DNA of 60,413 nt from Actinomycetes bacterium. Lineage in GTDB: Bacteria > Actinomycetota > Thermoleophilia > UBA2241. The notes beneath the pieces are model-generated. The model was not told where the DNA came from. It saw only the letters and a program-made list of their open reading frames with translations, and made no database searches. Made by a program: the position numbers and the translations under genes. Positions within the stretch are counted from its first letter, which is position 1, and each line of letters starts with the position of its first letter. Shown here piece after piece: positions 1 through 60,413 of the stretch. The DNA lies in assembly GCA_029547745.1 (NCBI GenBank), contig JAKPOQ010000023.1, positions 1 to 60,413 on the forward strand, read 5' to 3'.

Positions 1-957
1 CGTTCCAAGCTCGCCCTGCGCGACACATGGGTGAAGTTCACGAGCCTCTCCATGACGGCCGACGCGACGACGGTCACCTACGGGATCGGGACGAGCCTTC
101 GCGGACGCGTCTACCCTGCGCTCAAGGACGGCGCGACGGTCACGCTGCGGTACACCCGCGACGGCGCCTCAGGATCGATCGCCGTGAAGACCGCGCGCCA
201 CACGCAGGAGCTCGGCAATGGCGCGACCGCGACGTACTCGAGCTACTCCTTCAACGCCAAGCCGAAGAAGGAGACCTCCTACTATTGGTCCTCCGGCGAC
301 GGGCGCTCGCCCAAGGCGACGCTCAGAGTACGGCCGGTCGTTGCCGTCAAGGCGAGCGCCACGAGCGTCGCCGCCGGCGACACGGTCACGTTCACAGGCT
401 CGACCACGCCACTGCTGCCCGCTGCAACGGTCTGGCTGCAGACGAAGAGCGGCGACGACGCCGCCTGGACGGACGTGGTCAGCGGCGTGTTCGACGCCGA
501 CGGAGCATGCTCGTTCGACTGGACGGCCGAGGCCGGCGTGACGGCGGCACGCCTGCGCGTGCCGCCCACCGCCGGCCTCGTGACCGCCTACAGCCCGGCC
601 GTTCAGCTCACGGTGTCCGACGCGCCGGCTCCTGCGCAGACGCCACTCCCGAAGTGGAAGGTCACCCTCAGTCTCTCCGCCAGCAAGGTCAAGCCGGGCA
701 CGAAGGTCAGCTACCGCGGGGCGGTCAGCACCGCCTCCGACCCGGCGGGAAGTGGGACCGTGATCCTGCAGAAGCGGCGCCAGGGCGACACTCAGTGGCT
801 GAGCTGGCGGACACTCGCCCTGAGGGACGGCGCCTACTCGACGACGGTCGCGATGACGACTGCGGACCGCGTCTGGCAGTTTCGCGCCAAGATGCCGGCG
901 GACGCGTCCAACGCGACCGGCTACAGCCCGACCAGGACGCTCACCGTCACCAGATAG
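1..957 (+). CDS. Secreted Ig-like repeat protein, 5' end outside window
   Basis: The frame is open from base 1 (RSKLALRDTWVKF...), so the gene begins upstream; the ATG at 31 is probably internal. The visible 318 residues form about three beta-rich repeats. The later ones open with VVAVKASATSVAAGDTVTF and WKVTLSLSASKVKPGTKVSY and contain WLQTKS or ILQKRR strands, a pattern common in actinobacterial cell-surface and cell-wall hydrolase proteins. There is no catalytic motif, sorting signal or membrane segment in the visible part. It probably acts outside the cell as a spacer or binding module of a larger protein. The assignment to an Ig-like fold is by repeat pattern only. It converges with phoU. 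Confidence 0.6.
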   Translation, partial: RSKLALRDTWVKFTSLSMTADATTVTYGIGTSLRGRVYPALKDGATVTLRYTRDGASGSIAVKTARHTQELGNGATATYSSYSFNAKPKKETSYYWSSGDGRSPKATLRVRPVVAVKASATSVAAGDTVTFTGSTTPLLPAATVWLQTKSGDDAAWTDVVSGVFDADGACSFDWTAEAGVTAARLRVPPTAGLVTAYSPAVQLTVSDAPAPAQTPLPKWKVTLSLSASKVKPGTKVSYRGAVSTASDPAGSGTVILQKRRQGDTQWLSWRTLALRDGAYSTTVAMTTADRVWQFRAKMPADASNATGYSPTRTLTVTR

Positions 958-1249
958 CAGCGCTCGCTGCCATGACGCGCAGCGTCTCGCGCCGTCGGGC
1001 ACTCGCCTTGCCGAGAGGGGGAGACGACCCGGGCCGGCGATACCCGCAGAGGGCGACCTGGGCTTGGCGACATCCTGAGAGCATCCTGAAAGAGGGGCGA
1101 CCCGGGCCTGGTAGGGGAAGGCCCGGGTCGCCGGGCAGGCTCTCCGCGCACGGCAGGGTAGGGGCCGCCGTCGCGCTGGAGGCCGGGACAGGGACGCTCG
1201 ACCTGAGGGTCCGGCGTCCCGCACTTGTCGATCGCAGGCACTCTTCCTG
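958..1249. other. Convergent intergenic region, no gene
   Basis: About 290 bases between the surface protein and the 3' end of phoU. No convincing ORF. It holds a strong GC hairpin (1096-1132) and an 11-bp direct repeat, CATCCTGAGAG/CATCCTGAAAG, at 1071-1092. The motif GACCCGGGCC occurs once before the hairpin and in both hairpin arms. Confidence 0.6.
1096..1132. terminator. Bidirectional hairpin between convergent genes
   Basis: A perfect 14-bp inverted repeat (GGCGACCCGGGCCT / AGGCCCGGGTCGCC) with a 9-nt loop lies between two converging genes. There is no U-tract on either side, which is common for GC-rich actinobacterial 3' ends. Terminator role is inferred from position. Confidence 0.55.
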
Positions 1250-1948
1250 TCAGACGTCCTCCGGGTCGCTCACGCCGAGCAGGTCTCCCGGAGTGTCGGG
1301 CAGCTGATGCCGGCTGATCTCGCCCTCGACCATGTAAAGGACCTCCTCGGCGATGTTCGTCGCGTGGTCCGCGAGGCGCTCCATGTAGCGCGCCACGTTG
1401 AACATGAGGACGATGGCATCGAGGTGCTGGAGATCGGCGCGCAGCTCCTCCTTGAGCTCCTCCAGCAACCGCCGGTACAGCTCGTCGACCTCGTCGTCGG
1501 CGGCGAGCACCTTGCGCGCCACGACCGCGTCCTGCTGCACGAGGGCGTCGAGCGCCTTGCCGATCATGGTACGCATGCGATCGGCCATCACCGTCAGACT
1601 GGGCGGGACCGGCACCGGGTACTCGGCGGCCAACTGCTCGGCGCGCTCAGCGATGTTCACCGCCAGGTCGCCGATTCGCTCGAGCTCGTTGTCGATCTTG
1701 ATGACGGCGATGATGAAGCGCAGGTCGCTCGCCACGGGCTGATAGAGCGCCAGGAGCTTGAGGCACTCCTCCTCGACCTCGACCTCGTTCACGTCGATCC
1801 GGACGTCGCCGGCGATGACCTTGCGCGCCTTGGCCACGTCGTGGGTCTCGATCGCCCGGACGGCAAGACGCAGGTTCTCTTCGACGAGCGCGCCGAGCGC
1901 CAGGACCTTGCGCTTGAGTCGCTCGATCTCGCGCTGCAGATGAGTCAT
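1250..1948 (-). CDS. phoU: Phosphate signalling accessory protein PhoU
   Basis: A 232-residue all-helical protein of normal PhoU length. It has the two tandem PhoU repeats, with the metal-coordinating type motifs EVEVEEECLKLLALYQP and VARYMERLADHATNIAEEVLYM. PhoU links the state of the Pst transporter to the PhoR kinase and restrains phosphate uptake when phosphate is plentiful. GGGAGGG precedes the ATG. It is the last gene of the pst operon, 20 nt after pstB. Confidence 0.95.
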   Translation of the reverse strand: MTHLQREIERLKRKVLALGALVEENLRLAVRAIETHDVAKARKVIAGDVRIDVNEVEVEEECLKLLALYQPVASDLRFIIAVIKIDNELERIGDLAVNIAERAEQLAAEYPVPVPPSLTVMADRMRTMIGKALDALVQQDAVVARKVLAADDEVDELYRRLLEELKEELRADLQHLDAIVLMFNVARYMERLADHATNIAEEVLYMVEGEISRHQLPDTPGDLLGVSDPEDV

Positions 1949-1968
1949 GGACGGTGGCCCTCCCAGGC

Positions 1969-2835
1969 TCAGCTGAACCGGCCGGTGATGTAGTCCTCGG
2001 TCTGCTTCTCTCGGGGGTTGGAGAAGATCTGCGTCGTCGGGCCGAACTCGACGATGCGCCCCTCGTAGAAGAAGGCGGTGTAGTCACTGACACGCGCCGC
2101 CTGCTGCATGTTGTGGGTCACGATGACGATGGTGTAGTTCTTCTTCAGGCTCTCCATGAGCTCCTCGATCTTCGCCGTCGCCACCGGGTCGATGGCCGAG
2201 GCGGGTTCGTCCATGAGGACGACGTCCGGCTCGGTGGCGATGCAGCGCGCGATGCACAGGCGCTGCTGCTGACCGCCGGACAGGGCGATGCCGGGCTCGC
2301 CGAGCTTGTGCTTGACTTCGTCCCAGAGCGCGGAGCGCCGCAGCGCGTCCTCGACACGGTCGGCGAGCTCGGAGCGACTCAGCTTGTAGTGCTGACGCAG
2401 GCCATAGGCCACGTTGTCGAAGACACTCATGGGGAACGGGCTCGGCTTCTGGAAGATCATCCCCATGCGTCGCCGCAGGTCGAGGACGTCAGTGCCCGGC
2501 ACGAGGATGTTCTTGCCGTCGAAGACGATCTCGCCCGTCGCCCTGTGGTCGCGGTAGAGCTCGTAGATCCGGTTGTAGGTGCGGATGTGCGTCGACTTCC
2601 CGCAACCCGAAGGACCGATGATCGCTGTCACCCGGTTCCTCTTGATGTCGACGTCGTTGTCGAAGAGCGCCTGCTCCTTCCCATAGAAGAAGTCGAGGCC
2701 GCGCACCGAGATCACGCTCTCGAGAGCGTCGAAGTCGTCGTCGGTCGCGTGCGCCGCCGCCACTTCGACGGGCGGCGCGACCAGCACGTCCCGTCTCGCC
2801 CCGTCAGTGCTGTCCTTCACTTTGCTCCCTACCAT
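1969..2835 (-). CDS. pstB: Phosphate ABC transporter ATP-binding protein PstB
   Basis: The ATPase of the high-affinity phosphate importer (288 aa). It has Walker [10 protein letters not shown], a Q-loop region [20 protein letters not shown], the signature [16 protein letters not shown], Walker B VVLMDEP and the H-loop IVTHNMQQ. About 40 extra N-terminal residues precede the first strand [11 protein letters not shown]. Odd residues: Walker A is followed by [12 protein letters not shown] where most PstB have F(L/I)RTLNRMN, and the D-loop reads ASAIDP. The ATG overlaps the pstA stop by 7 nt and has a good AGGTAAGGA ribosome site. Confidence 0.96.
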
Positions 2836-3788
2836 TCCTTACCTCGCTGGAAGATCAGACGCATGAGGACGTTGAGGCCGAGCACGGCGACGATGATCAG
2901 CAGCGCGCCGCCCCACGCGAGTTCCTGCATACGCGGATACGGCGTGCCCGAGAAGTCGTAGACCGTCTTCGTCAGGTTGGCGACCGGACCGCCGAAGAAC
3001 CCCTCCGGGCCGAAGAGCCCCTCCAACCAGTACGGGCTGCTCAGCGCCGTGAACAGGAGCGGAGCCGTCTCACCGGCGACGCGCACCGTGGCGAGGACGG
3101 CTCCGGTGATCAGGCCGCTGCGTGCCGCCCGCACGACGACGCCGAGCGTGACCCGCCAGCGCGGGACGCCCATGGCCAGCGCCGACTCGCGCAGTTCGTT
3201 GGGCACGAGGTTGAGCATGTCCTCGGTGGTCCGCGCCATGACGGGCAGCATGATGAACGCGAGGGCGACGGAGCCGGCGAAGCCGGAGTAGTGAGCGAAC
3301 GGCTTCACGAGGACCGCGAACACGAACAGGCCGACCACGATCGACGGGATTCCCATGTTGACGTTGGCGACCATCCGCACCGTCGTCGCGATCCGGCCGT
3401 TACGCCCGAACTCGGCGAGCCACACGCCGCCAAGGAAGCCCGTCGGCAGCGCGATCAGCGAAGCCGCCGCGGTGATCACCAGGGTCCCGAGGATGGCGTT
3501 GCCGAGGCCGCCGCCCTCTTCGCCCACGGCCGGCGGCAGCTCGGTGAAGAAGCCCCAGTCGATCGCTCCCACGCCGCGTCTCACGACCTCCCAGACGATG
3601 AGCGCCATGACGGCGATCCCGAGCGACGCGGCCACCCACGAGACGATCTTGATCGCGAGGTCAGCCGCCTTCCGGCGGGCGTGTGACCGTGCGGGCACCG
3701 CCGACAAGGGCGGAAGGCCGTGCACGCCGTGGTCGTCCCCGCCGGGCCTGGGAGTGCGGAGGGCAGATCCCGTAGGGGAGGCGCTCAT
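2829..3788 (-). CDS. pstA: Phosphate ABC transporter permease PstA
   Basis: Inner-membrane permease subunit (319 aa from the chosen start) with about six membrane segments and the family coupling region [21 protein letters not shown]. The N-terminal 55 residues are hydrophilic and Gly/Pro-rich. I chose ATG 3788 rather than the ORF-track start because it gives an ATGA overlap with the pstC stop, as at other junctions here. It forms the phosphate channel with PstC. Confidence 0.93.
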
Positions 3789-4795
3789 GCCCGGCCTCCA
3801 GCGGTCCGCTGCGCTCGTTTGAGCCACATCTGCGCCAACACCTGGAAGACCATGGTGATGGCGAACAACACGAGACCCATGGCGATGAGGGCGCTGATGT
3901 CCAGCTCGGTCATCGCCTCCCCGAACTGGAGGGCGATGAGCGACGCCACGGTCGTGCCCGGGTCGAAGAGGGAGCTCGGGACGTTGAGGAACTCACCGCC
4001 CACGAGGTAGGCGACGGCCATGGTCTCGCCGAGCGCCCGCCCGAGGCCGATGAAGGCCGCGCCCACGACACCGCTGAGGGCGTAGCGCAAGCTGATGCGG
4101 CGCAGGACCTCCCACGTCGTCGAGCCCATGCCGTAACCGGCCTCCTTGGTGACGCGCGGCACCATGAGCAGGACGTCGCGCGTGAAGGCGGTGATGAACG
4201 GCAGCACCATCACGGCGAGGACGAGCCCGGCGGTCAGGATCGAGAACCCGCCACCCTGGAACGTAGCCCCCGGCCTGATGAGGGGGAGGTCGCCCAGCCA
4301 GCTCCCCGTGACCGCCGGGACGACTGTGCCCTGCATGAAGGGCACCAGCACGTACAGGCCCCACATCCCGAAGATGATGCTTGGGATCGCGGCGAGCATC
4401 TCCACGGCAGTCCCGATGACGCGAGCGACGGACGGCGGCACCAGCTCGGTCAACAGCAGGGCGATGACGAACGCGAGGGGCACCGCGATGACCATCGCGA
4501 CGATGGTCGTCAGCGCCGTCCCCGCGAGAGCCGACAACGCCCCGTAGCTCCCGCTGCTCGGCGACCACGAGACCGTGGTGAGAAAGCTGAAGCCAAGCTC
4601 CCTGATCGCCGGCCACGAGTCATAGATGAGCACCCCGGCGAGGGTGAACATGGCGATGGTGACCAGGAGCCCGCAGACCAGCGTGAGGACGCGGAAGACC
4701 GGGTCACCGAAGCGATGGCCGCGCCGCGGCGCCGCCTCAGCGGCGCCGCGGCGCGGCCCTGTCTGTCGCTGCATGTCGAGTTCGACCGTGCTCAC
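3785..4795 (-). CDS. pstC: Phosphate ABC transporter permease PstC
   Basis: Second permease subunit of the Pst importer (336 aa), with about six membrane segments and the coupling loop PRVTKEAGYGMGSTTWEVLRRI. The start is GTG at 4795: GGAGG sits 7 nt upstream and the peptide VSTVELDMQRQTG follows; the ORF-track start runs into the pstS-pstC gap. A 19-bp perfect inverted repeat lies in codons 13-26, encoding a non-conserved RRGAAEAAPRRG segment. The gene starts 49 nt after the pstS stop. Confidence 0.93.
   Translation of the reverse strand: MSTVELDMQRQTGPRRGAAEAAPRRGHRFGDPVFRVLTLVCGLLVTIAMFTLAGVLIYDSWPAIRELGFSFLTTVSWSPSSGSYGALSALAGTALTTIVAMVIAVPLAFVIALLLTELVPPSVARVIGTAVEMLAAIPSIIFGMWGLYVLVPFMQGTVVPAVTGSWLGDLPLIRPGATFQGGGFSILTAGLVLAVMVLPFITAFTRDVLLMVPRVTKEAGYGMGSTTWEVLRRISLRYALSGVVGAAFIGLGRALGETMAVAYLVGGEFLNVPSSLFDPGTTVASLIALQFGEAMTELDISALIAMGLVLFAITMVFQVLAQMWLKRAQRTAGGRA
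4717..4758 (-). repeat. 19-bp inverted repeat inside the start of pstC
   Basis: Arms 4717-4735 and 4740-4758 (GGCCGCGCCGCGGCGCCGC and its exact complement) with loop CTCA. It lies 87 nt after the pstS stop and within pstC codons 13-26. See the finding on coding-embedded junction hairpins; it may protect or terminate the pstS transcript. Confidence 0.8.
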
Positions 4796-4844
4796 GTCCC
4801 TACCTCCGTGCGCGACGTATGCCGGTGTTACTGCGGACCGGCGC

Positions 4845-5954
4845 TCAGAGCGGCCAGACCGGTCCACCGGCGGCGGTGATGCTCTTCTCCCATTCGCTCT
4901 CGATCAGCGTGTAGACACTCTCGGGTAGCGGCACGTAGTTGAGCTCTTCCGCCGCGGCGCCGCCCTGGGTGAACGCCCAGTCGAAGAACTTCAGCATGGT
5001 CTGGGCGCGACCAGCGTCGGCTTGCTCCTTCTGCGTGAGGATGAACGACGCCCCGGTGATGGGCCACGTGGTCGCACCCGGCTGGTTCACGAGCACCACG
5101 TAGAAGTCCTCGGCCCCGGCCCAATCGGCCTGAGCGGCAGCCTGGGTGAAGGTCTCAAGGCTCGGCTTCACCCATTCGCCGTCGGCATTCTGGACCTGGG
5201 TGGTGGCAAGCCCGGCTTCCTCGGCGTATGCGTACTCGACGTAGCCGATCGAGCCCTTGAGCTGCTGCACGCTGGCGGCGACGCCTTCGTTGCCCTTGCC
5301 GCCTACCCCCGTAGGCCACGCGATCTCCTTCTCGCCGCCGAGGGTCCAGACATCGCCTGCAGCGGCAGCGAGGTAGCTCGTGAAGATCCACGTCGTGCCC
5401 GAGCTGTCGGAACGGTGCACGACACTGATCTTGCCGGACGGGATCTTGACGCCCTTGTTCACCGCCGCGATCGCCGGATCGCCCCAGTCAGTGATGTCGC
5501 CGTTGTAGATCTTGGCGATCAGCTCGCCCGTCAGCCTGAGCTCGTTGCTCTCGATGCCTTCAAGGTTGACGATCATGACGACGCCGCCGACGCACTGCGG
5601 CCACTGCACGAGCCCTGCGTCTTCGAGCTCGGTGGGCTCGAGAGGGCTGTCCGAAGCGCCGAAGTCCACAGTCTTCGCCGTGATCGCCGAGATGCCGCCT
5701 CCGGAGCCGATGGACTGGTAGTTGAGCTTGACGTCGGTGAGTCCCGCGTACTCGCTACCCCACTTCGAATAGAGCGGATAGGGGAAGCTCGCCCCGGCGC
5801 CGACGATCGTGTCCGTGGTGTCCGACGCGGGCGGACCGCTTTCGGCGCTCGTCTCGTCGCCGCCGCAGGCGGCAAGCCCCAGCGCCGCGAGGGCGACGAC
5901 AGCCATCAGGGCGACGGCGGCCGCCGTGCGCCGCAAGCGAATGGACTTCCTCAT
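4845..5954 (-). CDS. pstS: Phosphate-binding lipoprotein PstS
   Basis: Extracytoplasmic phosphate-binding protein (369 aa). From ATG 5954 it starts MRKSIRLRR, then a hydrophobic stretch ending in the lipobox LGLAAC, so Cys is the likely lipidated first mature residue. Binding-site motifs of the family are present: GAGASFPYPLYSKW, GSGGGISAI, DFGASDSPL and HRSDSSGTTWIFTSYL. AGGAAGG precedes the ATG. It is the first gene of pstSCAB-phoU and is preceded by a PHO-like promoter, so induction by phosphate starvation is likely. Confidence 0.95.
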   Translation of the reverse strand: MRKSIRLRRTAAAVALMAVVALAALGLAACGGDETSAESGPPASDTTDTIVGAGASFPYPLYSKWGSEYAGLTDVKLNYQSIGSGGGISAITAKTVDFGASDSPLEPTELEDAGLVQWPQCVGGVVMIVNLEGIESNELRLTGELIAKIYNGDITDWGDPAIAAVNKGVKIPSGKISVVHRSDSSGTTWIFTSYLAAAAGDVWTLGGEKEIAWPTGVGGKGNEGVAASVQQLKGSIGYVEYAYAEEAGLATTQVQNADGEWVKPSLETFTQAAAQADWAGAEDFYVVLVNQPGATTWPITGASFILTQKEQADAGRAQTMLKFFDWAFTQGGAAAEELNYVPLPESVYTLIESEWEKSITAAGGPVWPL

Positions 5955-6015
5955 CCTGGCCTTCCTTGAGTCGATGGACGTTCCGGGCGCGGCACCCCTG
6001 ACGCGCCGCACCGTC

Positions 6016-6058
6016 ACGCTACCCGGGGACTGTTAGGGGAGAGTTAGCGGCAGGTCAG
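6016..6058 (-). promoter_or_regulatory. PHO-box-like promoter of pstS
   Basis: On the minus strand CTAAC occurs at exact 11-bp steps (6047-6043 and 6036-6032), with a third weaker copy CTGAC at 6058-6054. The last copy is followed after 10 nt by TAGCGT, a -10-like hexamer, 61 nt before the pstS start. Eleven-bp direct repeats over the -35 are the usual layout of PhoB/PhoP-type sites. The same layout precedes phoP (8773-8804). Confidence 0.65.
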
Positions 6059-6161
6059 CTCGCGACAAGACTTCGGCAGGCGCGAGGGTGCTGCCCAAAA
6101 GGGAGACGTGACCGGGCGCTCGACCGCGGCTCGACGCACGACGTCGGTCGCCAGATGAGCC

Positions 6162-7949
6162 TCAGCGGCGCGGCAGGTGAAGACGAAAGGTACTGCCGCG
6201 CCCGACGACGCTCTCGACCGAGACGGTCCCGCCGTGCACCTGCGCGATGTGCTTGACGATCGAGAGTCCCAGGCCCGTACCGCCGAGGTCGCGGCTGCGG
6301 GCCTTGTCGACGCGGTAGAAACGTTCGAAGAGGCGCGGCAGATGCTCGCGCGCGATGCCGACCCCCTGGTCGCTCACGGCGATCACCGTCTCGTCGGTGG
6401 TCTGGGTCACGGAGACGGTGACGGTCGTCCCCTCGGAGCTGTACTTGATCGCGTTGTCGAGCAGGTTGACCATGGCCTGTTCCACGAGCGGCGGGTCGAT
6501 CTCGGCGACAAGGTCGTCCGGACACTCGACCTCGATCGTGATCCGCTTCGCCTCGGCCTTGATCCCGCACACCTCGGCAGCCACCGTCAGCACGTCGGCG
6601 AGGCGCGTCTCCTGCACGACGACCTCGCGGCCGTCGCCGGCGCGCTCGAGGCTGGACAGCGAGAGGAGATCCTCGACGATCGCGTTCAGGCGATCGGCCT
6701 GCCCCGCGATGATGCGCAAGAAGCGCCGCGCCGTCACGGGGTCGTCGATCGCCCCGTCGGCGAGCGTCTCAGCAAAGCCCTTGATCGACGTGACCGGCGT
6801 CTTCAGCTCGTGCGACACGTTGGCGACGAAGTCACGACGGACGGCCTCGAGCCGTCGCAGCCGAGTCACGTCGTTCACCACGATCACGGCGCCGGCGACG
6901 GCCCCGTCCTCAGCCTGGAGCAGAGAGCCGTGGGCCTGCAGGTACCGTTCCTCCCCGCCGACCTCCACGGTCAGGTCGGCCTCGACTGGTTGCTCCCCTT
7001 CGAGGACGGCGCGCACGACACCCTGCAGCTCAGGGTTGCGCACCACCTCCTCGATCGACGCCCCGACGACGTCGTCCGCCGCCACGCCCAGCAGACGCGC
7101 GACGGCGGTGTTGACGGCGATCACGCGCCCCTGAGGATCGACGGCGAGGACGCCCTCGACCATGCTCTCGAGCACGGCCTCGCGCCGGTTGCGCTCACGG
7201 GTCAGCGTCCTCAGCTTGTCGTCGAGCTCCGCCGCCATCCGGTTCATGGACTCGGCCACGGCGGCGAACTCGACCGTGGAAGACGGGAGAACCTTATGGC
7301 TGAGGTCCCCGGCGGCGAAGCGCTCGGCGCCTTCGCGCATCTGGCGGACCGGTCGCGCGATGTGCCGCGACACGCACCAGCCAAGCAAGGCGGCGACGAG
7401 GGCGACGACCGCCGCGCCCGCGAAGATGCTGCGATAGAGGTGAGAAAGCGCGGCGTCGACGGCGGTGAGCGGCGTCGCCGTGCGCACCACGGCGACGACC
7501 TCACCGCCGGCCTCGAGCGGCACCGCCACGTACATCATCTCGACGCCCAGCGTCTGGCTGCGTCGCACCGCGCGCCCGACGCCGCCGCCGACGGCGGCCC
7601 TGTACTCAGGACGGTCCGAGTGGTTGACCATGTCCTCGGGCAAACGGTCCGAATCGGCGATGACCTCCCCCGCCGCCCGGCCCCGGGCGCCCGCCCCGAT
7701 GAGGGTGATGCGGGTATCGGACGCGGCGCCCATCCGCTGGATCAGCGGCTCGATGCCGCGAAGCTCACCGCTCGTGACGAGCGCCGTCACCTCTTCGCGC
7801 ACCAGGCTCGCACGCACCCGAAGGTCGTCGGCGATCCGGTCGGTGTAGAAGTCGCGGGCGAAGCTCACCGCGAGCCAGCCGACGGCGACCGTGGCCAGGA
7901 TGACGACGACGAGGTAGCTCGCGTAGATGCGCCAGAAGAGGTGACGCAT
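6162..7949 (-). CDS. phoR: PhoR-type sensor histidine kinase
   Basis: Membrane sensor kinase of 595 residues, partner of the response regulator just upstream. Order: membrane helix (about 10-30), extracytoplasmic domain, second helix (172-192), HAMP, PAS (about 250-365), HisKA with phospho-acceptor His380 in VSHELKTPVTS, then the ATPase domain with N-box LLDNAIKYSS, DQGVGI and GTGLGLSI. The gene order phoP-phoR-pstSCAB-phoU supports a phosphate-starvation kinase. It begins 65 nt after the phoP stop. Confidence 0.9.
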   Translation of the reverse strand: MRHLFWRIYASYLVVVILATVAVGWLAVSFARDFYTDRIADDLRVRASLVREEVTALVTSGELRGIEPLIQRMGAASDTRITLIGAGARGRAAGEVIADSDRLPEDMVNHSDRPEYRAAVGGGVGRAVRRSQTLGVEMMYVAVPLEAGGEVVAVVRTATPLTAVDAALSHLYRSIFAGAAVVALVAALLGWCVSRHIARPVRQMREGAERFAAGDLSHKVLPSSTVEFAAVAESMNRMAAELDDKLRTLTRERNRREAVLESMVEGVLAVDPQGRVIAVNTAVARLLGVAADDVVGASIEEVVRNPELQGVVRAVLEGEQPVEADLTVEVGGEERYLQAHGSLLQAEDGAVAGAVIVVNDVTRLRRLEAVRRDFVANVSHELKTPVTSIKGFAETLADGAIDDPVTARRFLRIIAGQADRLNAIVEDLLSLSSLERAGDGREVVVQETRLADVLTVAAEVCGIKAEAKRITIEVECPDDLVAEIDPPLVEQAMVNLLDNAIKYSSEGTTVTVSVTQTTDETVIAVSDQGVGIAREHLPRLFERFYRVDKARSRDLGGTGLGLSIVKHIAQVHGGTVSVESVVGRGSTFRLHLPRR

Positions 7950-8014
7950 GGACTCAAGCGTCCCGCGGGATCGACTCAGACGTCGCCCAGTGTGGCGCGC
8001 GCTGCAGCATCAGA

Positions 8015-8716
8015 TCAGACGTCCCGCAGGCGGTAGCCGACGCCGCGCACGGTCTCGATGGAGGAGCCGGCCTTGCCGAGCTTGCGGCGCAGCGACACGA
8101 TGTGCACGTCGACCGACCGCTCGGTCACGTAACGGTCGGCGACGTATACATCGTCGCCCTGCGCCGCATCGACGATCTGCTGCCGCGTGAACACCCACCC
8201 CGGCCGGCGGGCGAGGTACAGCAGGATGCGGAACTCGGTCACCGTCAGGTCGACGGGCGCGTCGCCGACTAACACCTCATGACGCCCCGGATGGATGACG
8301 ATGTCGTTGACATGCAGGGCCGCATCTTCCTCGGTCGCCTCGCTCTCGCGGCGAAGCACCGCCTTGACACGCGCCGTCAACACACGCGGGCTGAACGGCT
8401 TCGTGACGTAGTCGGCGGCGCCCAGCTCGAGCCCGGCGACGATGTCGGCCTCGCTACCCTTCGCCGTCAGCATGATGACGGGGATGTGGCGCGTGGTCAG
8501 GTCGCCCTTGAGGCGCCGGCAGACCTCGAGCCCGTCGACGCCGGGCAGCATGAGGTCGAGGACGACTACATCGGGCATCTTCATGCGCGTCGCCGCCAGC
8601 GCGTCCTCGCCGGTCGTCACGCAGACGACGGTGTAGCCCTCCTTCTCAAGGTTGTACTTGACGAGTTCGAGGATGTCCTCTTCGTCGTCGACCACGAGCA
8701 CGGTCTCGTGCGCCAT
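8015..8716 (-). CDS. phoP: PhoP/PhoB-type response regulator
   Basis: OmpR-family regulator of 233 residues. The receiver domain has the acidic pair DD10-11, phospho-acceptor Asp54 in VVVLDLMLPG, and LTAKG with the conserved Lys. The C-terminal winged helix ends in TERSVDVHIVSLRRKLG and IETVRGVGYRL, typical of OmpR/PhoB. GGAGG stands 7 nt before the ATG. It should bind the repeats before pstS and, given the same repeats in its own promoter, probably regulates itself. Confidence 0.92.
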   Translation of the reverse strand: MAHETVLVVDDEEDILELVKYNLEKEGYTVVCVTTGEDALAATRMKMPDVVVLDLMLPGVDGLEVCRRLKGDLTTRHIPVIMLTAKGSEADIVAGLELGAADYVTKPFSPRVLTARVKAVLRRESEATEEDAALHVNDIVIHPGRHEVLVGDAPVDLTVTEFRILLYLARRPGWVFTRQQIVDAAQGDDVYVADRYVTERSVDVHIVSLRRKLGKAGSSIETVRGVGYRLRDV

Positions 8717-8772
8717 AAGCGGTCCTCCTTGCCCGACGACGGCCCCAGGGCGGAGGCGTCGACGCGGCCGTG

Positions 8773-8804
8773 AAGGTACCCCGGCTACATTAGCGATTCG
8801 TTAG
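8773..8804 (-). promoter_or_regulatory. PHO-box-like promoter of phoP-phoR
   Basis: The minus strand shows CTAAC then CTAAT 11 bp apart (8804-8800 and 8793-8789), then exactly 10 nt, then TACCTT as a -10. Distances and motif match the pstS promoter. The site is 57-88 nt upstream of the phoP start, fitting autoregulation. The stretch from here to 8962 holds no gene. Confidence 0.6.
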
Positions 8805-8962
8805 CATGGTGGCGAGACCCTTGGGCGTCGCGAGCACGGAGAGCGAGAGACGAGCGCAAGAGGCCAAACGTGGCCCCGACGCCGGGCGCCGGTCGAGGCG
8901 CAGGACCGCAGCCCTGGCGCCGGACTGTGACCCTGGCGCTCAGCAGTGAGGAGGGGGACATC

Positions 8963-10231
8963 GTGAGCGGACGTGAGGACGTGCTGGTCGTGGGCGGCGG
9001 TGTGGTCGGTGCCTGCGTCGCGGCGGCGCTGGCGGAGCGGGGCGCCGCCGTGACGCTCCTGGAACGGGAGCCCGAGGTCTGTCCACCTGAGAGCGCTGTC
9101 TTCGCGAACTGCGGCTTGCTCGTGCCCAGCGAGGTCGAACCGCTCGCTCATCCCGGGGCGCTCGGCCAAGGTCTTCGCTGGATGCTGGACACGACGAGCC
9201 CCTTTTACGTCAGACCGCGGGTGAGCCTTGCCCTGATGCGCTGGCTGTGGCTGTTCCGGAGCGCCTGCGCGCCGGAGGCGGCGCAGGCGCACGCGCGGGT
9301 GCTGTTCGAGCTGAGCGCAGCCAGCGCCGCCCTGCATGACGCGCTCGCCGCCGACGGCGGCGAGGCCTGGCACTACCGGCGTAACGGCTGGCTGGCCGTC
9401 TACGAGACCGCCCAGGGCATGGACGCCGCCGCAGCGCAGGCGGCGCGACTGCAGACCCTCGGCGTCCCCAGCGAGGTCCTTTCAGCCGCCGACGTCCGCC
9501 AGCGCGTGCCGCAGGTCCGCCCGGGCAGCGTCGTCGGCGGCGTGCTGACGCCCGAGGACGGGCACATGGACCCGGCCGCCTTCACACGCGCGATGGCGTC
9601 ACGGGCCGAACGCGCCGGGGCGACCATCGCGACGGGGGCCGAGGTGTACGGCTTCGCGAGCGGCGGTCCAGGCGCCGTGCGCGGCGTGCGCACGACCCGC
9701 GGCGACTTCGTCGCCGACCAGGTCGTGCTCGCCGCCGGCGCCTGGACCGCCGCGCTCGCCGGCCAGCTCGGCCTGCGTCTTCCGATCGAGCCGGCCAAGG
9801 GCTACAGCATCGACCTGGCGAGACCGGCCGGCCTCCCTGACACCCCGATCTGCGTGGGCGAGCCGCACGTGGTGCTCACGCCGCTGGGCGACCGACTCAG
9901 ACTCGGCAGTACGCTCGAGCTCTCGGGATGGGACCTGCGCATCCGGCCGCGCCGGCTCACCCATCTCCGTCGCGCCGCGGCCCGTGTGCTCGGCATCGCG
10001 GAGGACGCGCCCGCAGGTCAGGTCTGGCGCGGGCCCCGCCCGCTGACGCCGGACGGGCTGCCCGTCATCGGGCGCAGCCCGCGCCACCCGAACGTCGTCT
10101 TCGCGACAGGCCACTGTATGCTCGGCCTGTCGCTGGGGCCCGTGACCGGCAAGCTGGTGGCGGAACTCTGCGCCGGCGAGACGCCGTCGCACGACCTGGA
10201 GCCGCTGCGCGTCGACCGGTTCGCCCTCTGA
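8963..10231 (+). CDS. FAD-dependent D-amino-acid dehydrogenase-like oxidoreductase
   Basis: A 422-residue DAO/DadA-family flavoprotein. The N-terminal dinucleotide motif is VGGGVVGACVAAALAERG with an acidic LLERE strand end. The C-terminal FAD motif is RPLTPDGLPVIGRSP, then FATGHCMLGLSLGP. Such enzymes oxidise D-amino acids or related amines and pass electrons to the respiratory chain. I chose GTG 8963 because GAGGAGGGGG lies just upstream and the Rossmann strand starts at residue 6; the ORF-track start adds 31 poorly conserved residues. Substrate cannot be told from sequence. Confidence 0.85.
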   Translation: MSGREDVLVVGGGVVGACVAAALAERGAAVTLLEREPEVCPPESAVFANCGLLVPSEVEPLAHPGALGQGLRWMLDTTSPFYVRPRVSLALMRWLWLFRSACAPEAAQAHARVLFELSAASAALHDALAADGGEAWHYRRNGWLAVYETAQGMDAAAAQAARLQTLGVPSEVLSAADVRQRVPQVRPGSVVGGVLTPEDGHMDPAAFTRAMASRAERAGATIATGAEVYGFASGGPGAVRGVRTTRGDFVADQVVLAAGAWTAALAGQLGLRLPIEPAKGYSIDLARPAGLPDTPICVGEPHVVLTPLGDRLRLGSTLELSGWDLRIRPRRLTHLRRAAARVLGIAEDAPAGQVWRGPRPLTPDGLPVIGRSPRHPNVVFATGHCMLGLSLGPVTGKLVAELCAGETPSHDLEPLRVDRFAL

Positions 10232-10259
10232 GGACCGCTGCAGCGCGCCGACGGGCGCC

Positions 10260-10946
10260 TCACGCGATGATCGTCTCGTAAACGGCGCGCCAGTCCGAGA
10301 GGTCGGGGAAGACGTGGTCCGGCGCATGCGCGGCGAGCTCCTCCACGGAATGCGTCCCGGTCGCCACGGCGATGGTCTTGACGCCGAGCGCCGCGCCGCA
10401 CCCGATGTCGGCCGGCGTGTCGCCGACCACGACGATCCCTTTGCCCGTGAAGCGCCGGCCAGTGAGCCGCTCGGCGCGGCGCACGGCGATCGCCGGAAGG
10501 TCGGGCCGCCGGCTTGAGTCCGAGCCGTAGGCGCCGACCTTGAAGAGCGACGCCATGCCCGTCGGCGCCAGCTTGACCGCCGCGCCCTCGGCGACGTTGC
10601 CGGTGAGCAGACCGAGCACGACGCGGCGATCGGCGGCCAGCGCCGTCACCAGCTCGCGCACCCCCGGGAGCACCTCGACGCGATCGCCGGCGACCTCGTC
10701 GCGCAGACGGGCGACGTAGCGCCGCAGGCACTCGCCGAGGCCAGCGGCGACACGCTCCGGCGGCACGCCCCAGCGCGTCGCCAGGTCGTGCACGATAGCG
10801 GGATCGGTGCGTCCGTGGAAGGTGTAGCCGTCGAGCCGCCCCGTCACGCCGAACGTGTCCCCGATGGCGGCGAAGATGGCGCGCCCGCCGGCGCCGTGCG
10901 CGTCGATGAGCGTACAGTCGATGTCGAAGAGGACGAGGCGCTGCAT
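10260..10946 (-). CDS. HAD-superfamily phosphatase
   Basis: A 228-residue phosphoglycolate-phosphatase-like hydrolase. Motif I is FDIDCTLIDAHG, motif II LLTGNVAEGA, motif III a Lys before PTGM, and motif IV VVVGDTPADIGCG. The Gly of the usual DxDGT is Cys here, a one-base change next to the nucleophile. The cap domain lies between motifs I and II. No ribosome site is visible, and the ATG sits inside one arm of an 18-bp inverted repeat. It follows the universal stress gene by 96 nt on the same strand. Confidence 0.85.
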   Translation of the reverse strand: MQRLVLFDIDCTLIDAHGAGGRAIFAAIGDTFGVTGRLDGYTFHGRTDPAIVHDLATRWGVPPERVAAGLGECLRRYVARLRDEVAGDRVEVLPGVRELVTALAADRRVVLGLLTGNVAEGAAVKLAPTGMASLFKVGAYGSDSSRRPDLPAIAVRRAERLTGRRFTGKGIVVVGDTPADIGCGAALGVKTIAVATGTHSVEELAAHAPDHVFPDLSDWRAVYETIIA

Positions 10947-10986
10947 GGCCGGACCAGTCTACGACGGGCCGGCCATGCAGCGCCTC
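10935..10986 (-). repeat. 18-bp inverted repeat over a start codon
   Basis: Arms 10935-10952 and 10969-10986 are exact complements (GAGGCGCTGCATGGCCGG) with a 16-nt spacer. The ATG of the HAD gene lies in one arm. The other arm also carries an ATG that opens a five-codon ORF, MAGPS and stop, within the loop. It lies 57 nt after the stop of the upstream universal stress gene. Confidence 0.8.
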
Positions 10987-11042
10987 CCGGCAGTACGCCG
11001 ACTGCGCGTCGCACCCCGCCGCAGACCCGGACGGCGCCTCCC

Positions 11043-11447
11043 TCACCCTCTGAGCAGAAGGAGGGGCACGGTCGTGCTGTGGCGCACGTGCTCGGCGGTG
11101 CTGCCGAGCACGAGACGCTTCGCCCAGCCGTGCCCATGCGTGGCCATCGCGATGAGATCGGCGCCGAGCTCCTCGGCCTGTTGCACGATGACCTCGCCCG
11201 GCTCGCCGGCGACGACCCTGGTCATGACGTCGACGCCGCGCGCGCGAAGGGCTTCGGCCGCGCGCGCGACGTCGGCCTCCGCGTCCGCCAGCTCACAGGC
11301 GCGCTCGTCGCGGGTGTGGAAGTGCGCCACGCGCAACAGGATCACCTTGGCGCCGCACAGCGACGCCAGCTTGGCGACGTGCTCGAGAGCCGGCGCGTCC
11401 GCCTCCGTCCCCTCGATCGGCACCAGGATCCGCTCGTACAGTCCCAT
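11043..11447 (-). CDS. Universal stress protein (UspA family)
   Basis: A 134-residue single-domain Usp. It begins with the strand YERILVPIEGT and ends with the nucleotide-binding type segment GADLIAMATHGHG...LGSTAEHVRHSTTVPLLLLR, close to the G-2x-G-9x-G(S/T) pattern of ATP-binding members but slightly shortened. It starts 4 nt after the Nramp transporter stop, so the two are co-transcribed. Usp proteins bind ATP and support stress survival; the metal-transporter link suggests a role in metal or oxidative stress. Confidence 0.88.
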   Translation of the reverse strand: MGLYERILVPIEGTEADAPALEHVAKLASLCGAKVILLRVAHFHTRDERACELADAEADVARAAEALRARGVDVMTRVVAGEPGEVIVQQAEELGADLIAMATHGHGWAKRLVLGSTAEHVRHSTTVPLLLLRG

Positions 11448-11451
11448 CGTC

Positions 11452-12765
11452 TCAACCCCCGAAGAAGGTCGCGTACAACATGAACACGTTCAGCCCGATG
11501 ATGATGCCCGCCAGTACGAGACCGGTCACCGTCTGCACAGGCCCCGTGCGCTCCCCGCCCATCACACGCCGGCTGCGCACGAGCCACAGCAGCGGCAGCA
11601 TGGTGAACGGCAGTTGGACGCTGAGCACGACCTGGCTCACGATGAGCGTCTGGTACGGGTCCGTCGCCAGCGCGATCACGACCATGGCGGGGATCGAGGT
11701 CGCCACGAGCCCGATGCGGTACGCCGCGCTCCTCGGATCCTCCGGCAAGCCCAGGTACCCGGTGACGACGTTCGCCTCGGCCAGCGACGAGGTGATCGAT
11801 GAAGCGAGACCGGCGACCAGCAGGGCGAGACCGAAGAGGAAGCGGGCCACGGGCCCGACCAGGGGCTGCAGGGTATCCGCGGCCTGCTCGATGCTCGTGA
11901 CCTCGACGCCGTGGCGGAAGAACACGGCAGCAGCGACGATGATCATCGCCGAGTTCACGAGCCAGCCCATGCCCATGGCGAGGGTCGTGTCGATGAGCTC
12001 GAAGTTCATCAGCCGACGACGGGTCTCGGGCCTCATATCCCACTCGCGGGACTGGATGACGTTCGAATGCACGTAGATGTTGTGCGGCATGACGATCGCC
12101 CCCAGCATGCCGAGCGCGACGAGGATGCTGGCCCGGTCGAGCGACGGCACGGCCCAGTGGGGCGCCGCCGTCGCCCAGTCCGGACTGACGAGGAACAACT
12201 CGATCACGTAGCAGCCGGCGATGATCGCGAGGAAGACGACGATCATGCGCTCAAGGCGGTGGTACTGCTGCCCCAATATGGCGAGGAACACGAGGGCGAC
12301 CGTGAGCGGCGCGCCGAGCCAGAGCGGCAGGCCGAAGAGGATGAAGAAGCCGAGGGCCGCGCCCAGGTACTCGGCGAGGTCCGTGGCCATGCAAGCGACG
12401 ACGATCGTCACGCCGGCGACCCAGGCGACGGGCTTGGGGAGGTGGGCGCGCACGTTGGCCGCCAGCGAGCGGCCCGTCACGATGCCGAGCTTCGCCGACA
12501 GATGCTGGAGGAAGATCAGCATGAGCGTGCTCAGCGAGACGACCCACAGCAGGTCGTAGCCGAACTGCGAACCGCCGGCGATGTTCGTCGCCCAGTTTCC
12601 CGGGTCGATGAACCCGATGGTGACGATGAACCCCGGACCCAGGTAGCGCAGCAGCTCGCGCGAGAACAGGTCGTGGAAGAACCCGCCCGCCGGTCGGGCG
12701 GGAGAAGGCGGTGTGGCGACGTGTCCGGCGCGGGTCTCCAGGGCGGCTCGTTTCGTCCGCTGCAA
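11452..12765 (-). CDS. mntH: Nramp-family divalent metal transporter
   Basis: A 437-residue transporter with about 11 membrane helices. The metal-binding DPGN motif (residues 54-57, GFIDPGNWATN) in helix 1 and the MPHN motif in helix 6 are intact, as in Mn/Fe proton symporters of the MntH type. The first 35 residues are hydrophilic. Mn2+ versus Fe2+ preference cannot be told. It is divergent from the metal repressor and P-type ATPase, making a metal homeostasis block with uptake and efflux sides. Confidence 0.9.
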   Translation of the reverse strand: MQRTKRAALETRAGHVATPPSPARPAGGFFHDLFSRELLRYLGPGFIVTIGFIDPGNWATNIAGGSQFGYDLLWVVSLSTLMLIFLQHLSAKLGIVTGRSLAANVRAHLPKPVAWVAGVTIVVACMATDLAEYLGAALGFFILFGLPLWLGAPLTVALVFLAILGQQYHRLERMIVVFLAIIAGCYVIELFLVSPDWATAAPHWAVPSLDRASILVALGMLGAIVMPHNIYVHSNVIQSREWDMRPETRRRLMNFELIDTTLAMGMGWLVNSAMIIVAAAVFFRHGVEVTSIEQAADTLQPLVGPVARFLFGLALLVAGLASSITSSLAEANVVTGYLGLPEDPRSAAYRIGLVATSIPAMVVIALATDPYQTLIVSQVVLSVQLPFTMLPLLWLVRSRRVMGGERTGPVQTVTGLVLAGIIIGLNVFMLYATFFGG

Positions 12766-12869
12766 CTCTACCCCAGGCGGCGCTCAGAGCTTGAGCGGAG
12801 GCGCGACAGAGGCCAGTCCGCTCTGCCGACGCGGGCCTGCACCCCGACGCGACGACGACCGGGCGCCTG

Positions 12870-12896
12870 TTGACGGACGACTGAGCGTGGTATCAT
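12870..12896 (+). promoter_or_regulatory. Promoter of the arsR-type/P-type ATPase operon
   Basis: TTGACG (12870-12875) and TATCAT (12891-12896) are separated by 15 nt, a short but plausible spacer. The -10 touches the palindromic operator. It is 35 nt from the GTG start. Confidence 0.5.
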
Positions 12897-12913
12897 ATGA
12901 ACGCCTGTTCATA
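12896..12913 (+). promoter_or_regulatory. ArsR/SmtB-type operator palindrome
   Basis: TATGAAC-GCCT-GTTCATA is a perfect 7-bp inverted repeat resembling the ATGAAC-type 12-2-12 operators of SmtB/ZiaR/CadC repressors. It lies between the -10 and the start of the adjacent ArsR-family gene, so bound repressor would block transcription until metal binds. Confidence 0.7.
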
Positions 12914-12930
12914 CAATCAAAGGAGGACGG

Positions 12931-13392
12931 GTGACCTCGAACCAGCCGGCGATCTGCGACAGGAGCGAGCGCGACGACCTCGACCGCTGCGACGTGGTCG
13001 TCGTCGACGCGCAGCGCGTGCGCGAGGTGCGGGAGCGCCTCGTGACGGCCGCCACGGCGGAGCGCATGGCGGCCGTCTTCAAGGTGCTCGCCGATCCGAG
13101 CCGCTGCCGGCTCGTCGCGGCCCTCATCGAGGCGGGCGAGCTCTGCGTCTGCGACCTCGCCGCGACGGTGGGCATGAGCCAGTCGAGCGTCTCCCATCAC
13201 CTGCGCGTGCTGCGCGCGTTCGACCTCGTGCGCGCGCGGCGCGAGGGCCGCTCCGTCTTCTACCGGCCCGACGACGAGCACATCCGACAGCTCCTCGAGA
13301 TCACCCGCGAGCACGTGCAGCACGAGCGTGGCCGCCGGGCGGTCGATACGCCGGCGGACGCCACCCCCGCCACGACGCCGAGGCAGACGTGA
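12931..13392 (+). CDS. ArsR/SmtB-family metal-sensing repressor (CadC-like)
   Basis: A 153-residue winged-helix repressor. Helix-turn-helix: DLAATVGMSQSSVSHHLRVLRAFDLV. Metal ligands visible are ELCVCDLA in the recognition-side helix (the CadC/ArsR Cys site), Cys in the N-terminal AICDR and DRCD segments, and DDEHIRQLLEITREHVQHE at the C terminus, where SmtB-type Zn sensors place their alpha-5 ligands. GTG start with AAAGGAGG upstream. It overlaps the ATPase gene by 4 nt and probably represses both until Cd, Zn or Pb binds. Confidence 0.9.
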   Translation: MTSNQPAICDRSERDDLDRCDVVVVDAQRVREVRERLVTAATAERMAAVFKVLADPSRCRLVAALIEAGELCVCDLAATVGMSQSSVSHHLRVLRAFDLVRARREGRSVFYRPDDEHIRQLLEITREHVQHERGRRAVDTPADATPATTPRQT

Positions 13393-15848
13393 GCGAACGC
13401 ACGGTAGACCTCGCCCTCGTCCTGCCTCGCGCCAGCGACTGCACCGGCTGCGTGGACGAGGTGAGCAGAGAGCTTGCCCGTCTGGAGGGCATCGAGACCG
13501 TGGAGCCCGACCTCACGCGCGGCCTGCTCCGCATCAGCCACGACGCGACGCTCCTCAGCGACGAGGACGTCGTGCGCCTCGCACGTCGCATCGGGACGGC
13601 CACGCACTGCGCAGCCCACTGCCCGTTCCCTGTCCACGACCACGGGCCCCTCGACCTTACCGCGCCGGGGGCGCCCGCGCGCGAGCGTCGCCTGCTGCAC
13701 GTCACCGGCATGGACTGTGCCGACTGCGCCGCCAAACTGCAGAACGCCTTGCGCAAGGAGGAGGGCGTCGCCGAGGCCGACGTCAACTTCGGTGCGGCGA
13801 CGCTGTCCGTGGTCCTCGACCCGTCGGTCACCGACCTGGACCGCGTCTTTCGCGCCGTCCGCCGCCTGGGCTACGACACGGTCGAACGGCGGGCGGCGGC
13901 CGGCGGATCACGAGCGGGAGAGGAGGCGGGCGCCGCGGCGGGGGCGACTGCGCCGGAGTCCGGCGCGTCACCCGCCGCCACGCCCGCCTCCCGGAGCCTC
14001 TGGTCCACCGACCGCCGCGCCCGCTTCGTCATCGCCTCGGGCGTCCTCGTCGCCGCCGGGTTCCTGGCCGACCTACTGGCGCCGGCGGCGGCGCCGTTCC
14101 TCTTCGCCGCCGCCGCCCTCATCGGCGGCGGACCCGTCGCCAGGGCCGCCTTCTTCTCCCTGCGCGCGCGCCAGGTCGACATCAACGTGCTGATGAGCAT
14201 CGCCATCGTCGGCGCGATGGCGATCGGGGCGTGGTCCGAGGCGGGGCTCGTCGCCTTTCTCTTCAGCCTCGGCACCGTGCTTCAGACGGCGACACTCGAG
14301 CGGACACGACGCGCCATCTCCGGGCTCATGGACCTGACGCCGCCCGTGGCCACAGTGATCCGGGACGGCGCCGAGGTCGTCGTGCCGGCCGCCGAGGTCG
14401 CCGTCGGCGAGATCATCGTCGCCCGCCCCGGCGAGCGACTTGCCGTGGACGGCGTGGTACTCGCCGGGGTCGCCTCGGCGAACGAGGCAGCGATCACCGG
14501 CGAGCCGCTGCCCGTGACGAAGGGTCCCGGGGACACGGTCTTCGCCGGGTCCGTCCTCGAGGGCGGCGCGCTACGCGTGCGTACGACGGCGACGGCCGCC
14601 GACACCACCGTCGCCAAGATCGTCCACCTCGTGGAGGAGGCGCAGGCGACGCGCGCCCCAGCCCAGGCGATCGTCGACCGCTTTGCGGCGCGCTACACAC
14701 CGGCCGTGATCGCCCTCGCGGCCGCCGTCGTCCTCGTGCCGCCGCTCGTCTTCGGCGGGGCGTGGGGCACGTGGATCTACCGCGGCCTCGCGCTGCTGAT
14801 CGTCTCCTGTCCGTGCGCGCTGGTGATCTCGACGCCGGTGAGCATCCTCGCCGCTCTCGGCAACGCGACACGGCACGGGGTCCTGGTCAAGGGCGGCACG
14901 TACCTCGAGCAGGCCGCCTACCTGCGGGTCGTCGCCTTCGACAAGACCGGTACGCTCACCGAGGGACGTCCTGAGGTCAGTGACGTCGTCGCCCTGAACG
15001 GGTGGAGCCGCGACGACGTGCTGCGCCTCGCCGCCGCCGTCGAACGCGACAGCGAGCACGCCCTGGCGCGCGCCATCGTCGTCGCGGCCGGCGGGGATGG
15101 ACATCGCGAGGTGCGCCGCTTTCGCTCGCTGGCCGGGCTGGGCGTGCGGGCCGAGGTCGACGGGCGGCAGGTCGCCGTGGGCCGCCCTGAGCTGCTCGGC
15201 CCGCACGCCAGCGACCCGGCCCTCGTCGCGAGCCTCGCGCGTCTCGAGGCCGAGGGCAAGACCGCTGTCGCCGTCGGCGACGAGCGCGGCGCCCTCGGCG
15301 TCATCGCCGTCAGCGACCCTCTGCGGCCCATGGCGCCGGCTGCCCTGGCCGGCCTCCGCGAGGCCGGCGTCGACCGCCTCGTCATGCTCACCGGAGACAA
15401 CGCGGCGACCGCCGCGGCGGTCGCGAAAGCGGCCGGCGTCGACGACGTCCGCGCCGGCCTCATGCCCGCCGACAAGGTCGTCGCGGTGCGCGAGCTCCGT
15501 GAGCGTCACGGTGCCGTCGCCATGGTCGGCGACGGCGTCAACGACGCCCCGGCGCTCGCCGCCGCGGACCTCGGCATCGCCATGGGGGCGGCCGGTACGG
15601 ACGCGGCGCTCGACACCGCCGACATCGCCCTCATGGGCGACGACCTGACGGCCCTTCCGCTGCTTCTGCGCCTCTCGCGACGTACCGGGCGCATCATCAG
15701 GCAGAACATCGCCGTCTCGATCGTCATCAAGGCGGTGTTCCTCGTGCTCGCGCCGCTCGGACTCACAAGCCTCTGGCTGGCCGTCTTCGCCGACATGGGG
15801 ACGTCGCTACTGGTGACAGGCAACGGTCTGCGTCTGCACCGCGACTGA
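13389..15848 (+). CDS. Heavy-metal (Zn/Cd/Pb) P-type ATPase
   Basis: A P1B efflux ATPase of 819 residues. Domains: a first heavy-metal-associated domain with DCTGCVDE (about 17-23), a Cys/His-rich stretch THCAAHCPFPVHDH, a second HMA with GMDCADC, a linker, then the pump. The membrane metal site is SCPCALVIS (about 474), the phosphorylation site DKTGTLTEG (Asp about 518), the nucleotide site SEHALARAI and the hinge GDGVNDAPAL. CPC plus the late FADMG fit the ZntA/CadA class exporting divalent soft metals. The GTG start overlaps the repressor stop (GTGA). Confidence 0.93.
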   Translation: MSERTVDLALVLPRASDCTGCVDEVSRELARLEGIETVEPDLTRGLLRISHDATLLSDEDVVRLARRIGTATHCAAHCPFPVHDHGPLDLTAPGAPARERRLLHVTGMDCADCAAKLQNALRKEEGVAEADVNFGAATLSVVLDPSVTDLDRVFRAVRRLGYDTVERRAAAGGSRAGEEAGAAAGATAPESGASPAATPASRSLWSTDRRARFVIASGVLVAAGFLADLLAPAAAPFLFAAAALIGGGPVARAAFFSLRARQVDINVLMSIAIVGAMAIGAWSEAGLVAFLFSLGTVLQTATLERTRRAISGLMDLTPPVATVIRDGAEVVVPAAEVAVGEIIVARPGERLAVDGVVLAGVASANEAAITGEPLPVTKGPGDTVFAGSVLEGGALRVRTTATAADTTVAKIVHLVEEAQATRAPAQAIVDRFAARYTPAVIALAAAVVLVPPLVFGGAWGTWIYRGLALLIVSCPCALVISTPVSILAALGNATRHGVLVKGGTYLEQAAYLRVVAFDKTGTLTEGRPEVSDVVALNGWSRDDVLRLAAAVERDSEHALARAIVVAAGGDGHREVRRFRSLAGLGVRAEVDGRQVAVGRPELLGPHASDPALVASLARLEAEGKTAVAVGDERGALGVIAVSDPLRPMAPAALAGLREAGVDRLVMLTGDNAATAAAVAKAAGVDDVRAGLMPADKVVAVRELRERHGAVAMVGDGVNDAPALAAADLGIAMGAAGTDAALDTADIALMGDDLTALPLLLRLSRRTGRIIRQNIAVSIVIKAVFLVLAPLGLTSLWLAVFADMGTSLLVTGNGLRLHRD

Positions 15849-15900
15849 CGCGTCTCGGCTCGCCGCTGGCGTCCGGGGTCGGACGCTCTCGCCGCTGCGG

Positions 15901-16269
15901 CTAGAAGGCCACGCCGCTGCGCTGCGGGTCCTCGACGAGCGCCTCGTACAGCACTTCGAACGGCCCGCTGGCAAGGATCGACTGCAGCGACGCGTAGACG
16001 CGCTGGACGGGCTCGGCCCGATAGAACTCGTCGTGGGCCTCGATGGAGTCCCACACGGTCTCGAAGATGAAGTGGACGTCGCCGAGAGCGGCCTCGCGGT
16101 CTTGGTCGCGCAAGGCGCTGGCCAGCGGCGACATGCCGAACGAGCGCAGGACGCGGTGCCCGCAGTGACCCGCAGCCGACGACACGAGCACAGCGAGATC
16201 CTGCAAGGCGTGTTCGGCACGATGTTCCGTGCCCTTGCGAACGCTGAACATCGTCTGGCCGATGATCAT
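15901..16269 (-). CDS. ABM-domain (putative quinol monooxygenase-like) protein
   Basis: A 122-residue protein of the dimeric alpha-beta barrel type: MIIGQTMFSVRKGTEHRAEHALQDL, then VHFIFETVWDSIEAHDEFYRAEPVQRVYASL, which matches the antibiotic-biosynthesis monooxygenase pattern of YgiN-like proteins. ATG 16269 is chosen because GAAGGGGAG precedes it and the fold starts at residue 2; the ORF-track start adds 103 unlikely residues. Exact substrate is unknown. It converges with the P-type ATPase gene. Confidence 0.65.
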   Translation of the reverse strand: MIIGQTMFSVRKGTEHRAEHALQDLAVLVSSAAGHCGHRVLRSFGMSPLASALRDQDREAALGDVHFIFETVWDSIEAHDEFYRAEPVQRVYASLQSILASGPFEVLYEALVEDPQRSGVAF

Positions 16270-16462
16270 CTCGCGTACTCCCCTTCGAGCGCTGCCGCCC
16301 TCTGACTCTTCCCTACTGTAACGCGAAAGGAACGGCCGTGCCTCTCCTTCCAGGTCAATGTGTACCCAGCTTTGGCGAAGGGATGTCCACCGGCGGGCCG
16401 CGGCCGGTACCGCGGGAGAACGCAGCGCCGAGCGTGAGTCTGACGAAGCCGGCGGCCGCGGC

Positions 16463-16915
16463 TCAGCGAGCGACGTCGCGCAAGCCTGCGCTGAGCGCCG
16501 CTGGTCTGAACGCCTCGTCGCCCTCGGCCATCCAGACGACCTTGCCGGCACGGTCGACGATGACAGCGCGCGGCTCAAGGCTGCCGCCCGGCCCTACGGC
16601 ACCGTATCCCTTGGCTACCGCGCCCGCGTCCGGCAGCAACGGCACCGCCGCCTCCGGCGCTTCTTCCATCCACCGTGCCAGCTCGTCACGACCGCCGTCG
16701 CTGAGCACGAGGACCTGGCCGCGCAGACCCCAGAGCGCGTCGGCCGCCTTGCTCAGGGCATCGATGCGCCGGGGTGCGTCGGGGGTCGACGCGGGCATGA
16801 ACACCAGCACCGGGAACCAGTCGCCGCGGTACTGCCTGAGGCTGATCTCGCTGCCGTCGAGGGCGGTGAGGACGAAGGCCGGCGCTTCACGGCCGACACC
16901 GAACGCGTAGCCCAC
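16463..16915 (-). CDS. Peroxiredoxin-like protein lacking the peroxidatic Cys
   Basis: A 150-residue thioredoxin-fold protein of the AhpC/TSA type: GREAPAFVLTALDGSEISLRQYRGDWFPVLVF, then MPASTPDAPRR where active peroxiredoxins have P-x-x-x-T-P-x-C. The Cys position is Ala, and no other Cys occurs in the protein. The C-terminal AVIVDRAGKVVWMAEGD strand pair is intact. It is therefore unlikely to be a thiol peroxidase unless it works with a partner. Start GTG 16915 has GGAGG 7-8 nt upstream. It follows rubrerythrin on the same strand, beyond a hairpin. Confidence 0.75.
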   Translation of the reverse strand: MGYAFGVGREAPAFVLTALDGSEISLRQYRGDWFPVLVFMPASTPDAPRRIDALSKAADALWGLRGQVLVLSDGGRDELARWMEEAPEAAVPLLPDAGAVAKGYGAVGPGGSLEPRAVIVDRAGKVVWMAEGDEAFRPAALSAGLRDVAR

Positions 16916-16981
16916 CTGGAGGACCTCCTGGACGTGGCCGGACGGGGTCCGACTGCCTGATGACGGCAGTCTATCAAACGC

Positions 16982-17022
16982 CGGGGAGGGGGCGGCCACC
17001 GCCGGCGGCCGCCCCCTCCCCG
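16982..17022 (-). terminator. Hairpin after rubrerythrin
   Basis: A 16-bp stem (GGGGAGGGGGCGGCC core, exact complement) with a 9-nt loop, 34 nt after the rubrerythrin stop, followed on the minus strand by GGCGTTTGATAG. Position and strength fit a terminator or 3' stabiliser between rubrerythrin and the Prx-like gene. Confidence 0.65.
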
Positions 17023-17055
17023 TCCCAGCGTCGATCCGCTCGAACTCGAGTCGGC

Positions 17056-17550
17056 TCAGAACTCCCGGAAGTAGCCCCCCGCGGTGCCGCAGCGCGGGCA
17101 CTCGCGCGGGGCGTCGCCGATGACCGTATGACCGCACACCGGACACACCCACACAGCTGTCGCCTCGAGGTCTCTCTTGCCCTCGACCCCCTTCAGGGTG
17201 CGGTCGTATATCTCCTGATGGTCCTTCTCGGCCCTGAGGGCGTAGCGGATACTGGTCCGCGCCGACTCGTTGCCCTGCATCGCAGCCACGGCATCGTAGG
17301 CGGGGTACATCTCGTCGATCTCAAAAGTCTCCCCGCCCCACGCCGACTTGAGGTTCTCGGCCGTGGAGCCGATCATGCCGAGCACGCTCAGATGGTTGCG
17401 GGCATGCGTGCTCTCGGCGAAGGCGACCGCGCGGAAGAGGCGGGCGACGTTCGGGTACCCCTCGTTGTCGGCGACGTCGGCGAACGCCAAGTACTTCTGC
17501 GAGGCCTGGCTCTCGCCGGCCAGCGCCGCCTTGAGGTTCTCCGCCGTCAT
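17056..17550 (-). CDS. Rubrerythrin
   Basis: A 164-residue non-haem iron protein that reduces hydrogen peroxide in anaerobes and microaerophiles. The ferritin-like four-helix domain has the diiron ligands in LAGESQASQKY, AESTHARNH and RAEKDHQEIYD. The C-terminal rubredoxin-like domain has CPVCGHTV and CPRCG. I favour ATG 17550 (MTAENLKAALAGES), which matches the usual family N terminus; the upstream ATG 17601 (MEHPFLCS) has a stronger AAAGGAGG site and would add 17 residues. It suggests an organism that meets low oxygen or anoxia. Confidence 0.93.
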   Translation of the reverse strand: MTAENLKAALAGESQASQKYLAFADVADNEGYPNVARLFRAVAFAESTHARNHLSVLGMIGSTAENLKSAWGGETFEIDEMYPAYDAVAAMQGNESARTSIRYALRAEKDHQEIYDRTLKGVEGKRDLEATAVWVCPVCGHTVIGDAPRECPRCGTAGGYFREF

Positions 17551-17773
17551 CGCCCCTCTGTCGTCGGGCTCCGGCGGGCTGCAAAGGAACGGGTGCTCCA
17601 TGGCGCGGACGCCTCCTTTCGCGGGCGCCGACGACGCGGGTGCGTCGCGGCCGGCCCGCGTGTCTCCATGACGCATGCTCCAGACGCGCGGACTGCACCT
17701 ATCGTACCAACCCTCGCCACGGGGCCCGGGTCCCCAGACGCGGCCGCCGTGCACGGATCAGGCGGCGGCCGCG

Positions 17774-18202
17774 TCAGGCAGCGGCCGCGTCCCTGCTCAG
17801 CGCCGGGACCAGGCGATGCAGTACCGCGTGGATCTGCTGCTTGCTCGAATAGTCGAGGAGCGCGTAGTAGACGCCGGGGTAGGCCTCGCTGCGCGTGAAC
17901 TGACCGAGGTCCACGGTATGCCCGGCGGCGATCAGCTCCAGCGCCTGGTCGCGGTCGACGGCGAGCAGGGCCGCCGTCGCCGGCACCGCGGCGTCGCCGC
18001 AGAGTTCGGCGATGTCGGCCGGGTAGCTCCAGTGCGAGAGGACGACCGGTGTGCCGCCGACCTCGCTGCGTACGAGGCGCACGCCGGGCTCGACCTCGCC
18101 GCCGAACTCGAAGTGGCGACGCTCCTCGCCGCGGGCGATACGGACCGCGAGCGCCACGCGGTCGAGCTTCTCGTGGAACCTGGTCGGGACTTGACGTGCC
18201 AT
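17774..18202 (-). CDS. Conserved-looking hypothetical protein
   Basis: A 142-residue soluble protein I do not recognise. It has mixed alpha/beta character: VALAVRIARGEERRHFEFGGEV, then VVLSHWSYPADIAELCG, a helical middle, and GVYYALLDYSSKQQIHAVLHRLVP. No signal peptide, membrane helix or metal motif. Codon use matches its neighbours. It stands between DUF2207 and rubrerythrin on the same strand, with 165 nt upstream that hold nothing else I can identify. Confidence 0.6.
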   Translation of the reverse strand: MARQVPTRFHEKLDRVALAVRIARGEERRHFEFGGEVEPGVRLVRSEVGGTPVVLSHWSYPADIAELCGDAAVPATAALLAVDRDQALELIAAGHTVDLGQFTRSEAYPGVYYALLDYSSKQQIHAVLHRLVPALSRDAAAA

Positions 18203-18367
18203 GACGGTTCCTCCTCACGTCCCGCGCTTGCGGAGCCACAGGCCGTGACTCGCGTTCGGCAGCGTCCTTCCCGCCCGGCCTGCGCGGTAAACCGCACAGA
18301 GGTAGTGGAAAGCTTCGAGGACGCCGGCGGGTCGGGGAGGGTCGCCCTACGCGGCGGCGGCGCCGGC

Positions 18368-20284
18368 TCAGCCGGCGCCGCCGCCTCCGCCGCCTCCGCC
18401 ACCTCCGCCGCCTCCGGAGAAGCCGCCTCCGCCGCCCGACGACGAGCTCGGTGAACTCGCCGCCACGGCCGACGAGAAGGCGCTGCTCAGCTCGCTCAGC
18501 GGGCTCCCACCGGCATGCGTCGATACGGCCATGAACGTCATCGTCGTGAAGGCCGGGTCCTGGACGACCTCCGGGATCCTCACCTGCATGTTGCGCATGA
18601 CCTTGTCGGCGATGCCGAAGACGACGGCGAGCACGAGGAAGTGCTGCCAAAGGGCGACGGCGTCCGGCGGCTTCTCGTCGAGACGACCGAAGTCCTCAAG
18701 GTACTTCTTGAGCGCCTTGTACTTGGCGTGCAGTTCGGCGGCCGCAGGCGTGCGGCGGCGCATGAGGGGCGACATCGCCAGCATGGCGACGCCGGCGGCG
18801 AGACCCACCAGCGGGATGCGCGTGTCGCCCCAGCGCGAGAGGAGGAACCCGCCCACGGCGGACAGCAGGCCGACGCCGATCGCCGCGCCCATGGCCGCCG
18901 CCCCCTGACGCTCCTGGAACCCCAGGGCGCTCGCCGCGTTCGAGACGTCCGTGCGCCAGCTCTCCCAGCCGGCGCGGAAACGCTTCGGGTCATCCTCGGC
19001 GGCCTGGCGGAGCTCGTCGATCGTGAAGGAATCGGCCCCGACAGCATGGCTGAACAGGAAGTCGACGAGCTTCAGTTCCAGCTCGCGCAGCCCGTCGAGC
19101 TTCTCGCGCCGGAGCGTCAGTCTGTACGTGCGCTTCGTCTTGCTGCCGAAGAGCCCGTCCTTCACCTCGTCGACGGGGACGATCTCGATAACGCCCCGGT
19201 CGGCGAGGTCCAGCAAAGTGGCCACCGCGTCGGCGTCCTTGACCGTCCCCCAGCGCATCAGCGCGCCGACGAGAGCTGGAGCAAGGTCAGGGTCCGGGAG
19301 CTCGCGGAAGTACGGGCCTTCGAAGTGCGTCCGATGCTCGCGGCCGTACTTGAAGAAGAGGAAGACGACGAGGCCGAGGGCGACGAGCGGCAGGACAGCG
19401 CCGAGCACGATCGCCGCGCCGCGGCGGCGGCGCGCGGCCGCGCGCTCGGCGTTGGCCTCGTCCGCGAGCTGCTTCTCCTCGGCGAGGACCGCGGAGACGC
19501 GCGGCCCTTCGCGCCGCGGCGCCTTCGGCACGGCCTCCGGCGGGAAGAGCATGCGGACCTCGACGAAGGTCGCCGCAGGAAGGTCGTCGACGGCGAGTAC
19601 GACGACGCCGTCCGGGCGGATGCTGACGTCTCCCCACAGAGGACCGTGGGCCCAGGCGCGGACCTCGTCACCGCTCACGCCGCCCGGCGGCGTCACCGTC
19701 GCCCGCACATGGTCGGCCGGGACCTCCCAACGGTCGCCGACCAGCTTCCAATACAGCTCGGCGGTGTCGTCCCACCGTTTCGCGGCGCCGCGGACGCGGT
19801 ACTCGATGCCGAACCGCGCCGACGTGTCGGACAGACTGAAGCACAGCTCGACCCGCACCCTGTCGCCTTCGTCGGCGACGAAGTACGTGCCCGGCTTTCG
19901 GGCGGAGCCAGAGGCCGCCGGCTCGTACGGACCTTCCGGGCCGCTGGCGCCGACGACCTCGATGCCCTCGCTGTCCTCCTTGTCGAGCTCCCAGTAGACG
20001 AAGCTGAAGTCGCCGCTGAACGCGAACGTGCGCCACTCCTGGACGAGCAGCGTCCCGTCCGGCCTGATGCTCGAACGGATGTCGACGTCGGTGACCGAGT
20101 AGCTCTTGGCGAGGGCGGCCGCCGGGGCGAGGAGCGCCGCCGCCACGGCGAGCATAGCCGCGAGAACCAACACGGCGGCGAGGGCCGGGCGCGGGTGCGC
20201 AGCGACTGCGTGTGCGCCCCCGTGCCGCGCCTCGCCGCCCGCGCCCTTGATCCGCTCACGGCACGTTCGCTCGCCCCTGCCCAT
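18368..20284 (-). CDS. DUF2207 membrane protein with poly-Gly tail
   Basis: A 638-residue predicted membrane protein. A signal sequence (VLVLAAMLAVAAALLAPAAALA) leads an extracytoplasmic beta domain starting SYSVTDVDIRSSIRPDGTLLVQEWRTFAFSG, the hallmark of DUF2207. A membrane helix follows near 280 (AIVLGAVLPLVALGLVVFLFF), then a cytoplasmic region, two more helices, and a tail FSGGGGGGGGGGGGG typical of the family. The function is unknown; the gene is monocistronic or leads a minus-strand unit. Confidence 0.85.
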   Translation of the reverse strand: MGRGERTCRERIKGAGGEARHGGAHAVAAHPRPALAAVLVLAAMLAVAAALLAPAAALAKSYSVTDVDIRSSIRPDGTLLVQEWRTFAFSGDFSFVYWELDKEDSEGIEVVGASGPEGPYEPAASGSARKPGTYFVADEGDRVRVELCFSLSDTSARFGIEYRVRGAAKRWDDTAELYWKLVGDRWEVPADHVRATVTPPGGVSGDEVRAWAHGPLWGDVSIRPDGVVVLAVDDLPAATFVEVRMLFPPEAVPKAPRREGPRVSAVLAEEKQLADEANAERAAARRRRGAAIVLGAVLPLVALGLVVFLFFKYGREHRTHFEGPYFRELPDPDLAPALVGALMRWGTVKDADAVATLLDLADRGVIEIVPVDEVKDGLFGSKTKRTYRLTLRREKLDGLRELELKLVDFLFSHAVGADSFTIDELRQAAEDDPKRFRAGWESWRTDVSNAASALGFQERQGAAAMGAAIGVGLLSAVGGFLLSRWGDTRIPLVGLAAGVAMLAMSPLMRRRTPAAAELHAKYKALKKYLEDFGRLDEKPPDAVALWQHFLVLAVVFGIADKVMRNMQVRIPEVVQDPAFTTMTFMAVSTHAGGSPLSELSSAFSSAVAASSPSSSSGGGGGFSGGGGGGGGGGGGGAG

Positions 20285-20447
20285 CGCTCCTCCCTCGCTT
20301 CGATCGTAACGGCACGGACTCTACCATCGCCCCGCCACACCGGTCCTCGCGCGCCGACGTCGCCGACTTCACCCTCAAGGACCTCGAGCGCCGCGAGTGG
20401 GTCGGCCGCGACGTCGCCCTCGCGTACTGACGACGTCGCGGCCTGTG
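20285..20447. other. Short intergenic region
   Basis: About 160 bases between two minus-strand genes. A plus-strand stretch ending at TGA 20428-20430 would read DFTLKDLERREWVGRDVALAY, like the first strand of a peroxiredoxin-type domain, but it has no start in a gene-like context. I treat it as spacer or a remnant. Confidence 0.35.
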
Positions 20448-21059
20448 TCAGCCCGGGCGCTCCAGTCCGAGACGGCGCAGCTCCTCGTCGGCGAGACGGC
20501 GCACCGCCTCGTCGGCAAGACCGCGCACTTCGTCCTCTTCTGAGGCGCCGGGCGAAGGAAAGCCGAGCTCGCGCAGTCTGCTGAAGGGCAGGGTGCCTAG
20601 GGCGCGACGGGCGAGCGCGAGGTCGAGGCCCGGGTCCCCGGCGGCCAGCGCCGCGGCCACGGCGCGCACCTCGCGCCGCCAGCCACGGCGCAACGGCACG
20701 TACACGGGCAGGACCAGCATCAACGGTACGGCGGCGAAGGCGATGCCGACGAGCGCGCCCATACGCTCCAGGCCGGCGCGACTCTCGCGCCCGCTCTGCA
20801 CGACGCTCTCGCCGGCCTCGGTCACACGCCCCGCGGCTGCGTCGATCTCCCCGCCGACCAGCGGCAGACCACCCAGCACGTCGAGCCCCGCGCCGATGTC
20901 GGTCAGGGCCCGGCCGATGCGCGTCACCTGATCGCTGAGATCGGCCTGGCGTTGGATGTCGGCGCCGATCAGCGCGCCGAGCACCGTCCAGACGACGACG
21001 TAGACGACCAGGAGGACATCCAGTCCCCGTACCGTTCGCGCGCTGAGCGACCCGCCCAT
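20448..21059 (-). CDS. Two-helix membrane protein, unknown function
   Basis: A 203-residue protein starting MGGSLSARTVRGLDVLLVVYVVVWTVLGALIG. It has one N-terminal membrane helix, an extracytoplasmic segment with heptad-like hydrophobics (QVTRIGRALTDIGAGLDVLGG), a second helix (LVGIAFAAVPLMLVLPVYVPL) and a charged cytoplasmic tail. ATG 21059 has AAGGAGGT upstream; the longer ORF-track frame is not credible. I do not recognise a family. Confidence 0.65.
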   Translation of the reverse strand: MGGSLSARTVRGLDVLLVVYVVVWTVLGALIGADIQRQADLSDQVTRIGRALTDIGAGLDVLGGLPLVGGEIDAAAGRVTEAGESVVQSGRESRAGLERMGALVGIAFAAVPLMLVLPVYVPLRRGWRREVRAVAAALAAGDPGLDLALARRALGTLPFSRLRELGFPSPGASEEDEVRGLADEAVRRLADEELRRLGLERPG

Positions 21060-21164
21060 CAGACCTCCTTCGTCGCAGCCATACTCTAGTCCATCGCCCA
21101 GGCCCGACGAGCCTCGTGGTCCGACGTGACCGGGGCCACCGCAGCGGCGGGTCGTCGCCTGGGC

Positions 21165-21213
21165 GCGGGAGACGTGGCGGCGCTGCGGAGCGCAGTGCCG
21201 CCACGTCTCCCGC
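21165..21213. repeat. Long intergenic hairpin
   Basis: Outer arms GCGGGAGACGTGGCGGC (21165-21181) and its complement (21197-21213) are perfect over 17 bp; inside, CTGCG/CGCAG extends the stem after one G-U pair, leaving a 3-nt loop: about 23 pairs in 49 nt. It lies between divergent genes, so it is not a simple terminator. Confidence 0.75.
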
Positions 21214-21275
21214 GGAGGAAGTGGCGCCCTGCCCAGCGTCGGGTACGATGTCTCCCACCGACCGCGGAGCCGACC

Positions 21276-21878
21276 ATGCGTATCGCGTTCCTTGGTGACA
21301 GCTTGACCGAGGGCGCCCCAGGCGCCTCGTATTTCCGCATCCTGCGGAAGCGGCTCGCCGGCGACGAGCTGGTCAACTTGGGCCGCGCCGGCGACGGGGT
21401 CGCCGACCTCTACGCCCGCGTCCAGCATGCGGGACTGGAACCCGTCGACCTGGCGTTCCTCTGGATCGGCACCAACGATGCGGCGGTGGGCGAGTGGACC
21501 CCATGGGCCTTCGAGACGTTCGAGCCCGTCACGTGGGCCACGACCCTGGACCACCTCTCGGACGTGTACCGCCGGCTCCTGGCATGGACGGCGGAGCGGG
21601 CGGACGCCGTCGTCTGCGTGCCGCCGGTGGCCGCCGACGGCCTCGAGGGGGAGTGGGAGCGCCGCGTCGCCGACGTCGCCGAGACGGTCGCCGCCGCGGT
21701 GGCCGCCGAGCCCCGCGCGGAGCTGCTCGACCTCGCGCCCTGGTTCGCCGACACCCGAGCTCAAGCCGGGGTGATCAGCTTCACGATCGACGGCGTCCAC
21801 CTCTCGCAGGCCGGCGCCGAGGTGGTGGCCGCCGCCTTGGCAGCGGCCGTCGAGGCGCATCGTTCCGCCACGACGTGA
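21276..21878 (+). CDS. SGNH/GDSL hydrolase
   Basis: A 200-residue serine hydrolase (esterase or lipase type). Block I is FLGDSLTEG with nucleophile Ser9, block II Gly in LGRAGDGV, block III GTND (LWIGTNDAA), and block V DGVHLSQAG supplies the Asp-His pair. No signal peptide, so likely cytoplasmic. ATG 21276 lies just before the first strand. Substrate unknown. Confidence 0.87.
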   Translation: MRIAFLGDSLTEGAPGASYFRILRKRLAGDELVNLGRAGDGVADLYARVQHAGLEPVDLAFLWIGTNDAAVGEWTPWAFETFEPVTWATTLDHLSDVYRRLLAWTAERADAVVCVPPVAADGLEGEWERRVADVAETVAAAVAAEPRAELLDLAPWFADTRAQAGVISFTIDGVHLSQAGAEVVAAALAAAVEAHRSATT

Positions 21879-21999
21879 CGTCGGTCCTCGGCGGTAGCGA
21901 CACACGCCCCCTCCGCCACGACGTGGTCGCCCCCCGGCACGCCGCAGTCGGCGGCTCGCCGGCCGCGAGGCGGCCGCGACCCGATCGGGCGCTGCCGGG

Positions 22000-22482
22000 C
22001 TACGCCGCCGACTTCAGCCGCGTGCCGCGGTGGCGTCCCGCCGCCGTCTCGTCGGAGGCAGCGTTGTCGACGAGCGGGGGTAGAGCGCCCTCCGTCACCG
22101 ACGGCGCTTCGTCACTCCCCGGCGGCGTCTCGTCACTCACCGGCGGCGCGGCCTCCGTCGCGGACCGCCGGTCGACCCGCGTCACCTGGCCGCCCGCAGT
22201 CGACCAGCGCTCCGGCCGGCCCTCGGGCCGCACTCTGAGGTAGCCGCCCATGAGGGCGTCCGGTTCGCAGACCGGACAGACCACGACCACGTCGCCGTCG
22301 ATGGCGAAGCGGCCCAGCGGTTCACCGGGCAACAGCCGGCGTCCGCACAGGGCGCACGACGGCGGTCCGTATCGTTCCGCGAGCCCTTGCCCGAGGGGTT
22401 CGGCCGATCCTCTCCCGTCCTTGGCCCCGAGAGACTCGGCCCAGCGGGCGAGCAAACGCTGGAGACTGCCGCCGACGTCCAT
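22000..22482 (-). CDS. Zinc-ribbon-like hypothetical protein
   Basis: A 160-residue protein with one probable metal knuckle pair, CALCGRRLLPGEP and VVVCPVCEPDAL, about 30 residues apart (residues 48-80). The C-terminal 70 residues are low complexity (PPVSDETPPGSDEAPSVTEG). ATG 22482 is chosen for AGGAGGG 5 nt upstream. A treble-clef or zinc-ribbon protein of unknown function; no family recognised. Confidence 0.6.
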   Translation of the reverse strand: MDVGGSLQRLLARWAESLGAKDGRGSAEPLGQGLAERYGPPSCALCGRRLLPGEPLGRFAIDGDVVVVCPVCEPDALMGGYLRVRPEGRPERWSTAGGQVTRVDRRSATEAAPPVSDETPPGSDEAPSVTEGALPPLVDNAASDETAAGRHRGTRLKSAA

Positions 22483-22596
22483 GTCACCCTCCTGGGATCC
22501 CATCGTGGGCAACCCCGCCGCACAGGCCACACTCCCTCGGTGTCGACCCGTGCCATGCCAGTCGCATCAGAGGGTTCATTACCCCGATGCAAGCGA

Positions 22597-22665
22597 AACA
22601 TGACGCGCCCACGGGAGCAAACGTGACGCGCCCATGGGAGCAAACGTGACGCGTCCACGGGGGCG
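22597..22665. repeat. Three 23-bp tandem repeats
   Basis: Units at 22597-22619, 22620-22642 and 22643-22665 share AACRTGACGCGYCCAYGGGRGCR. On the plus strand each begins an ATG/GTG codon and ends in a TGA that overlaps the next GTG, giving mini-peptides MTRPREQT and VTRPWEQT. They lie between two minus-strand genes in a 189-nt gap that contains no other gene. Confidence 0.75.
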
Positions 22666-22671
22666 GTCGGA

Positions 22672-23418
22672 TCAGGGCGCCCGGACCAGATCGCGCACGT
22701 CCACGTCGGCTCCCAGCTCAAGATCGAGCTCGCCGCGGGCGACCATGAGGACGACCTCGGCCACACGCTCGGGCGGGAGGCTGCGGAAGTCATTCATCCT
22801 GGTGGCGGTGACCAGCGGGTGGACGAGGACGATCCGCTTGTCGGGCTGCTCGCGGGCAAGGGCCTTGGCCCAGCCCCTCACGCCCCACTGGCTCGCCCCG
22901 TACGCAGACAACGTGGCCGTCCCGTGCAGCGACGCCGTACTGCCGATGACGATGACGGCGTCGCGCACGTGCGGCAGCAGCAGGTGCGTGAGCTTGATCG
23001 TACCCAGAAGGTTCACCCGGACCTGCAGGTCGATCTCGGCGGAGGTCTGCTCGAGAAAGCGTCGCCAGACGACGCCCGCATTGTCGCCGAGGATGTCCAG
23101 ACCGCCGAGGATCGAGACGACCTCACCGGCGCACGTGCGGATGCTCCGCTCGTCGCCGAGATCGAGACGGTGCAGGGTGACTGCGGGGGCGCCGAGGTCT
23201 CGGCACTGCTCGGCGACCGCCTTCGCCTCGGTCTCGAGATAGGTGAGGGCGAGCCGAGCGCGTTCGGCCGCGAAGCCGAAGGCGATCGCGCGGCCGATGC
23301 CGAGGCTCGCCCCGGTCACGAGCACACGAGCGCCCGACATACCGGTCGTCGGCGCGCGCCTGGCGGGCGCTGTTCCCGCCTCGGTCGTCGGCACGAGTAC
23401 GGCGGGCGCCGTTCTCAT
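22672..23418 (-). CDS. SDR-family protein with altered active site
   Basis: A 248-residue short-chain dehydrogenase fold: cofactor motif TGASLGIGRA, then LDILGDNAGV where NNAG is usual, Ser in IGSTASLHG, and YGASQWG where YxxxK is required. The catalytic Lys is Gln and the Asn is Asp, each a one-base change. Normal redox catalysis is doubtful; binding of NAD(P) may persist. The fold proper starts at MSGARVLVTG (23340); I kept the longer start because neither has a clear ribosome site. Confidence 0.8.
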   Translation of the reverse strand: MRTAPAVLVPTTEAGTAPARRAPTTGMSGARVLVTGASLGIGRAIAFGFAAERARLALTYLETEAKAVAEQCRDLGAPAVTLHRLDLGDERSIRTCAGEVVSILGGLDILGDNAGVVWRRFLEQTSAEIDLQVRVNLLGTIKLTHLLLPHVRDAVIVIGSTASLHGTATLSAYGASQWGVRGWAKALAREQPDKRIVLVHPLVTATRMNDFRSLPPERVAEVVLMVARGELDLELGADVDVRDLVRAP

Positions 23419-23583
23419 GTCTTCCGTCGTCGCGCTCCTTCGCGTCTCGCGGCGCCGTCACCGCACCCCGTCACACAGGAATCGCGTTCGCAGCGGCGCG
23501 GCGCCACGCCGCACGGTGGCCGCGATCACAGGACGAGACACCCGCATCCTTCCCCTGGCCGCAGCGATGGTAGCATCTCCTCC

Positions 23584-24219
23584 GTGAAGCTCGCCGTCTT
23601 CGGAGCAAGCGGTCGTACCGGCCGCCTGGTGGTCGCCGGCGCCCTCGAGCGGGGCCATGAGGTCACGGCCTTCGGGCGGGCGGTCGAGAGGTTGGGCGAC
23701 CTCGCCCCGCGCTGCGCCCGGGTCGTGCGCGGCGACGTGGTCGACCGGGTCATGGTCGCCGAAGCCGTGTCCGGTCAGGACGCCGTCATCTACGCCGTGG
23801 GGCCGGCGCCGGGTCAGTCGGCGGCCACGACGGCGGACGGCGCCTTGCGCGTCGTCCGCGTGATGCAGAAGTACGGGGTCAGGCGGCTGATCATCCTGTC
23901 GGCGGCGAGGACGGCACCCGACGACGACTCCGCACCGTCGCTCTTCTCGCGGCTCTTCCGCGCGCGCACCAAGGGCGCCCCCACCGACCCCGGTGACCTG
24001 CGGCGGATGGAGGTCACGGTCCGTCAGAGCGGGCTCGACTGGACGCTCGTGCGGCCGTCCCGGCTCACCGACGGGCCGGCCACCGCCACCTACCGGGCGG
24101 GGCCTGGCCACGCGCTTCCCGACGACCGTCCCATCCCACGGGCCGACGTGGCCGCCTTCGTGCTCGACCAGCTCGACACCGACCTCAATGTGCAGCACGC
24201 GGTCGCCCTCTCGGGCTGA
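23584..24219 (+). CDS. NAD(P)-binding SDR-like (NmrA/SDR_a5 type) protein
   Basis: A 211-residue atypical SDR. It starts VKLAVFGASGRTGRLVVAGALERGHEV, with the GxxGxxG cofactor motif, and contains DAVIYAVGPAP, a Ser strand RLIILSAART and WTLVRPSRLTDGP, as in NAD(P)H-binding isomerase-like proteins of the YwnB/BVR-B group. GTG 23584 starts right at the first strand; no ribosome site is seen. It diverges from the SDR gene. Confidence 0.8.
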   Translation: MKLAVFGASGRTGRLVVAGALERGHEVTAFGRAVERLGDLAPRCARVVRGDVVDRVMVAEAVSGQDAVIYAVGPAPGQSAATTADGALRVVRVMQKYGVRRLIILSAARTAPDDDSAPSLFSRLFRARTKGAPTDPGDLRRMEVTVRQSGLDWTLVRPSRLTDGPATATYRAGPGHALPDDRPIPRADVAAFVLDQLDTDLNVQHAVALSG

Positions 24220-24290
24220 CTGCAGCACAGACCCTGGAGAGTGGGCTCGCCGGAGGCGGACTCCCGCCGCCGTCGCGCCCGCGCGGCGCC

Positions 24291-25559
24291 TCAGCGCCCG
24301 AGCTCGAAGCGCAGGGCGCCCTCGAGGTCGGGGAAGAGCCAGGTGAAGCCGGCGGCCGTCAGGCGGGCCGGCGTCACACGCTGGCTCGTGAGCAGGAGGT
24401 CCCGACCCATCTCGCCGAGACCGCGCTCGACCACGGCGCGCGGCGCGGCGAGCAGCGCCGGGCGGCGGAGCACCCTCGCGAGGGTGGCGGTGAACTCCCG
24501 GTTCGTCACCGCTCGCGGGGCGGTGACGTTCACCGGACCCTCGAGCGACGTGTCGTACAGCGCCGTCAGGATGGCGCCGAGGACATCGTCGACGGCCACC
24601 CAGCTCATCCACTGGTCGCCGTCGCCGAAGCGGGCACCGACGGCCAGCTTGAAGGCCGGCAGCATGGCGGCAAGCAGGCCGCCGGCACCCCCCAGGACCA
24701 GCCCGAAGCGCGTCACCACGACACGGACGCCCGCCTCACGCGCCGGCTCCAAGGCGTCCTCCCAGACCTTGCAGACCTCGGCGAGGAAACCGTCGCCCGG
24801 CGGGCTGTCCTCGCTGAGCGCCTCGCCGCCGCGGCTCCCGTACCATCCGACCGCCGACGCCGACACGATCACGCGCGGTGGTCGCTCGAGGCCGGCCACA
24901 GTGCGCGCGATGAGGTCGGTGCCCTGACGACGACTGGCGATGATCTCGCGCCGGCGGGCCGGTGTCCACAGCCCCGCGATGGACGCGCCGGCGAGGTGCA
25001 CGACCGCGTCGACACCCTCGAGCGCGGCGGCGTCGATCGCCGGCGTGGCCGGGTCCCAATGGACCCAGCCCGGGCCGGCGTCGCGCCGCCGCGTCACGCG
25101 TACCACGTCGTGCCCGCCGGCGCTCAGGAACGCCGTCAGCGCCCTGCCGATGAAGCCGCTGCCGCCGGTGATCGCGACGCGCAAGCGCGGGTTCTCCCGA
25201 TACAGGGCGTGGCGCGACAGGTCGTCCCGCGTCCGCCGGTGACGGAAGGCGAACAGACGCCCGACCCGCCGTCGCGCGACGCTCTCGGCCCAGCGCGTCG
25301 CCGACTCCGGACCGGGCAACGCGAAGTCGACCTGGTCGTCCAGCACGCTCGCGTCGTCGCCTTGGGGCATGAAGCGGTGGCGGTGCTCCCAGCGCGCGAA
25401 GGGGCCCTGCGCCTGGACGTCGATGGACCTCCCGGAGCGTTCGGTCACACGCCGCCGCCAGGGCGGCGTCAAACGTTCGCCGGCCGCGGCACGCGCGTGC
25501 CAGGCGTACAGCTCGTCCACCGGTACCGGCATGACGCTGCGCTTCTCGAAGACGGCCAC
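24291..25559 (-). CDS. TIGR01777 family epimerase with N-terminal SRPBCC-like domain
   Basis: A 422-residue fusion. Residues 1-125 look like a START/SRPBCC ligand-binding fold (VFEKRSVMPVPVDELYAWHAR, RWEHRHRFMP). Residues 128-422 are an extended-SDR domain with ITGGSGFIGRAL, VVHLAGASIAG, SASAVGWYGSRG and the C-terminal DUF1731 segment LTAAGFTWLFPDLEGALRFEL. Such fusions occur in cyanobacteria and actinobacteria; the reaction is unknown. Confidence 0.87.
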   Translation of the reverse strand: MAVFEKRSVMPVPVDELYAWHARAAAGERLTPPWRRRVTERSGRSIDVQAQGPFARWEHRHRFMPQGDDASVLDDQVDFALPGPESATRWAESVARRRVGRLFAFRHRRTRDDLSRHALYRENPRLRVAITGGSGFIGRALTAFLSAGGHDVVRVTRRRDAGPGWVHWDPATPAIDAAALEGVDAVVHLAGASIAGLWTPARRREIIASRRQGTDLIARTVAGLERPPRVIVSASAVGWYGSRGGEALSEDSPPGDGFLAEVCKVWEDALEPAREAGVRVVVTRFGLVLGGAGGLLAAMLPAFKLAVGARFGDGDQWMSWVAVDDVLGAILTALYDTSLEGPVNVTAPRAVTNREFTATLARVLRRPALLAAPRAVVERGLGEMGRDLLLTSQRVTPARLTAAGFTWLFPDLEGALRFELGR

Positions 25560-25729
25560 GGCTTCACCCCCATATCACTTGGACCAGTTCTACCCCGAGA
25601 CGGTAGGGTCACGCGCACTCCGTCCTGAGAACGGGATGGTCACTCGCACTCCGCCGTGAGGCATCCTTGCGACGCCCGAGGGGTATCTTGTCATCAGGCC
25701 CTCCGCGCCCTGCTCCGCCGTGACGAGAG
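25560..25729. other. Divergent intergenic region with an imperfect 31-bp direct repeat
   Basis: GGTCACGCGCACTCCGTCCTGAG (25607-25629) recurs as GGTCACTCGCACTCCGCCGTGAG (25638-25660), 19 of 23 identical, 31 nt apart. Each copy ends in an in-frame stop (VTRTPS, MVTRTPP). No gene is otherwise seen. The two outer genes diverge, so promoters should lie here. Confidence 0.55.
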
Positions 25730-25945
25730 GTGGTGAGGACGGTGTACACACTCGCCTGCAAGGATCTTGACATCGTCGAGTGCGAGTTCGTGGCGTCAGG
25801 GGACAGCCTGCGCAAGGTCAAAGATGCAATGTTCGCGCACGCCCGCGACGAGCATCCCGAGCTCATCGCGGGCATCACCGACGAACGGCATCGAGAGCTC
25901 GAGCGCATGATGGAGGAGCGCGCGGCGTTCCGGTCGGCCGCGTAG
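25730..25945 (+). CDS. DUF1059 small protein
   Basis: A 71-residue protein: VYTLACKDLDIVECEFVASGDSLRKVKDAMFAHARDEHPE, the DUF1059 pattern (Cys near the start, central SxxEVxxxxxxHxxxxH-like helix). Function unknown; such proteins are small, cytosolic and often single-copy. Several GTG codons compete for the start (25730, 25733, 25742). Confidence 0.8.
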   Translation: MVRTVYTLACKDLDIVECEFVASGDSLRKVKDAMFAHARDEHPELIAGITDERHRELERMMEERAAFRSAA

Positions 25946-25993
25946 GCCGGCCGCGGGGCGCGCGAGGGGCCCGTCGGCCGATAGACTCGGGGC

Positions 25994-27256
25994 ATGAGTC
26001 CCCCGGGTCTCGGATCGAAGCGCCGGTTCGGCGAGCGGCTCGACGTCTTGGGCCTGCCCGACTTCCGGCGCGTCTTTCTTGCTCAGTCGGTGTCCGTGTT
26101 CGGCGACGGCATCACGCCCGTCGCCCTGACGTTCGCCGTGCTCGGCCTCACCGGATCGGGCACCGATCTCGGCCTCGTCCTCGCCGCCCAGAGCCTGCCG
26201 CTCGCCGCCCTCGCCCTGGTCGGCGGCGTGTGGGCCGACCGTCTGCCCCGGCAGAAGGTCATGGTCGCGAGCGACCTGACGCGCGCTACCGTCCAGGCGG
26301 TCACGGCCGTGCTGCTCCTGAGCGGCGCCGCGCAGGTGTGGCAACTGGCGCTGCTCGCCGCCGTGCACGGCGGCGCCGAGGCCTTCTTCCGCCCCTCCGC
26401 CGGCGCACTGCTGCCGCAGATCGTGCCCGGGGCCAGTCTGCAGAGGGCGAACGCACTCATGGGCATGAGTGACAACTTCGGCTGGATGGTCGGTCCGGCC
26501 GTGGCCGGAACACTGGTGGCCGTCGTCGGCGCCGGCGGCGCGATCGCCGTGGACGCGGCCACTTTCTTGGTCAGTGCCGCCTTTCTGGCCGGGGTTCGCC
26601 CGCCGACGCTCGCCAGGAGCCGCGCCACGCAGAGCTTCGTCGCCGAGCTGCGCAACGGCTGGCGCGAGGTCCGCTCCCGCACCTGGCTGTGGGCGATGTT
26701 GCTGCGAGCCTGCCTTGTCCTCTGCATCGTCATCGCTCCGTTCCAGGTCCTGGGCCCTCTCGGACTGACGCAGCAGGGGTACACCGCGGCCGCCTGGGGA
26801 TGGGTCACGGCCGTCTTCAGCCTCGGGATGATCATCGGGGCGGCGATCGCCTTCCGCTACCGGCCGGAACGGCCGATGATCACCGTCACCCTGACGGGGG
26901 CGACGGCGCTCGCCTCGCCACTCGTCCTGGCGCTGGGCGGGGGTCCGTGGTCGCTGGGCGCCGTCCAGGCCGTACGCGGCATCGCCATCGGCGTGCTGAC
27001 CGCGGTGTGGAACACCGCCCTGCAGACCGAGATCGAGGACGAGGCCCTGGGCCGCGTCGTCGCCTGGGACTGGATGTCCTCGCTGGCGCTGTGGCCGGCG
27101 GGGCTGGCGCTGGCCGGCCCCCTCGCCGAAGCGCTCGGCGTGACGACCACGTCGTGGTTGTCGTTCGGGCTCGGGACGCTGGCGGCGTTCTGGGTCCTGG
27201 GCGTGCGTGACGTCTGGCGCATGCGCACGCGGCCCCGGGTGACGCCTGCGGGCTGA
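25994..27256 (+). CDS. MFS transporter
   Basis: A 420-residue major facilitator with about 12 membrane helices. The loop 2-3 motif reads GGVWADRLPRQKVM, close to the family GxxxDRxGRR signature. The sequence LLPQIVPGASLQRANALMG is typical of the DHA3/enterobactin-exporter-like branch that exports drugs or siderophores. ATG 25994 follows the DUF1059 gene by 48 nt. Confidence 0.87.
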   Translation: MSPPGLGSKRRFGERLDVLGLPDFRRVFLAQSVSVFGDGITPVALTFAVLGLTGSGTDLGLVLAAQSLPLAALALVGGVWADRLPRQKVMVASDLTRATVQAVTAVLLLSGAAQVWQLALLAAVHGGAEAFFRPSAGALLPQIVPGASLQRANALMGMSDNFGWMVGPAVAGTLVAVVGAGGAIAVDAATFLVSAAFLAGVRPPTLARSRATQSFVAELRNGWREVRSRTWLWAMLLRACLVLCIVIAPFQVLGPLGLTQQGYTAAAWGWVTAVFSLGMIIGAAIAFRYRPERPMITVTLTGATALASPLVLALGGGPWSLGAVQAVRGIAIGVLTAVWNTALQTEIEDEALGRVVAWDWMSSLALWPAGLALAGPLAEALGVTTTSWLSFGLGTLAAFWVLGVRDVWRMRTRPRVTPAG

Positions 27257-27537
27257 GCGGACTCGGCCATTCCAGTCCAGCCCCGACGCGATGAGCGCGG
27301 TGAAGGCCGAGCTGTGCGCGTATGCCTTCATGCGGCCGTCGCTGGACGCTCACACGGATGTAACACCGCCCGGGCACACTCCATGTGCCATGCGCAAGCA
27401 GACGACACACAGGCGGGTGCGACTCCTGAAGTCGTACTTCGACGGCGGCGGCCTCGATGAGCTCGCCGAGGCGCTGCGAGGTGAGACGCCGACCCGGCGA
27501 CCCGCTCAGTGGGCCGACCGCATCGGCGGACCGGCCG
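27257..27537. other. Convergent intergenic region, possible gene remnant
   Basis: About 280 bases. A plus-strand frame from ATG 27390 reads MRKQTTHRRVRLLKSYFDGG, then LDELAEALRGETP, more protein-like than the usual shadow, but it soon runs antisense into the MMPL gene and turns Arg/Ser-rich. I take it for a remnant or spacer. No clear terminator hairpin. Confidence 0.35.
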
Positions 27538-29766
27538 TCACGGACGCGCGGTCTGCCGGACTGCTTCGCCGGCGCGCGCCTCGCCGAACACACTCGTCAA
27601 GAACCGGCCGAGCCGACGCGGCAGATACCAGGAGACACCGCCGAACACGGTCATCGCCGTCGGCACGATGACCATCCGCACGATCGTCGCGTCGATCGCG
27701 ATCGCTACCGCGAGCCCAAAACCGAGCTGCTGAAAGATCGACAAGTCGCCGATCGCCATGCCGGCGAACACAGCGACCATGATGGCCGCCGCCCCGGTGA
27801 TGATGCCACCGGTAGACCCCACACCGCAGACCACGGCCTCGGCCGTGTCTCCGGTCTGATCGTAGCGCTCCCGGATCCGACTGAGCAGAAACACGTAGTA
27901 GTCCGTCGAGAGACCGAAGAGGACACAGAACATGAGCAGCGGAAGCCACGCGAGAATACGCTCCACCTGCGTGAAACCCAGCATCTCAGCGCCCACTCCT
28001 TCCTGAAAGACGAGCGTCACGAGACCATACGACGCTCCCACAGAAAGAAGGTTCATGGCTATCGCCTGGACGGCGATGACGAGAGATCGGAACGCGACCA
28101 GGAGGAGCATGAAACTCAACCCGAGCACGACACCGATGACCCACGGCGTGAACGTCGAGATCATGTCGATGGCATCCGCATACAGGGCCGGCGAGCCCCC
28201 GATGAGGACCTTCACCGGAGCCAGGGCCTCGGCCACGGGCGCGACCCTCTCGCGCAGATCGTGCACGGCGTCCATGGCCGCACCGCTGGTCACATCGGCG
28301 TTGACCGCGAGCTCGACGACAGCGAGGTCACCTGCGGGCGCAGCCTCGTAGCCGATCACCGAGAAGCGGTCGTCGGCCGTCACAAGGTCGTCGGCCCGCT
28401 TCAAGAGCGCCTTGGTGCGCGGGTCCGACAGGTCACCTTCGACAGTGAGGAGGATCGGTGACCCGAGCCCGGCGGAGAAATCACGCCGCAATATGGTAAA
28501 CGCCTGCTTGGCGACCGTGGAGTCAGGGAACTCCTGCATGCCTCCCATCCCCATCTTCATGCCGAAGAGCGGGAGGCTGAGCAGGACGAGTGCGCCGCAG
28601 CCCACGATCAAGCCTATGAGCGGGCGGCGCATCATGGCACGTGCCGCGCGCGCCCACAAGCCATCAGGCGTACTACGCGTCTGGACATAGCACTGCGCAC
28701 GGCGGAGCCGTCCGCAGTCCACCCGTTCGCCGAGGCAGCGGAAGACGGCCGGCAAGAGAGTCAGCGCAGCTGCGACTGTAGCGGCCACGACGAAGATGGC
28801 GCCAGCCCCGAGGCTCGTCAGTATCGAATACGGAACGATGAGCATCCCGGTGAGAGCCAACACCACGATGCCCCCGCTGAAGGAGACTGCCCGGCCGGCC
28901 GTCGCCGCCGCCCTTGAGATCGCGGCACCGACGTCATGGCCTGCTCGTCGCTCTTCGCGGAAGCGTGACACGATGAGCAGCGAGTAGTCGATGCCGAGTG
29001 CAAGGCCCATCACCGTGACGATGTTCACGGCGAACACGGACACCTCGAACCACTCACTCATCGCTACGGTGAGCGCCAGAGCGACAGGTATGGCGACGGC
29101 GGCGAGCGCCAGAGGGACGAGCGAGGCTACCAAGGCTCCCGAGACGACCATCAGGATGGCGATCGCCACGGGCACGCCGATCCGCTCGCCGCGACGTAAG
29201 TCAGATCCCGCAAGAGCACGCAGTTCGAGGCCCCATGTGGCGCTGCCTGTCACCGCCACCGAGAAGCCGTCATGGCCGTCGGCCTCGCGGACCAGGTCGT
29301 ACAGCGGCTGCACATGAGCCTCCGCATCACTCGCGTTGCCGGCAAGAGTCACGAGGATCAACGCGCTGCGCCCGTCCCGGGAGATCAGCGCCGCAGCATC
29401 TTCTTCGTTCCTGAACGAGCGTACCTCGGCGATGTCTCTCGGCCCGATGGCCGCGATGCTCTCGGACAGCTCATCGATACGGCGCATCAGTGCTTTGCGT
29501 ACCCCGCCCGCTTGTTCTGCCGCCGCGCTCACGACCACGACCTCAGTGTCGGCCGCGATGCCGGGAAGACGAGCGGCGACGAGGCGTTCGACTTGCTTCG
29601 CTTCAGGAGTCGTCAAGAAATCGTCGGTCGCCGCGAGGGCGTCGCCCCAAGCCAGATATACGAACACGCAGGCGACAGCGGCGGCCAACCAGATCGCGAC
29701 CATGAGACGGGGGCGCTGCGCAGACAGACCGGCGAGGCGCGCAGCCGACGCGAGGCGATGGGTCAC
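27538..29766 (-). CDS. MMPL/RND-superfamily membrane transporter
   Basis: A 742-residue MMPL-type exporter with two repeats of one membrane helix, a large extracytoplasmic loop and five helices. The proton-relay region of helix 4 reads GLALGIDYSLLIVSRFREE in the first half and LFGLSTDYYVFLLSRIRER in the second. Such proteins move lipids or toxic compounds out of actinobacterial cells. GTG 29766 is the start: its G is also the last base of the TetR stop (TAGTG), so translation is coupled. Controlled, probably, by the TetR gene upstream. Confidence 0.9.
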   Translation of the reverse strand: MTHRLASAARLAGLSAQRPRLMVAIWLAAAVACVFVYLAWGDALAATDDFLTTPEAKQVERLVAARLPGIAADTEVVVVSAAAEQAGGVRKALMRRIDELSESIAAIGPRDIAEVRSFRNEEDAAALISRDGRSALILVTLAGNASDAEAHVQPLYDLVREADGHDGFSVAVTGSATWGLELRALAGSDLRRGERIGVPVAIAILMVVSGALVASLVPLALAAVAIPVALALTVAMSEWFEVSVFAVNIVTVMGLALGIDYSLLIVSRFREERRAGHDVGAAISRAAATAGRAVSFSGGIVVLALTGMLIVPYSILTSLGAGAIFVVAATVAAALTLLPAVFRCLGERVDCGRLRRAQCYVQTRSTPDGLWARAARAMMRRPLIGLIVGCGALVLLSLPLFGMKMGMGGMQEFPDSTVAKQAFTILRRDFSAGLGSPILLTVEGDLSDPRTKALLKRADDLVTADDRFSVIGYEAAPAGDLAVVELAVNADVTSGAAMDAVHDLRERVAPVAEALAPVKVLIGGSPALYADAIDMISTFTPWVIGVVLGLSFMLLLVAFRSLVIAVQAIAMNLLSVGASYGLVTLVFQEGVGAEMLGFTQVERILAWLPLLMFCVLFGLSTDYYVFLLSRIRERYDQTGDTAEAVVCGVGSTGGIITGAAAIMVAVFAGMAIGDLSIFQQLGFGLAVAIAIDATIVRMVIVPTAMTVFGGVSWYLPRRLGRFLTSVFGEARAGEAVRQTARP

Positions 29767-30542
29767 TACATCCCCCGAGCCGGGCGTGCGCCGGCCCAGT
29801 CGCCTCCCAGACCGGTGAGGTAAGCGCGGATCAGCCCCCGCACACGCTCGTCGGAGACTCCGCCGTGCAGCTCGCGCAAGCCCTCGACCGCCACGAGTCC
29901 ATGGACGAAGGCCCAAATGCTCAAGATCACCAGCATCACGTCCTTCTCGGCGATGCGAAAGGTGCCGTCGGCCATGCCCTCCGTGAGCGCAGACTCAAGC
30001 AGGCGGAAGACCCCCTCCGGGGCGAGGAACGACTCGTCGGGCTCGGCGAGGTCGCGGGGTTCCATAGCGGTGACGCTGTCGAACAGCAGCTTCTCCTCGC
30101 GCGCGTGGTCGCGCGCGAAGTGCACGTACGCCGCCCCCATAGCTACGATGCGCTCTGCCGGCGACGATGAGCTGCGCAGGCGCGCAAGGTAGCCATCCAG
30201 GACATCGACACTCAGACGTGTCAGCGCAAGAAGGATCTCCCGCCGTCCACCCTCGAAGTATCGGTACAGCGCTGATGGAGTGAAGTGGGTGCGCCGGGCG
30301 ATCTCGCGCACCGTAAGGTGGTCTGCACCCTGCTCGACGACGATCTGACGCGCCGCCGCGATGATCTCGTCGCGGGTCTCCTGGCGGCGAAGATCCCGCC
30401 GTCTGACGGCGGCCGCTGCAGACTCGCGCCCGCGGCTCCTCACAGAAGCCGGGAGCGCCGGCCCCCGTGTCTTCTTCCCGGCGCTATGTGAACGCTGTTC
30501 GCCCATGTGACCCATGTTCGCGTTGTGAACGGCCTTCACCAT
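29766..30542 (-). CDS. TetR-family regulator
   Basis: A TetR-type repressor. Helix-turn-helix: EIIAAARQIVVEQGADHLTVREIARRTHFTPSALYRYFEGGRREIL, then a helical ligand domain with FVHGLVAVEGLRELHG (TetR_C_13/WHG-like). The ORF-track start gives 258 residues, but the first 33 codons contain two operator-like repeats and no ribosome site. A GTG at 30443 (VRSRGRESAAAAVRRRDL) would give 225 residues and put the operators upstream. It probably controls itself and the MMPL gene. Confidence 0.88.
   Translation of the reverse strand: MVKAVHNANMGHMGEQRSHSAGKKTRGPALPASVRSRGRESAAAAVRRRDLRRQETRDEIIAAARQIVVEQGADHLTVREIARRTHFTPSALYRYFEGGRREILLALTRLSVDVLDGYLARLRSSSSPAERIVAMGAAYVHFARDHAREEKLLFDSVTAMEPRDLAEPDESFLAPEGVFRLLESALTEGMADGTFRIAEKDVMLVILSIWAFVHGLVAVEGLRELHGGVSDERVRGLIRAYLTGLGGDWAGARPARGM
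30488..30539. promoter_or_regulatory. Probable TetR operators
   Basis: GTGAAC-GCT-GTTCGC (30488-30502) and GTTCGC-GTT-GTGAAC (30516-30530) are 15-bp inverted repeats with one mismatch each; GTGAA-CGGCC-TTCAC (30525-30539) is a perfect 5-bp one. They cluster before the TetR helix-turn-helix, as expected for autoregulation. Confidence 0.55.
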
Positions 30543-30730
30543 ATGCTCTGACGCCCGCCCTCGTCAACAATCCCGCTCGGCAGCGGTCGGGGGCCACACA
30601 CCCGAGAGCGCTCCCCGGTGTCAGGCGCGCTCTCACGGGCTATGCTTCTCCAAGGCCCGTGCGGGCGCGCCGCGCAGGCGAGCCGGCCCATGGTCGTGGC
30701 GCGCCGACGCGGCGAGGACGAAGGAGTGAC

Positions 30731-31726
30731 ATGCCCCTCGGAGGGTTCTGCGAGACCTGCGGACGCTGGGTCTGGGTCACCGCCTACGGCGACTGCGAGA
30801 ACGGCCATCCAGCCGCCCAGGTCCGCGACGTCCAGCAGCTTCGACCGCTGGAGGTCGCGCCGCCCGGTCCCGGGGACGTGTATCGGGCCCAACTCGCCCA
30901 CCGCCGGGGCCGCTGGTGGTGGCGGTACTCGGCCTGGATCCTGTGGACGTTCGTCCCCGGGCTCTCGTGGCTCGGCTACTTCTACATCGGGACCCGTGGG
31001 CGCAGAGCGGAATGGATCGCCTCGGGTCTCGTCTACCTGCTCGTCGCGGTCATGTCCATCGGCCTCGCCTTCAGCGGCTACCTCGGCGTGGCGCTCGCGG
31101 TCCTCGCCCTGAGCCAGGGAGTCTCGATCCTCCAGGCCTTCCTCGTGCGCCCGCAGTTCCGTGCCCTGATGTTCGGCGACGCCCCCGCCGGCAGCCTGCC
31201 GGCGCCGCCGCCGTTGCTGCCCGCGGCAGACCGGGCGGCCCTGCCCAAGGGGACCGACGCCGGCGCCGCCCAGGTGATCACCGCGGCCCAGACTCGGGTC
31301 GACGGCATCCTCGAGGCCGCCGAAGGCATCCCGCGCCCGGAGGTCCGCGACCGCGTCGCCCGCCTCTGCGCGTCCGCCGAGAAGATCCTCGCCGAGCTGA
31401 CTCGAGAGCCCCGGCAGATCGACCTGGCGCGCGCCTTCCTCACGTACTACCTCGAGGCCGCCTACCGCATCGTCCGCGGCTACGCGGGGCTCGTCGCCCG
31501 GAGCACGACGGCGCCTGGCTTGCAGGAGACGCTGACGCGAGCCGAGACGTCCCTCGACGCCATCCAGCAGGCCTTCGACAAGCAGTTGGCCGATCTGCTA
31601 GAGCACGAGGTCATCGACCTCGACAGCGAGGTCTCGCTCCTCGAGAAGACCGTCCAGATGGACAACCTGATGAGCCCGGCGGCCCGGCCGTCCGGCGCCG
31701 ACACGACCACGGGGAGAACGACATGA
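30731..31726 (+). CDS. Zinc-ribbon, XpaC-like membrane protein
   Basis: A 331-residue protein. The N terminus has a Cys/His knuckle (GFCETCGRWVWVTAYGDCENGHP), then three hydrophobic segments (about 70-145), and a helical C-terminal region with LTYYLEAAYRIVRGYAGL and LEHEVIDLDSEVSLLEKTVQMD, the pattern of XpaC-type (5-bromo-4-chloroindolyl phosphate hydrolysis) proteins. XpaC and TelA are usually neighbours, as here. AAGGAG precedes the ATG; the stop overlaps the telA start (ATGA). Exact role unknown, envelope stress or tellurite resistance likely. Confidence 0.8.
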   Translation: MPLGGFCETCGRWVWVTAYGDCENGHPAAQVRDVQQLRPLEVAPPGPGDVYRAQLAHRRGRWWWRYSAWILWTFVPGLSWLGYFYIGTRGRRAEWIASGLVYLLVAVMSIGLAFSGYLGVALAVLALSQGVSILQAFLVRPQFRALMFGDAPAGSLPAPPPLLPAADRAALPKGTDAGAAQVITAAQTRVDGILEAAEGIPRPEVRDRVARLCASAEKILAELTREPRQIDLARAFLTYYLEAAYRIVRGYAGLVARSTTAPGLQETLTRAETSLDAIQQAFDKQLADLLEHEVIDLDSEVSLLEKTVQMDNLMSPAARPSGADTTTGRTT

Positions 31727-32895
31727 CCGACGATACCGCTTCGACCGGGCCGCGCGCGCCTCAGAACGCCGGCGCGGCGGCGCCAAGGAAGAGCGACGCG
31801 GCGGTGGGGGCGCCGGCGTTCGCCGGCGCCCCCACCGCCGCCCCCTCGGCGGGCGACCTCTCGCCGGCCGCGCTCGCCAAGGTCGAGGAGATCAAGCGGA
31901 CGGTCGACGTCCGCGACCCGCAGATGGTGATCCAGTTCGGGCTGCCGGCGCAGAACAAGCTCGCGACGTTCTCCGACAGCCTGCTCGCCGATATCAGGAC
32001 GAAGGACACGGGCGAGGCCGGCGAGGCCCTCGCCGAGCTCCTCACCAAGGTGAAGGAGCTCGACGTCGACAGCCTCGCCGCCGGCTCGCCCGGGGCCCGC
32101 ATCCCCCTCGTCGGCCGCTTCCTCGACGCGTTCAAGAAGTTCAACAACCGCTACAAGAAGATCTCGGCCAACGTCGAGCGCCTGCTCGACGGCCTCGAGC
32201 GCGCCCGCATGGGCCTGCTCAAGGACGTCACCGTGCTCGAGAAGATGTATGAGCTCAACCTCGAGTACCTGGGCCAACTCGACCTCTACATCGCCGCCGG
32301 CGACGAGATCCTCGCCGACCTGCAGACCAACCAGCTCCCGGCCCTCGAGGCCCAGGCGCGCGAGTCCGGCGACCCGCTCGTCGCCCAGCAGCTCACCGAC
32401 TTCCGCCAGGCGATGGCGCGCTTCGAGCGCCGCGTCCACGACCTCAAGCTCACGCGGATGATCGCCATCCAGACGGCGCCTCAGATCCGCCTCATCCAGG
32501 ACAACGACCAGAACCTCGTCGAGAAGATCCAGAGCTCGATCACGAACACCATCCCGCTCTGGAAGAACCAGATCGTCATCGCCCTGAGCCTCTACCGCCA
32601 GCAGCAGGCGCTCGAGCTGCAGAAAGAAGTCACCGACACCGCCAACGAGCTGCTCGCCAAGAACGCCGAGCTGCTGAAGACCGGGGCGGCCAAGGTCGGC
32701 CGCGAGGTCGAGCGCGGCATCGTCGACGTCGAGACCCTGAAGAAGGCCAACGATGACCTCATCGCCACCCTCGAGGAGACGATCAGGATCCAGGAAGAGG
32801 GCCACCAGAAGCGCATCGCCGCCGAGAGCGAGCTGGTGCGCATGCAGGCCGACCTCAAGCAGAAGCTGGTGTCGCTGCAAAGCAAGCGTGCCTGA
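31723..32895 (+). CDS. TelA-like toxic anion resistance protein
   Basis: A 390-residue, mostly helical soluble protein of the TelA family: FSDSLLADIRTKDTGEAGEAL, FNNRYKKISANVERLLDGLERAR, IAIQTAPQIRLIQDNDQNLVEKIQ and LWKNQIVIALSLYRQQQAL are characteristic. TelA homologues are linked to tellurite and cell-envelope stress resistance, mechanism unknown. The first 45 residues are Ala/Pro-rich and not conserved; DNA coding for part of it (31798-31841) is a 21-bp perfect hairpin with a 2-nt loop. Confidence 0.92.
   Translation: MTDDTASTGPRAPQNAGAAAPRKSDAAVGAPAFAGAPTAAPSAGDLSPAALAKVEEIKRTVDVRDPQMVIQFGLPAQNKLATFSDSLLADIRTKDTGEAGEALAELLTKVKELDVDSLAAGSPGARIPLVGRFLDAFKKFNNRYKKISANVERLLDGLERARMGLLKDVTVLEKMYELNLEYLGQLDLYIAAGDEILADLQTNQLPALEAQARESGDPLVAQQLTDFRQAMARFERRVHDLKLTRMIAIQTAPQIRLIQDNDQNLVEKIQSSITNTIPLWKNQIVIALSLYRQQQALELQKEVTDTANELLAKNAELLKTGAAKVGREVERGIVDVETLKKANDDLIATLEETIRIQEEGHQKRIAAESELVRMQADLKQKLVSLQSKRA
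31798..31841 (+). repeat. 21-bp inverted repeat inside the start of telA
   Basis: Arms 31798-31818 and 31821-31841 are exact complements around loop TT (core GGTGGGGGCGCCGGCG). It lies 72 nt after the xpaC-like stop and encodes codons 26-40 of telA, an Ala/Gly/Pro linker. Confidence 0.85.
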
Positions 32896-32929
32896 GCGCG
32901 GGCCCTGCCCGGAAGCTGCGACGCGCGGG

Positions 32930-34039
32930 CTACGACTGCGGCGGGCCCTCGAGGCCCGCCGGCGCCTCCCGCTCGTCGGACGCCCCGGCGGTCGGCTCGC
33001 CCGCCCCCGACGTCCGCGCCATGAACGCCGCCAGCACAGCCTCGTCGTCCTCGGCGTCCAGGTAGGGCTCGACCTCATGCAGCACACCGCGAAGCACCGG
33101 GTCCGATGCGAGGACCTGTCCGGGCGGCACCCTCGTGAGCGCCAGCTTGGCGTCGAGGTCCGCGCGACGCGTGCGCAGCCCGTCGACCGCGGCCATCAGA
33201 CGCCGCCAAGCCGAGACGTAGTCCTTGGACAGGTCGGGGGCCTCATCGGGGTGTACGAACGGTCCTTCGGCGGCGGCAACTTCGTCGTGGAGTCGCGCGC
33301 TCTCGGCCGCCGAGGCCTCCGCATAGGCGGCCTCGGCGGCCAGTACCTCCTGCGCGGCAGACCGAAGCGCGGCCGCCGCCTCGCCCGCCGCCATCATGCC
33401 GGCAAACGGTTGCATCATGGCCGTGCCGAACTGGCGGCGGGCCGCCTCCGGGGCGACCGGTGGCGGCGCCGAGCACCCCGGACACGGGGCGCTGGCGCCG
33501 GTCAGCCGTCCACAGTCCGGGCAGCGGCGCATCGCCCCCGGAATGACCGCGGCCACCTCGGCGGGCACGTTCAGCGTGCGCACGACGAGCGTCCCTCCGA
33601 GAAGGTCGCCGATGCGCTGTCGGCCGGGCGTCATGAGGACGACGGCGGCCCCGGGCAGTCCGAGGAAGAACAAGTCGAGCGGCCGGATGCAGTTGCGGAT
33701 GAGCGAGCGCGACCAGCCGCACGGCGTCCCGTCCTGGACCCTGATGACGTGCATGCCCAAGGCGAGCTTCCCTAGCGTGCGCCCCCACGCCCCTTCACAG
33801 ATGAGGAAGTACGCGAACAGGATGATGGTGATGGTGATGCCGGAGCCCGACTGCATCAGGTCGCGGATCGCCGCTTGGTCGAAGCTCGACAACGTCAGCC
33901 CTTTAATCAGCCCCAGCGCCCCGAGCACCATGGTCAACACGGCCACGATGAAGCTGTCCATGAGATAGGCCACGGCCCGCGGCAGCACGGACTGGGGCAG
34001 AAAGTACTCGGCTGGGCGTTGTTGCGTCGACTCAGGCAT
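32930..34039 (-). CDS. RDD-domain membrane protein with zinc ribbon
   Basis: A 369-residue protein from ATG 34039. The RDD domain (PRAVAYLMDSFIVAVLTMVLGALG, EGAWGRTLGKLALGMHVIRVQDG, PGRQRIGDLLGGTLVVR) spans the first 170 residues with three membrane helices. A zinc ribbon follows, CPDCGRLTG...CPGC, then an Ala-rich helical region. It converges with the XpaC-like and telA genes, and both this protein and the XpaC-like one pair membrane helices with a Cys knuckle. An alternative GTG start lies 27 nt upstream. Confidence 0.82.
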   Translation of the reverse strand: MPESTQQRPAEYFLPQSVLPRAVAYLMDSFIVAVLTMVLGALGLIKGLTLSSFDQAAIRDLMQSGSGITITIILFAYFLICEGAWGRTLGKLALGMHVIRVQDGTPCGWSRSLIRNCIRPLDLFFLGLPGAAVVLMTPGRQRIGDLLGGTLVVRTLNVPAEVAAVIPGAMRRCPDCGRLTGASAPCPGCSAPPPVAPEAARRQFGTAMMQPFAGMMAAGEAAAALRSAAQEVLAAEAAYAEASAAESARLHDEVAAAEGPFVHPDEAPDLSKDYVSAWRRLMAAVDGLRTRRADLDAKLALTRVPPGQVLASDPVLRGVLHEVEPYLDAEDDEAVLAAFMARTSGAGEPTAGASDEREAPAGLEGPPQS

Positions 34040-34197
34040 GGAGCCGCCATAGTACCTCGGCGGCACGCGACATGCCGCCGGGCCATCAGGGCGCCGCGCC
34101 GTCGGGTGATCTCATGCGCCGTCACAAGATCGGTTCCGCCGTTCCGGAGGCCCGTCCCCCACACAGGGCCGGCCGCGCTCCCGGTTACACTTGGACG

Positions 34198-34950
34198 ATG
34201 GACACACGTGCCCAACGCTCACCCGCGAAGTGGGAGTCGTGGAATCCCGTCACCGGCTGCACCAAGGTCTCCGACGGTTGCCGGCACTGCTATGCGGAAC
34301 GGTTCGCCGAACGCTGGCGCGGCATCCCCGGCCACCACTACGAGCACGGCTTCGACCTGCAGCTTCGCCCGGAACGCCTCGTACTGCCCCTACGCTGGAA
34401 GCGGCCGCGGCGCGTCTTCGTCGACTCCATGAGCGACCTCTTCCACGAGGGCATCCCGGACAACTATGTGCGCGCCGTGTTCAGCGTCATGGAGCGGGCG
34501 CCGCAGCACGTCTTCCACGTGCTCACGAAGCGACCCGAACGGATGCTGGCGCTGGCACCGTCGCTGCCCTGGCCGGCGAACGTCTGGATGGGGGTGACGG
34601 TCGAGAGCGGCCGCTACGCGGCGCGGGCGGATGCCCTGCGCCGCGTCCCGGCCGCGATCCGTCACGTCTCGGCCGAGCCGCTGCTCGGGCCGCTCGACGC
34701 GCTTGACCTGACGGACATCGACCTCGTGATCGCCGGCGGCGAGTCAGGACCGGGGCGCAGGCCTCCGCAGCCTGGATGGCTGCGCAGCCTGCGCGACCGC
34801 TGCCTCACCGCCAGCGTCGCCTTCACGTTCAAGGGCTGGGGCGGGTCCTCGCAGACGTCGGGCGGCCGCCTGCTCGACGGCGTCGAGTGGAACCAGTCGC
34901 CGCTCGTCGCGGCCGCCCCCGGCGGCCCCGTCCAGCAGCCGCTCTTCTGA
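34198..34950 (+). CDS. DUF5131 (phage Gp37/Gp68 family) protein
   Basis: A 250-residue protein with the family signature WNPVTGCTKVSDGCRHCYAERFA, a radical-SAM-like arrangement of three Cys (C-x6-C-x2-CY) that probably binds a metal or Fe-S cluster. Other family blocks: VFVDSMSDLFHEGIPDNYV, HVFHVLTKRPERM, NVWMGVTVES, SAEPLLGPL and VIAGGESGPGRR. Found in phages and bacteria; reaction unknown. No phage genes surround it. Confidence 0.9.
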   Translation: MDTRAQRSPAKWESWNPVTGCTKVSDGCRHCYAERFAERWRGIPGHHYEHGFDLQLRPERLVLPLRWKRPRRVFVDSMSDLFHEGIPDNYVRAVFSVMERAPQHVFHVLTKRPERMLALAPSLPWPANVWMGVTVESGRYAARADALRRVPAAIRHVSAEPLLGPLDALDLTDIDLVIAGGESGPGRRPPQPGWLRSLRDRCLTASVAFTFKGWGGSSQTSGGRLLDGVEWNQSPLVAAAPGGPVQQPLF

Positions 34951-35033
34951 GGGCCGTCTGCCCGTCGCCCCAGCGCCGCTCCCGAAGAGGGCGGCCGACG
35001 GGCTCGTCCCAGCGCCGCTCCCGAAGACGGCGC

Positions 35034-35531
35034 CTACCCCGCCGTCCCAGCGCCGTCCTCGAACAGCGCGGCGTACTCGCCGTAGCCCTCGCGCTCGAGG
35101 TCTTCCTTCGGGACGAAGCGCAAGGCGGCGGAGTTCATGCAGTAGCGCAGGCCCGTCGGTTTGGGCCCGTCCTTGAAGACATGGCCGAGGTGTGACCCGG
35201 ACGCAGCGGCCTTCACCTCGGTGCGCGGCATCACGAGCTTGAAGTCGGCCTTCGTCGTCACGGCGTCGGGACGCAACGGCCGGGTGAAGCTCGGCCACCC
35301 CGTCCCTGAGTCGTACTTGTCGCGCGAACTGAAGAGCGGCTCGCCGCTGACGACGTCGACGTAGATGCCGTCACGGTGCTCGTCCCAGTACTCGTTGTCG
35401 AACGGGGGCTCGGTGGCGCTGCACTGTGTCACGTCATACTGCCGCGGCGTCAGACGTGCGCGCACCTCGTCGTCGCTCCCGGGCGCGCGAGCGGCTGCGC
35501 CGCGCGCGCCCCCCTCTTCCTCGGTCTTCAC
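35034..35531 (-). CDS. msrB: Peptide-methionine (R)-S-oxide reductase MsrB
   Basis: A 165-residue repair enzyme for oxidised methionine. Family blocks: [58 protein letters not shown] and [11 protein letters not shown] with the catalytic Cys. The two CxxC zinc motifs of many MsrB are absent (VVSGEPLF at the first place); TQCSATE offers a Cys that may resolve the sulfenic acid. GTG 35531 is chosen for AAGGAG upstream. Confidence 0.93.
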
Positions 35532-35814
35532 ATTCGTTCTCCTTCGCACAGCGGTCGACCATGCGGATGCCGTCGGCCCCGTCGACCATGTGGGTCTCGT
35601 CGCACGGATGCTTCCCGCACACATGGGCGCGCACACACCGGCGATGGGCATAGGACTCGGGCGCACCACCGGGGCGCCAGTCGCATGCATGGCCGGCGCG
35701 CGAGTCGGACGCACCGTGCCACCGTCCACCGAGACTCGGTGCGTTTGGGCCCCGGCGACGAACGGAGAGACTGGTTGAGAGCCTGCGAGACGATCAGGAC
35801 GAGGAGGGACAGCC
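35532..35814. other. Divergent intergenic region with possible small ORF
   Basis: About 280 bases between msrB and the cupin gene. A minus-strand frame from GTG 35634 reads [20 protein letters not shown] and runs on in another frame into msrB (stop 35434); it is Cys/His-rich with an internal repeat of MVD. GTCGACCATG occurs twice. No operator is evident; promoters for both genes should be here. Confidence 0.4.
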
Positions 35815-36231
35815 ATGGGCGCTGACACCGAGGACGCGACCTGGCAGGTCGCGCACATCGACGAGATCCCGTACGAAGAGGGCGACTCGCCAGGCACCGA
35901 ATGGAAACCGATACGGCGTTACTTCCAGATCGGCGCCTTCGGGACCAATCTGGCACGCGCCACGAACGCGGGCGACGTCCTCACCCATGACCATGACGAG
36001 ACGGGGACGAACCACGAGGAGCTCTTCCTCATCGTCAGCGGGCACGCGACGTACCGCGTCGCCGGCCGGGAGGTCGACGCCCCCGCCGGCACCTTCCTCT
36101 GGGTGCCGGACCCGGCGACCGTCCGCGGCGCGGTCGCCACGGAACCGGGCACCGTGATGCTCGTCGTCGGCGCCGAAGCAGGGAAGGCGTTCGTGCCTTC
36201 CGACTGGGACACGGAACCACTGCCAGACTGA
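35815..36231 (+). CDS. Cupin-domain protein
   Basis: A 138-residue single cupin. The metal motif is split as usual: [28 protein letters not shown] (His, His, Glu), then the second motif [12 protein letters not shown] with weak conservation of its His. Small cupins like this may be sugar isomerases, dioxygenases or sensors; nothing here decides. ATG with AGGAGG upstream. Confidence 0.8.
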
Positions 36232-36258
36232 CAGCCCAGTGGGCTATCGGAGGTGCCT

Positions 36259-36891
36259 GTGCTGACCCTCTACCAGGTCGAGTGGTGTCCGTCCTGTCAC
36301 GTGGTGCGCCAGGCGATGACGGAGCTCGGCCTCACATACCTGACGGTGAACGTACCGGCGAAGCGCGAGGAGCGGCAGGAGCTCCTCGCCGTCACTGGCC
36401 AAGCTTCCGTGCCCGCCCTGCAGGACGGCGAACGGGTCGTCCTCGGCAGCGACGACATCGTCCGGTACCTGCGGGCGACGTTCCCGGCGCCGGATGACGC
36501 CGCCAGGCATGCCGCCGCCGGCGCGTATCGCATCGCAGCGGCCTCCCCGCTGGCGCCGCCGGCCGCCGTCGCGCGCCTCAAGGAGCTCCTCGAGCAGGAT
36601 GGCCTCGCCGTGTACGCAGAGATCGGCGGCGCCGCGCTCAGTCCGCGGATCGACGCCGAGTACATGCTGTTGCTCGTCGGTATGCCCGGGGCGGCGGCGA
36701 AGGCCTTCTCGATCGACCCCTCGCTGCCGGCCGCGATGGCGCTGCCCATTGCCGTGTTTCCCACGGAAGAGGGCAGCACCGTCGCGGCCGCGGACCCCGT
36801 GGGCCAGGTCTGGCTGCACGGTAACGCCGCCCTGAACGAGCTCCAGCGCTTCGTGCGCAGCCGCGTCGAGGCGGTCTTCGCGCGGCTCTGA
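36259..36891 (+). CDS. Glutaredoxin-DUF302 fusion protein
   Basis: A 210-residue two-domain protein. Residues 1-80 are glutaredoxin-like: LTLYQVEWCPSCHVVRQAM with the CPSC redox site, VPAKREER, ASVPALQDGE (cis-Pro) and LGSDDIVRYL. Residues 90-200 match DUF302: LEQDGLAVYAEI, MLLLVGMPGAAAKAF, LPAAMALPIAVF. The GTG at 36259 is preferred over 36253 because CGGAGG then lies at proper distance. It follows the cupin by 27 nt, likely the same transcript. Confidence 0.78.
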   Translation: MLTLYQVEWCPSCHVVRQAMTELGLTYLTVNVPAKREERQELLAVTGQASVPALQDGERVVLGSDDIVRYLRATFPAPDDAARHAAAGAYRIAAASPLAPPAAVARLKELLEQDGLAVYAEIGGAALSPRIDAEYMLLLVGMPGAAAKAFSIDPSLPAAMALPIAVFPTEEGSTVAAADPVGQVWLHGNAALNELQRFVRSRVEAVFARL

Positions 36892-37077
36892 GCGGGACGC
36901 GACGGCGCGGTCGCGTCGGGCGGCCGCGGGGCGGGCGGCGGCTCGTCGAGAGTCGGTGCACGTGGGGCGACGGCGGGCGAGCGTCGTCGCGGCGCATCGG
37001 CGACGGCGGTTCGCGACTGGGCGTCGCTTGGGCGGCGGCGGGCCCCGGCTCCGCCGACGGCTGGTATCATGCCGGCC
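36892..37077. other. Spacer with TATCAT box
   Basis: No gene is seen. TATCAT at 37065-37070 stands 7 nt before an ATG (37078), the usual distance for a leaderless actinobacterial start. No matching -35. Confidence 0.4.
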
Positions 37078-37194
37078 ATGACTGACCGCCACGCGCATGA
37101 CCGACCGCTACGCACACGACCCGCGCATGAGCGACTGCCGCGTACGCACGGCGAGCGCATGACCGACCGGTTCACAGACATGTCGCGCGGATGA
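37078..37194 (+). other. ATG-bearing repeat leader with overlapping mini-ORFs
   Basis: ATGACTGACCG-like units recur at 37078, 37097, 37127, 37159 and 37191 (spacings 19, 30, 32, 32); the last is the oxidoreductase start. One frame runs 37078-37194 (38 codons, MTDRHAHDRPLRTRPAHERL...) and its TGA overlaps that start as ATGA. A second frame, 37097-37162 (21 codons), ends in an ATGA overlapping the internal ATG at 37159. The peptides are Arg/His-rich. A translated, coupling leader is possible; it may instead be a simple duplication. Confidence 0.45.
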
Positions 37195-38516
37195 GCGACC
37201 TGCTTGCCCCTTTCCCTTCCTCGTGCGACGTCGTCGTGCTCGGTGGCGGCGCTAGCGGCACGTCGATCGCCTACCAGCTCGCCAAGCGGGGCGTCGACGT
37301 CCTGCTCCTGGAGGCGGGCGATATCGCCCAGGGAGCCAGCGGGCGCAACGGCGGCCTGCTCGACACCGCCGTCGACCCCGGGTCGCCGCTGGTCGACTAC
37401 TACTACCGCTCCGCCGAGCTGTGGCCCCGGCTCGCCGAGGAGCTCCTCGACACCGCCGGCATCGACGTCGAATACTTCCGCTCCGGCACCCTGCAGGTCG
37501 TGCTCGAAGGCGACACCGACAAGGACGAGATCGACGCCGAGTTCCGCGGCCACCTCGAACAGGGGTACGACGTGCGCTGGCTCGACCGCGAGCAGACGCT
37601 CGCGCTCTCGCCGCTCTTCCCTGAGGACACGCTGGGCGGCTGGCTGCGACCCATGGACGGTCAGGTGAACCCGATCATGCTGTGCTACGCCCTCGCTCTG
37701 GGGACGGCGCGGCATGGCGGCCGGGTGCGCCAGGGCACGCCGGCGACGGCGCTGCTCGTACAGACGCCGGGCGGCCTGGTCGCGGCGGAGCCGCGGCACT
37801 ATCCCGGCATCACCGGCGCGCGCTCCGCCGGCGGCGCGCCCGGCAGCGCCGCCGCGCCGACCGGCGGCCATGCCGCCCCGGGCGGCGACGCCGCGCCTGA
37901 GGGCCGCAGCCCTGCCCCGACCGGCCGGATCGTCGGCGTGCGCACTCCCGAGGGTGACGTCCTCTGCGACCAGATCGTCGTCGCCCTCGAGCCGTGGACA
38001 CGTCCCTTCCTGGCTCCGCTCGGCCTCGACGTGCCGGTCCGGCCGCAACGCGGGCAGATCTTCGTCACCGAGCCGCTGCCGCCCCTCATGGAGGTCGCCT
38101 GCCTCTACGGTGTCGACCCCTACATCTACTGGCGGCAGACCCGGCACGGCGGCCTCACCATCGGCGGCGCCAGGCCCCAGGACACCCATGGCGACTTCCT
38201 GCTCGAGAGCGTGAGCGCCGCGACGACGCTCGACATCCAGCGCATCGTGCTCGGCATGGCAGCGCGTGTGCATCCGGCGCTCTCCGACACGGCCATCATC
38301 CGCTGGTGGGGCGGCGTGATGGGGTTCACCGAGGACCTCCTGCCGGTGCTCGGGCGGCTCGAGGAGCACCCGAACGTCGTCACCGCCTGCGGGTTCTGCC
38401 CGAACGGCATCCTCTGCGCCCCATTGACCGGACGCGTGATCGCCGACGTCGTGGTCGGGGAAGAACCCGAGGTGCCGCTCGAGGCGTACGCGCGGCGCCG
38501 CTTCGCCGCCGACTGA
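37191..38516 (+). CDS. FAD-dependent oxidoreductase (DAO family) with low-complexity insert
   Basis: A 441-residue glycine/D-amino-acid-oxidase-like flavoprotein: VVVLGGGASGTSIAYQLAKRGVDVLLLEAGDI, GASGRNGGLL, and the C-terminal RWWGGVMGFTEDLLPVLGR with FCPNGILCAP. About 38 residues of Gly/Ala/Pro/Ser (GARSAGGAPGSAAAPTGGHA...) interrupt the middle near residue 205, between strands that are normally joined by a short turn. Substrate unknown; likely an amine or amino acid. A second, distinct DAO-family gene lies at 8963. Confidence 0.85.
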   Translation: MSDLLAPFPSSCDVVVLGGGASGTSIAYQLAKRGVDVLLLEAGDIAQGASGRNGGLLDTAVDPGSPLVDYYYRSAELWPRLAEELLDTAGIDVEYFRSGTLQVVLEGDTDKDEIDAEFRGHLEQGYDVRWLDREQTLALSPLFPEDTLGGWLRPMDGQVNPIMLCYALALGTARHGGRVRQGTPATALLVQTPGGLVAAEPRHYPGITGARSAGGAPGSAAAPTGGHAAPGGDAAPEGRSPAPTGRIVGVRTPEGDVLCDQIVVALEPWTRPFLAPLGLDVPVRPQRGQIFVTEPLPPLMEVACLYGVDPYIYWRQTRHGGLTIGGARPQDTHGDFLLESVSAATTLDIQRIVLGMAARVHPALSDTAIIRWWGGVMGFTEDLLPVLGRLEEHPNVVTACGFCPNGILCAPLTGRVIADVVVGEEPEVPLEAYARRRFAAD

Positions 38517-38534
38517 GCGCCGGCAGCGCAGCAC

Positions 38535-39554
38535 TCACGGCCCCAGGTCGGGGATCGCCGAGAGCACAGTGCCACCGGCGTCGGGCTCGGCCCACGCCCC
38601 GAGGCGGCGGAAGCGCTCGCGGCGCTGGGCGCGGCGCTCGCCGGGCTCGACCTGGTCGAGCTCGGCGAGCGCCGCGCGGATGGCCTCGCCGACCTTGGCG
38701 GCGGCCGCCTCGGGGTTGTTGTGCGCGCCGCCGCGCGGCTCCTCGATCACCTTCTCGATCACGCCCAAGTCGAACAGTTGCGACGCCGTGGGCCGCAGCG
38801 CCTCGGCGGCCTGCGGCGCGAAGCCGGCGTCGCGCCAGAGGATCGCCGCGCAGCCCTCCGGTGAGATCACGGAATAGGTCGCGTTCTCTTGCATAAGGAC
38901 GCGGTCGGCGACGGCCAGGGCGAGGGCTCCGCCGGACCCCCCCTCGCCGATCACCGTCGCGACCACCGGCACGGTCAGGCGTGCCATCTTCAGCATCGTC
39001 TCGGCGATCGCCCGTGCCTGGCCGCCCTCCTCTGCGGCGACCCCCGGGTACGCGCCGGGCGTGTCGACGAAGGTGAGGACCGGGAGCCGATGCCGTTCGG
39101 CGAGCGTGAACAGACGCTGCGCCTTGCGATACCCCTCGGGACGCGCCATCCCGAAGTTGTGTACGGTCTGCTCGTCGAGGGTGCGTCCCTTCTGGTGGCC
39201 GACGACCAGGACGGCGCGGTCGCCGAACCATCCGAGGCCACCGACGATCGCCGGGTCGTCGGCGCGCAGCCGGTCGCCCTTGAGCTCCTCGAACCCCCGG
39301 ATCAGATACGAGATGTAGTCACGCGTGCGAGGACGGTCCTTGTGACGCGCGATCTCGACGGTCAACCAGGCGTCATGGCGTCTCTTCTCGCGCTGGAGCC
39401 TCTTGAGCCGGCTCTGCAGCTTCTCGACCTCTTCGGAGAGATGAACGCCGGGCAAGAGCGGCAAGCGCCCGAGCTCTGTCAGCCGCTGCCTGAGCCAGCC
39501 CTCTCTTGCCGCGGTCTCGCGATCGTCGTGCGGTTCGTCGTTCAGGGGAGTCAC
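38535..39554 (-). CDS. accA: Acetyl-CoA carboxylase carboxyltransferase subunit alpha
   Basis: A 339-residue AccA: SEEVEKLQSRLKRLQRE, RPRTRDYISYLI, FGMARPEGYRKAQRLF, VDTPGAYPGVAAEEGGQ and GEGGSGGALALAVAD (oxyanion glycines) are all present. With AccD it transfers CO2 from carboxybiotin to acetyl-CoA, giving malonyl-CoA for the fab genes upstream. Start GTG 39554 lies in a G6 run at the accD end; see the accD entry. AccB and AccC are not in the window. Confidence 0.93.
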   Translation of the reverse strand: MTPLNDEPHDDRETAAREGWLRQRLTELGRLPLLPGVHLSEEVEKLQSRLKRLQREKRRHDAWLTVEIARHKDRPRTRDYISYLIRGFEELKGDRLRADDPAIVGGLGWFGDRAVLVVGHQKGRTLDEQTVHNFGMARPEGYRKAQRLFTLAERHRLPVLTFVDTPGAYPGVAAEEGGQARAIAETMLKMARLTVPVVATVIGEGGSGGALALAVADRVLMQENATYSVISPEGCAAILWRDAGFAPQAAEALRPTASQLFDLGVIEKVIEEPRGGAHNNPEAAAAKVGEAIRAALAELDQVEPGERRAQRRERFRRLGAWAEPDAGGTVLSAIPDLGP

Positions 39555-40374
39555 CCCCCTTCAGCAGTCGCAAGTAGCTGCCGACCCTGGCCTTGAGCTC
39601 GTTACGGGGCACCACGGCGTCGAGGTGCCCGAGCTCGAGGTTGCGCTCGGCGGTGCCGAACCCCTCGGGCAGGGGCTCGCGCGTCGTCTCGGCGATCACG
39701 CGCGGGCCCGAGAACGAGAGCAGCGCCCCCGGCTCGGCGATGCAGATGTCGGCCAGCGCCGCGAAGCTCGCCATGACCCCGCCTGTACAGGGGTCGGCGA
39801 GGATCGTCACGAAGGGCGAGCCGGCCTCGTTCACGACATCGACGGCGCAGGTCGTCTTGGCCATCTGCATGAGTGAGAGGATGCCCTCCTGCATCCTGGC
39901 CCCGCCGGAGCTGCAGACCGCGACCAGCGGCAGACCCTCGACGGCGGCGAGTTCCGCGCAGCGCCACAGCTTCTCTCCGACGACGCTGCCCATGCTCCCG
40001 CCGAGAAACCCGAAATCCATGACCGCGAGCACGCAGGCGCTGCCGTCGATGGTCGCCGTCCCGGTGACGATCGCCTCGTCGAGGCCGGTCTTGGCCTGCG
40101 CCTCACGGACGCGGTCCGGATAGGCTTCGAGGTCCACGAACTCAAGGGGGTCGAGGGTCCGCACCGTCGGCCACAGTTCGTCGAAGCTGTCGCGGTCGGC
40201 GAGCTGTGCCACGCGCTCCCTCGCGCTCACCCGCAGGTGGTGACCGCACGAGGGGCAGACGAAGAGGTTCGCGCTGACGTCGGCAGACCGGGCGCCACGC
40301 TTGCACGACGGGCAGACCCACTCCGGCCTCGCGGGCTGGGAGTCCTTGCGTTCGATCTCGACGGTGACGCTCAT
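39373..40374 (-). CDS. accD: Acetyl-CoA carboxylase carboxyltransferase subunit beta, 3' end frameshifted
   Basis: AccD with its zinc ribbon (WVCPSCKRG...LFVCPSCGHH) and crotonase-fold core (GFLGGSMGSVVGEK, CSSGGARMQEGI, DPCTGGVMASFA). Homology ends at VGSYLRLLKGG. As written the frame then runs 60 codons into accA out of frame (Arg/Ala-rich). One more G in the G6 run (39554-39559) would give GGG TGA, a stop overlapping the accA GTG as GTGA and a product of about 273 residues. A sequencing error, a real mutation or -1 slippage could explain this. ATG 40374, 22 nt after fabF. Confidence 0.9.
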   Translation of the reverse strand: MSVTVEIERKDSQPARPEWVCPSCKRGARSADVSANLFVCPSCGHHLRVSARERVAQLADRDSFDELWPTVRTLDPLEFVDLEAYPDRVREAQAKTGLDEAIVTGTATIDGSACVLAVMDFGFLGGSMGSVVGEKLWRCAELAAVEGLPLVAVCSSGGARMQEGILSLMQMAKTTCAVDVVNEAGSPFVTILADPCTGGVMASFAALADICIAEPGALLSFSGPRVIAETTREPLPEGFGTAERNLELGHLDAVVPRNELKARVGSYLRLLKGGDSPERRTARRSRDRGKRGLAQAAADRARALAALARRSSLRRGREAAEPAQEAPAREETP

Positions 40375-40396
40375 GGACGAGGCCGGCGGGACGGCG

Positions 40397-41701
40397 TCAG
40401 CCGTCGTACCGGCGAAACACGAGAGTGACGTTGTGGCCCCCGAACCCGAAGCTGTTCGAAGCGGCGGCATCGACCTTCATGAAGCGCGACTCGAGCGGGA
40501 TGTAGTCGAGGTCGCACTCCGGGTCGGGGTCGGTCAGGTTGATCGTCGGCGGAGCCAGACTGTTGACCATGGTGAGGACGGTGGCGACGGCCTCGATCGC
40601 GCCGGAGGCGCCGAGACAGTGGCCGATCATCGACTTGTTGGACGAGATGGCGACCTTGCGGGCATGCCCGCCGAAGGCGATCTTGACGGCCTTGGTCTCG
40701 GCGACGTCGCCTGTCTTGGTCGCCGTGCCGTGGGCGTTGATGTAGGCGATGTCCCCCGGCCGCAGGCCGGCCATGTCCAACGCCGCCCTCATGGCCCGCG
40801 CCTGCGACCTGCCGGTCTCGTCGGGCGCCGTCATGTGGAAGGAGTCCGAGCTGAAGCCGACGCCGGCCAGCTCGGCGTAGATGCGAGCGTCGCGCCGGAG
40901 GGCGTGCTCGAGTTCCTCGAGCACGAGACAGCCGGCGCCCTCGCCTATCACGAAGCCGTCGCGCCCGGCGTCGAACGGCCGCGAGGCTGCCTGCGGGTCG
41001 TCGTTGCGTCGCGAGAGCGAGCGCGCCGCGGCGAAGCCGGCGACGCCGATCGCCGAGATCGGCGCCTCGCTGCCGCCGGCGAACATGACGTCGGCGTCGC
41101 CGCGGCGGATCACGTGGAAGGCCTGGGCGATGGCATCGGACCCCGCGGCGCAAGCCGTACAGGTCGAGCTCAGCGGCCCCTTCGTCCCGAGCTCCAGAGA
41201 CACCTGCGCCGCGCCCATGTTCGGGATCATCATCGGGATGAGCAACGGGTTCGTGCGCTCGGGACCCTGGTTCAGCAGCTTCTCGATCTCGACGTGCAGG
41301 GTCTGCAGACCGCCGACGCCGCTGCCGACCAAGGCGCCCGTACGTTCCGCTTCGGCGCGCGGTTCGACGCCCGCATCGTCGCGGGCCATCTTCGCCGCCG
41401 CGACGGCGTACTGGCCGAAGAGGTCAAGGCGACGGGCCGTGCGCTTGTCGACGTACTCGACGGGGTCGAAGTCGGGCACCTCGGCGGCGATGTGCACGCG
41501 CTGGTCGCTGTGGTCGAAGCGCGTGATCTCACGCACGGCCGACTCGCCCGCGACCAGGCGGCGCCAGAAGCGGTCGACCTCGCAACCGAGAGGCGAGACC
41601 ACGCCCATGCCGGTGACGACGACGCGCCGCGCCGGCTGAGTGCCGGCGCTGCCGTTGGCTGCACTCACAGCGGCGTCCTCCGCGTCATCCGTCACCGCCA
41701 C
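40397..41701 (-). CDS. fabF: Beta-ketoacyl-ACP synthase II
   Basis: A 434-residue elongating condensing enzyme of fatty-acid synthesis. Catalytic Cys in SSTCTACAAGSDA, the first His in INAHGTATKTGD and the second in SNKSMIGHCLGASG; VTGMGVVSPLG opens the fold after a 26-residue acidic N-terminal tail. GTG 41701 follows the fabG stop by one base, with GGGGG upstream. An acpP gene, often found between fabG and fabF, is absent here. Confidence 0.95.
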   Translation of the reverse strand: MAVTDDAEDAAVSAANGSAGTQPARRVVVTGMGVVSPLGCEVDRFWRRLVAGESAVREITRFDHSDQRVHIAAEVPDFDPVEYVDKRTARRLDLFGQYAVAAAKMARDDAGVEPRAEAERTGALVGSGVGGLQTLHVEIEKLLNQGPERTNPLLIPMMIPNMGAAQVSLELGTKGPLSSTCTACAAGSDAIAQAFHVIRRGDADVMFAGGSEAPISAIGVAGFAAARSLSRRNDDPQAASRPFDAGRDGFVIGEGAGCLVLEELEHALRRDARIYAELAGVGFSSDSFHMTAPDETGRSQARAMRAALDMAGLRPGDIAYINAHGTATKTGDVAETKAVKIAFGGHARKVAISSNKSMIGHCLGASGAIEAVATVLTMVNSLAPPTINLTDPDPECDLDYIPLESRFMKVDAAASNSFGFGGHNVTLVFRRYDG

Positions 41702-41702
41702 G

Positions 41703-42454
<752 letters not shown>

Positions 42455-42458
<4 letters not shown>

Positions 42459-43387
42459 GGCGCCTCCACGTACCAGCCTTCCTCGATAAGGGAGGTCACC
42501 GTCGCGACGTCCGACGCCCGTGCGACCGCGGCCTGCGGCGCGATGCGCCGCACGAGACCGCTGAGCACGGAACCTGACCCCACCTCAAGGTACGAATCAT
42601 ACCCCGCCGCCCACATCATGCTCACGGCCGGCGCGAAACGCACCGGCGAGACGAGCTGACGCGCGAGCAGCCCGGCGAGGTCCGTACGCTCGAAGCGAAG
42701 GCTCGTCGCCGAGAAGAACGGCGGATCTGGCGAACGCCAGTCGACCGCCTCGAGCTCGGCCCGCAGCGGCACCAGCGCCGCTTCCATGAGCGGCGTATGG
42801 AAGGCGCCGCTGACGGCGAGCGGCACGACCTTCTTGGCGCCCACCGCGGCGGCGCCCTGCGTCAGGGCATCGAGACCGCCACGGGTCCCACTGACCACGA
42901 CCTGCCCGGGGGCGTTGTAGTTCGCCGGCCAGACGCCGTCGATGCCGGCGCAAAGCTCGTCGACCACATCGTCGGGCAAGCCGATGACGGCCGCCATGCC
43001 GCCCGGCGCGCGCTCGGCGGCGGCGAGCATCTCCTCGCCGCGCCGCCGCACCACGCGCACCGCCGTCCGCAGGTCCAGCGCCCCGGTGGCGACCAGCGCC
43101 GAGTAGTCGCCAAGGCTGTGGCCGATCGCGGCCGCGAAGCACAGGCCCTCGCGGCGGAGGATCCGGAAGATGCCGACCGAGACGACAAGCAAGGCCGGCT
43201 GTGTGTGGTCGGTGCGGTCGAGGATCTCCGCAGGCCCGGCCGCGCAGAGTCGCGCGAGATCGTAGCCGAGCACCTCCGAGGCCTCGGCGAACGTCTCGCG
43301 CATGAGCGGGTCGGCGGCCGCGAGATCGCAGCCCATGCCGACGGCCTGCGACCCCTGGCCGGGGAACATCAGGACGACCTTCTTCAC
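42455..43387 (-). CDS. fabD: Malonyl-CoA:ACP transacylase
   Basis: A 310-residue acyltransferase: FPGQGSQAVGM at the start, the nucleophile elbow GHSLGDYSAL, and the catalytic His in SGAFHTPLMEAA. It loads malonyl groups on ACP. It starts 9 nt after fabH. Confidence 0.95.
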
Positions 43388-43396
43388 AGGATCAGG

Positions 43397-44404
43397 CTAC
43401 AGCTCCCACCTGGTGAGACACGAACCCCAGGTCAGCCCCGAGCCGAAACCGGCCATGAGCAGCGTGTCCCCCTTCTTCAGGCGACCCGTCTGGCAGGCCT
43501 CGTGGAGACAGAGGGGGATCGACGCGCACGACGTGTTGCCGTAACGGTCCAGATTGGCGAACACCTGACGCTCGTCGAACCCGAGACGCCGCGCCGCCCA
43601 CTCGATGATGCGGATGTTGGCCTGATGCGGGACGAAGAGGTCGACGTCCGCGACGCTGAGGCCGGCGTCGCCGAGGACTTTGGCGCATGACTTGACGACG
43701 GTGCGCGTGGCGAACTTGAAGACCTCGCTGCCGGTCATGTGCATGGTATGGCGATGGGCGCGCACCGTCTCGAGCGTGGCCGGCTCGCGCGTACCTCCCG
43801 CGGGGATGTTCAGGAACGGCGCCCCGCTGCCGTCGTTGCCGAGATCGAACGAGAAGATGCTCCCGTTGTCGGTCGGCTGCACGAGGACGGCGCCGGCGCC
43901 GTCGCCGAAGAGCACGCACGTGCCGCGGTCCTCCCAGTCGAGGATCTTCGAGAGGACCTCGGCGCCGAGCACGAGGACGTTCTGGTAGATGTTCGCCGAC
44001 ACGAAGGCGGCGGCCGTCGCGAGACCGTACACGAACCCCGTGCACCCGGCTTGGATGTCGAACGCCCCGGCGTTCACGGCGCCGATACGCTCACAGACGA
44101 TCGACGCCGTCGCCGGCATCATGTGGTCGGGCGAGATCGTCGTGACGATGACGAGGTCCAGGTCGGTGGGGTCGACGCCTCCCGACTCGAGACAGCGGCG
44201 GGCGGCGACCTCGGCCAGGTCGGACGCAGCCTCGTCGGGACGCGCGATACGGCGCTCGCGGATGCCGGTGCGCGAGGCGATCCACTCGTCCGACGTGTCC
44301 AGGAACCGCGAGATCTCGTCGTTCGTCATGACGCGCTCCGGCACATGGACACCGAGCGCTGAGATGCGCGCCCCACGCACGAGGCCGCGACGCAAGCCGA
44401 TCAC
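43397..44404 (-). CDS. fabH: Beta-ketoacyl-ACP synthase III
   Basis: A 335-residue initiating condensing enzyme. Catalytic Cys in IQAGCTGFVYGL, His in HQANIRIIEWA, Asn in YGNTSCASIP; the N terminus RGARISALGVHVPERVMTNDE is typical. GTG 44404 (VIGLRRGLVRG) has GAGGTG nearby; GTG 44380 is an alternative. It starts the acyl chain from an acyl-CoA and malonyl-ACP. 136 nt separate it from fabZ. Confidence 0.94.
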   Translation of the reverse strand: MIGLRRGLVRGARISALGVHVPERVMTNDEISRFLDTSDEWIASRTGIRERRIARPDEAASDLAEVAARRCLESGGVDPTDLDLVIVTTISPDHMMPATASIVCERIGAVNAGAFDIQAGCTGFVYGLATAAAFVSANIYQNVLVLGAEVLSKILDWEDRGTCVLFGDGAGAVLVQPTDNGSIFSFDLGNDGSGAPFLNIPAGGTREPATLETVRAHRHTMHMTGSEVFKFATRTVVKSCAKVLGDAGLSVADVDLFVPHQANIRIIEWAARRLGFDERQVFANLDRYGNTSCASIPLCLHEACQTGRLKKGDTLLMAGFGSGLTWGSCLTRWEL

Positions 44405-44420
44405 CGCCGCACCTCGAAAC

Positions 44421-44451
44421 GCCGGCGGGCGGCGGAGACGCGCCCGCCGGC
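44421..44451 (-). repeat. Hairpin between fabZ and fabH
   Basis: An 11-bp perfect stem (GCCGGCGGGCG) with a 9-nt loop in the 136-nt gap. The gap also repeats CCGGCGACGTTC twice (about 44460 and 44530). It may tune expression of the downstream genes or stabilise the sigma-fabZ message. Confidence 0.5.
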
Positions 44452-44540
44452 ACAGCCGCGACCGGCGACGTTCGCCGACCCGGCGCCGCCGCGACTGACG
44501 GCGCACACAAGCCCGTCGACGCAGGTGGGCCCGGCGACGT

Positions 44541-45002
44541 TCACAGCTTCGCCTCGCCGCCGGCGACGGCCGCCGCGTCGGCGACGGCGAACAACAGCTC
44601 GCCCCGACAGGCGAGCTGCCCGTCGACCGTCGCCCTGACGGCGGCCCGGCCGACCGCACCGCGCGTCGAGGTGATCGTCGCCTCGAGGACCAGCGTGTCC
44701 CCGGGCTTCACCAGACGCTTGAAGCGGACCTTGTCGATGCCCGCGAACAGGCCGATCTTGCCCTCCCCGCCGCCGGCGCTCGCCGCCGCCACCGAGGCGG
44801 CCTGGGCGAGCGCCTCGACGATGAGAACGCCGGGCATGACGGGGTTCCCGGGGAAGTGCCCGGCGAACCAGAAGTCGTCGTCACGCAACGTGCGCCGGGC
44901 GACACAACGTACGCCCGGCTCGAGATCGTCCACCTGGTCGAGCAACAGGAAGGGTGGGCGGTGCGGGAGCAGCGCCTCGATCTGTGCACGGTCGAGCGTC
45001 AC
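44541..45002 (-). CDS. fabZ: 3-hydroxyacyl-ACP dehydratase
   Basis: A 153-residue hot-dog-fold dehydratase: LLPHRPPFLLLDQV, the catalytic His in AGHFPGNPVMPGVLIVEALAQA, and KVRFKRLVKPGDTL. A pair of GTG codons (45005, 45002) competes; the second has better spacing to GAGAGG. It starts 10 nt after the anti-sigma gene. Confidence 0.93.
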   Translation of the reverse strand: MTLDRAQIEALLPHRPPFLLLDQVDDLEPGVRCVARRTLRDDDFWFAGHFPGNPVMPGVLIVEALAQAASVAAASAGGGEGKIGLFAGIDKVRFKRLVKPGDTLVLEATITSTRGAVGRAAVRATVDGQLACRGELLFAVADAAAVAGGEAKL

Positions 45003-45012
45003 CACGGTCCTC

Positions 45013-45468
45013 TCATCGCCGTGCCGCCCCAGCGGCTCGGGAGACCCTCGTCTTGGCCTGGTCCTGCCCGCGACGCCGGCCGAAGCCGATGACGACGGCG
45101 ACCAGGGCGATCGCCCAGCCGAGGAGGTTCTTGACGGGCATCGTCCGGCCGCCCGGCAGCCTGACCCTGCCGAGGGACTGGTCAAGCCACTCGAGCACAT
45201 CACTCACGACGTCGGCGAGCGGCCGCGGCGAGCCGGGCAACGGCTCCGTGGCGACGGCCGTCATGACCCTGTTCGCAAAACCCGCCGGCGGCGCCAGCGG
45301 CACATCGCCCCACGCGGCCAGCGTGCCGCGCAGCGCGCTCAGCTCGCGGAACTCGAGCGAACAGTCAGGGCAGAAGGCGAGGTGCCGCTGGAACTCGGCG
45401 GTCTCGAGGTACCCGAGCTCGCCGTCGATGTACCGGTTCATGAGGGCGCGGACGCCGCTGCAGTCCAT
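45013..45468 (-). CDS. Anti-sigma factor with zf-HC2 domain
   Basis: A 151-residue membrane protein. The zinc-binding anti-sigma motif is clear: MDCSGVRALMNRYIDGELGYLETAEFQRHLAFCPDC (H-x3-C-x2-C). One membrane helix (LLGWAIALVAVVIGF) near the C terminus. ATG overlaps the sigma stop (TGATG), so the pair is coupled. It should hold the sigma factor at the membrane until a signal releases it. Confidence 0.9.
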   Translation of the reverse strand: MDCSGVRALMNRYIDGELGYLETAEFQRHLAFCPDCSLEFRELSALRGTLAAWGDVPLAPPAGFANRVMTAVATEPLPGSPRPLADVVSDVLEWLDQSLGRVRLPGGRTMPVKNLLGWAIALVAVVIGFGRRRGQDQAKTRVSRAAGAARR

Positions 45469-46031
45469 CAGGCCTCCCGCTCGGCGCGCAGGCGCAGACG
45501 CAGGGCGGCGCGGCCGCGATGGACCATGACCTTGACGGTGCCGAGCGGACGCCCCGTCAGCTCGGCGATCTCGTGGTACGGAAGGCCGTACACGTCGCGG
45601 AGCACGGTGGGCGTCCGGTAGTCCTCGGGCAGGTCGGCGAGGGCGCGGGCGATGGTCGCCGCGTCGATCCCCGGCGCGAGGGCCGCCGCCTCGCCGGCGA
45701 CCTCGGGAACGTCCACCGGTTCGGGCCGGCGCCGCTCGCGCCGCTGGGCGTCGATGGCCGCCGTCAGGGCGAGGCGGAAGAGCCACGTCGAGAACGACGC
45801 CTCGCTGCGGTACTGGGGCAGCGAGCGGTAGCAGCGCAGGAAGGCGTCCTGGGCCGCGTCTTCGGCGTCGGCGTGGTTGCCGAGCACGTTGTAGGCCACC
45901 GAGTACACCATGTGCTGGTACCGCTCCACGATCATCCTGAACGCCTGGCGCTCGCCCGCCGCGGCCCGCGCGAGATCGGCAGGCGACGGGTCGGCGGGCA
46001 GACGCCACTTTTCCCAGTTAGACGAAGCCAT
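45468..46031 (-). CDS. ECF-type RNA polymerase sigma factor
   Basis: A 187-residue group-4 sigma factor. Region 2: ERYQHMVYSVAYNVLGNHADAEDAAQDAFLR; region 4: LPEDYRTPTVLRDVYGLPYHEIAELTGRPLGTVKVMVHRGRAAL, with the helix-turn-helix. No ribosome site precedes ATG 46031; a TAACCT element 9 nt upstream could give a leaderless transcript. It heads the fab cluster. Confidence 0.92.
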   Translation of the reverse strand: MASSNWEKWRLPADPSPADLARAAAGERQAFRMIVERYQHMVYSVAYNVLGNHADAEDAAQDAFLRCYRSLPQYRSEASFSTWLFRLALTAAIDAQRRERRRPEPVDVPEVAGEAAALAPGIDAATIARALADLPEDYRTPTVLRDVYGLPYHEIAELTGRPLGTVKVMVHRGRAALRLRLRAEREA

Positions 46032-46104
46032 GGGCTGAAAGGTTACAACGGCCCTGTGCCTACTGCGCCGGGCACGGTTTGCAGACGGGTAAGCTCTCCC
46101 TCGG

Positions 46105-47937
46105 ATGAGGACGTTCTGGCGCATCACCAAGCTTCTCGGCGACTACAAGCGGCTCACCGTCGCCGGCTTCGCCCTCGCCTTCGCGCAGATGGGCCTGAGT
46201 CTGCTGGTCCCGCGTGTCACGCAGCTCGCCATCGACCGCGCCCTGCTTGGCGGCGACAGCCATATGCTGGTCTGGTACGGGCTGGGGCTGATCGGTGTCG
46301 GCGCGGTCCGCTTCGCCGTCGGCGTCGGACGGCGCCTGACGACCGGCAAGGCCAGCCTGGGCATCGAGTACGACCTCCGCCAGCGCCTCTGGTCCCACCT
46401 TCTACGTCAACCGTTCGCCTACTTCGACCGCTGGCCCACCGGCCAGCTGATGTCCCGGTTGATGAGCGACATCACCAACGTGCGCATGTTCCTCGGGTAC
46501 GGCATGGTCTTCTTCGCCGTCAACGTCGTCATGATCCTCGCCATCGCCGTCATCTTGCTGGCGCTCGACTGGCGTCTCGCCCTGCTGTCGCTCGCGTTTC
46601 TTCCGGCCCTCCTCCTCGTGACCTGGCGCTTCAGCCGCAGGCTGCGGCCGATCCTCAGGGACGTCCAGCAGCGCATTGCCGACGTCACGGCGGCGGCCGA
46701 GGAGAACGTCGTCGGGTCGCGCATCGTGCGCATCTTCGCCCGCGAGGACGACGAGATGGCGAAGTTCAGCGACCGCAGCACGCGCGTGTTCGAGGCCAGC
46801 GTCGCCGCCGCCCGCACGCGCGCCGTCTACGTCCCTCTGATCGCCTTCCTGCCCAACCTCGCGGTCGCCTTCCTCCTCTGGTACGGCGGGCGCCAGGTCG
46901 TCCAGGGGAGTCTCACCCTGGGCGAGCTTGTCGCCTTCTACACGTACCTCATGATGCTCGTGTACCCGGCGCAGGTGATCGGCTGGCTCACCGGCCTCGC
47001 ACAGCGCGCGATGGCCAGCGGGGAGCGCATCTACGAGCTGCTCGACGCGCCCATCGAGATGGAGGAACGACCGGACGCGGCGCCGCTGCCGCAGGCGGCC
47101 GGCGCCGTGACGTTCGACCGGGTGAGCTTCGCGTACGGCGACCGGCGCGTCCTCGAGGATGTGAGCCTCGAGGTGCCCGCCGGTCGCACCGTCGCCCTCG
47201 TCGGTCACACGGGCTGCGGCAAGACCACGCTCGCCAACCTCGTGCCGCGCTTCTACGACGTCAGCGGCGGACGGGTCCTCGTCGACGGGCACGACGTCCG
47301 CGACCTGAAGCTCGCCGACCTGCGCCGCCACATCGGTGTCGTCACCCAGGACCCCTTCCTCTTCTCGGCCTCCATCGCCGAGAACATCCGCGCCGGGCGT
47401 CCCGAGGCGAGCGCGGGGGAGGTGCGCGCGGCGGCGAGGATCGCCCAAGCGGACGAGTTCATCGCCGCGCTGCCCGACGGCTACGACACGGTGGTCGGCG
47501 AACGCGGCCTCACGCTCTCGGGCGGTCAGCGCCAGCGCCTGGCGATCGCCCGCGCCCTCGTCATGGACCCGCGCATCCTCATCCTCGACGACGCCACCTC
47601 GAGCGTCGACGTCGAGACCGAGTCGCGGATCCGCGCCGCTCTGGCCGACGTGACGGAGGGACGCACGACGTTCATCGTCGCCCACCGCCCGTCGACGATC
47701 TCGCTCGCCGACGAGGTCGTCGTGCTCGATCACGGGCGCATCGTCGCGCGCGGCACGCACGACGAGCTCCTCGCCGCCGGCGGCCACTACGCGCACATGT
47801 TCGGTGACGCCGAGGCGCGGCGCTGCGACCTCGACGCGGTCTTCGCACAGGAGTCGGGCGCCGCGGCCGGCGGCGAAGAGCCGGCCCCGGTGCGGCGGCC
47901 GGCCGGCTGGCCGGCCGCCGCAGGAGGGCCGGCCTGA
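46105..47937 (+). CDS. ABC exporter half-transporter, degenerate-site subunit
   Basis: A 610-residue protein: six-helix membrane domain, then the ATPase with Walker A GHTGCGKTT, signature LSGGQRQRLAIARAL and Walker B ILILDDATSSVD. The catalytic Glu after Walker B is Asp, as in the inactive site of heterodimeric exporters (LmrC, BmrC, TM287). The H-loop AHRPST is kept. The C-terminal 40 residues are Ala/Pro-rich and contain a 14-bp hairpin. TGATG overlap with the next subunit. Confidence 0.93.
   Translation: MRTFWRITKLLGDYKRLTVAGFALAFAQMGLSLLVPRVTQLAIDRALLGGDSHMLVWYGLGLIGVGAVRFAVGVGRRLTTGKASLGIEYDLRQRLWSHLLRQPFAYFDRWPTGQLMSRLMSDITNVRMFLGYGMVFFAVNVVMILAIAVILLALDWRLALLSLAFLPALLLVTWRFSRRLRPILRDVQQRIADVTAAAEENVVGSRIVRIFAREDDEMAKFSDRSTRVFEASVAAARTRAVYVPLIAFLPNLAVAFLLWYGGRQVVQGSLTLGELVAFYTYLMMLVYPAQVIGWLTGLAQRAMASGERIYELLDAPIEMEERPDAAPLPQAAGAVTFDRVSFAYGDRRVLEDVSLEVPAGRTVALVGHTGCGKTTLANLVPRFYDVSGGRVLVDGHDVRDLKLADLRRHIGVVTQDPFLFSASIAENIRAGRPEASAGEVRAAARIAQADEFIAALPDGYDTVVGERGLTLSGGQRQRLAIARALVMDPRILILDDATSSVDVETESRIRAALADVTEGRTTFIVAHRPSTISLADEVVVLDHGRIVARGTHDELLAAGGHYAHMFGDAEARRCDLDAVFAQESGAAAGGEEPAPVRRPAGWPAAAGGPA
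47891..47922 (+). repeat. 14-bp inverted repeat in the ABC subunit 1 tail
   Basis: TGCGGCGGCCGGCC and its complement with loop GGCT, 15 nt before the stop. It encodes RRPAGWPAAA in a non-conserved tail, just ahead of the second subunit. Confidence 0.65.
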
Positions 47938-49757
47938 TGGCCGCCGCCGGCTCGACCTCCCGCGACGGGGGCTCCGCCGTGGCGGAGCTGCGCGGCTGGG
48001 ACGCGTTCCTGCACCTCGCCCGTGAGCTGCGCCTCGCCCGGCTGGCGCGTTTCGCCTCCCCATACTGGCAGCGGGCACTGCTCAGCGTCGTCGCCATGGT
48101 CGTCGTCGTCCTTAGCGGGCTCGCCGTCCCCTACCTTCTCAAGATCGCCATCGATGAGGGCATCCAGGCGGGCGACCTCCACACCCTGGACCTTGTCGTC
48201 ATCGGCTTCGTCGTCGTCGCCTCCCTCAACCTGGGAGCCAGCTACGTCCAAACGTACCTGACGAGCTGGGTCGGCGAGCACGTGGTCCTCGACCTGCGAC
48301 GGGCGCTGTTCGCCCATATCCAGAAGCTCTCCATGGATTTCTTCAGCCGCCAGAAGACGGGCTGGATCGTCTCGCGCCTGACCAACGACATCGACGCCCT
48401 CAGCGAGCTCGTCACCGAGGGCGTCACGTCCCTGGTGACGAACGGCCTCACGCTGGCCGGAGCGATCGTGTTCCTCTTCGTCCTCGACTGGCGCCTCGCC
48501 CTGGCGACGCTGAGCATCATGCCCGTCGTCGTCGCCGCGACGTTGGTCTTCCGGGCGCGCTCAGCGCGGGCCTACGCCCTCGTCCGCGACCGCCTCGCCG
48601 CGGTGAGCGCCCACCTGCAGGAGTCGATCTCCGGGGTGCGTGTCCTCAAGGCGTTCCGCCGCGAGGCCGCCGACCGCGCGGCCTTCGCGCGCGTGAACGC
48701 CGAGTACCGCGACGTGAACATGCGGACCGTCGTCCAGAGCGGCGTCTACTTCCCGTTCGTCGAGTTCATGAGCGCCGTCGGGACGGTCATCGTCCTCTGG
48801 TACGGGGGCTCGCTCGTGAGCGGCGGACAGTTGCGCATCGGCGTCCTCGTCGCCTTCATCGCCTACCTCTCCAGCTTCTTCGACCCGCTGCAGCAGCTCT
48901 CGCAGTTGTACAACACCTTCCAGGCCTCGATGGCGGCGGTGCAGAAGATCTTCACCGTCCTCGACACCGAGCCCGACATGCTCGACGCGCCCGACGCTGT
49001 CCCGCTGCCCCCTGTCGCCGGCGACCTCGAGCTGCGCCATGTGACCTTCGGCTACTCCGAGGACGAGCCGGTGCTCCGCGACGTGAGCTTCGCCGTCCCG
49101 GCCGGCCGCACGATCGCCCTCGTCGGCGCGACCGGAGCGGGCAAGTCGACGCTCGTCAAGCTGTTGGCGCGCTTCTACGACCCAGAGGAAGGAGCGGTCC
49201 TGATCGACGGCCACGACCTGCGCACGGTCACGGGACGCTCACTGCGCAAGCAGCTCGCCGTCGTGCCGCAGGAGCCGTTCCTCTTCTCGGGGTCGCTGCT
49301 CGACAACATCCGTTTCGCGCGCCCTTCGGCGCGCCGCGACGAGGTCGAGCGCGTGGCTCGCGTGGTCGGCGCCCACGAGTTCATCAGCGCCCTGCCCGAC
49401 GGCTATGACACCGAGGTCCAGGAGGGGGGCGGAGGTCTCTCGACCGGCCAACGGCAGCTCGTCTCGTTCGCGCGAGCACTCCTCGCCGACCCTAAGGTCC
49501 TCATCCTCGACGAGGCGACCTCGAGCGTCGACGCCGAGAGCGAGCGTCACATCGAGGCGGCTATGGAGGCGCTCTTCAGAGACCGCACCGCGGTCATCGT
49601 CGCCCACCGCCTGAGCACCGTGCGCCACGCCGACGAGATCCTCGTCGTCGACGCGGGGCGCATCGTCGAACGCGGGTCGCACGACGAGCTGTTGGCGCAC
49701 GGAGGGAGGTACGCGGAGCTCTACCGCGAGTGGCAGGCGACGGGCCGCACGCTCTGA
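47937..49757 (+). CDS. ABC exporter half-transporter, catalytic-site subunit
   Basis: A 606-residue partner of the preceding protein. Walker A GATGAGKST, Walker B VLILDEATSSVD with the catalytic Glu, but signature LSTGQRQLVSFARAL in place of LSGGQ. In a head-to-tail dimer the good site joins its Walker motifs with the LSGGQ of subunit 1, and the poor site joins the Asp of subunit 1 with this LSTGQ. A heterodimeric lipid or drug exporter is likely. Confidence 0.93.
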   Translation: MAAAGSTSRDGGSAVAELRGWDAFLHLARELRLARLARFASPYWQRALLSVVAMVVVVLSGLAVPYLLKIAIDEGIQAGDLHTLDLVVIGFVVVASLNLGASYVQTYLTSWVGEHVVLDLRRALFAHIQKLSMDFFSRQKTGWIVSRLTNDIDALSELVTEGVTSLVTNGLTLAGAIVFLFVLDWRLALATLSIMPVVVAATLVFRARSARAYALVRDRLAAVSAHLQESISGVRVLKAFRREAADRAAFARVNAEYRDVNMRTVVQSGVYFPFVEFMSAVGTVIVLWYGGSLVSGGQLRIGVLVAFIAYLSSFFDPLQQLSQLYNTFQASMAAVQKIFTVLDTEPDMLDAPDAVPLPPVAGDLELRHVTFGYSEDEPVLRDVSFAVPAGRTIALVGATGAGKSTLVKLLARFYDPEEGAVLIDGHDLRTVTGRSLRKQLAVVPQEPFLFSGSLLDNIRFARPSARRDEVERVARVVGAHEFISALPDGYDTEVQEGGGGLSTGQRQLVSFARALLADPKVLILDEATSSVDAESERHIEAAMEALFRDRTAVIVAHRLSTVRHADEILVVDAGRIVERGSHDELLAHGGRYAELYREWQATGRTL

Positions 49758-49779
49758 GGCGTGCGGCCCGTCGCCTGCC
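49732..49779 (+). terminator. 21-bp hairpin spanning the stop codon of the ABC operon
   Basis: GGCAGGCGACGGGCCGCACG (arm 49732-49752) pairs exactly over 21 bp with 49759-49779; the 6-nt loop TCTGAG holds the TGA stop. No U-tract. Position after the last gene of the operon argues for a terminator. Confidence 0.7.
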
Positions 49780-49858
49780 CGACACGCGGCCGCCGCCCGA
49801 GGGAGGGACGGTATACTGGGTGCGACGTCATCTTCGGTCCGGCAGGGACATCCACCTC

Positions 49859-50329
49859 GTGGCCCAGGTACGCGAAGCGACATCGGCAGGAGGCGTCGTC
49901 GTCCGCGATGACGACGGCCTCGAGGTGTGCCTCATCAACCCCACGGGACGGCGCGCCTGGGGTCTCCCCAAAGGAGGCGTCGAACCAGGCGAGAGTGACG
50001 CCGAGGCCGCCGTGCGCGAAGTGGCCGAAGAGACCGGCATCCGCGGCGAGGTCGAACGCGAGCTCGGTTCCATCGACTACTGGTTCGGGGTTCGCGGCGA
50101 CCGTGTCCACAAGACCGTGCGCTACTTCCTCGTCCACGCCCTGGGCGGCAGCACGACGGCGCACGACGACGAGGTCCGCGAGGCACGCTGGCTGCCCGTG
50201 CGGGAAGCCCTCACCCTCATGACGTATCCCAACGAGCGCGAGATGGTGCGCAGGGCGGCCATGGCCCTCGGCATCGACCTCGGCACTCGGGGCGGGCCGT
50301 CCGCCACGCAGGACGTGGGATCGTCGTGA
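49859..50329 (+). CDS. Nudix hydrolase
   Basis: A 156-residue Nudix protein with a complete box GGVEPGESDAEAAVREVAEE followed by TGI. SAGGVVVRDDDGLEVCLI precedes it and HKTVRYFLVHALGG, EVREARWLPVREAL follow, as in diadenosine polyphosphate or (d)NTP hydrolases. GTG 49859 (VAQVREATSAGG) is my choice; GTG 49820 is another. TATACT at 49811-49816 may be its -10. Its stop overlaps the next start (GTGA). Confidence 0.88.
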   Translation: MAQVREATSAGGVVVRDDDGLEVCLINPTGRRAWGLPKGGVEPGESDAEAAVREVAEETGIRGEVERELGSIDYWFGVRGDRVHKTVRYFLVHALGGSTTAHDDEVREARWLPVREALTLMTYPNEREMVRRAAMALGIDLGTRGGPSATQDVGSS

Positions 50330-51126
50330 AGCTGACCCTCCTCGGCACGCAGGGGTGGATCCCCACGAGGGAACGTGCGACGACGTGCTTCGCCGTCGAG
50401 GACGGCGAACGACTGCTCGTCTTCGACGCTGGGACGGGACTGAGCCGGCTCGCCCGGCCGCCCTTCCAGCCGCTGGTCGAGAGGTCGCGTGAGATCCATG
50501 TGCTGCTCACGCACTACCATCTCGATCACACCTGCGGCCTCGCTTACCTTCCCGGCATCTTCCCCGGCCGCCACGTGACCGTCCATGCGCCGGCGGCGTC
50601 CCTCACGGGGGTCGACCCCGGGCGGGCGCTCGAGGATCTCATCCGCCCGCCCTACAACCCCCGGGAGTGGCGCCGGCTCGACGGCGTCGAGCTCCGCGAG
50701 GTGCAAGCCGGCGCCAACGACATCGCCGGCCACCGGGTCGTCGTCCGCGCGCAGCAGCACACCGACACGAGCGTCGCCTACCGCCTCGACGACGCTCTCG
50801 TCGTCTCCACGGACACGGCGGCCGACCCGGCCACGGCCGAGTTCGCCGCGGGGGCGTCGGTACTCCTGCACGAGGCGTGGTACTTGGGCGGCGGGCCGCC
50901 GGCGACGGCGAGCGCCTCGCCGCCGCCCGGCTACGCCGGCCACAGCGAGGCGCTCGCCGTCGCCGCTCTGGCCGCCGCCGCCCGAGTAGGCCGGCTCGTC
51001 TTCGTCCACCTGAACCCGCTCGAGGACGAGACAGCGTACACGGCCATGGCCGCGGCGGCGCGCAGAGTCTTCCGCGCCGTCGAGGTAGGATCGGACGGCG
51101 CGCGCTTCTCGCTCGACCTGATGTGA
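50326..51126 (+). CDS. MBL-fold metal-dependent hydrolase
   Basis: A 266-residue metallo-beta-lactamase-fold protein, RNase Z-like group. Motif II is LLTHYHLDHTCGL (HxHxDH), later metal ligands are QQHTDTS, STDTA and YAGHSEALAVA; FVHLNP ends the core. It may be a phosphodiesterase or nuclease. GTG start overlaps the Nudix stop. Confidence 0.85.
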   Translation: MKLTLLGTQGWIPTRERATTCFAVEDGERLLVFDAGTGLSRLARPPFQPLVERSREIHVLLTHYHLDHTCGLAYLPGIFPGRHVTVHAPAASLTGVDPGRALEDLIRPPYNPREWRRLDGVELREVQAGANDIAGHRVVVRAQQHTDTSVAYRLDDALVVSTDTAADPATAEFAAGASVLLHEAWYLGGGPPATASASPPPGYAGHSEALAVAALAAAARVGRLVFVHLNPLEDETAYTAMAAAARRVFRAVEVGSDGARFSLDLM

Positions 51127-51202
51127 GATGACCTGAGCGCCTCCGGGAGCCGTGTTCGACAGGTCCCGACGTAGGCGCGAACACTCGGCAACGGAGGCAC
51201 GG

Positions 51203-51787
51203 GTGGACCACAGGCGCAACACGAGACTCATGGTCGTGGCCCTCGTCGTCGTCGTCGCCGTCGTCGCGTTGTTGCCGGCGCTCATCGCCTATCGCTACAC
51301 CTCGCCCGAACAACGTGACACCTTCGTGCGCCGGCCCTGGCGAGGTTGGTCGTTCGTCGTCGCGGCTCTGCGCGTGCCCGGGGACTCCGAGCTCAAGACC
51401 TCCGGGCAGGCGCTGCGCAAGGCGGACTGGCTCTTCGAGGACACGCTGATCGAGCCGCAGGAGGTCCAACTGCTCTTCGTCACGGCCGACGAACCCTATG
51501 CGTTCACGCAGGACGTCGGCGGGCGACTTGTCACGGCCCAGGTCACGCCGAGCTATCGGTTCATCTGGGAGGTGCGCGGCACGGTCCCCTCTTCGGCGGG
51601 GGGGGCGAGCGGGTCGCGGTCGCTCGTCGTCGCCCTGCTCGACTACGAGACCGGACGACTGCTCTACGACGTCCGCCAGGACCTGCCTGAGGACGTGTTC
51701 GAGGAGCCCGCGCCGTCCGCGCCGTCCGCGGCGCCCGGCTCGTCCGCGCCGGCGTCGGGAGCGCCTTTGCCGGCGTCTACGCCGTGA
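51203..51787 (+). CDS. Membrane-anchored hypothetical protein
   Basis: A 194-residue protein: one N-terminal membrane helix (MVVALVVVVAVVALLPALIAY), a 120-residue extracytoplasmic domain (ADWLFEDTLIEPQEVQLLFVTADEPYAF, YRFIWEVRGT, VVALLDYETGRLLYDVR) and an Ala/Pro/Ser tail. GTG 51203 has ACGGAGG upstream. No family recognised. It overlaps the PIG-V-like gene by 4 nt (GTGA) and may work with it. Confidence 0.7.
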   Translation: MDHRRNTRLMVVALVVVVAVVALLPALIAYRYTSPEQRDTFVRRPWRGWSFVVAALRVPGDSELKTSGQALRKADWLFEDTLIEPQEVQLLFVTADEPYAFTQDVGGRLVTAQVTPSYRFIWEVRGTVPSSAGGASGSRSLVVALLDYETGRLLYDVRQDLPEDVFEEPAPSAPSAAPGSSAPASGAPLPASTP

Positions 51788-53019
51788 AGGCGGCCAGGCT
51801 GCTCGGCGACCACGGCGGCCCGCCGATGCGGGCCGCCGTGGTCGCCGCCGGGAGCCGCCTCTTCATCTTCGCCGTCGGGCTCGCCGCCGTGGCCCTCCTC
51901 GGCATCAGTCATCCCGAGTGGGCGTGGCGCTTCCCGGAGGGCGCTGAGACGTTCAAGGGCGTCCTCGGGTCGCTTCTCAACCCGTGGGCGCACTGGGACG
52001 GCGTCTGGTACATCAAGATCGCTCGCGCCGGCTATGCGGACGCGGACGGGAGCACGGCCTTCTTCCCGCTGTACCCGCTCATCCTGCGCTACGCGGGCTA
52101 CCTGTTCGACGGGAACCTCGTGGTCACCGGCATCGCCGTCTCGCTCCTCTGCTTCGCGGGCAGCGCCTGGTTCCTCTACAGGCTGGTGGCGCAGGACTTC
52201 GACGACAAGGTCGCCTCGCGGGCGGTCGTCTATCTGTGCTTGTTCCCGACGTCGTTCTTCCTGCAGGCCGTCTACACCGAGTCGCTCTTTCTGGTGCTCT
52301 CCCTCGCCTGCTTCTTCTGGGCCCGGGAAGGGAGGTGGCGGCTCTCCGGCCTCGCCGGCCTGCTCGCCACGCTGACGCGAAGTACCGGCGTCCTCCTGCT
52401 CGTGCCGATGGCCGTGTACTACTTCCAGCGTCGTGGCTGGCGCCTGCGGCGCGCCGACGCCGACAGCGCCAACCTGCTGATGGTCGCCGAGGGTCTCCTC
52501 ATCTGGATGGCGTACCTCAGCCTGAGCTTCGGCAAGCCGTTCCTGTTCGCCGAGGCCCAGGACCAGTGGCGGCGAAGCACGATGCTGCCCAACTTCTCGA
52601 TCGCCCGCGCGCTGGAGGCGGCGGCGCAGGGCGCGCGCCAGTTGCTCTCGGGCCAGTACCTGGACCTCTACTGGCCCGTCGCGGCGCCGGGCGACGCCTA
52701 TTCGGTCGCCGCCGCAAACCTCATCGCGCTCGCCTTCCTGGCCGTCTCGGCGGCCTGCCTCGCCTACGGCCTGCGCCGCCTGCCGCCAGCCTACTCGCTG
52801 TACGGGGTCGTCTCGGTCGTCTATCCGCTCTGCTTCCCCGCCACATACGTGCCCCTGCTCTCGCTCCCGCGCTTCGTCCTCGCGGCCTTCCCGGTCTTCG
52901 TCGCCCTGGCCCTGTACACGCGCGACCGCCCGCGCGCCCACCGCGCGGTCGTCGTCGCGATGGTCCTCGCCCTGGCCGCGCTCACGGTCCGCTTCGCGCG
53001 CTTCGAGTGGGTCGCCTGA
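51784..53019 (+). CDS. PIG-V-like mannosyltransferase membrane protein
   Basis: A 411-residue protein with about 10 membrane helices. HWDGVWYIKIARAGY near residue 70 is the WDxxWY loop of PIG-V-type and related GT-C transferases, where the Asp is catalytic; AFFPLYPLILR and FLQAVYTESLFLVLSL also fit. It would use a polyprenyl-phosphate sugar outside the membrane, possibly one made by the GT2 at 56847. A 20-bp hairpin covers codons 7-21, and an in-frame ATG (51826) lies in it. Confidence 0.82.
   Translation: MKAARLLGDHGGPPMRAAVVAAGSRLFIFAVGLAAVALLGISHPEWAWRFPEGAETFKGVLGSLLNPWAHWDGVWYIKIARAGYADADGSTAFFPLYPLILRYAGYLFDGNLVVTGIAVSLLCFAGSAWFLYRLVAQDFDDKVASRAVVYLCLFPTSFFLQAVYTESLFLVLSLACFFWAREGRWRLSGLAGLLATLTRSTGVLLLVPMAVYYFQRRGWRLRRADADSANLLMVAEGLLIWMAYLSLSFGKPFLFAEAQDQWRRSTMLPNFSIARALEAAAQGARQLLSGQYLDLYWPVAAPGDAYSVAAANLIALAFLAVSAACLAYGLRRLPPAYSLYGVVSVVYPLCFPATYVPLLSLPRFVLAAFPVFVALALYTRDRPRAHRAVVVAMVLALAALTVRFARFEWVA
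51804..51847 (+). repeat. 20-bp inverted repeat inside the start of the PIG-V-like gene
   Basis: Arms 51804-51823 and 51828-51847 are exact complements (CGGCGACCACGGCGGCCCGC) with loop CGAT. It begins 17 nt after the upstream stop and covers codons 7-21. Confidence 0.85.
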
Positions 53020-53034
53020 CAAGGACGCGGCGAG

Positions 53035-54711
53035 CTACGGGGTCGGCGAGACGGCGGCGTAGGGCCGGTCGGCGTCCGCCCCGTGGCCGCCCGCGTCCGC
53101 GCCGTCGCTGCGGGCGCCCGCGCCGGTCACGAGCTTGAACACGTACACGTCGTCGCGCGCGTACACCGATCGATAACGCTGGTCGAGCACCAGGCGAGCG
53201 AGCGCGTCCTGGTGCAGCCGCCTGTCGATGCGATCGAAATACGCGGGGTGCTTCTCGTCGACGATCACGTACTCGGCGCCTTCGTACACCGGGAAGGTCA
53301 GCACGACGGGCCGCGCCGAGAGATGCGAGCCGACGTTGTTGTTGACCGAGACGACCACCCCGTCGGGCACCATCGCCACCGCTTCGTCGAGGACCTTGGC
53401 GTGCCCGGAGCGGGCGAAGTCCTTGCCCGAGGAGTGGGCGCCGGGGAGCGAGAAGGGCAACGGGCCGAGGAGGAAGTTGCCGAGCAGGGCGGCGAGCAAG
53501 ACGAGCAGCGCCATGTCGCGGCGCTGCAGCAGCTCGCCGCGCATCTCGGCCTCGGGCCTGCGGAAGCCGCCGCCCAGCCACCGCCACAGGCGCATAAGAC
53601 CGAGGACGGCGGCGGCGAAGATGAACGGCGTCTCGGCCGCCGTGTAGTGGAACTGGATGCTCCGTTGCCAGATCTGCGTCGACAGCCCGTTGAGGACGTA
53701 TTCCGGCACGGCGATGAGCAGGGTCAACGGGCTGAGCAGCGACACGAAACCGAAGGGCCACAGGAGCTCGGCGAAGTACTCCAGGTTGTCGGCGGAGAGC
53801 AGGTCGCCGGCGACCTGGAGCGGATGCGTCAACGCGTTCCCGACCACCCCGGAGGCGCTGTCGCCGTAGGCGGAGTACCGGTCGACGAACGGGCTCGGCC
53901 CGTCGTTGAAGTGCGGGATCACGACCCAGACGGCGAAGGCGAAGTAGGCGAGCGCCAAGCCGGTGAGGACGAGATGCCTCCAGGACCGCTTGCGGATGGC
54001 GAAGAAGACCCCCATGACGGCGAGGACGAGCGGGACCTCCTCCTTGCACGCCGCCGCGAGCACCAGGAAGGGGACCGCACGGCGCCAACGGTCCTCCTCG
54101 AGGAAGAGGAAGGCGAAGAGGAGGAAGGGGGTCGCCAGGGTCACCGGATGGAACTCGTTGAGCACGCCGTAACCCAACGCAGGGTAGAGGAGCAGGGCGC
54201 CGGCGAGAAGGACGCCGGCGCGGGGGTCGCGGGTCACCCGGGCGCCCAGCCGGTACGCCGGCCATGCTGACGTGGCGACGATCGCCGCCTGCAGGGTCAG
54301 CAACATCACCGGGCTCGGCCAGACCAGCCACGGCAGGGCGAAGAGAGCGAGGATCGGGTCGACGTGAGCCCCCAGCCGGCACATCTGACGGGCGTTCTCG
54401 TCCGCGGTCGTGATCTCGAGGAACCGACCGTGAGCGGTGTTGTAGACGGCCTGCACCATGTTGCCGAGGTCGAAACGACCCCCGTAGTACATGCGGAAGC
54501 GGAGCCAGGCGAGCAGGGCGAAGACGGCCGTGAAGGCGAGGGCGGCACCGACCACGTACCAGGCGCAGCGCCGGAAGAGGAGGGCTGACTCGTCGGCTCC
54601 GAGTTCTGTGACAGGGAGCAGGCGGCCGGGGGCGGGGGCGGGGCGGCGGGCGGCTCCGCCCGCCGCCCCGCCCCCGGCCGCCTGCTTCTTCGCGGCGCTC
54701 TTCCTGCCCAT
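53035..54711 (-). CDS. DUF2079 membrane protein
   Basis: A 558-residue polytopic protein (about 10 helices). The family block RFDLGNMVQAVYNTAHGRFLEITTADEN...RLGAHVDPILALFALPW is typical of DUF2079, a GT-C-like fold; QRSIQFHYTAAETPFIFAA and an extracytoplasmic C-terminal domain follow. ATG 54711 (MGRKSAAKKQ) overlaps the upstream stop (TGATG). Codons 9-31 are Gly/Ala/Pro and form a 30-bp hairpin. Likely an envelope glycosyltransferase, unproven. Confidence 0.85.
   Translation of the reverse strand: MGRKSAAKKQAAGGGAAGGAARRPAPAPGRLLPVTELGADESALLFRRCAWYVVGAALAFTAVFALLAWLRFRMYYGGRFDLGNMVQAVYNTAHGRFLEITTADENARQMCRLGAHVDPILALFALPWLVWPSPVMLLTLQAAIVATSAWPAYRLGARVTRDPRAGVLLAGALLLYPALGYGVLNEFHPVTLATPFLLFAFLFLEEDRWRRAVPFLVLAAACKEEVPLVLAVMGVFFAIRKRSWRHLVLTGLALAYFAFAVWVVIPHFNDGPSPFVDRYSAYGDSASGVVGNALTHPLQVAGDLLSADNLEYFAELLWPFGFVSLLSPLTLLIAVPEYVLNGLSTQIWQRSIQFHYTAAETPFIFAAAVLGLMRLWRWLGGGFRRPEAEMRGELLQRRDMALLVLLAALLGNFLLGPLPFSLPGAHSSGKDFARSGHAKVLDEAVAMVPDGVVVSVNNNVGSHLSARPVVLTFPVYEGAEYVIVDEKHPAYFDRIDRRLHQDALARLVLDQRYRSVYARDDVYVFKLVTGAGARSDGADAGGHGADADRPYAAVSPTP
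54618..54685 (-). repeat. 30-bp bulged inverted repeat inside the start of the DUF2079 gene
   Basis: Inner arms 54634-54653 and 54656-54675 pair over 20 bp around loop CT; after a 6-nt bulge the stem goes on for 10 bp (54618-54627 with 54676-54685). It lies 26 nt after the upstream stop and within codons 9-31. Confidence 0.85.
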
Positions 54712-55700
54712 CAGCCCTCCGTCCCCCCGGCGTCGACCCCGGTCCGGCTCCGCCCGCCCCTCATCGCCTCGGCGAGCGTCGCAAGGCCGGCGAACGCGAC
54801 CTCCACCGCAACGACCCACAGGCGCAGCAGCAGCGCCCACGCGAACGCGACCCCGCCGCCGAGTTCGCCGCCGAGCGCGGCGGCCAGCACCACCTCACGC
54901 ACGCCGATGCCGCCGGGAAAGACGAAGGCGACCATGCCCGCGACGTACGCCAAGGCGAAGGCCGCCGTCACGGCCGGCGCCAGCTCGCCGCCGACCGACA
55001 CCACGCCGGCGGCGAGCGTCCAGCACCCCAGGCCGGCCACGAACCAGCACGCCACGTACGCACCGAGCAGCGCCAGCACCCGGCGGAAGCCGAGGACCGC
55101 GCCGAGCGGCTCGCGGTGGAGGAGGCGCAGCAGATGGTCGGCGACGGGCCCGAACACACGCGGGTGCAAGAAGACGAGGATGACCGGGATACCGGCCAGG
55201 CTGAGCGCGACCGCCCCCTTGCGGTAGTCCAAGAACGGAAGCAGAAGACCGAGGGTCACGAGCGCCGCGCAGAAGCCGAGCGCCTGCTCGTAGACCATCG
55301 CCGCCGTCACACGCCTGGCGCTCAACCCCCGGCGCCGGCCGGCGAGGACACGGTCGACGATCATGAAGACGTTCCCGGGGATGTAGCGCGCCAGGATGGA
55401 CCGCGACCACGAGGCGACCGCCCAGGCCGCCGGAGCGCGCAGGGCGAAGGCGCGCAGGAGCAGGTGCCACGCCAGGCCCTGAGCGAGGTAGAAGCAGAGG
55501 AACGCGGCCGCCGAACAGACGAGCCAGGTCCAGCGGACCCTCCAGTCGTACGCCCTGACGTCACCCCATGACCTCACCAGGACGAGGACCACGAAGACGA
55601 CCGCGGCGGCGGCCAGAGCATACTGCGCCGCCTGCAGCGCGCGGCGCCGGCGGCGCCGCGCGCCGTCCTGCGGCGCCGCCATCAGCGAGGCGCCGGTCAC
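54711..55700 (-). CDS. Flippase-like membrane protein (LPG synthase TM family)
   Basis: A 329-residue protein with about eight helices of the UPF0104/lysylphosphatidylglycerol-synthase membrane-domain type: WSRSILARYIPGNVFMIVDRVLAG, FVFPGGIGVREVVLAA are family blocks. Such proteins sit in glycan clusters and may move lipid-linked intermediates. GTG 55700 overlaps the GT4 stop (GTGA). Confidence 0.85.
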   Translation of the reverse strand: MTGASLMAAPQDGARRRRRRALQAAQYALAAAAVVFVVLVLVRSWGDVRAYDWRVRWTWLVCSAAAFLCFYLAQGLAWHLLLRAFALRAPAAWAVASWSRSILARYIPGNVFMIVDRVLAGRRRGLSARRVTAAMVYEQALGFCAALVTLGLLLPFLDYRKGAVALSLAGIPVILVFLHPRVFGPVADHLLRLLHREPLGAVLGFRRVLALLGAYVACWFVAGLGCWTLAAGVVSVGGELAPAVTAAFALAYVAGMVAFVFPGGIGVREVVLAAALGGELGGGVAFAWALLLRLWVVAVEVAFAGLATLAEAMRGGRSRTGVDAGGTEG

Positions 55701-56830
55701 GGACGCTGCTCCAGGGCCGCAAGGAGGCGCCCGGCCACGGCCGCCGGCGTCAGCGCCCGCCAGTACAGGGCGAGCGCGGCCACGCCAAGAGCGCCACGCA
55801 GACGTTCGTCGAGGAGGCGCTCGACCGTGGCCGCCAAGGCCCGGCCGTCGCCAGGCGACACCAGCAGGGCGTCGACGCCGTCCTGGAGCAGCTCCCTGGC
55901 GGCGGCGGAGTCGCCCGTGACGACCGGCCGGCCGCAGGCGAGCGCCTCGTGGACCTTGGTCGGGACGACGCGCCGCGCCTTGGCGGACGTGCCGAACGCG
56001 CCCAGGCACACGTCGGCGGCGAGCGTCCGGGCGCGAAGCTGCGCCGGCGACTGCATGCCGACCCACTCCACGTTCTCGAGCGCGAGCCGCGCCGCCTCCG
56101 CACGCAGGGTCGCCGAAAGCTGACCCTCGCCGGCGAGGACGAAGCGCACCGGCCGGTCGCGAAGACGCGCCGCCGCGGCCAGCACCGTGTCGGCGCCGTG
56201 GAGCGGGCTCCACTTCCCGTACTGGAACACGACGAGCGGCTCGCCCGCCGAAAGGGGGCGGGCGGCGCCCGTCGCCTGCGGCTCCGGCAACGCCCCGACC
56301 GGCACGACCGCGAGACGCTCCCGCGGGACACCGAACCGGCTCCCGTAGAAGACCGCCTGCTCCCCCGTGTCCGCAAGGACGAGGTCGGCGCAGCCGAAGG
56401 CGACACGGTCGGCCACGGCAAGCGCTCCCCCGAGCGCCGAGCGCTCGGCGACCAGACCCCGGTCGGCGCTGAACGTGTCGCCGAGCGACACCAGGGGGTC
56501 GAAGACGAGCCGCGCCCGGCGCACGCCGGCGACGACCCTGGCGAAGGGCACGACCAGGTGGCCCGGGTAGCCGACGATGACGGCATCGGCGGCAAGGCGA
56601 CGGCGGTGCTGCGCCGCAAGCCGCGCGTGGGCGGCGAGCACGCCGCCCGCGACGCGCGCGGCGCCCGCCCCCGTCGCCATCGCCGCCGCGTCCAGAGCCG
56701 GCAGCGGGGCGCGGAACTCATGCACCGTCACGCCTCGCTCGCGCAGCCCGGCCAGCAGGACCGCGTTGCGCGGGTGATCGGGATCGTACGTCCCGAAGTA
56801 GGCGACGGCCCCGGTCACGGCCCCGGTCAC
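55697..56830 (-). CDS. Glycosyltransferase family 4-like
   Basis: A 377-residue GT-B glycosyltransferase: AYFGTYDPDHPRN at the start, FQYGKWSPLHGADTVLAAAARL, RFVLAGEGQLSATL, and the nucleotide-sugar motif KVHEALACGRPVVTGDS...E. The start is one of two GTG codons in a 12-bp duplication (GTGACCGGGGCC, 56830 and 56818); the longer ORF-track frame only reads the GT2 tail repeats. Acts on the cytosolic side. Confidence 0.87.
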   Translation of the reverse strand: MTGAVTGAVAYFGTYDPDHPRNAVLLAGLRERGVTVHEFRAPLPALDAAAMATGAGAARVAGGVLAAHARLAAQHRRRLAADAVIVGYPGHLVVPFARVVAGVRRARLVFDPLVSLGDTFSADRGLVAERSALGGALAVADRVAFGCADLVLADTGEQAVFYGSRFGVPRERLAVVPVGALPEPQATGAARPLSAGEPLVVFQYGKWSPLHGADTVLAAAARLRDRPVRFVLAGEGQLSATLRAEAARLALENVEWVGMQSPAQLRARTLAADVCLGAFGTSAKARRVVPTKVHEALACGRPVVTGDSAAARELLQDGVDALLVSPGDGRALAATVERLLDERLRGALGVAALALYWRALTPAAVAGRLLAALEQRP

Positions 56831-56846
56831 GGCTCCGCTCGGGGGA

Positions 56847-57956
56847 TCACGTCGCGGCGCGTCCCGCGGCGGCCGTGACCGCTCCCCCGGGCTCCCGGTC
56901 GGCCCCCGGACCGGGGGCTCCATCGGTCTGCCCGGAGCCGACTCCGTCGGTCTGCCCGGGTTCGGCTCCGTCGGTCTGCCTGGGGCCGACCTTCGCAGCT
57001 GCGGTCTCATTCTCGCCGGGTCCCACGACCCGTTCGACGCCGCCGGGCTCGGGCCCGCTCCCGGCCCTGGAGTTCACGATGAGCTCGCTGAGCAGACCGA
57101 GCGAGACGAGCTGCACGCCGACGACGATGAGAAGGACGCCGAGCAGAAGCAGGGGCCGGTCGCTGAGCGGATGACCGAAGGCGAGCTTGTCGACGGTGAG
57201 GTACACGCTGATGACAAGCCCGGCGAGGAAGAGCAAGGTCCCGATGCCTCCGAACAGGTGCTGGGGTCGGCTGCGATAGTGGCCGAGGAACAGAACCGTC
57301 AGGAGGTCGAGGTACCCGCGAGCGAAGCGCTGCCAGCCATACTTCGACTTGCCCGTCGTCCTCCGTCGATGCGCGACGCGCACCTCACCGACACGGAAGC
57401 CCTGCTGTGCCGCCACCACCGGGATGTAGCGGTGCAGCTCGCCGTAGATCGCCACCGAGTCGACGACCTCGCGCCGATAAGCCTTGAACCCGCAGTTGAA
57501 GTCGTGGAGCGGGATGCCGGTGGTCCGCCGCACGGTCCAGTTGAAGAACCGCGAGGGTACCTTCTTGCCGGCCGGGTCCTGGCGCGCCTGCTTCCAGCCC
57601 GACACGAGGTCGTACCCCTCATCGAGCGCGGCGAGCAGCTTGCCGATCTCGCGCGGGTCGTCCTGGCGGTCGCCGTCCATCGTCACCACGACCCCGCCAC
57701 GCGAGGCGGCGAACCCGTGGGCGAGCGCCGCCGCCTTGCCGAAGTTGCGCCGGAGCTTGACGATGCGCACGTCTGCGCGGCCAGTCGCGAGGCGTTCCAT
57801 CTCGGCGAAGGAACCGTCCGTCGAACCGTCGTCGACGAACACGACCTCGTACGGGCGGCCGAGCTCGCCGAGCGCGGTATCGAGCTCGTCGAGCAGCGGC
57901 GCGAGACTGGCGACCTCGTTGTAGACGGGGATGACAAGCGAGAGAAGACCGTCCAT
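56847..57956 (-). CDS. GT2 polyprenyl-phosphate glycosyltransferase
   Basis: A 369-residue DPM1/GtrB-like enzyme: LVIPVYNEVASL, VVFVDDGSTDGS, VTMDGDRQDDP (metal-binding Asp residues), LHDFNCGFKAYRREV, RRTTGKSKYG, then two membrane helices (about 230-300). It moves a sugar from a nucleotide donor to a polyprenyl phosphate, feeding GT-C enzymes. The C-terminal tail has three 8-residue repeats (xxGQTDGx). Confidence 0.92.
   Translation of the reverse strand: MDGLLSLVIPVYNEVASLAPLLDELDTALGELGRPYEVVFVDDGSTDGSFAEMERLATGRADVRIVKLRRNFGKAAALAHGFAASRGGVVVTMDGDRQDDPREIGKLLAALDEGYDLVSGWKQARQDPAGKKVPSRFFNWTVRRTTGIPLHDFNCGFKAYRREVVDSVAIYGELHRYIPVVAAQQGFRVGEVRVAHRRRTTGKSKYGWQRFARGYLDLLTVLFLGHYRSRPQHLFGGIGTLLFLAGLVISVYLTVDKLAFGHPLSDRPLLLLGVLLIVVGVQLVSLGLLSELIVNSRAGSGPEPGGVERVVGPGENETAAAKVGPRQTDGAEPGQTDGVGSGQTDGAPGPGADREPGGAVTAAAGRAAT
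56921..56992 (-). repeat. Three 24-bp tandem repeats in the GT2 tail
   Basis: Units 56921-56944, 56945-56968 and 56969-56992 share YRTCGGTCTGCCYGGRKYCG, coding 8-residue repeats such as AEPGQTDG and VGSGQTDG. In-frame length change would not harm the catalytic domain. Confidence 0.8.
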
Positions 57957-57979
57957 GACGGCCCCAAAGGATACAACCT

Positions 57980-58012
57980 GGGGGCGGGCGGCCGGTACGG
58001 CCGCCCGCCCCC
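57980..58012 (-). terminator. Hairpin directly after the small hypothetical gene
   Basis: GGGGGCGGGCGGCC and its exact complement enclose GGTAC-type loop bases; 14-15 bp. It begins 1 nt past the stop of the 58014 gene and is followed on the minus strand by AGGTTGTATCCTTT. Likely terminator or attenuator before the GT2 operon. Confidence 0.6.
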
Positions 58013-58013
58013 G

Positions 58014-58259
58014 CTACCGCCGCCCTCTCGCCTGCGCCTCGTCCGCGTGGCCGGCGACGTCGTCCGGCGGCTCGAGCCCGTCTTCCTGCCCCGCTCCCGC
58101 CAGGAGGTCGAAGGTACGGCGGCCGATCACGACCACGCTCTCGTTCACGTCGCTGTTGAGCAGCGCCGCGAGACGCGGGTTCGCGACCTTCAGCTTCATG
58201 CCGAAGAAGTCGATCTCGTTCTGGCCGGAGCCGCTCGCCTGATCGTCTGCACTGCTCAT
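58014..58259 (-). CDS. Small hypothetical protein
   Basis: An 81-residue protein: MSSADDQASG, then a compact core NEIDFFGMKLKVANPRLAALL, VNESVVVIGRRTFDLLAG and an acidic/charged tail. No family recognised. ATG 58259 is chosen because upstream codons are the 21-bp repeats. It precedes the GT2 gene beyond a hairpin. Confidence 0.6.
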   Translation of the reverse strand: MSSADDQASGSGQNEIDFFGMKLKVANPRLAALLNSDVNESVVVIGRRTFDLLAGAGQEDGLEPPDDVAGHADEAQARGRR

Positions 58260-58303
58260 CGCTTCGCCTATCGGCCGTTCTGGCTGATCTCTTAGCCAGG
58301 CAG

Positions 58304-58366
58304 GCGGATGTACCAGCCCGCCGAGCGCATGTACGAGTCCGGCGAGCGGATGTACCAGCCCGGCGA
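58304..58366. repeat. Three 21-bp tandem repeats before the riboswitch
   Basis: Units 58304-58324, 58325-58345 and 58346-58366 share GCGSATGTACSAGYCCGSCGA. Seven codons long in every frame (plus strand MYQPAER, MYESGER, MYQPGDC). They lie between the small gene and the riboswitch. Confidence 0.75.
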
Positions 58367-58423
58367 TTGCCGTCCTCACCGTGCTGCGCTAGGATCACGA
58401 CCGCCAATCATCATCGATGGCGC

Positions 58424-58591
58424 GCGGCTAGTGCCCTCGAGGGAAGCCGGTGTGAATCCGGCGCGGTCCCGCCGCTGTGACCGGTCGCCGCCTCTGCGTT
58501 CTCCTGTAGGAGAGTCACTGGACCTGACGGTCCGGGAAGGCAGCGGAGGCGTGTGTGGTACGACCGGGAGCCAGAAAACCTGCTGAGCCGC
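58424..58591 (+). promoter_or_regulatory. Cobalamin riboswitch
   Basis: The conserved core reads GAAGCCGGTGTGAATCCGGC, then GCGGTCCCGCCGCTGTGA (58443-58480), and the 3' element GAGCCAGAAAACCTGC (58568-58583). GCGGCT (58424-58429) and AGCCGC (58586-58591) close P1. It would sense B12 and control the two DUF4430 genes downstream. Confidence 0.93.
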
Positions 58592-58592
58592 C

Positions 58593-58693
58593 TGCGAAGC
58601 TGTTTCCCACGCGGATGGGTGCTCGCACGAGCGGACGATCACCCCGTTGTGAGAACAGCGGGGTTTGCTTCGTTAAGCAGCAACAGCTTCGCA
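58593..58693 (+). promoter_or_regulatory. Riboswitch expression platform
   Basis: TGCGAAGCTGTT (58593-58604), right after P1, is the exact complement of AACAGCTTCGCA (58682-58693). This stem would enclose the terminator hairpin. CGGATGGG also occurs after each arm. The balance of these helices presumably decides between termination and read-through. Confidence 0.55.
58642..58674 (+). terminator. Intrinsic terminator under riboswitch control
   Basis: CCCCGTTGT-GAGA-ACAGCGGGG (9 bp, one G-U) followed by TTTGCTTCGTT. It lies between the riboswitch and the first DUF4430 gene, 57 nt before its ATG. Confidence 0.75.
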
Positions 58694-58730
58694 CGGATGG
58701 GCGAGCGCCCGGCGCCGGAAAGGAGTCCCC

Positions 58731-59861
58731 ATGCTGCGACGCTCTACCCTCCTCTCGCGAATCACACTCGCCACACTCACTGCACTGGCCCTCTTCGCGC
58801 TGGCGGCCCCGGCGGCGTTCGCCGTGTCGACCGCGGTGCGTGTGGAAGGGTCGCCCTACGAGGTCGCGCCGGAGACCACCGTGAGCGTCCCCGACTCCGG
58901 GACGGTAGTCGACACCGACGGCACGTCGTTCAGCTACCGAACGGGGGCGAACGCGCTCGCCGCTCTGGACCGCGCCGCAGCGTTGCGCGGATTCATCTAC
59001 AGCTTCAACACCTTGTACGGCGCCCCGTTCCTCGAGATGGTCGCCGGGCTCAGCGCCGACCCGTCCGACTGGTCAAACGGCTGGACATACATGGTGAACG
59101 GGGTCGGGTACCCGATCCTCGACATGGGCGCGGCGGACTGCATCCTGCGTACGGGCGACCGCGTCGTGTTCACCCAGAACCCCGACGCGACGTTCTCGCG
59201 TGGCGCGAAGCTCCTGCGGCTTCGCCTTGCTCCCAGGCCCGGGGTCGAGCCCGGCGACACGATCCGCATCACTGTGGTCGGCGACGACGTCGCCAAGGCG
59301 AACAGCGCCGCCGAGGCGGAGCGCTGGGGTCTCGACCCGGTCGCCGATCCCAGCTTGGTCGAACCCCCTGCGGGGTTCGCCGCCGTGCCCGGCGCTACCC
59401 TCCACGTAGGCAGCCGCGTGTATGTCGACGGCGCCGGCGACGCGGCCGACGGCACAGTCGCGATCTCCGACCTGCCCAGAGGCACCTACGGCGTCTGGGC
59501 CGAGGTGGCGATGGACGATTCGTTCAGCTACGTGCGCTCCGCCGTGACGCGGATCGATGTGAACGACGGCGCCAGGATCTCCGGGCTGCGCGTGAGCCCG
59601 TCGCCCTACCGCGCCGGTCGCCGTATGGCGATCCGCTTCCGTCTCGACAAGCGGGCCACCGTCAGCGCCCGGATCGTGAACAACAAGGGGCGCGTCGTGG
59701 CCAAGCTGGGGGCCCGCACGCTGAATGCCGGTTCGCGCATCCTCTACTGGGGAGGCAGGGCCCAGACCGCGCTGACCTCCCACCTGACGGTGAAGGTGCA
59801 GAGCGTCGACAGTTGGAGCCGCAGCGTCACTGCTACGACGAGCGTGAGAGTGGTGCGCTGA
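58731..59861 (+). CDS. Secreted DUF4430 protein under B12 control
   Basis: A 376-residue exported protein. Signal peptide TLTALALFALAAPAAFA; then a DUF4430 (transcobalamin C-terminal-like) domain, about 60-150, with GFIYSFNTLYGAPFLEMVAGL and NGWTYMVNGVGYPILDMG; a further beta region; and a C-terminal Ig/FlgD-like repeat (ISGLRVSPSPYRAGRRMAIRFRL). ATG with AAAGGAG upstream. By its riboswitch it probably binds B12 or a related corrinoid outside the cell. Confidence 0.87.
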   Translation: MLRRSTLLSRITLATLTALALFALAAPAAFAVSTAVRVEGSPYEVAPETTVSVPDSGTVVDTDGTSFSYRTGANALAALDRAAALRGFIYSFNTLYGAPFLEMVAGLSADPSDWSNGWTYMVNGVGYPILDMGAADCILRTGDRVVFTQNPDATFSRGAKLLRLRLAPRPGVEPGDTIRITVVGDDVAKANSAAEAERWGLDPVADPSLVEPPAGFAAVPGATLHVGSRVYVDGAGDAADGTVAISDLPRGTYGVWAEVAMDDSFSYVRSAVTRIDVNDGARISGLRVSPSPYRAGRRMAIRFRLDKRATVSARIVNNKGRVVAKLGARTLNAGSRILYWGGRAQTALTSHLTVKVQSVDSWSRSVTATTSVRVVR

Positions 59862-59862
59862 C

Positions 59863-60413
59863 GTGAGCACGGCACGCTCGCCGGTGCCGCGGCCCTTCGG
59901 TCGCGGTCTGCTCAGGGTCGGCGCCCTGGCGGCGTTGCTCGCCGCGCTGCTCGTCATGGCCGCCTGCGGCGGCGGTGGCGAGCGCGGCACGGCGGCGAGC
60001 GACGGACGGACCCCGGAGGACGGCGAGATCCGTCTTGTCGTGTCGCGCGACTTCGGCGCCGAGGTGCTGCGCGACGTCGTCGTGCCGGCCGAGGCGCCGA
60101 CCGACGTCCTGCGCGTGCTTGCCGAGAACGCGGAGCTCGACACCGGCTATGGCGGGCAGTTCGTCAACGGCATCGACGGGCTGAAGTCCACGTTCGGCGG
60201 CGGCAGCGCCGACGCCGCTGACTGGTTCTACTGGGTGGACGGCGTCCTCGGCGACGTCGGCGCCGCCGACTGGAAGCTCAAGGGCGGCGAGACCGTCTGG
60301 TGGGACTACCACCGCTGGGCCGACGCCATGATGCTCCCGCTCGCCCTCCATGCGTTCCCGCGCCCGTACACAGGGCGGCCACTCGCGGTGACGGCCGCGG
60401 CCGACGTCGCCGG
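59863..60413 (+). CDS. DUF4430 lipoprotein, 3' end outside window
   Basis: The frame opens at GTG 59863, 2 nt after the previous stop, and is open to the window end, so the ORF track misses it. Lipobox LLVMAAC after a hydrophobic stretch; then a DUF4430 domain with ADWFYWVDGVLGDVGAADWKLKGGETVWWDYHRW. Same transcript and riboswitch as the preceding gene. A surface-anchored partner that hands cobalamin to a transporter is a reasonable inference. Confidence 0.85.
   Translation, partial: MSTARSPVPRPFGRGLLRVGALAALLAALLVMAACGGGGERGTAASDGRTPEDGEIRLVVSRDFGAEVLRDVVVPAEAPTDVLRVLAENAELDTGYGGQFVNGIDGLKSTFGGGSADAADWFYWVDGVLGDVGAADWKLKGGETVWWDYHRWADAMMLPLALHAFPRPYTGRPLAVTAAADVA

Follow-up and report, generated by a model that had tools for sequence, protein, structure and literature searches.

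Peroxiredoxins carry an active-site motif, PxxxTxxC, that contains the peroxidatic Cys, and a catalytic Arg that activates the peroxide. Peroxiredoxin folds and pseudoenzymes are both already-known kinds. The described systems closest to the gene analyzed here are the Bcp/PrxQ and AhpE peroxiredoxins (PF00578; structures 3drn and 1xvw), the selenocysteine (Sec) peroxiredoxins PrxU and Sec-Bcp, the rubrerythrin peroxide-defense loci of anaerobes, and CnoX/YbbN, a chaperone that protects against oxidants and whose thioredoxin domain has SXXC in place of CXXC (PMC8129009). In the open-licence literature, we found no description of a pseudo-peroxiredoxin beside a rubrerythrin in loci of anaerobes, and searches there for peroxiredoxins that are inactive or lack Cys yielded no relevant paper.

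The window, that is, the whole stretch of 60,413 nucleotides analyzed here, comes from a 2.27-Mb draft genome (G000) of UBA2241, an order of uncultured Thermoleophilia in GTDB that is known from permafrost and from the hypolimnia of lakes (PMC7438021). The gene in question, denoted PRXL, and its neighbors are arranged as follows:

16463–16915, minus strand: PRXL, a peroxiredoxin-fold protein without Cys, 150 amino acids plus stop (open reading frame and profile match)
16924–16929, minus strand: ribosome-binding site of PRXL, AGGAGG, 8 bases 5' of the GTG
17056–17601, minus strand: rubrerythrin with a C-terminal rubredoxin-like domain, Rbr1 type (PF02915, E = 4e-26)
15901–16269, minus strand: antibiotic biosynthesis monooxygenase (ABM)-like protein, downstream of PRXL (PF03992, 23.2 bits; cutoff 23.1)
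17774–18202, minus strand: conserved 142-amino-acid protein that matches no Pfam family, upstream of the rubrerythrin (10 of 14 loci, including the window)

PRXL starts with a GTG codon at 16915, and a ribosome-binding site, varied in sequence, also precedes the GTG starts of its orthologs. The protein is a single domain of 150 amino acids that belongs to the AhpC/TSA superfamily by sequence (PF00578, E = 8e-17, 61.8 bits, cutoff 26) and also matches the Redoxin profile (29.7 bits, cutoff 26.6); no NCBIfam equivalog was reached at cutoff (19.9 versus 140 bits). Its translated sequence contains no Cys. A hidden Sec was ruled out because the frame lacks TGA, even though the same genomes use TGA in other peroxiredoxins, and a sequencing error behind the Cys loss was ruled out by 13 further orthologs with 46–76% identity. 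A plasmid search produced no match.

The sample consisted of 15 genomes from six genera that represented the family of the window and, equally, its whole order. An ortholog of PRXL is present in 14 of these genomes of UBA2241-type Thermoleophilia, in all six genera; the sole exception is G013 (84% complete), from which the rubrerythrin pair is missing as well. A profile built from the 14 sequences yielded no match at E ≤ 1e-18 outside the family among 299 genomes of the class and 397 genomes of the phylum, and the weaker matches examined were ordinary Prx, Bcp or TlpA-like proteins. The matches at E = 1e-18 or better being PRXL only, we found no Cys-containing protein that would connect PRXL with an active subfamily as an intermediate. 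Outside Actinomycetota, a single-sequence scan covered close relatives only, and distant members might exist there. Pairwise dN/dS among the orthologs, where estimable, is 0.06–0.24, which rules out a chance open reading frame.

We compared the active-site region of PRXL with that of 22 control paralogs from the same genomes that retain Cys or Sec, namely, a Sec-containing Bcp set and a PrxU/AhpC group. Two sites are of interest:

16775–16798, minus strand: decayed peroxidatic loop, residues 40–47, PASTPDAP replacing PxxxTxxC (mean conservation 0.43)
16571–16573, minus strand: codon of Pro115, which aligns with the catalytic Arg of active peroxiredoxins (alignment)

The active-site segment of PRXL reads FMPASTPDAPRRI, and the alignment places Ala46 or Pro47, depending on a one-residue gap, in the peroxidatic column. 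None of the 14 orthologs has Cys or Sec at this position, and the mean column conservation of the peroxidatic loop is 0.43, as opposed to 0.91 and 0.94 in the two sets of active paralogs. The catalytic Arg column is occupied by Pro in 13 of the 14 orthologs and by Arg in all 22 controls. Thus, PRXL lacks both the PxxxT(S)xxC motif with its peroxidatic Cys or Sec and the active-site Arg of a peroxiredoxin enzyme. The 14 orthologs share no Cys column, and three of them (G000, G002 and G005) have no Cys at all. Cys72, at the end of strand 66–72 on the active-site side, is present in seven orthologs, those from the six PRXL-bearing g6 genomes and g3 (G004, G007, G009, G010, G011, G012 and G014), and missing in the window, G001, G002, G003, G005, G006 and G008.

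The fold itself is retained. An AlphaFold model computed with the 14-row alignment has a pLDDT of 90.6 and a pTM of 0.88, and the best Foldseek matches of this model are Bcp1 of Sulfolobus (3drn, TM 0.81) and AhpE of Mycobacterium tuberculosis, which identifies the fold as that of a peroxiredoxin; further matches include M. tuberculosis BcpB and the thiol-disulfide oxidoreductase ResA. With the catalytic residues gone, the fold retained and purifying selection acting clade-wide, PRXL qualifies as a pseudoenzyme. The sequence-only reading had described a peroxidatic Cys replaced by Ala in an apparently intact fold, and had named orthologs with the Cys as the finding that would speak for a local error; the replacement is borne out by the alignment, with Ala or Pro in the column, the fold by the PF00578 match, the confident model and the likeness to Bcp and AhpE, and such orthologs turned out to be absent (0 of 14). 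Its further statement that no Cys remains applies to the PRXL of the window but, family-wide, to only the three orthologs listed above.

The distribution of conserved residues in PRXL is inverted with respect to the old active site. The following loops lie on the opposite side of the fold:

16817–16831, minus strand: loop YRGDW, residues 29–33, invariant (alignment)
16718–16735, minus strand: loop xWGxRG, residues 61–66, family-specific (alignment and controls)
16538–16555, minus strand: hairpin DRAGKV, residues 121–126, family-specific (alignment and controls)

Mean loop conservation in PRXL is 0.53 on the active-site side versus 0.93 on the opposite side, where the sides were assigned from the order and direction of the strands in the model and the general peroxiredoxin topology rather than from measured coordinates. 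Among 140 circular shifts of the mask, counting the original position, only one produced a difference of this size, and the bias withstood both a reduction to nine non-redundant rows and displacement of the boundaries by up to two residues; the corresponding values in the controls are flat (0.84/0.79 and 0.82/0.76). The family-specific invariants include R30, D32, W62, G63, R65, G66, K125, V127 and W128, with R122 nearly invariant, whereas G31, W33, D121 and G124 are also conserved in active peroxiredoxins and may be structural. The conserved residues may form a single patch. Structure prediction and a search for conserved surface residues had both been suggested as checks on the sequence-only reading; the former returned a peroxiredoxin-type thioredoxin fold and the latter the near-invariant loops 29–33, 62–66 and 121–125.

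The rubrerythrin noted earlier upstream of PRXL is indeed its immediate upstream neighbor and is encoded on the same strand, and the same-strand order rubrerythrin(s)–PRXL–ABM is found in all 14 loci, including the window; the contig of G012 starts within the second rubrerythrin, and a single open reading frame on the opposite strand separates the second rubrerythrin of G009 from PRXL. Most of the family genomes encode two tandem rubrerythrins, of which the window and G001 have the first only, and no remnant of the second was seen in the 140-base gap of the window (16916–17055). The second rubrerythrin is about 52–59% identical to that of the window (loci L035–L046). In many genomes, the synteny reaches further, to a TPM-like gene and a heavy-metal ATPase, and the rubrerythrin–PRXL–ABM core persists where the outer genes differ: the ATPase was not found near PRXL in G002 and G005, nor the TPM-like gene in G003 and G006. 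The regional synteny is broad, and adjacency by itself is therefore no proof of a link. In six stretches examined from other Thermoleophilia families, the rubrerythrins had no peroxiredoxin neighbor. The ABM-like protein, strongly conserved 3' of PRXL, weakly resembles sulfur oxygenase reductase (24.8 bits, cutoff 25), and the 142-amino-acid protein has an invariant C68 and a DA..PAT motif (model pLDDT 79.5).

Two putative transcription signals, detected by folding and ortholog comparison, lie between the rubrerythrin and PRXL:

16982–17022, minus strand: 19-bp GC hairpin, a possible terminator without a strong U-tract (region z −5.9)
16968–16973, minus strand: −10-like box TAGACT inside TTTGATAGACT, 58 nt 5' of the GTG

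Comparable, very stable GC hairpins with little or no U-tract occur in several orthologous intergenic regions, 5' of the TTTGATAGACT box. TAGACT is present in 10 of the 14 orthologs, and the other four have a close variant (TAAACT, TAGAAT or TACACT); the box is located 35–84 nt 5' of the PRXL start in all 14 loci. Any of these hexamers occurs in 0.36% of random 110-mers from the window, the set of hexamers having been picked after the sequences were seen. Scans of the locus for intrinsic terminators and sigma-70 promoters identified no classical site. The hairpin and the −10-like box ahead of the start suggest, at the sequence level, that PRXL is probably transcribed alone, from its own promoter.

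The PRXL of the window is, close to certainly, a conserved non-catalytic peroxiredoxin-fold protein. The family kept this gene under selection without the catalytic Cys, so it must have a different, probably binding, job, and since the functional (seleno-)peroxiredoxins encoded in these genomes show no inverted conservation, the data are best read as pointing to a binding surface on the side away from the dead site. We assign a probability of about 0.6 to PRXL being a lineage-specific pseudo-peroxiredoxin that works via this surface. Under such a scenario, a Bcp/AhpE-like AhpC/TSA gene would have lost the peroxidatic Cys, the rest of PxxxTxxC and the catalytic Arg prior to the diversification of the UBA2241-type family, whereby the fold was retained and selection shifted to the other end of the sheet. 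The putative protein- or ligand-binding surface would comprise Y29-R30-G31-D32-W33, W62-G63-x-R65-G66-Q67, D121-R122-x-G124-K125 and V127-W128, and PRXL might act stoichiometrically, as an adaptor or stabilizer, in an oxidative-stress locus shared with one or two rubrerythrins, presumably expressed from its own promoter; a rubrerythrin would be the first candidate for its binding target. A redox-independent function of the PRXL in the window, as proposed from the sequence alone, is well supported. The suggestion of a sensor fares poorly, PRXL having no thiol and no DNA-binding or other effector domain.

How specific the binding might be is a matter of lower probabilities. PRXL could be a dedicated partner that binds rubrerythrin or its rubredoxin-like domain and modulates assembly or electron supply, a tentative possibility that draws on the finding that, in every one of the 14 loci from six genera, PRXL follows a single or a tandem rubrerythrin on the same strand, even where the flanks differ, as well as on the joint absence of PRXL and the rubrerythrin pair from G013. 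However, the GC hairpin (in several loci) and the −10-like box (in all loci) that separate the two genes make subunit-like co-transcription doubtful, and the rubrerythrins examined in other Thermoleophilia families do without such a neighbor. Hence the partner subunit proposed by the sequence-only reading is favored by the invariant adjacency and disfavored by these intervening signals. The narrower version, in which PRXL is a non-enzymatic docking or assembly factor of rubrerythrin peroxide reduction that binds rubrerythrin by the face opposite the dead site, we consider rather unlikely.

By analogy with thioredoxin-fold proteins that lack an active CXXC, PRXL might instead be a holdase-type chaperone that shields proteins under oxidative stress, a chaperone being another proposal of the sequence-only reading; CnoX sets the precedent and the position in a peroxide-defense locus fits, but the holdase part of CnoX is a TPR domain, which is missing from PRXL, the conservation in PRXL is that of a specific charged and aromatic patch rather than a broad hydrophobic face, and we noticed no gene for a chaperone at this locus. 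We regard this explanation as improbable. The holdase and rubrerythrin-partner readings overlap the general binding reading, and the probabilities that we attach to the several readings do not sum to one. Cys72, on the active-site side in half of the orthologs, could be a relocated thiol by which PRXL still works as a redox enzyme in some members of the family, with secondary loss in the lineage of the window. This cysteine is missing in the other half, conservation in PRXL is lowest in the loops that surround the former pocket and the peroxide-activating Arg is almost always Pro. The chances of such an enzyme appear slim, but in genera g6 and g3, Cys72 may still allow some remaining thiol function. 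Finally, the loss of all catalytic residues could be taken for the mark of a decaying pseudogene or a chance open reading frame, to which we give next to no credence in the face of 14 intact orthologs, the dN/dS values, and the conserved start, ribosome-binding site and promoter-like box.

With Bcp/PrxQ and AhpE, PRXL shares the fold, the length of about 150 amino acids, the best structural matches and the N-terminal consensus GxxAPxFxL..DG..xLxxYRG; unlike these enzymes, it lacks the peroxidatic Cys, PxxxTxxC and the catalytic Arg, and its conservation is on the opposite side. The Sec peroxiredoxins of the same genomes have the same fold and hosts but retain Sec or Cys at the peroxidatic position and near-invariant loops. 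G000 encodes such proteins at the following sites:

G000:C91:4372-4770 and G000:C21:10202-10567, minus strand: Sec peroxiredoxins (loci L052/L063 and L075)

In these PrxU-type and Bcp-type proteins, common to several relatives, an in-frame TGA falls exactly at the peroxidatic position (FTFV-U-PTE and TGG-U-T), and G000 also encodes SelB (G000:C50, 327 bits) and tRNA-Sec (G000:C74, 66.6 bits); the peroxide defense of G000 is, as predicted from these genes, selenocysteine based. CnoX/YbbN resembles PRXL by functional analogy only: both are thioredoxin-fold proteins without CXXC that are tied to oxidative stress, but CnoX combines a TPR domain with a functional surface Cys (PMC8129009), whereas PRXL consists of one Cys-free domain of the peroxiredoxin type and does not share this domain composition. 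The rubrerythrin loci of anaerobes are like the PRXL locus in having a rubrerythrin with a rubredoxin-like domain as the neighboring peroxidase. Peroxiredoxins are usually annotated on the basis of fold alone, and PRXL and its relatives would be called peroxidases despite lacking the necessary residues. As a pseudo-peroxiredoxin that spans its clade and has a sharply delimited conserved surface, PRXL offers a testable case of a redox enzyme turned binding protein, in a lineage whose functional peroxiredoxins contain selenocysteine; were it to dock on rubrerythrin, it would represent a kind of pseudo-peroxiredoxin not yet described.
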